Of a DNA stretch of 20,938 nt, positions 1 to 20,938 are shown in pieces. Within the stretch, counting starts at the first letter, position 1, and every line of letters starts with the position of its first letter. The DNA comes from Chloroflexota bacterium. GTDB lineage: Bacteria > Chloroflexota > Anaerolineae > Anaerolineales > Anaerolineaceae. A model generated the notes under the pieces. It did no database searches. It saw nothing but the letters and a program-made list of their open reading frames with translations, and was not told the origin of the DNA. The stretch is from assembly GCA_029265085.1 (NCBI GenBank), contig JAJUJY010000071.1:1-20938 (forward strand). The letters are read 5' to 3'. Both the position numbers and the translations under genes were made by a program.

Positions 1-357
1 GCGCCGCGCGATGCAGATGGGCCATTCGCCTTTCTGCAAGGAGTAGGCGGCAGGGCGGGTAGGCGTTGCCACCACAATCATAGTGGGGGCGACCGTAGGA
101 ACAACGACCTGCGGAACTTCCGTGGCAACCACTACGGGGGTGGTTTGTGCTGCCGGAGTTTCTGCGGCTGGGGCTTGCGCGCCCTGAGTTTGTTGAACGA
201 TTTCGGTCACCAGCTTGGCATTGTCCACCGGGAAGGGCAATTCGGTAATTGCTGTGGGTTGGCCAACCGCAGCGTTTGAGGCCGAACGTGTGCAGGCGGA
301 GAGAACAGTTCCAAGCAAGATCACGATCAATACCAGGGCGTAAAGTTTACGGTTCAT
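1..357 (-). CDS. LysM-domain lipoprotein, 3' end outside window
   Basis: Only the first 119 codons are inside the window; the gene runs off the left edge. The protein starts with a lipoprotein signal peptide: MNRK, a hydrophobic stretch, then the lipobox LSAC with lipidated Cys22. A low-complexity stalk rich in Thr, Pro, Val, Ala and Gln follows (about residues 60-103), and at residue 105 the motif YSLQKGEWPICIARR begins. That is the usual opening of the LysM-like domain in Chloroflexota lipoproteins (xxLQKGExPxCIARRF), so the protein is probably anchored in the membrane and binds cell-wall glycan. The start at 357 is supported by AAGGAG about 8 bases upstream. It diverges from the gene at 580. 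What lies after the LysM start cannot be seen. The signal peptide is clear; the LysM call rests on 15 residues. Confidence 0.82.
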   Translation of the reverse strand, partial: MNRKLYALVLIVILLGTVLSACTRSASNAAVGQPTAITELPFPVDNAKLVTEIVQQTQGAQAPAAETPAAQTTPVVVATEVPQVVVPTVAPTMIVVATPTRPAAYSLQKGEWPICIARR

Positions 358-426
358 GGGAGAATCTCCTTCTCAATGGCTTGGTTGAAAAGATAAAAAA
401 TTGATATTATTTTAACATTTTGCATC

Positions 427-455
427 ATAGTAGCATAACCTATACGACACGTCAA
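427..455 (-). promoter_or_regulatory. Sigma70-type promoter for the LysM lipoprotein gene
   Basis: Read on the minus strand, TTGACG (455-450) is followed by exactly 17 bases and TACTAT (432-427), with TGC just before the -10 as an extended -10. Transcription would start near 420, leaving a leader of about 60 bases that carries the AAGGAG ribosome site. An inverted repeat, CTATACG (440-446) and CGTATAG (465-471), overlaps the -35 and spacer and could be an operator. Confidence 0.6.
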
Positions 456-534
456 GCGCGGGAGCGTATAGATATATCGCATAGGTACGCCTCAACGACT
501 GTTATTCTGTTGCAATTAGTATGCCATCTTGCTG

Positions 535-543
535 TGTTACAAT
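535..543 (+). promoter_or_regulatory. Possible extended -10 promoter for the gene at 580
   Basis: TGT-TACAAT (535-543) fits an extended -10. No good -35 lies at the proper distance: TTGCAA at 510-515 is 22 bases away. The start would be near 550, leaving a leader of about 30 bases with GGAG at 568-571. Confidence 0.35.
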
Positions 544-579
544 TGCTCAATCTATTCTTCCCTCTTTGGAGCAGTACAA

Positions 580-999
580 ATGAAGATTTACTTTTCTTGT
601 TCCATCACCGGTGGACGAAATGATCAGCACATCTACCAACGGATTGTTGAACATCTCACGTTGCGCGGACATGAGGTCTTAACTGCTCACCTGGCGGATG
701 CAGGCGTGATGGATCAGGAAATTGTGGCCAGCGCGAAAGACGTTTTCCACCGGGATGTTGCCTGGGTGGAAGACTGCGATGCTTTGATTGCCGAAGTAAG
801 CACGCCATCTCATGGAGTTGGCTATGAAATTGCCCTGGCGCTTTGCCTGGGGAAACCAGTCTTGTGCTGTTACCAGGATGGGCGGACGGTATCCAAGATG
901 ATTTTAGGGAATGACCACCCGCAAATGCGGCTGGCTCGCTATACTGGGGATGATGAGGCGCTGCGCCAGGTGGACCATTTCATTTGTCATACAACTTAG
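580..999 (+). CDS. Nucleoside 2-deoxyribosyltransferase / DNPH1-like hydrolase
   Basis: A 139-residue protein of the nucleoside 2-deoxyribosyltransferase superfamily, which cleaves or transfers the N-glycosidic bond of deoxynucleosides or deoxynucleoside monophosphates. It opens with MKIYFSCSITGGRND, the family's first beta strand and Ser-rich phosphate/sugar loop. Later it has CDALIAEVSTPSHGVGYEIA, holding the conserved acidic residue and the S-x-G-x-G-x-E motif with the catalytic glutamate, then GKPVLCCY. Length fits the short DNPH1 (RCL) type acting on dNMPs, which usually cleans up damaged nucleotides; the substrate is not provable from sequence. ATG 580 is preferred over the upstream TTG at 529 because GGAG sits 8 bases before it and the conserved domain starts at once. 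Single-gene unit, ending at the hairpin at 1130. Confidence 0.85.
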   Translation: MKIYFSCSITGGRNDQHIYQRIVEHLTLRGHEVLTAHLADAGVMDQEIVASAKDVFHRDVAWVEDCDALIAEVSTPSHGVGYEIALALCLGKPVLCCYQDGRTVSKMILGNDHPQMRLARYTGDDEALRQVDHFICHTT

Positions 1000-1129
1000 G
1001 AGGTTCATCATTCTACAGCGATGACGAAAGACCATGTGCAAGGAAAGGGCTTTCATGTAAACTATACATCGGAGACACAAATTATCCGGACACCTCCAAA
1101 TAGCTCATCGCTGTCTCCTCCTTTGGCGA

Positions 1130-1178
1130 AAGTCTCCGCTGGGTTTTCCTCACCGCCCCCAGCGGAGACTTAATTTTT
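1130..1178 (+). terminator. Intrinsic terminator after the deoxyribosyltransferase-like gene
   Basis: A perfect 14-bp stem (1130-1143 with 1158-1171) and a 14-base loop are followed by AATTTTT. It lies 130 bases after the plus-strand stop. The gap 1000-1129 holds no convincing gene, although a good AGGAGG (998-1003) overlaps the stop codon region and has no start codon at proper spacing. Confidence 0.75.
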
Positions 1179-1185
1179 AAACACA

Positions 1186-1215
1186 CTCGCCTGTTCAACT
1201 CTGCGAACAGGCGAG
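1186..1215 (-). terminator. Probable terminator after the histidine kinase operon
   Basis: An 11-bp perfect stem (1186-1196 with 1205-1215) with an 8-base loop sits 25 bases after the minus-strand stop at 1240. The minus-strand tail is TGTGTTT, a weak U tract. With the hairpin at 1130 it separates two converging transcripts. Confidence 0.6.
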
Positions 1216-1239
1216 AAAAATTGATCAACAGAAAACCGT

Positions 1240-3168
1240 TTATGGTTCCAGCAGCGGCAGAACAATCGTAAAGGTTGATCCCTGTCCCTGGGTTGATTCA
1301 ACCCAGATGCGGCCTTCGTGGTTTTCGACAATGGATTTGACAATGGCCAAGCCCAGGCCGGTGCCGGTGTCTTCGGTGCCAAGGTTGCTTGCGCGATAGA
1401 ATTTGTCAAAAATGAAGGGCAAATCGGCAGAAGGGATGCCAATGCCGTAGTCTTTAATTTGTAAAATGACCTGGTTGTGCTCCACCTGGCCAATAATTTC
1501 GATCTTGCCGCCGGTATTGGAATATTTGATGGCGTTATCCACCATATGCTCAAACATCTGGCGCATCTGTACCGGGTGGCCAAAAAAGATGGGCAGTGTG
1601 GGCGGCATGACGACTTCCATCTGCACTGCTTTGTTGAGCGTAGCCTTGCGGAAGCTTTCAATCGCCAGATCCAGAATCTGGCGCAGATCAAAGCTTTCTT
1701 TGCGCGAATCAAATCCGGCTTCGATGCGACCCAGGTTAACCAGGTCGTCCACCAGGTGGGTAATGTTTTGCACACTGGTTTGTACGCGCCGGATAAATTC
1801 CTGCTGTAACTCGTTGATTGGGCCGGCGCGTTCAATCAACTCTGCATAGCCCAGGATGGCCGTTAACGGCGAGCGCAAATCATGTGAAACGGTGCTGACA
1901 AAGTCGCTCTTGATCCGGTCTAATTTCTTTAAATAGGTGATGTCATGCATGGTGATAGCGGTACCCACTTCCGGAATGGGCGTTCGTTGTGCGCTGAATA
2001 CCCGGCCGTCTTCCACGCTTAGTTCCGTGTGGTTGGACAGGGTGGGCGTATTTGGGTCAAGCAATTCGATTAACTCCACCTGTTGAATGGCCTCGTTTGC
2101 AGGTTTGCTGATGACATCTTCTTCCAGTTTCCCTAAGGCGACCGCGGCGGTTTGGTTGATCAGGAGCAGTTTTTGGTCTTGATCAACGACGATAACACCG
2201 TCCTGGATTTTTCTTAAGATGGTTTCTAGTTTATTGCGCTCCGCCTGGGTTGTGGAATAGAGCCGGGAATTTTGCAGTGCAATGACGGCATATTCTGCCA
2301 GGGTCAATAATAACTGCACATCTCGTTTTTGGAACGGCAGACGGCTGTGGCGGTTATCCACTCCTAACACACCAATGACTTTGCCTTGAAATTTCAGCGG
2401 CACATAAATCAGGCTGTGGACCAGGTAAGAGGTTTTAATCTTTTGCGGGGTTGATTCATCCAGCACAACCGGTTCGCCAGTCCGCAGCACGGAACCAGCC
2501 AGGGTGTCTTGAATGGGCAGGCGGAATGTGCGCACAAACTCATCTTGAAAGTTGCGCGAAGCCCGCATATACAGCTCACCCGTGTTTTCATCTATTAAAA
2601 GCAGGCTTCCTTCTTCAGAGCCAGTCAGTTCTACGGCTGCTTCGACAATGGCGGATAAAACATCGTCAGTATTTAATGAAGCAATTACAGACTGCCCCAG
2701 GCGGGTGAGTGTTTCCAATTCGTCAACCCGTTGGCGCAGGCGGTCGGTTGCCCGGCGTGATTCCAGCAGTACCCATTCTTTTGAGCTTTGCGATTTGGAA
2801 AGACTGTTTTCAACCGATTTTAATATTTCATCTGTCTTCAGCGGGGCACATAAATAATCACTGATCCCGATCCGCAGGGCTTGTTTGAGCAGTTCGGGTG
2901 TGTCGTTGGTCACAAATAAAAGAATTGGCACAGCCGGGAACCGTTTGATTAATTTTTGAGCCGTTTCCAGGCCGCTCGCGCCGTTGAGCGTTTCACTGAG
3001 AATAATCAGGTCCGGTTTATTAAATTCAAGCTGCTGCAAAGCACTGGTTTCATCTGCCTGGACCTGCACAGTGTAACCGGCGGATTGTAAGACCCGGTCC
3101 AACAAATAGGTGATTTGTTGGTTGGAGATGAGTACGAGAATTTTTTGCTCTTTACCTGGTGTGCTCAT
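1240..3168 (-). CDS. Sensor histidine kinase with degenerate N-terminal receiver (REC-GAF-PAS-HisKA-HATPase)
   Basis: A 642-residue soluble sensor kinase. Residues 9-125 have the receiver fold pattern but lack its chemistry: the acidic pair is replaced by I14/S15, the phosphoacceptor Asp by S58, and the conserved Lys by A108. A coiled linker (about 130-160) leads to a GAF domain (about 160-303), a PAS-like domain (about 310-415), and HisKA with an intact H box around H429 (VSHDLRSPL). The ATPase domain has the N box (N545), DYGIGI (D573) and GTGLGL (602-607). The kinase core therefore looks active while the receiver looks like a binding or dimer module. No transmembrane segment is seen, so it should sense in the cytoplasm. 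It is the second gene of an operon, 45 bases after the preceding gene; no partner response regulator is in the window. No strong ribosome site is visible before ATG 3168. Confidence 0.88.
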   Translation of the reverse strand: MSTPGKEQKILVLISNQQITYLLDRVLQSAGYTVQVQADETSALQQLEFNKPDLIILSETLNGASGLETAQKLIKRFPAVPILLFVTNDTPELLKQALRIGISDYLCAPLKTDEILKSVENSLSKSQSSKEWVLLESRRATDRLRQRVDELETLTRLGQSVIASLNTDDVLSAIVEAAVELTGSEEGSLLLIDENTGELYMRASRNFQDEFVRTFRLPIQDTLAGSVLRTGEPVVLDESTPQKIKTSYLVHSLIYVPLKFQGKVIGVLGVDNRHSRLPFQKRDVQLLLTLAEYAVIALQNSRLYSTTQAERNKLETILRKIQDGVIVVDQDQKLLLINQTAAVALGKLEEDVISKPANEAIQQVELIELLDPNTPTLSNHTELSVEDGRVFSAQRTPIPEVGTAITMHDITYLKKLDRIKSDFVSTVSHDLRSPLTAILGYAELIERAGPINELQQEFIRRVQTSVQNITHLVDDLVNLGRIEAGFDSRKESFDLRQILDLAIESFRKATLNKAVQMEVVMPPTLPIFFGHPVQMRQMFEHMVDNAIKYSNTGGKIEIIGQVEHNQVILQIKDYGIGIPSADLPFIFDKFYRASNLGTEDTGTGLGLAIVKSIVENHEGRIWVESTQGQGSTFTIVLPLLEP

Positions 3169-3213
3169 TATTGCTGGCTTGCCTCGTGATTTATATTGCT
3201 GAAAAATCCAAGG

Positions 3214-4866
3214 TTATCGCACGATCGCCAATGTAATATGGAATGTGGTGCCCTGGGCAGGTTTGCTTTCTACCCAGATCCTTCCCCCCTGGCGCGAGAT
3301 GATTTCTTTTGTCAGACTGGTGCTGATGCCTAATCCTCCAAAGCGGCGCGGGCGAGACTGTTCGGATCGCCTGGTGTTATCAAATACATCCTCTGGTTGT
3401 TTTTGATCAATGCCTGGGCCGGTGTCTGCGATGGTGATATGGGCTTGATTTTCTTTGACTTTTTCAAGTTGAATGCGAATATGTCCCCCGGCATTACAGA
3501 ATTTTACCGCATTACTGATTAATCCGTTAATAGCCTGCGATAACTGCCCTTCTTCTCCTTGAATATAGATGGGTTGGTTGGGAAGTTCTGTAATAATCGA
3601 AAGATTGCTTTGTTGGGCAATTGGCAGGAACTGGCTGGCAGACAGCCGCAGCAGATCATTCAGGTTAATCGGCCTGGCTGTTTTTGCCTGGGCTGCCTGC
3701 ACGGGAGAAATGGATTCAGAAAGGCGCAGCAAAGTTTCTGTGGTTTCTTGAATGGTGGTCAGGCTTTGACGCTGGTTTGGATTCCAGCGGGCAGTGGGGT
3801 CTTTGGTGAGCAGGTTGAGTGAACCGAGCAAAATCTCTGTTTGCATGCGGAGTTCTTTTTTCGTTCGTTCCAGAATTTCATTGGTGATTTTTTCACCGGA
3901 TAGCGCATTTTCCGCTACAAGCTGCTGCTGGCGCGCCCGGTCTTCCAGGGCGCGGAAGAGGCGCGCATTCACCATTGAAATAGAGGCAAAATCTGCAATT
4001 GCGCCTACCAGATGCAGTTCTGTGTCGGTAAACTGGGTGGCTGCTTTGCGCATTAATACCAGGATGCCAATGACCTGCTTGGCAGCTTTGATGGGCATAA
4101 TTAACGCAGATTGACCCAACCCGGCGATCTTAAATCGTTTTAGCGGCTCGCCGTGAATGGATAACGGTTCACCCGACATCGCCACCAGTGAGCTGATGCC
4201 ATCATCCCAGGGCTGGTTAAGCCGCACCGGCAAAGAGGCTGGAAGTTTTTGCTGCGCAACCAGTAAAAACCCTTTGCTGCTTTCATCGCGCAGTAAGAAC
4301 CAGCCCAGGTCGGCATGGGTGGCCTTGGTGACATTTTCAAGCAATTTTTCAAACAGGATTGCCTGGTCGGTAATGGAGGTGACCGCCTTACCCATCGAAA
4401 AAATGGTTGTCAATTCTCGAACGCGCTGCTGCAGTTCCCGGTTGGTTTGCTGCAGCTGGCGTTCCAGGCGGTCGCGTTCCTGGTGCTCGTGTACTTGTTT
4501 TAGAATTCTTTCCACCGCGGAGAGAATTTCTGGTTCGCGGGCAGGCCAGAGCAGGTAATCGGCAGCACCCAGGCGAAACGTCTGGATGATATCTGCTTCC
4601 ATGCCTTTGGGGGCGACCATGATGACCGGGGTGGTTATTCCCTGGGAAAAAAGTGCCACCATTAAATCTTTGCCGCTCAACCCGGGCAGGTTAATATTGG
4701 CAATAATCACATCGGGGGCCATTTGGATGGCACGCGAGATGGCTGTGGACGCATCATTCACCATAAAAACCTGATAACCGGCAGCCTGTAAAGTTTGCCG
4801 GCCGATCAGGTCGCTGATGAGCGGGTCATTTTCAACGATTAATATACGATCTTGCCCATTAACCAT
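3214..4866 (-). CDS. Pseudo-histidine kinase: degenerate receiver, GAF, DHp without His, intact ATPase motifs
   Basis: A 550-residue protein built like the neighbouring kinase but changed at nearly every phosphotransfer site. In the receiver (7-122) the acidic cluster is E12-N13-D14, but the phosphoacceptor position is N57 (IIANINLPG), the Thr position is A85 and the Lys position is W107. After a long coiled coil (about 125-155) come a GAF domain (about 160-305) and a DHp-like helix pair in which the H box reads TKKELRMQ: K337 replaces the phosphorylated His and Q342 the usual Pro. The ATPase domain keeps the N box (N452), DTGPGI (481-486) and GGLG (510-513), so it may still bind ATP. It lacks about 90 residues relative to its neighbour because there is no PAS domain. 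Likely a scaffold or allosteric partner of the downstream kinase; that role is inference. First gene of the operon, start ATG 4866 with no Shine-Dalgarno sequence. Confidence 0.85.
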   Translation of the reverse strand: MVNGQDRILIVENDPLISDLIGRQTLQAAGYQVFMVNDASTAISRAIQMAPDVIIANINLPGLSGKDLMVALFSQGITTPVIMVAPKGMEADIIQTFRLGAADYLLWPAREPEILSAVERILKQVHEHQERDRLERQLQQTNRELQQRVRELTTIFSMGKAVTSITDQAILFEKLLENVTKATHADLGWFLLRDESSKGFLLVAQQKLPASLPVRLNQPWDDGISSLVAMSGEPLSIHGEPLKRFKIAGLGQSALIMPIKAAKQVIGILVLMRKAATQFTDTELHLVGAIADFASISMVNARLFRALEDRARQQQLVAENALSGEKITNEILERTKKELRMQTEILLGSLNLLTKDPTARWNPNQRQSLTTIQETTETLLRLSESISPVQAAQAKTARPINLNDLLRLSASQFLPIAQQSNLSIITELPNQPIYIQGEEGQLSQAINGLISNAVKFCNAGGHIRIQLEKVKENQAHITIADTGPGIDQKQPEDVFDNTRRSEQSRPRRFGGLGISTSLTKEIISRQGGRIWVESKPAQGTTFHITLAIVR

Positions 4867-4873
4867 AATTATA

Positions 4874-4882
4874 ATGATAGCA
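4874..4882 (-). promoter_or_regulatory. Extended -10 for the sensor operon, possibly leaderless
   Basis: Minus-strand TGC-TATCAT (4882-4874) ends 7 bases before ATG 4866, so transcription would begin at or beside the start codon. The -35 is poor (TTCACT with an 18-base spacer). The 146-base gap 4867-5012 holds this and the divergent promoter for the gene at 5013. Confidence 0.4.
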
Positions 4883-4976
4883 CGGATGCTTAAAATTAGT
4901 GAACCAATGCTCCTAACAATGTATTAACAAAATGCCAACGGAAAATATGAGTTATATAAGAGCTGTTACACTCCAC

Positions 4977-5006
4977 TTGACTCTAATGACCGCGTAAGCA
5001 TAAAAT
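4977..5006 (+). promoter_or_regulatory. Sigma70-type promoter for the DnaJ-HtrA-baeRF operon, probably leaderless
   Basis: TTGACT (4977-4982), an 18-base spacer and TAAAAT (5001-5006). The -10 ends 6 bases before ATG 5013 and no ribosome binding site is present, so the transcript probably starts at the initiation codon. No CIRCE-type heat-shock inverted repeat is visible. Confidence 0.6.
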
Positions 5007-5012
5007 GATGAT

Positions 5013-5942
5013 ATGGAATATAAAGATTATTATAAGATATTGGGCTTAGAGAAAAACGCAACAGAAGATGATATCAAACGCGCCTACCGCAAATTGGCGA
5101 TGAAATTCCATCCGGATCGAAATCCGGGCGATAAAGCGGCGGAAGATAAGTTTAAAGATATCAACGAGGCCAATGAAGTGCTTTCCGATCCTCAAAAGCG
5201 GAAACGCTATGACCAGCTTGGTGATTCTTACTTCCGCTGGCAGCAAAACGGCGGTATGCCCGGCAATTTTAATTGGAATGACTGGTTCACACAGGCTCCG
5301 GGCGGCGCACGTGCTCAACAGGTGAATGTTGAAGATCTGTTTGGCGGGATGGGCGGCTTTTCCGATTTCTTTAGCGCAATTTTTGGCGGAATGCCGCAAA
5401 CAGGCGCACGCACAACCGCCGGGCGTCGGGCTGCACGCCAACCGGCGGTGCACGAACAACCAGTGCAAGTCAGTTTGCGTGATGCCTATCAGGGTACCAC
5501 GATGACCTTGCAAATTGATGGACGGCGTTTGGAAGGGAAAATACCACCTGGAGTACAAACTGGGACGAAAATTCGGCTTGCCGGGGTTGGACCAACCGGA
5601 CCAACAGGCCAAAAAAGTGATGTATTCCTGGTGATTGAAGTAATGCCAGATTCGCAATTTGAGCGAAAGGGGGATGATCTGTACACGGATGTACAGGTTG
5701 ATTTATATACGGCTGTATTAGGGGGCCAGGCATCCGTAACCACAATGAGCGGAGAAGTAATTTTGACGATACCGGCGGGCACACAGCCCGGCCAAAAAAT
5801 TCGTTTAGCTGGGCGTGGTATGCCCAAATTGCGCAGTCCGCAAACTTTTGGCGATTTGTATGCACAGGTCAAAGTGCAGCTGCCCCGCCAATTAACTGCG
5901 CAGCAACGGTCACTCTTCGAACAACTTCGTAAGAGTTCATAA
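5013..5942 (+). CDS. DnaJ-family co-chaperone, class II (CbpA-like, no zinc finger)
   Basis: A 309-residue J-domain protein that would stimulate the ATPase of DnaK and hand it unfolded clients. The J domain fills residues 1-70, with MEYKDYYKILGL at the start and the essential HPD in KFHPDRNPGD. A Gly/Phe-rich linker (about 75-130: GGMPGNF, FGGMGGFSDFF, FGGMPQTG) follows, then two C-terminal substrate-binding beta domains (about 150-225 and 225-303) with GTKIRLAGVG and GQKIRLAGRGMP. The four CxxCxGxG zinc repeats of classical DnaJ are absent, which makes it CbpA type. Length is normal for that type. First gene of an apparent three-gene unit, 23 bases before the HtrA gene. The start is fixed by the conserved N-terminus although no ribosome site precedes it. 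Confidence 0.93.
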   Translation: MEYKDYYKILGLEKNATEDDIKRAYRKLAMKFHPDRNPGDKAAEDKFKDINEANEVLSDPQKRKRYDQLGDSYFRWQQNGGMPGNFNWNDWFTQAPGGARAQQVNVEDLFGGMGGFSDFFSAIFGGMPQTGARTTAGRRAARQPAVHEQPVQVSLRDAYQGTTMTLQIDGRRLEGKIPPGVQTGTKIRLAGVGPTGPTGQKSDVFLVIEVMPDSQFERKGDDLYTDVQVDLYTAVLGGQASVTTMSGEVILTIPAGTQPGQKIRLAGRGMPKLRSPQTFGDLYAQVKVQLPRQLTAQQRSLFEQLRKSS

Positions 5943-5965
5943 AGCCTTTTCAAAGGCAAGGTGAG

Positions 5966-7171
5966 ATGATGAAAAAAGTTAAACTATTCTTACTGGTGTC
6001 TGTATTGGTGTTAGTAACCGCCGCTTGCCGGTTTTCATTTAACATCCCTGAAATTGATCTATTTAATGATCGGACTGCAACCCCGGTGGCCGAAGCACCG
6101 CAGCCGGTAGAACCGGTAGTGACATTGATACCGGCCACAGAAGAACCTGCTCCTGTGGTAGTTAGCTCGGATTTGCTGGCGCGCGATGTGCTTTTAAGTG
6201 ACCTGTATCAGCGTGTTGTACCGGGTGTGGTTTCGATTGTGGTGGATACACCGGATGGTGGCAGCCTGGGTTCTGGATTTGTCTTTGATAAACAGGGCCA
6301 TGTTGTGACCAATTTCCATGTGGTGGACGGTGCCACCGATGTGGAAGTGGATTTCTCATCCGGTGTGAAAGCCCGCGGCGAAGTAATTGGCACCGACCTG
6401 GATTCAGACCTGGCTGTGATCAAAGTGGATGTCCCTGAAGAATATCTCTTCCCTCTGCCGGTAGGAAATTCAGATGAACTGCTGGTTGGACAGACGGTTG
6501 TGGCGATTGGCAATCCTTTCGGTTTGTCTGGCACAATGACCATTGGGATTGTCTCTGCAAAGGGACGCACCCTGGACTCCATGCGTGAAGCAGATGCTGG
6601 CTCATTCTTTTCGGCTGGCGATATTATCCAAACGGATGCAGCGATTAATCCGGGTAATTCCGGCGGCCCCTTGCTGAATCTGAATGGTGAGGTGATTGGG
6701 GTTAACCGGGCAATCCGCACTTCCAGCGCCACCGCAATGGGCGAACCAGTGAACAGCGGAATTGGTTTTGCTATATCCGTAAATATTATTAAACGGGTAG
6801 CGCCAGAGCTGATTGCCAGCGGCCGCTATGATTACCCTTACCTGGGAATCAGCAGCCGCGACCAGCTTACGCTGGCTGAAATGGAAGCCTTAAGCCTGCC
6901 GCGCACCGTTGGTGCATATGTGATCTCGGTCACCCCGGGCAGTCCGGCGGATAAAGCGGGGATTCAGGGGGGAACGATCCCTTCGAGTGATGCCGGTTTG
7001 CCTTTGGGCGGTGATTTAATTATTGAGATCGACGACCGGCCGGTCATCACCTTTGGCGATTTGCTGGGGTATTTGATGGCCAATAAAAGCCCGGGCGATC
7101 AGGTTGTTTTAACCATTTTGCGTGATAATGAGGAAAAGGAGGTGACGATCACACTGGGCAAACGCCCTTAG
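5966..7171 (+). CDS. HtrA/DegP-type serine protease, lipoprotein, one PDZ domain
   Basis: A 401-residue S1C serine protease that degrades misfolded proteins outside the cytoplasm. The N-terminus is a lipoprotein signal peptide ending at VTAAC, giving lipidated Cys21, then a Pro/Val/Glu-rich tether to about residue 68. The trypsin-like domain (about 75-280) has the full triad: H118 (TNFHVV), D148 (DLDSDLAVIKV) and S232 (NPGNSGGPL). One PDZ domain follows (about 290-398). Most bacterial HtrA proteins carry an uncleaved signal anchor, so a lipid anchor is a variation on the theme. Two ATG codons are adjacent (5966 and 5969); AAGG at 5958-5961 fits the second slightly better. Placed between a co-chaperone and an eRF1-like gene, it supports an envelope protein quality role. 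Confidence 0.93.
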   Translation: MMKKVKLFLLVSVLVLVTAACRFSFNIPEIDLFNDRTATPVAEAPQPVEPVVTLIPATEEPAPVVVSSDLLARDVLLSDLYQRVVPGVVSIVVDTPDGGSLGSGFVFDKQGHVVTNFHVVDGATDVEVDFSSGVKARGEVIGTDLDSDLAVIKVDVPEEYLFPLPVGNSDELLVGQTVVAIGNPFGLSGTMTIGIVSAKGRTLDSMREADAGSFFSAGDIIQTDAAINPGNSGGPLLNLNGEVIGVNRAIRTSSATAMGEPVNSGIGFAISVNIIKRVAPELIASGRYDYPYLGISSRDQLTLAEMEALSLPRTVGAYVISVTPGSPADKAGIQGGTIPSSDAGLPLGGDLIIEIDDRPVITFGDLLGYLMANKSPGDQVVLTILRDNEEKEVTITLGKRP

Positions 7172-7213
7172 TCGGTAAGTCGTACCAACCCACAATTTTA
7201 TAAGGAGGTTACC

Positions 7214-8314
7214 ATGTTGACTGATCATGAGCTGAGGGAATTGATTCAATTTATCTCCCCTGCTCCGGTTCTCAGCCTATATCTGAATACCGATCCTTCG
7301 GCTGGGAACAAGGATGCCTACCGGCTCCGTTTGCGCAACTTGTTAAAAAGGGTAGATCTCCCCCAAGACGTTGAAAGGATCGAACATTACTTTCAGCATG
7401 AGTATGATTGGGCTGGTCACGGCGTAGCCGTGTTCTCATGCGCTCCCGAAAATTTCTTCCAAACCTATTCGTTGGCTGTGCCCGTCCGTGATCTGCTGCA
7501 TGTTAGCGACCGGGCGAGTGTGCGCCAGCTGACCGATCTTCTGGATAGCTACGGTGGTTACGGCGTGGTCCTGGTGGATAAACAAGGTGCTCGCGTTTTC
7601 CACTTCCACCTGGGGCAGTTACAGGAACAAGAAGGTGTGGTTGGCGAGGCAGTCAAACATGTTAAGCGTGGTGGTGCATCCACAGTTGCAGGTGCACGCG
7701 GCGGCACGGCTGGCCAGACGCGATATATGGAGGAAGTCGTTGATCGAAATATGAAGGAGGCGATGGATTTTGCCGTAGGATTCTTTGAGGAAAATAAAAT
7801 TCGTAGAATCCTGGTAGGGGGATCAGACGAGAACGTAAAAATGTTTCTTAATCACTTGCCCAAAGCCTGGCAAAGCCTGGTGGTTGGCAGCTTTACCATG
7901 AGTATGACCGCTACTCACGCCGATGTATTGGCTCGTGCCATGCAAATTGGTGCGGAAGCGGAATTAAAACGAGAATCCCACTTAATTGAAACTTTGATAA
8001 CCTCAGCGGCTAAAAAGTCCGGCGCAGTGCTTGGTATGGAAGCGACCCTGGACGCGCTGAATAATGAGCGGGTGAATACCCTGGTGGTTTTAGAGGGTCA
8101 CCAGCAATCGGCATACCGTTGTTCGGTGTGCACGTACCTGACGCTCGACCCAATTCGCACCTGCCCGCACTGCGGCGGTGAAATCTTTAAAGTGGTCGAT
8201 ATTGTTGAGCTGGCTGTGAATCGTTCCATGCGCAAAGGTGGAGATGTGGAGGTGGTTCACGAAAGTGAAGTATTGGATAAATCAGGCAAGATCGGCGCAT
8301 TTTTGCGCTACTAG
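7214..8314 (+). CDS. Bacterial eRF1-like (baeRF) protein with C-terminal zinc ribbon
   Basis: A 366-residue protein resembling archaeal/eukaryotic release factor 1. Residues 1-100 match the N-terminal module (PAPVLSLYLNTD). Residues 112-190 match domain 2, with YGVVLVDKQGARVFHF, then KRGG (151-154) and RGGTAGQTRY (162-171). Residues about 192-300 fit the L7Ae-like domain 3 (RRILVGGSDENV, NTLVVLEG). A zinc ribbon follows with C303-x2-C306 and C317-x2-C320. The peptidyl-tRNA hydrolysing GGQ of eRF1 is not present as such: the first GG is followed by Ala155, and near the second the Gln is Q168 after an inserted TAG. It may act in ribosome rescue or peptidyl-tRNA release; that is inferred from family. 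Strong ribosome site AAGGAGG (7202-7208). Last gene before the terminator at 8336. Confidence 0.75.
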   Translation: MLTDHELRELIQFISPAPVLSLYLNTDPSAGNKDAYRLRLRNLLKRVDLPQDVERIEHYFQHEYDWAGHGVAVFSCAPENFFQTYSLAVPVRDLLHVSDRASVRQLTDLLDSYGGYGVVLVDKQGARVFHFHLGQLQEQEGVVGEAVKHVKRGGASTVAGARGGTAGQTRYMEEVVDRNMKEAMDFAVGFFEENKIRRILVGGSDENVKMFLNHLPKAWQSLVVGSFTMSMTATHADVLARAMQIGAEAELKRESHLIETLITSAAKKSGAVLGMEATLDALNNERVNTLVVLEGHQQSAYRCSVCTYLTLDPIRTCPHCGGEIFKVVDIVELAVNRSMRKGGDVEVVHESEVLDKSGKIGAFLRY

Positions 8315-8327
8315 TGGTTACTGAGTT

Positions 8328-8357
8328 AAAAAAACGGGGCTGCCGGCCGGCAGCCCC
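8328..8357 (-). terminator. Strong intrinsic terminator between converging operons
   Basis: A perfect 22-base GC-rich palindrome (8336-8357; folding as 9 bp with a GGCC loop) is followed on the minus strand by G and seven T. It ends the five-gene minus operon whose last stop is at 8377. It lies 21 bases after the plus-strand stop at 8314 and may also block that transcript, but the plus-strand side lacks a U tract. Confidence 0.85.
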
Positions 8358-8376
8358 TCATGATTCTTAGGGGGTG

Positions 8377-9018
8377 TTATTTGGGTTCAATCCGTCCCAG
8401 GTTTTCACCCAGGATGCGCAGTTCTTCCACCGCTTTTTTGCTGTCCGAATTTAGTTGGATGCGGATAGCGCTTAAGCGGTCTTGCAAGGCTTTGGCAGTT
8501 TCTGCATCCAGCCCTTTAACCAGCTCTTTCAAGTTGGTATCCGCTGCGCTTAATTCCTGCCGGGCTGTCAGTAAATCGGTTTGCGCGAGCGCCAGGCGGG
8601 CCAGGCCCACATTGGCCTGAACGCGCGATAAGGCAAGGTTGAAGGTCAGCGTATCTGCAGCCGCCTGTGCTTTTTCTGCATCCGACTGGGCCTGACTTAA
8701 ATTGGATTGAGTAGTTTCCAGTTCCTGGGTGGTGCTGTCCAGCTTGCCTTGCAGCTCACTCAGGTCGGTTTGCACCTGTTTTAGCCCAGTATTGGCGGGC
8801 AGGTAGAGCAGGAAAAATCCAATCGCAAACCCAACTAGCAAAGAGACCAGGGTGACAATCACCCAGGGTAAGGCTTTCTGTGCCCAGGATGGCCTGGGTT
8901 TGACCGGTTCCGATGCGACCGCGAAGCTGGTATCCAGTTCGCCTTCAGTTTCAGCGGGGGTGTTTTCTGGCATAGGGGTTTCCTTTTCGACCGGGTTTTC
9001 TTCAGAGGGGTTCATCAT
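8377..9018 (-). CDS. Single-pass membrane protein with coiled-coil ectodomain
   Basis: A 213-residue protein of unknown function. An acidic, Pro/Glu-rich cytoplasmic tail (1-48) leads to one transmembrane helix (about 50-73, ending FFLLYLPANTG), a coiled coil with many Gln, Ser and Asp (about 76-122), and a helical region (about 123-210; NVGLARLALAQTDLLTARQEL). The last part resembles in pattern the helical domain of the next gene's protein and, more loosely, HemX-type proteins. Tandem ATG codons lie at 9018 and 9015; AAGGAG (9026-9021) is 2 bases from the first and 5 from the second, so 9015 may be the true start (212 aa). Last gene of the rhomboid operon, 15 bases after the previous stop. 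No catalytic motif is seen. Confidence 0.85.
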   Translation of the reverse strand: MMNPSEENPVEKETPMPENTPAETEGELDTSFAVASEPVKPRPSWAQKALPWVIVTLVSLLVGFAIGFFLLYLPANTGLKQVQTDLSELQGKLDSTTQELETTQSNLSQAQSDAEKAQAAADTLTFNLALSRVQANVGLARLALAQTDLLTARQELSAADTNLKELVKGLDAETAKALQDRLSAIRIQLNSDSKKAVEELRILGENLGRIEPK

Positions 9019-9033
9019 ATCTCCTTATTCTAC

Positions 9034-9963
9034 CTAAGGGGTTGGCGGATTGTAAGGGGTGGGCGTGGCGGTAATTGGCGGCAGCAAAGTGCCTGGTCCG
9101 GGCGTAAAGGTTGGCAGCGGCATTGGACTGCCCGTGAGCCAGGGGGTTGGGGTGATAAAAGCAGTTGGGGTTGGGGTGACATATGGGCGGGCTGGAACGC
9201 CTTTAATCATCTGCTGCCAGACCATTTCCAGGTCATCTGCAGCGGGTACGGGGTTATCCGGCAGATTTTCCAGTGCCAGGTCGATTCGTTCAATCCAGGA
9301 GGTGAGCATCATTTTACGCGCCGGCGGCTGAATTTCTTTGCGCAGCTGGATCAAAATCTCCCGAGCGAGCAAAACCTCATCCTGCGCCAGGCCAAAATTG
9401 CGCTGCAGCAAGTACAGACGGCTGCGGTTTAATAGACTGACCGCTTTGAGAATTTGGATTTCTTCCGCTAAGCGTATATAGGGTGAGGATTCGCCGAACA
9501 GGGCGCTTTGGAGTTCCTGGTTTTGGAAGTCAAGCTGATTGATTTCTGTCTGCATCTCGGTAAGTTCGGTTTGCAGGTCTTCCAAATCTTGCAATTGGCT
9601 GAGCTGTTCATCAAGCTGTTCCTGGATTTGAACCTGCCCTGCGCTGAGTTCATCCAGTGTGTCACGGTTGGCTGCCAGTTGATTTTCCAGGCCGGTCAGG
9701 CGCAGTTGAAAGTCGTCCAAGCGCTCATTGAGACTGTTTGTGTCCTTGGCCTGGCGGGTTTCCAGCACACTGATCCGGGCTGCATTTTCCTGGTTTGGCA
9801 AAATGGACTGCTGGTAAAGAACAACAAATACGAAATAGACCAGCCCGACCAGAATAGCTGTGGCGAGCAAGATCACCAGCAGGCGCAGCAGACCTCGTCC
9901 AAACGCCCGAACGGCGGTTGGAAATTGATTTTGCCCATTGGGTGTAGGAGTTTGCGATTCCAT
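9034..9963 (-). CDS. Single-pass membrane coiled-coil protein with Thr/Pro-rich tail
   Basis: A 309-residue protein of unknown function with the same plan as its downstream neighbour: a short cytoplasmic end, a transmembrane helix (about 26-50), a long Gln/Leu/Glu-rich coiled coil (about 60-155), a helical domain (about 160-255; ILKAVSLLNRSRLYLLQ), and then a disordered tail from 262 on with repeated TPTP units. Such tails are common on secreted or surface proteins of Anaerolineae and probably extend through the wall. Start ATG 9963 follows AAGGA. It sits between two other membrane coiled-coil genes with 15-16 base gaps. A structural or scaffold role at the membrane is the plainest guess. Confidence 0.85.
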   Translation of the reverse strand: MESQTPTPNGQNQFPTAVRAFGRGLLRLLVILLATAILVGLVYFVFVVLYQQSILPNQENAARISVLETRQAKDTNSLNERLDDFQLRLTGLENQLAANRDTLDELSAGQVQIQEQLDEQLSQLQDLEDLQTELTEMQTEINQLDFQNQELQSALFGESSPYIRLAEEIQILKAVSLLNRSRLYLLQRNFGLAQDEVLLAREILIQLRKEIQPPARKMMLTSWIERIDLALENLPDNPVPAADDLEMVWQQMIKGVPARPYVTPTPTAFITPTPWLTGSPMPLPTFTPGPGTLLPPITATPTPYNPPTP

Positions 9964-9979
9964 AACATCCTTTCTACGG

Positions 9980-10822
9980 TTAATCCGAGGATAACAATCT
10001 GCGGAGACCGTCTAAAAAGCGCTGGAATCCATTGCTGCGCTCCTGCAACTCGGTGATTTGTTCACCCATTTGCTGATTTTGTTCTTCCAATGCGCTAATT
10101 TTATCCTGGAGGGTGCCTATCGATTGATCTAATGCCTGGGTGTCGCTCTCAAGCGCGCTGATCCGGCCGCTATACCCTTCTATTGCTTCAATACGAGTTC
10201 TCAGGCTGGATAGGTCCGTTTGAATTGTTTCCAGGGTTGTATCTATGCTTTGCACCTGCGCGTTCAGCGCCTGAAACTGGCCTGTGGAGGGGTAATTCAG
10301 GGTCCGGTTGACGATTCCCAGCGTGCCCAGGCTTAAACACAAGGAAAGAATCAGAATCACCAGGGCAGTTATCCCTCCGTAAAAGAAGGCATCATTACGG
10401 CGCAGATAGGGATCTGCTGCAGCGTGCGGCGGAATTGGCTGCGCAGTTGCGGCAGGAAGCGGTTCGGCGGCGGAGTCTGCCTGGGATGGTTCGGTTTCTG
10501 TTTCGCGATCAGGTTCAACGGATTCTACTGATTCTTCTGGCTCTAGAAAATCCGGTAAAGGTTCTGGTTGAATTTCTTCGGGTTGTTCCGGAGCAGGGCT
10601 TTCCTCGACTGGCGCCAGGATAAAGTATGGCCTAATCCGTTCTAAAAATTGCTCCCCAACCCCATTGACCTGGCGCAAATCATCTATTGAGGAAAACGGC
10701 CGGGCGGCAATGATCCGTTCTGCCAGCGCCGGACCGATGCCTTTGATTTGGGTAAGCTCTTCTGCGGATGCCTGGTTAAGATTAACGGTAAAGCTGGGTT
10801 CTGTTTGGTTCGTGATATCCAT
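9980..10822 (-). CDS. Membrane protein with N-terminal helix-hairpin-helix domain and coiled coil
   Basis: A 280-residue protein. Residues 11-67 form a ComEA/PsbU-like tandem helix-hairpin-helix unit (VNLNQASAEELTQIKGIGP, then VNGVGEQFLERIRPY), a fold that usually binds DNA without sequence preference. An acidic Pro/Glu linker (70-135), a transmembrane helix (about 147-171) and an outside coiled coil (about 180-275) follow. In ComEA the membrane anchor comes first and the HhH is outside; here, without a signal peptide, the HhH would be in the cytoplasm, so DNA uptake is unlikely. It could tether DNA or another protein to the membrane complex. The start has GAGG 4 bases upstream. Only 6 bases separate it from the protease gene before it. 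Confidence 0.85.
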   Translation of the reverse strand: MDITNQTEPSFTVNLNQASAEELTQIKGIGPALAERIIAARPFSSIDDLRQVNGVGEQFLERIRPYFILAPVEESPAPEQPEEIQPEPLPDFLEPEESVESVEPDRETETEPSQADSAAEPLPAATAQPIPPHAAADPYLRRNDAFFYGGITALVILILSLCLSLGTLGIVNRTLNYPSTGQFQALNAQVQSIDTTLETIQTDLSSLRTRIEAIEGYSGRISALESDTQALDQSIGTLQDKISALEEQNQQMGEQITELQERSNGFQRFLDGLRRLLSSD

Positions 10823-10828
10823 CGTACC

Positions 10829-11674
10829 TCATTTCTGTTGGTTTGGTTCTGGCCGTGCTGGCCGGGTAGAGTATGGTAAAGGAATATATTCCACCGATGG
10901 CCGCCTGGCTGCCGCCTGTGGGTATAAGTTCATCAGTTGGTAAATTTCATTGGGCATTTCAGTGCTGACGGTTAATCCCAATTCGCGGGCTTCTTCTACG
11001 CTGATCGGATAATCATGGGTCCAATATCCGCTGGCCAGTTTTTCCGCCAATTGCCTGGCCTGCTCCGGGTTGTAATGGCAGCAGGCAATTCGGGTGATCG
11101 TTTCTTTCACCTGTTGGATGGCTTTGCGCGCCACATCGGCCAGGATTAACGTCTCATCATCCACTTTGTTGATGTCCTTTTCCTGCACGACTTTTAAAAT
11201 GGATGCCGCCGGGTAGTTGCCAATTTGCGGGTCCACCGGTCCGAGCACAGCGTTGTCATCCATCACAATCTCGTCTGCTGCCAGTGCTAGCATGGTTCCG
11301 CCGGACATGGCGTAGTGGGGCACAAAAACGGTGACTTTGGCAGGGTGTTTGGCCAGTGCGTTTGCGATTTGTTCGGAGGCCAGCACCAATCCACCCGGAG
11401 TGTGCAAGATAATATCCAAAGGGACAGTATCTTCGGTCAGTTTGATGGCGCGCAAAATTTGTTCAGAATCTTGAATATCCATATATCGCGCCACGGGGAA
11501 CCCCAAGAAGGACATGCTTTCCTGCCGGTGAATCAGTGTAATGACCCGCGATCCGCGTTTTTCTTCCAGGCTGCGCATCAGGCGCAGGCGAGAGGCTTCC
11601 ACCATCTTTTGCCGGATGAGCGGCACAACGGATGCAATAACCAGGAGTATCCATAAGAGATTTAAGAATTCCAT
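10829..11674 (-). CDS. Membrane-anchored Clp-fold serine protease, SDH/SppA-like
   Basis: A 281-residue protein of the SDH_protease family (serine dehydrogenase proteinase, ClpP/crotonase fold). A hydrophobic N-terminal helix (1-20) anchors it. Then come DIILHTPGGLVLASEQIANAL (87-107), the oxyanion-type glycines of this family, and YAMSGGTMLALAADEI with nucleophile S124 (121-136), followed by DDNAVLGPVDPQIG. These are typical of the group. A Pro/Arg-rich tail ends the protein. Family members often sit next to membrane proteins and are thought to cut membrane or signal peptides; no substrate is known here. GGAGG lies 5 bases before ATG 11674. It follows the rhomboid gene by 36 bases, so two different intramembrane or membrane proteases are made together. 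Confidence 0.88.
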   Translation of the reverse strand: MEFLNLLWILLVIASVVPLIRQKMVEASRLRLMRSLEEKRGSRVITLIHRQESMSFLGFPVARYMDIQDSEQILRAIKLTEDTVPLDIILHTPGGLVLASEQIANALAKHPAKVTVFVPHYAMSGGTMLALAADEIVMDDNAVLGPVDPQIGNYPAASILKVVQEKDINKVDDETLILADVARKAIQQVKETITRIACCHYNPEQARQLAEKLASGYWTHDYPISVEEARELGLTVSTEMPNEIYQLMNLYPQAAARRPSVEYIPLPYSTRPARPEPNQQK

Positions 11675-11710
11675 CGAATCCTCCAGCCGTAAGATGAAAA
11701 AGATGTAAGC

Positions 11711-12409
11711 TTACCAGGGATAAAATTCGTCAGAATACCAGCGCCGCTCGCGCTTACCCAGGGTAAATGGACGAGAGAGCAGCAGGCCAAAAACAAAACC
11801 GCCAATATGAGCCCACCAGGCAATGCCGCCCATGCTCATGCCTGCCGGCACAGCCAGTGCTAACAAACCCGAATAGAGCTGTGAGATAAACCAAAAGCCC
11901 AGGTACACCACCGCGGGAATATTCACAAACCAGGGTAAGATGAACACGGGAATAAATGTGACCACTTTGGCGCGCGGAAAGAATAAAAAGTATGCCCCCA
12001 AAACGGCCGCGATTGCACCGCTGGCACCCAGGGACGGGATATTTGGGCTGCCGCCTAAATAGACTTGCAGTAGACCTGCGCTGACCCCGCCAAGCAGGTA
12101 AAACACTAGATACCGCCCGGAGCCGAGTTTGTCTTCTACATTATCACCAAAGATAAACAAGGTCCACATGTTGCTCAAAAAATGAAACCAGCCGCCGTGC
12201 AAAAACATGTGCGAAAGCAGCGGGAACCAGGTGAGCGGTTGTTCGAGATTAAGCCGGGCTGGAATTAAGGCGTAGGTTGTAAGGAAACGCTCCAGTTGGC
12301 CGGGCGAGAGGTTGATTTCCAGAAAAAACACCAGGGCGTTGGCGATAATAATCAGCCAATTGACCAGTGGGAAGGATCGCGAGCGGATTGTATCTTTAAT
12401 TGGGAACAT
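11711..12409 (-). CDS. Rhomboid-family intramembrane serine protease
   Basis: A 232-residue membrane protein with six predicted helices and the rhomboid signature: HGGWFHFLSNM (H76, N80 forming the oxyanion site), catalytic S130 in LGASGA, and catalytic H201 in WWAHIGGF. All active-site residues are present, so it should cleave transmembrane helices of client proteins near their outer face. The N-terminal MFPIKDTIRSRSFPLVNW is typical of Anaerolineae and other free-living bacteria. First gene of a five-gene minus operon with the SDH protease and three single-pass proteins, which are conceivable substrates. AGGAGGG 4 bases before ATG 12409. Confidence 0.93.
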   Translation of the reverse strand: MFPIKDTIRSRSFPLVNWLIIIANALVFFLEINLSPGQLERFLTTYALIPARLNLEQPLTWFPLLSHMFLHGGWFHFLSNMWTLFIFGDNVEDKLGSGRYLVFYLLGGVSAGLLQVYLGGSPNIPSLGASGAIAAVLGAYFLFFPRAKVVTFIPVFILPWFVNIPAVVYLGFWFISQLYSGLLALAVPAGMSMGGIAWWAHIGGFVFGLLLSRPFTLGKRERRWYSDEFYPW

Positions 12410-12436
12410 ATAACCCTCCTGTACACTGCCTAATTT

Positions 12437-12465
12437 AGTATAGCTTTTCTAGGGGAAATCTGCAA
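12437..12465 (-). promoter_or_regulatory. Sigma70-type promoter for the rhomboid operon
   Basis: Minus-strand TTGCAG (12465-12460), 17-base spacer, TATACT (12442-12437). The start would be near 12430, giving a leader of about 20 bases with AGGAGGG. Confidence 0.55.
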
Positions 12466-12474
12466 ATCACGGTT

Positions 12475-12480
12475 TATAAT
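12475..12480 (+). promoter_or_regulatory. -10 box for murJ, probably leaderless
   Basis: A perfect TATAAT ends 7 bases before ATG 12488, and no good ribosome site or -35 is seen. This matches the arrangement at 5013. The 78-base gap holds both divergent promoters. Confidence 0.5.
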
Positions 12481-12487
12481 CAGGCGT

Positions 12488-14095
12488 ATGTCTGAGACTC
12501 CAATAGAAGGCGCAGCAACTGCTACAAAACAAATTGCGCGGGCTGCCGGCACGGTGATGGCGGCCTTTGTGTTCAGCAACCTGGTTGGATTGGTGCGTGA
12601 TATTTTGATCTATCGCGCCTTTGGCACGAGTGTAGAACTGGATTCGTTTAACGCGGCCAATCGGGTTGCTGAAATGTTGTATTACTTAATGGCGGGTGGG
12701 GCGCTGGGATCGGCGTTTATCCCGACCTTCACCGGTTTTATTACCCGAGAAGACCGCCAGGGTGCATGGAAGCTGGCGTCAGCGGTGGCAAACCTGCTGG
12801 TAATCTTCCTCAGCCTGGTGAGCCTGGTTGCAGCCTATTTTGCCCCGCAGATTGTTCGCCACGGATTATTTATTCTTTCACCGGAAATGAGTGCGGGGCA
12901 GGAAGAATTGACTGTGCAACTGCTGCGGATTTTACTGCCTACGGTGACCGTTTTTGGAATCAGCGGCCTGGTGATGGGCATCCTGAATGCCCACCAGCGC
13001 TTTTTTATTCCGGCGATTGCCCCGGCGATGTATTCGTTGGGCATGGTCTTTGGCGTTTTGGTTTTTCCGCAAAGCTGGGGTATTGACCGGTTGGCCTGGG
13101 GTGCGCTGCTTGGCGCGGTGCTGCATCTCTGCGTGCAAATGCCGGATTTATACCGTTTGAAGCCTTCTTACCGGCTGACTCTGGGAAGAGGGATGTCCGC
13201 AGTTGGCGAAGTATTCCGGTTGATGGGGCCGCGTATTTTTGGCGTGGCTGTGGTGCAGCTTAATTTTGTAATCAATATTGTGATTGCGCTCAGTTTGCCC
13301 GAGGGCAGTGTTTCCGCGGTAAACCTGGCCTTTCGCTTGATGCTGATGCCGCAGGTGGCGATTGCCCAATCAATTGCGATTGCGTCTATGCCAACGTTTT
13401 CCGCGCAGGTGGCGCAGGGGCAGGAACGCGAGATGCGCGCTTCATTGGCCTCTACCTTGCGCGGGTTGCTGCTGTTGGCGATTCCTGCCTCCATCGGTTT
13501 GATTATGCTGCGCAGACCGCTGGTGGTGGCTTTTTATGAGGGCGGCGCGTTTACACCCCGCTCTACCGAACTGGTAACCTGGGCGCTGCTTTTCTATGCT
13601 GCCGGGTTGGTAGGCCATTCTGTGGTGGAGATTGCCAGCCGGGCATTTTATGCTCTGCATGATACCCGTACACCGGTTCTGCTGACGGCTGCGGCGATGA
13701 CCTTGAATATTGTGTTTAGCCTGTTGTTTACGCGTTGGTTTTCTGCGTTGGGTTGGGCGCCGCATGGCGGGCTGGCCCTGGCTAATTCGCTGGCGACTTT
13801 TCTTGAAATGACAGGCTTATTAATAGCCATGCGCCGCCGCCTGGGCGGCTTGCACGGCCGTGACTTATTGCAGGTGGTTGGCCAATCCGGGCTGGCCGCA
13901 ATGGTGATGTGTGTGGTTTTATGGGGCTGGCTGGTTGTATCGCTGACCACAGCCCCAATGATCGTGTTGTTGGTTGGGTTGGTGCTGGGGGTGGCAGCCT
14001 ATGGAGTGATGCTGGTTTTGCTGCGCGTGAAAGAGATTGGTCAGATCCGCCAGCTTGCCAGCCGTTTTGTGCCAGCTTTACGCCGCCGCGAATGA
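12488..14095 (+). CDS. murJ: MurJ (MviN) lipid II flippase
   Basis: A 535-residue polytopic membrane protein of the MOP exporter superfamily. MurJ flips undecaprenyl-linked peptidoglycan precursor (lipid II) to the outer face of the membrane. Recognisable features are the first helix region ending LVGLVRDILIYRAFG, LDSFNAANRVAEMLYYLMAGGALGSAFIPTF, the inner NAHQRFFIPAIAPAMYSLG, and RAFYALHDTRTPV near residue 390, all typical MviN motifs. About 14 helices fit the length. It points to a peptidoglycan cell wall, in line with the LysM lipoprotein at the window's left edge. The start is fixed by a -10 box 7 bases upstream. It probably shares a transcript with the nitroreductase 36 bases downstream. 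Confidence 0.95.
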   Translation: MSETPIEGAATATKQIARAAGTVMAAFVFSNLVGLVRDILIYRAFGTSVELDSFNAANRVAEMLYYLMAGGALGSAFIPTFTGFITREDRQGAWKLASAVANLLVIFLSLVSLVAAYFAPQIVRHGLFILSPEMSAGQEELTVQLLRILLPTVTVFGISGLVMGILNAHQRFFIPAIAPAMYSLGMVFGVLVFPQSWGIDRLAWGALLGAVLHLCVQMPDLYRLKPSYRLTLGRGMSAVGEVFRLMGPRIFGVAVVQLNFVINIVIALSLPEGSVSAVNLAFRLMLMPQVAIAQSIAIASMPTFSAQVAQGQEREMRASLASTLRGLLLLAIPASIGLIMLRRPLVVAFYEGGAFTPRSTELVTWALLFYAAGLVGHSVVEIASRAFYALHDTRTPVLLTAAAMTLNIVFSLLFTRWFSALGWAPHGGLALANSLATFLEMTGLLIAMRRRLGGLHGRDLLQVVGQSGLAAMVMCVVLWGWLVVSLTTAPMIVLLVGLVLGVAAYGVMLVLLRVKEIGQIRQLASRFVPALRRRE

Positions 14096-14131
14096 TTTGT
14101 AAACGATAGAATTTCCTTCAGGAGGTGCGGA

Positions 14132-14884
14132 ATGTCAGAAAAAATTGGACCGAAATTTATGCAGTTGTCTAAGCCCCAGTTCGCGGGGCCGTCTGATCAG
14201 AGCCAGGGGGTGCCGCAGCCGCCGCTGGAATTGGATTACCCCTTAGAGCATCCGTTGATCCACTTGCCGGATCATCACAATCTACAACCACCCGCGGCGG
14301 ATCTTTGGGCGGTAATTGACCAGCGCGTGACCCTGCGCCGTTACAGTGAGCAGACCTTAACCCTGACGGAAATCTCTTTGCTGTTGTGGACAACCCAGGG
14401 CGTCAAAGAAGTTACGCCGCGGCCGGTAACCCTGCGGACCGTGCCTTCAGCGGGGGCACGACATGCTTTTGAAACCTTCCTGCTGGTGAACCGCGTGGAA
14501 GGGCTGCAGCCTGGCCTGTACCGTTATGTGGCACTGGAGCATGCGCTTTTGCCGGTTGATCTATCAGAAGATGTCAATGCCAGGCTGACCAAGGCCTGTT
14601 TCGACCAGAAACAGGTTGCTACCAGCGCAGTGACGTTTTTCTGGGTGGCTGTTGCAGAGCGAATGACCTGGCGCTATGGCGACCGGGGATACCGCTATAT
14701 GCTGCTGGATGCCGGGCATGTCTGTCAGAACCTTTACCTGGCTGCGGAAGGAATCGGCTGCGGGGTATGTGCAATTGCAGCATATGATGACGATGCGGCC
14801 AATGCTGCGCTCCACCTGGATGGCGAAGCGCTGTTTGTGATTTATGCCGCTTCGTTAGGAAAACGACCGCTGTCTGCGAAATAA
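14132..14884 (+). CDS. SagB-type nitroreductase-fold dehydrogenase
   Basis: A 250-residue FMN-dependent protein of the SagB/ThcOx family. SagB proteins oxidise azolines to azoles in peptide natural products, but stand-alone members of unknown role are common. Motifs: TLRRYSEQ (R69, R70, FMN phosphate), LLLWTTQGV (83-91), VPSAGARHAFE (PSAG at 105-108), GLYRY (128-132), and RYGDRGYRYMLLDAGHVCQN (181-200), the family's most telling stretch, then GIGCGVCAI. No cyclodehydratase (YcaO) or precursor peptide gene is nearby, so thiazole/oxazole-peptide synthesis is unlikely; a small-molecule reductase is more likely. AGGAGG 6 bases before ATG 14132. Last gene of the murJ unit. Confidence 0.9.
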   Translation: MSEKIGPKFMQLSKPQFAGPSDQSQGVPQPPLELDYPLEHPLIHLPDHHNLQPPAADLWAVIDQRVTLRRYSEQTLTLTEISLLLWTTQGVKEVTPRPVTLRTVPSAGARHAFETFLLVNRVEGLQPGLYRYVALEHALLPVDLSEDVNARLTKACFDQKQVATSAVTFFWVAVAERMTWRYGDRGYRYMLLDAGHVCQNLYLAAEGIGCGVCAIAAYDDDAANAALHLDGEALFVIYAASLGKRPLSAK

Positions 14885-14894
14885 GGATTTGTAA

Positions 14895-14924
14895 AAAATC
14901 CCTGCCGTTTTTGGCAGGGATTTT
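14895..14924. terminator. Bidirectional terminator between the nitroreductase and TPR genes
   Basis: A perfect 12-bp stem (14895-14906 with 14913-14924) has a 6-base loop and A/T-rich arms that give a U run on both strands. It lies 10 bases after the plus-strand stop and 4 bases past the minus-strand stop at 14929, serving both converging transcripts. Confidence 0.9.
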
Positions 14925-14928
14925 ATGT

Positions 14929-17253
14929 TTAATTCAACATGTTTTTGAGTTCTTCCAATACTTTAAGGTATTCTGCTTTATTGGGCGGGTTGAGCGCAAT
15001 AATTTCTTCTACGGTGGCCATTGCCATTTTGGCATTGGCTGCGGAAGCATACGCATCCGCAATGGCATCCAATTGTGCCACAGCCAGTTCTAGCTGCCCG
15101 CTGCGCCTGTATAGATCAAATAATCGCCGTAAGAAATCAATCTTCCCCGGCTGTTCAATGAGCAATTCTTTAAGAAAATCAATCGCTGCATCGCGGTGGT
15201 GTTGGGTTTCTAAGTAGCCGATATACTGATCTAATTCATCCAACGCAGATTTTTCCTGGCCGAGCCGTTGGTGGATCTCAATGATTTGCTTGCGGGTAGG
15301 CTTATCTTCCGGTTGGAGGGTGCGCAGCTGCTCAAACATGCGCAGCGCCTGCCGCCAATCGAGCCGCTGCATGTCGATATCGGCAATGCTGCTCAAAATT
15401 TTATGCGCCCACTGGCGATTATTTGCAGATTGTTGGGCTAGCCGCAAAGCCGTCAGATAGGTCTGGCGGGTCAGGTCTAATTCGGCCAGGCGGTAATACA
15501 CATCTGCGAGATCGATATACTGCTGGACGGCTTCATCCGTGCGTCCCTGGGAAATCAGCATGTCAATCAACCGCTGCCGGACGGTCACATCCATTGGCGA
15601 AATTTGTGCAATTCGGTTGAGCAGCTGCACAGCCTGGTTGGCTTCACCGCGCAGGGTGTACAGGTCGGTAATCAACAGGTATTTGGTCATGGCTTCTTGC
15701 ACCAGACCCTCCTGGAAGAGCAGGTCGCCAATTTGAACGTGCAGCGGCATATAGGTCGGGGCGATATTCAGGGCGCGGAACGCCTCTTCCATGGCCGAGC
15801 GGGTTTTCTTTTGACTGGCCAGAATCCGGATTTGTGCCATGGCTTCAATCACCTGCCCGCTGCGCGATTCCAGCAGCATTTCAGAGAGCGGCATTGGCGG
15901 AGCGTCTGCCGACTGAACAGGTAATTGTTGGCGTGCTTTTTGGAGTAGTTCGCGCCAATCGGGGCGTAAAAGCTGGTTTTTTATCGTCTCACAAAGTGTT
16001 TTAAGTTTGACCGGATCGGTTTCTTTGGATTGCGATTCAAGAATAGGCTCATAAAGCTGGCTAAGTTCGTCTGCATGTTCCAGCGGAGCGGTTTCTACAT
16101 CCGCATTTCGCAAGGCCTGCAAATAGGATTGCGCTGCTTCCGTGAATTTACCTTCTTGAAAATGGATTTGCCCCATGAGCAGGTAAGAGGCTAATGCAAA
16201 TTCCGGGTTGCGGACGGATTTTTGCAAACTGCGCAGGGCTTTTTTGTTGTCGATCTTGGAAAGCAGCAATCCCAGGTTGTAATACAGGCCAGGGTGTGAA
16301 AGACCAATTTGCTGCACCCGTTCCAGTTCTTCCGCGGCTTGCTGTTCGTCTCCGTGTGTTTGTGACTCAATCGCCTGCCCTAAATGAAGCAAAATGCGGG
16401 TGCGGTCGGATTGATCCAAAACGAGTCCGCCCGTACCGCGTACCAGTGAATTAATTCCGCGCCGCGAGCTTTGTGAGCTGAGGGTGGTATCTTCTGCCTG
16501 GTCAAATAACAGGGCGGCTAATTGCACCATTGCTTTTTGGCGTGCTTCTGCAATTGGATCCAGCGAGGGTTCGCCCAGGCTGCTTTTGGGTTCCAGTTTC
16601 TTTACATCGGCCATGCGCATGGGGCCGGTGCCGCCGCGCGGGCGGGCAGGCCGGGGCAGATTCTGGCCTTTCTTTAAGAGCTGTAGGGCCTGGGTGGCTT
16701 CTGCGCTGCCTGGCATTAACGTGAGCGCGTATTGAACCGCCTGGGTGGCTTTGCTGTTCTCGCCATTTTCTTGTAGCAGGGACGCGGTTGACAGGTATTC
16801 GGTTACCGATTCAGCTTTTTTGCCAATTCGTTCGTAGATCATCGCCAGGCGCGAATGGGCAGTCATGTTTTCAGGCTGCAGACTGGTGACCCGCACCCAG
16901 TTTTCAATGGATTTTTCTACGTCACGGGCTTTAAGGTGCAGTTCAGCCGCCTGGATGCTGCATTTCACGGCGTCAGGGAGCTGGCCGGTTCGTTCAAAAA
17001 TCCGAGCCAGTTTTTCAAATGGAACCGGGTCTTCAGGAGTCAGGCCGGTTAAGCGGCGGTAGATTTTGACGGCTTGTTCAAAATCTTGCAGCTCAAACAG
17101 TGCCAGTCCCAGGCTGGTTAATGCGCCTGGATGGTCGGGAAATTCGCTCAGGGCTTGTTGATAATATCCGGCTGCCGTTTTCCAATCCTGGTCCCAGGCA
17201 GCGGAATGCCCATCGTTCATTGCTTTTTGAAATGCCTGTTGGTTCCCGCTCAT
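14929..17253 (-). CDS. Large TPR-repeat protein
   Basis: A 774-residue, soluble-looking protein made mostly of tetratricopeptide repeats. At least three TPR blocks show: about 15-200 (GALTSLGLALFELQDFEQAVKIY), about 300-400 (GLYYNLGLLL), and about 490-760 (PLHVQIGDLLFQEGLVQEA). A charged Arg/Gly-rich linker (about 200-290) splits the first two. There is no signal peptide and no catalytic domain. TPR arrays bind peptides or proteins; the partner is not identifiable here. It is the third gene of the polA unit, 31 bases after polA, and GGAGAG 4 bases before ATG 17253 gives a good ribosome site. Co-transcription with polA is inferred from spacing only. Confidence 0.88.
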   Translation of the reverse strand: MSGNQQAFQKAMNDGHSAAWDQDWKTAAGYYQQALSEFPDHPGALTSLGLALFELQDFEQAVKIYRRLTGLTPEDPVPFEKLARIFERTGQLPDAVKCSIQAAELHLKARDVEKSIENWVRVTSLQPENMTAHSRLAMIYERIGKKAESVTEYLSTASLLQENGENSKATQAVQYALTLMPGSAEATQALQLLKKGQNLPRPARPRGGTGPMRMADVKKLEPKSSLGEPSLDPIAEARQKAMVQLAALLFDQAEDTTLSSQSSRRGINSLVRGTGGLVLDQSDRTRILLHLGQAIESQTHGDEQQAAEELERVQQIGLSHPGLYYNLGLLLSKIDNKKALRSLQKSVRNPEFALASYLLMGQIHFQEGKFTEAAQSYLQALRNADVETAPLEHADELSQLYEPILESQSKETDPVKLKTLCETIKNQLLRPDWRELLQKARQQLPVQSADAPPMPLSEMLLESRSGQVIEAMAQIRILASQKKTRSAMEEAFRALNIAPTYMPLHVQIGDLLFQEGLVQEAMTKYLLITDLYTLRGEANQAVQLLNRIAQISPMDVTVRQRLIDMLISQGRTDEAVQQYIDLADVYYRLAELDLTRQTYLTALRLAQQSANNRQWAHKILSSIADIDMQRLDWRQALRMFEQLRTLQPEDKPTRKQIIEIHQRLGQEKSALDELDQYIGYLETQHHRDAAIDFLKELLIEQPGKIDFLRRLFDLYRRSGQLELAVAQLDAIADAYASAANAKMAMATVEEIIALNPPNKAEYLKVLEELKNMLN

Positions 17254-17284
17254 GCAACTCTCCGACTTTACCTGTATGGGTTAA

Positions 17285-20077
17285 TCATACCTCAGTTCTG
17301 GACAAGGGGCTGAGATTTCCCCAATTATCTCCCCAGCGTGCCTCGGTTAACAACGGAATGGACAGCGGATACGCATGTTCCATCACTTGCTGGACGGTAC
17401 GGGCGGCGGCATCGCGTTCTTCATCCGGCACTTCCAGGACCAACTCATCGTGAACCTGGAGCAGGATGCGCGATTTCAACCCGGCTTTTTCCAGTGCCGC
17501 CGGTAATTGCACCATCGCAATTTTGAGGATGTCCGCGGCTGTGCCCTGTACCGGGGCATTGATGGCCTCGCGTTCTTCTCGAGCACGCAGTGCCGGGTTT
17601 GCCCCGCTTTTTAAATTAGGAAAGTAGCGCTTGCGTCCGAGCAAGGTTTCTACATAACCCTGTCGCCCGGCCAGATGGCGCACATTATCCAGGTAGAGTT
17701 TAACGCCGGGGAATTGGGCGAAATAAGCCTTAACAAAGTTTTCCGATTCGCCCAGGGTCAGATCGGTGGTGCGGCTTAAGCCAAAGGCGCTCATGCCGTA
17801 AATCAAACCAAAGTTGATCGCTTTGGCATGACGGCGCTGGTCTTTGTTGACTTGATCCAATCCAAGGCCGTAAACGGCAGCGGCGGTGGCGGCGTGAATA
17901 TCTTGACCGGCCCGGAAAGCATTGAGCATGGATTCGTCACCGGACATGTGCGCAACAATGCGCAGTTCGATTTGCGAATAATCCACCGCCAGTAAGCCCA
18001 TTCCCGGGCTTGCCACAAAGGCATTTCGAACCAGCCGCCCGGTTTCGGTGCGGGTGGGAATGTTTTGTAAATTTGGGTCTGAAGAAGCCAGCCGGCCGGT
18101 GACTGACCCGGTTTGATTAAAGGAGGTATGGACCCGGCCTGTGCGCGGGTTCACCTGCTGCGGCAGCGCATCCACATATGTGGATTTGAGTTTGGCCAGT
18201 TCACGGTATTCCAGGATTAACTCCACGGCTGGATGCTGCTTGCGGATTTCTTCCAAAATATCGGCTGAGGTGGAAAAGTGTCCGCTGCTGGTCTTTTTCC
18301 GCCGGTCAGGAGGCTCCAGACCGAGCGTTTCAAACAAGGCTTTGGACAGCTGCTGCGTGGAATTCAGGTTGAAGGGATAGCCAACCGCCTTGTAGATTTC
18401 TTTTTCGATTTCTAATAAGCGCTGGTTGAGTTCACCAGACATTTTGTTCAGGTACGGGATATCCAAGAGGATGCCAGCCTGTTCCATGTTTGCCAACACG
18501 GGTACCAGAGGCATTTCAATGTCTTCAAACAGGCGCTCTACGTTATTCTCGCGCATGCGCTCGCGCAGTAACGGCACCAGGCGCAGGGTCACCTCGGCAT
18601 CGGCGGCGGCATAAGGCGCGGCCTTGACCACTGGAACGGTGTCCATCGTGGTTTGGTTTTTGCCTTTGCCGATTAATTCTTCAATGTGCGTCATGGTAAT
18701 ACCGAGGTAGCCTTCGGCCATATTTTTCAAGCCCAGGTTGTACCCTTCCGGGTGGATTAAAAATTCGGCGATCATGGTGTCAAAGGACAGTGGTGCGGGG
18801 AACAAGCCAACCTGTGCCAGGGATAACGCATCATATTTGAGGTTGTGCCCGGCTTTGGGTATGTTCGGATTGGTTAATGGCGGGCGCAGTGCTTCGATCA
18901 CCTGTTCGAGCGGCAGCTGCGGCTCGCCGGTTTTGTGCCCAACCGGAATGTAATAGCCCTGTCCCGGGCGAACGGCCAGAGAAATACCTACCAGGTCTGC
19001 TTTTAAGGGGTCGGTTGAGGTGGTTTCGGTATCAAAGGCGATCATGGCGGCCTGTTCCAGTTCGGAGACCAGTTCTGCCAGTGCTTGCAGGGTGCTGATG
19101 GTTACCACATCCAAATCATAGGCTGGTGCTTCACCGATCTGGACAACGGGCTCGCCGAACAGCGATAGCTGCTGGGTAGGGAGCGGTGCGGGGGCAGCCT
19201 GGCCGGTAAAATTCTTTATGCGAGAGACCAGTGTGCGAAATTCCAACCGCTGGAATAATTCTTCCACGGCTGCGTAATTGATGTGGCTGGTGCGGGCTTT
19301 TTCCAGGTCAAGCACCAGGGGAATATTGGTGCGGATGGTGGCAAGGTCACGGGACAAATAGGCGTTGGCCTTGTCTTTTTCGAGTAAGTTGCGCACGCGG
19401 GGCTGGATTTCCTCCAGGTGCGCGTACACCTCATCCAGCGTGGGGTATTTTTCTAACAGCGCAACGGCTGTTTTTTCGCCGATGCCGGCCACACCGGGAA
19501 TATTATCGGATTTGTCACCCACCAATGCTTTATATTCGATCACCTGGTCGGGGCGCACACCGAGGGATTCGATCACATCTTTGGCGGTGTAGTCTTTGGC
19601 TTCTGACAGCTTGCTGCCAGCCAGGTTAACAATGACTCGATCCTCCACCAGCTGCAGCAAATCGCGGTCTCCGGTGATAATTTTTACCCCCAGGCCCTTT
19701 TCCACAGCCAGATGAGCGATGCTGCCTAAAACATCATCAGCCTCTGCGCCTTCTTTTTCTAACCGCGGAAAGCCAAAAGCATCCACCATTTCCCGGATGG
19801 TTTCAATTTGCGGGCGCAAGTCATCCGGCATTTTAGCACGGGTGGCTTTATAACCGGGGAACATTTCGTTTCGAAAGGTTTTACCGGTATCAAAGGCAAC
19901 GGCCAGGTATTCCGGTTTATCCTGTTCAAGCAACTTCAACAAAACACTGGCAAAGCCATAAATTCCGGCGGTAGGCGCGCCGTCTCGGGTTGTTAAACGC
20001 TGCCCGGCTGTTGCCAGGGCAAAATAGGTGCGGTAGGCCAGGGCATGCCCGTCAATTAGATATAAAGTAGGCGGCAT
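17285..20077 (-). CDS. polA: DNA polymerase I
   Basis: A 930-residue, full-length DNA polymerase I for Okazaki fragment maturation and repair. The 5'-3' nuclease domain (1-290) keeps its acidic residues (EADDVLGS 112-119, TGDRDLLQLV, VGDKSDNIPG 186-195). The 3'-5' exonuclease domain (about 320-505) keeps all four metal residues: D349 and E351 (FDTET), D416 (HNLKYD) and the YxxxD motif (Y489, D493), so proofreading should work, unlike in Thermus. The polymerase domain has motif A (DYSQIELR, D699), motif B (RRHAKAINFGLIYG; R748, K752, Y760; Phe756 is the usual ddNTP-discriminating residue) and motif C (QVHDE, H876-D877). ATG 20077 is chosen over the longer frame because the conserved PPTLYLIDGHALAYR begins at once. 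No strong ribosome site. Second gene of the minus unit. Confidence 0.97.
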   Translation of the reverse strand: MPPTLYLIDGHALAYRTYFALATAGQRLTTRDGAPTAGIYGFASVLLKLLEQDKPEYLAVAFDTGKTFRNEMFPGYKATRAKMPDDLRPQIETIREMVDAFGFPRLEKEGAEADDVLGSIAHLAVEKGLGVKIITGDRDLLQLVEDRVIVNLAGSKLSEAKDYTAKDVIESLGVRPDQVIEYKALVGDKSDNIPGVAGIGEKTAVALLEKYPTLDEVYAHLEEIQPRVRNLLEKDKANAYLSRDLATIRTNIPLVLDLEKARTSHINYAAVEELFQRLEFRTLVSRIKNFTGQAAPAPLPTQQLSLFGEPVVQIGEAPAYDLDVVTISTLQALAELVSELEQAAMIAFDTETTSTDPLKADLVGISLAVRPGQGYYIPVGHKTGEPQLPLEQVIEALRPPLTNPNIPKAGHNLKYDALSLAQVGLFPAPLSFDTMIAEFLIHPEGYNLGLKNMAEGYLGITMTHIEELIGKGKNQTTMDTVPVVKAAPYAAADAEVTLRLVPLLRERMRENNVERLFEDIEMPLVPVLANMEQAGILLDIPYLNKMSGELNQRLLEIEKEIYKAVGYPFNLNSTQQLSKALFETLGLEPPDRRKKTSSGHFSTSADILEEIRKQHPAVELILEYRELAKLKSTYVDALPQQVNPRTGRVHTSFNQTGSVTGRLASSDPNLQNIPTRTETGRLVRNAFVASPGMGLLAVDYSQIELRIVAHMSGDESMLNAFRAGQDIHAATAAAVYGLGLDQVNKDQRRHAKAINFGLIYGMSAFGLSRTTDLTLGESENFVKAYFAQFPGVKLYLDNVRHLAGRQGYVETLLGRKRYFPNLKSGANPALRAREEREAINAPVQGTAADILKIAMVQLPAALEKAGLKSRILLQVHDELVLEVPDEERDAAARTVQQVMEHAYPLSIPLLTEARWGDNWGNLSPLSRTEV

Positions 20078-20108
20078 GAGGTTGTTCCGTTCTGTCGTTT
20101 CAAGTGAT

Positions 20109-20938
20109 TTATGGTAGTGCGAAGCCTTGACGCTGGCGCGTCCGTTGAATAAAGTCGTGGAGCAGGTGCTGAGCCGGAGGCTGCTTCCCGCTGACAATTA
20201 GATAGCCGGGAGCCCAAAACTCTTCTGCCGGGCTGTGCCCGCCTAATTCCGGGAAGCGGGCAAAGATGCGCAGCGAGGATTGCTGGCGTAAGATGCGCGC
20301 CAGATACCCCGGCGAAACGGCTGGCGCTACCTCCACGGTCCATTGTAAATACTCGGGTTGGATCGCCAGGTCTGTTAATTGCCAGCCAAAGGACTGGCAA
20401 AATTGCCGGATCCACGGGTCCAATTCGGCAGCAATTTTCCCTTCCAGGCGTTGGTCTGGGCGGCGAGGAATGAGCAGGCAGGTATAAGCAGGGCGCAGTA
20501 TCGCCGTCTGGGCAGCGAAGCCGGGCGGCGGAGGACTGCCAGGACGGCCTCCAATAGGTTGTGTGTCACCATTATTGCCAGACGGATTTTTGCGGTATGA
20601 CAGCGGTTGGGTGGCTGCCTGATCCGCAGTGACCGGCTGGGGTTGGTTTTCGGCCGCTGTTTTTACTTCCCACGGAAAGAGAAATCCATCGGATGATTGG
20701 GCTTCTGTTTCAGGAATCCAACCATTTACGGCTGCCGTTGGGGAAGGGTCTGGTGAAGGGGCGCTGGCCAGCAGTTCTAATAAGCCCAGGTCAATCGCGG
20801 GCAGTTCTTCCGGTCCCTCTTCCAGCCATTCGAAGGTATCCTCTTCGGCAGGGTGGGCTGGTTCTTCTACGACCTCGGGGGGCTGCAATTCTGCCAGCCG
20901 CTCCATAAAATCCAATACCTGTGCGCGGACACGAGTCA
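20109..20938 (-). CDS. Dead IS200/IS605 TnpA-like (Y1 HUH) domain protein, polA-linked; 5' end may lie outside window
   Basis: Residues are counted from the TTG at 20915; ATG is at 20906; the frame is still open to the window edge, so the start may lie outside. The first about 138 residues are acidic and Pro/Gln/Gly-rich, disordered. Residues 143-260 follow the IS200/IS605 TnpA (Y1 transposase) pattern, with a gap-free match in layout from memory to IS608 TnpA over about 79 residues: IPRRPDQRLEG, the region ending LAIQPEYLQWTVEVAP, the helix RILRQQSSLRIFARFPEL, EEFWAPGYLIVSG, then HDFIQ. Both catalytic sites are lost. The HUH motif (H-x-H) is Y189-L-Q191 and the nucleophilic Tyr is F255. It therefore cannot cut DNA as a transposase does, though it may still bind single-stranded DNA or hairpins. 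No element ends or IS boundaries are visible. It is transcribed ahead of polA, with a 31-base gap. Confidence 0.72.
   Translation of the reverse strand, partial: TRVRAQVLDFMERLAELQPPEVVEEPAHPAEEDTFEWLEEGPEELPAIDLGLLELLASAPSPDPSPTAAVNGWIPETEAQSSDGFLFPWEVKTAAENQPQPVTADQAATQPLSYRKNPSGNNGDTQPIGGRPGSPPPPGFAAQTAILRPAYTCLLIPRRPDQRLEGKIAAELDPWIRQFCQSFGWQLTDLAIQPEYLQWTVEVAPAVSPGYLARILRQQSSLRIFARFPELGGHSPAEEFWAPGYLIVSGKQPPAQHLLHDFIQRTRQRQGFALP

Follow-up and report, generated by a model that had tools for sequence, protein, structure and literature searches.

The window analysed here is a 20,938-nt stretch of contig JAJUJY010000071.1 (assembly GCA_029265085.1) from a Chloroflexota bacterium of the Anaerolineaceae, and three genes at its far end, all on the minus strand, are the subject of this report. 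The outermost is an open reading frame of which 275 codons can be read (20109..20936); it is open at its 5' end and its 5' part lies beyond the window. The translation begins with the last helix of a Roadblock/LC7-like domain (residues 1-17, 20886..20936), where TRVRAQVLDFMERLAEL aligns with L001, L016 and other relatives. A proline-rich, low-complexity linker containing the motif FLFPWE follows in the translation (residues 18-150, 20487..20885), and then a catalytically dead Y1 domain that resembles IS200/IS605 TnpA (residues 151-271, 20124..20486). Behind a gap of 31 nt (20078..20108), which matches the spacing and shared strand noted earlier, comes the ATG of polA (17285..20077), which we take from its translation to encode DNA polymerase I; the same protein is encoded downstream in relatives. 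The third gene of this conserved cluster encodes a TPR-repeat protein (14929..17253; Pfam TPR). A scan of positions 19900-20938 found no terminator-like site on the minus strand, including the 31-nt gap, and the only inverted repeats were two 9-bp palindromes; the sequence upstream of the reading frame is outside the window. No insertion-sequence ends were seen in this kilobase, in agreement with the earlier claim. Elsewhere on the minus strand, the window carries two adjoining genes for hybrid sensors, one of the REC-GAF-HATPase type (3214-4866) and one of the REC-GAF-PAS-HisKA-HATPase type (1240-3168).

A sequence-only reading of this DNA had assigned the protein a TTG start, giving 268 residues, and had described a long disordered N-terminal part added to a transposase. 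Both are artefacts, because the frame runs to the window end without a stop, and in relatives the disordered stretch is a linker behind Roadblock and receiver (REC) domains. Of the Roadblock domain, itself identified in relatives only, no more than the last helix falls inside the window, and the upstream domains of the window protein are read from those relatives.

The Y1/IS200 fold proposed for the C-terminal half was recovered by three agreeing methods. Pfam PF01797 (Y1_Tnp) matches residues 144-246 of the 268-residue reading (E 3.4e-10; 40.5 bits, cut-off 23), all 29 Foldseek matches in the PDB below 1e-3 are IS200/IS605-type transposases, and VIA structure comparison also matches the domain to IS200/IS605 TnpA. 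AlphaFold2 models the window domain with a pLDDT of 90. The NCBIfam IS200 TnpA model gives the reading frame 48.2 bits, which is under its equivalog cut-off of 55. One motif needs correction: the segment cited as W-x-x-x-Y-x-V reads WAPGYLIV, that is, W-x3-Y-x2-V. When aligned with IS200-type PDB chains (2ec2, 2f4f, 2fyx) and the family, the PDHIH stretch of TnpA appears as PEYLQ, and the former HUH motif is Y-L-Q (residues 196-198, 20343..20351; Y189 and Q191 in the 268-residue numbering). In the same kind of alignment, phenylalanine stands at the position of the catalytic tyrosine (residue 262, 20151..20153; F255 of 268). The family alignment places threonine where TnpA has glutamine as the third metal ligand (residue 266, 20139..20141), so that the reported replacement of both histidines and the tyrosine holds and extends to a further residue. 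According to PMC6006769, the metal of IS608 is bound by this glutamine (Q131) together with the HUH histidines, and the RAYT signature consists of HuH plus Y---NP; the window, with F---T, lacks this signature.

Relatives were collected in two ways. A database search returned 11 related proteins; in a scan of genome contigs a single-protein query found no relative, whereas an alignment query gave 203 pattern matches and 159 relatives, of which 80 were kept as loci (L001-L080). Their titles name Anaerolinea, Longilinea, Brevefilum, Anaerolineaceae, Anaerolineales, Anaerolineae and Chloroflexi/Chloroflexota; besides these, one MAG bears the title Herpetosiphon and one the title Candidatus Aquidulcis, which belongs to a different class of Chloroflexota. 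Longilinea arvoryzae KOME-1 (L016) carries the fusion gene. When loci from whole genomes are included, and Y1 matches of fewer than 80 residues and duplicates with the same Y1 domain are removed, there are 166 distinct Y1 matches: 132 fusions, defined by REC and/or Roadblock; 5 cut proteins, counted apart and including the window; 15 short dead proteins; and 14 proteins with HxH, which were set apart before the fusions were sorted.

Full-length relatives consist of a receiver, an MglB-like Roadblock/LC7 domain, a linker and the dead Y1 domain, and the fusion reading frames span 289-968 aa (median 552.5). Roadblock was matched in 129 of the 132 fusions and REC in 117. The Pfam Roadblock models did not match the middle domain of the relatives, but a profile search against the PDB did (MglB 3t1s, 4.8e-7), and the helix and strand order of the modelled domain is that of a Roadblock fold. 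The receiver fold was found by domain and structure searches. For the N-terminal model, VIA reported receiver-containing chains only among the matches listed, because the receiver domain fills the list; a likeness to Rag GTPases in the top Foldseek ranks of this model (TM ~0.3, rmsd ~16) was given no weight. The phosphorylation site of the receiver is incomplete in L001-L080: Asp54 (71/71 rows) and Lys103 (67 of 72 rows with a residue) are kept and the acidic pair, presumably at alignment positions 9 and 10, is missing, with T or S at position 9 in all 70 rows and mostly P at position 10. Some distant members keep an Asp at the place of this pair. The linker has a median of 160 residues in relatives, and the [FLY].[FLYW]PWE motif, present in the window as FLFPWE, occurs in the linkers of only 4 of the 132 fusions. 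Another linker motif, chosen after the alignment had been viewed, recurs in 56 of the 132, where shuffled linkers give 0.2; it usually lies 28-41 residues behind Roadblock and is absent from the window.

None of the 132 distinct fusions keeps HxH, which follows from the HxH matches having been split off first and from none of these 14 carrying REC or Roadblock. The two HUH positions are occupied by YQ in 87 of the 132; the remaining fusions show a wide variety of pairs, a few of which retain a single histidine (HE, HQ, HL, HR, HV, YH, FH). Among 78 database proteins with a Y1 match, HxH was present in two, P0069 and P0070, near-identical metagenome fusions of 839 and 837 aa; both have Phe at the tyrosine position, so that the H-H-Y combination was seen in no fusion. 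The tyrosine column itself is mixed, with 47 Tyr and 34 Phe in the 81 rows of the window and L001-L080, and 68 Phe, 61 Tyr, 2 Leu and one gap in the 132 fusions; the glutamine ligand is present in 8 of the 132. The claimed catalytic loss thus stands for the HUH pair, gone in all 132 fusions, and not for the exchange of Tyr by Phe, which is not family-wide. As the alignments have it, what the fusions have in common is the absence of both histidines and, in most of them, of the Gln ligand.

The relatives outside the fusion group are mostly smaller. The reading frames of the HxH proteins have a median of 153.5 aa, with two of the 14 longer (428 and 512 aa), and stand-alone dead Y1 reading frames of 144-231 aa (L087, L088, L102-L110) are close to the fusion family. 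One genome, G377, holds four short dead-Y1 proteins; extra Y1-profile matches, seen in some genomes, number up to five in G377. In one database protein (P0005), the C-terminal domain of GalT (PF02744) is joined to a dead Y1 domain; its contig of 1838 bases may be a chimeric assembly. In a tree of 102 rows, which is based on few columns, lacks an outgroup and contains long branches, all 14 HxH rows lie on one side of a single branch (100/99), with fusion L086 beside them, which suggests a single origin of the dead form.

Within the order, a Y1-profile match was found in 118 of 201 genomes, some of the matches being active-like and some genomes having extra ones. A Roadblock-linker-Y1 profile matched 83 of 248 genomes of the class Anaerolineae at 1e-8, where some matches are confined to the Roadblock part or to an active-like Y1 and some longer reading frames (650-1256 aa) match both parts. 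The gene is therefore far from universal in the order and the class. It was present as a single copy in seven of the eight genomes looked at first. Among 27 listed close pairs (of 272; at most two per locus, some with dS above 1), 26 have a Y1 dN/dS of 0.013-0.092. This is similar to the dN/dS of Roadblock and below that of REC in all 12 pairs with both values, a few REC and Roadblock pairs being out of register. Such low values argue against a decaying copy, and by this measure the Anaerolineae fusion family is under purifying selection.

The survey of gene order in Anaerolineae bore out the conserved link to polA. This gene lies downstream in 72 of the 80 loci (median gap 100 bp, maximum 1.3 kb), within 2 kb of 112 of the 132 distinct fusions and within 500 bp of 109. 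It was found near none of the 14 HxH relatives in the stretch fetched, three of which had less than 1.1 kb downstream, and within 2 kb of none of the 15 short dead proteins. Of the 57 loci that extend far enough, 56 have the TPR gene no more than 2 kb behind polA. On the upstream side gene order is not conserved: even the most frequent gene family there, which is on the opposite strand, occurs in 24 of 75 placed loci. In many relatives, the conserved, promoter-like TGATACACT precedes the start codon at a short distance and follows a TTGC-like box; a role of this element as an operator was considered and rejected, and by promoter rules it reads as an extended -10 promoter.

Twenty fusions were scored without polA inside 2 kb. 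Three of them proved to be linked on closer look, L119 by coordinates, L056 by translating the sequence before polA and L023 by tblastn (gap 103 bp); at L119 (G321, contig C95), the polA match is split into two pieces, which come immediately after the dead-Y1 gene. Two more have polA 2.9 kb (L133) and 2.7 kb (L161) away. In eight, the stretch ends after 661-1996 bases, and for one of these, L214, polA lies ~1.4 kb on in its genome (G026). Seven fusions are apart from polA (L017, L018, L029, L013, L032, L075, L115), so adjacency is not required. For L017, L018, L029 and L013, polA was located elsewhere (L222-L225) with its own TATGGTAAATTAA promoter-like element, and the genes before it in L222-L224 are presumably infC, rpmI and rplT.

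Across the class, the polA link reaches beyond the dead Y1 domain. Of 30 class polA loci, three have a fusion, four have a REC-Roadblock reading frame without Y1 (L172, L176, L178, L181) and 23 have neither, including three (L165, L170, L191) with little or no sequence upstream of polA. A fifth Y1-less REC-Roadblock reading frame stands directly before polA in L216; the Roadblock match is weak in L176, L178 and L181 (E 0.0004-0.01). Long class fusions lie 42-95 bp before polA in L210, L212, L213, L219 and L221. A Roadblock-profile match was obtained in 21 of 80 class genomes: just upstream of polA in nine (G001, G033, G063, G084, G016, G057, G015, G040, G069), and within 2 kb of it in G026; in the other eleven the match lies elsewhere, or polA was not found or is on another contig. 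Because Y1-less forms and Roadblock matches adjoin polA, the link extends to REC-Roadblock proteins, and the Y1 domain may be a later addition to such a protein; just as well, some lineages may have lost it.

Sequence comparison establishes the architecture of the relatives, the link to polA, the disappearance of the HUH metal site and the action of purifying selection. We consider it reasonably probable that the dead-Y1 reading frame is the 3' part of a host gene for a non-catalytic three-domain adaptor that is made with PolA and the TPR protein. The complete gene would have ~550 codons and encode REC followed by an MglB-like Roadblock/LC7 domain, from which a flexible linker would lead to the pseudo-transposase Y1 domain at the C-terminus. 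Like TnpA and Roadblock proteins, which form dimers, the adaptor would work as a dimer. The REC and Roadblock parts would take up a signal or contact a partner, for instance a small GTPase, while the Y1 head, unable to cut, would be kept as a surface on which a protein partner or, in lineages near the window, structured single-stranded DNA could dock. Such docking would position or tune PolA in replication and repair. The proposal of a domesticated transposase turned DNA-binding partner thus survives in part: the Y1 domain is dead, under selection and polA-linked, but the partner is a whole signalling-type protein.

How the adaptor would act is less certain. A tentative possibility is that Y1 serves as a silent DNA-reading head with which the receiver-Roadblock protein controls PolA, by recruiting it to structured single-stranded DNA or by tuning polA synthesis via a hairpin. 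Four arginines of the domain are near-invariant in the 81 rows of the window and L001-L080 (R158 and R217 in 81, R267 in 80, R214 in 79). The mean net charge of Y1 is +5.5 (sd 2.1) in HxH relatives and +1.6 (sd 3.3) in fusions, with +2 in the window; the domain is acidic in distant lineages and reaches -13 in the distant fusion L219. Low charge speaks against DNA binding as a universal role, to judge from these sequences; in the neighbourhood of the window DNA binding appears plausible, but it is unlikely to be a function that every lineage shares. For IS608 TnpA, PMC6006769 describes a presumed interaction with the beta clamp and an affinity for fork-like DNA. A loosened form of a motif in that source, the clamp-like word Q[LM]x[LF]F (x = S, D, T, E, N), occurs in 43 of 71 polA reading frames of L001-L080, counted without a control. 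Window polA contains QQLSLF (residues 302-307; 19157-19174, minus strand), which resembles a beta-clamp binding word. We regard clamp contact and fork affinity as leads only.

A protein hub of a receiver/Roadblock pathway, possibly with a GTPase, in which Y1 is a dimerisation or docking scaffold without DNA contact and the proximity to polA reflects shared expression, is a doubtful but serious alternative. It would accommodate the REC and Roadblock domains of the relatives, the REC-Roadblock forms without Y1, the strongly acidic Y1 domains of distant lineages, the loss of the polA link in some genomes and the recurrent linker motif that the window lacks. However, the near-invariant basic residues of Y1 and the persistence of the polA link across widely diverged members speak against such a scaffold.

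Somewhat unlikely, in our assessment, is an autoregulator, in which dead Y1 reads a leader hairpin before polA as TnpA reads element ends and REC and Roadblock set the response. Stems of at least 8 occur in the gap before polA in 33 of 94 relatives, against 1.0 in single-base shuffles that ignore the kinship of genomes, and in 5 of 60 gaps between polA and the TPR gene. In some relatives (L049, L058 and L033 among them), the gap holds a hairpin of the type GCGCAGAG-TATAAT-short loop-CTCTGCGC, also given as GCGCAGAG-TATAAT-N-CTCTGCG(C). The word AGTATAAT, which this hairpin bears, is found in 20 of 54 gaps versus at most 4 in two-base-block shuffles, with kinship again ignored, and the exact pattern occurs once each in 14 of 202 order genomes, always just behind the dead-Y1 gene. 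In an alignment of 24 of the 26 TATAAT stretches (L049 and L073 left out), the stem shows 11 double-change cells against 2.7 in shuffles (0/500); for further pair types, the corresponding figure is 72/500, and TATAAT is invariant. This enrichment and covariation favour the autoregulator, but the hairpin is absent from the gap of the window and from most relatives' gaps, and 24 of the 33 stem-bearing gaps have a T-run and look like intrinsic terminators. Moreover, in L227 a near copy stays before polA and the dead-Y1 gene is elsewhere, so that the hairpin may be a polA signal unrelated to the dead-Y1 protein, for instance a terminator or an element of the leader. A reading of the TATAAT loop as a promoter was rejected, as there is no conserved -35 box in the 26 TATAAT cases, of which L073 is not the hairpin itself.

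That the gene is simply a transposase of the IS200/IS605 or RAYT kind, or what is left of one in decay, is highly improbable, since the database names ('transposase', 'RayT', beside 'response regulator'), the NCBIfam score and the several short dead relatives in G377 are set against the loss of HUH, tyrosine and third ligand, the low dN/dS, the single copy in seven of the eight genomes looked at first, the REC and Roadblock fusion, the link to polA and the lack of element ends in the kilobase scanned. With catalytic loss in the whole sample and these dN/dS values, an insertion sequence or decaying copy was rejected, and the dead-Y1 protein is, on such evidence, neither a transposase nor a decaying copy. 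The outcomes that the sequence-only reading had named beforehand as counting against it (no Y1 match, intact HUH with mobile ends, no polA link) did not occur, and its observation as a whole emerges stronger than it was put.

On the adaptor reading, a little-studied group of bacteria would have taken over a protein of mobile DNA to assist or regulate a core enzyme of replication and repair. Should the protein act on PolA or on polA itself, a universal enzyme would prove to be controlled in a new way; if the Y1 domain is a DNA-reading head, a switch of the receiver or small-GTPase type would be linked directly to a replication and repair polymerase. Adopted transposases are known already, but none of the literature matches listed describes a Y1 domain that has lost its catalytic centre, is still under strong selection, and is joined to REC and Roadblock domains and linked to polA. 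Likewise, no description of Y1 fused to a receiver or Roadblock domain appeared among the open-access matches listed, in keeping with the earlier statement that none was known. A broad family survey set aside sequences without core motifs as probably non-functional (PMC6006769), so that a class of pseudo-transposases may hide in databases under 'transposase' or 'RayT'.

Among known systems, the IS200/IS605 TnpA proteins (IS608, ISDra2, 2fyx, 2f4f) share the fold and motif layout of the C-terminal domain. The fusions differ from them by the absence of HxH, mostly also of the Gln ligand, by a tyrosine that is often Phe, by fusion to REC, Roadblock and a linker, by the polA link and by the lack of element ends in the kilobase scanned. 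TnpA_REP/RAYT proteins are a parallel as host-adopted Y1-domain proteins of low copy number, as described in PMC6006769 and PMC8266576. Among Roadblock/LC7 proteins, MglB is matched by the middle domain of the fusions. In the MglA-MglB-RomR polarity module, a receiver protein and a Roadblock protein act together, whereas here all is in one protein, with a dead transposase domain and beside polA. No GTPase was noticed among the gene families neighbouring the relatives, most of which have no annotation. TldR is an inactive TnpB turned regulator, and its fold differs from that of Y1. It resembles the present case as a protein of the same transposon family kept as a regulator, but is a different protein, being an RNA-guided transcription factor (PMC13418256). 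Compared with these systems, the fusion family is best read, from its sequences, as a variant of transposase adoption, in which receiver, Roadblock and pseudo-transposase would form one host adaptor.
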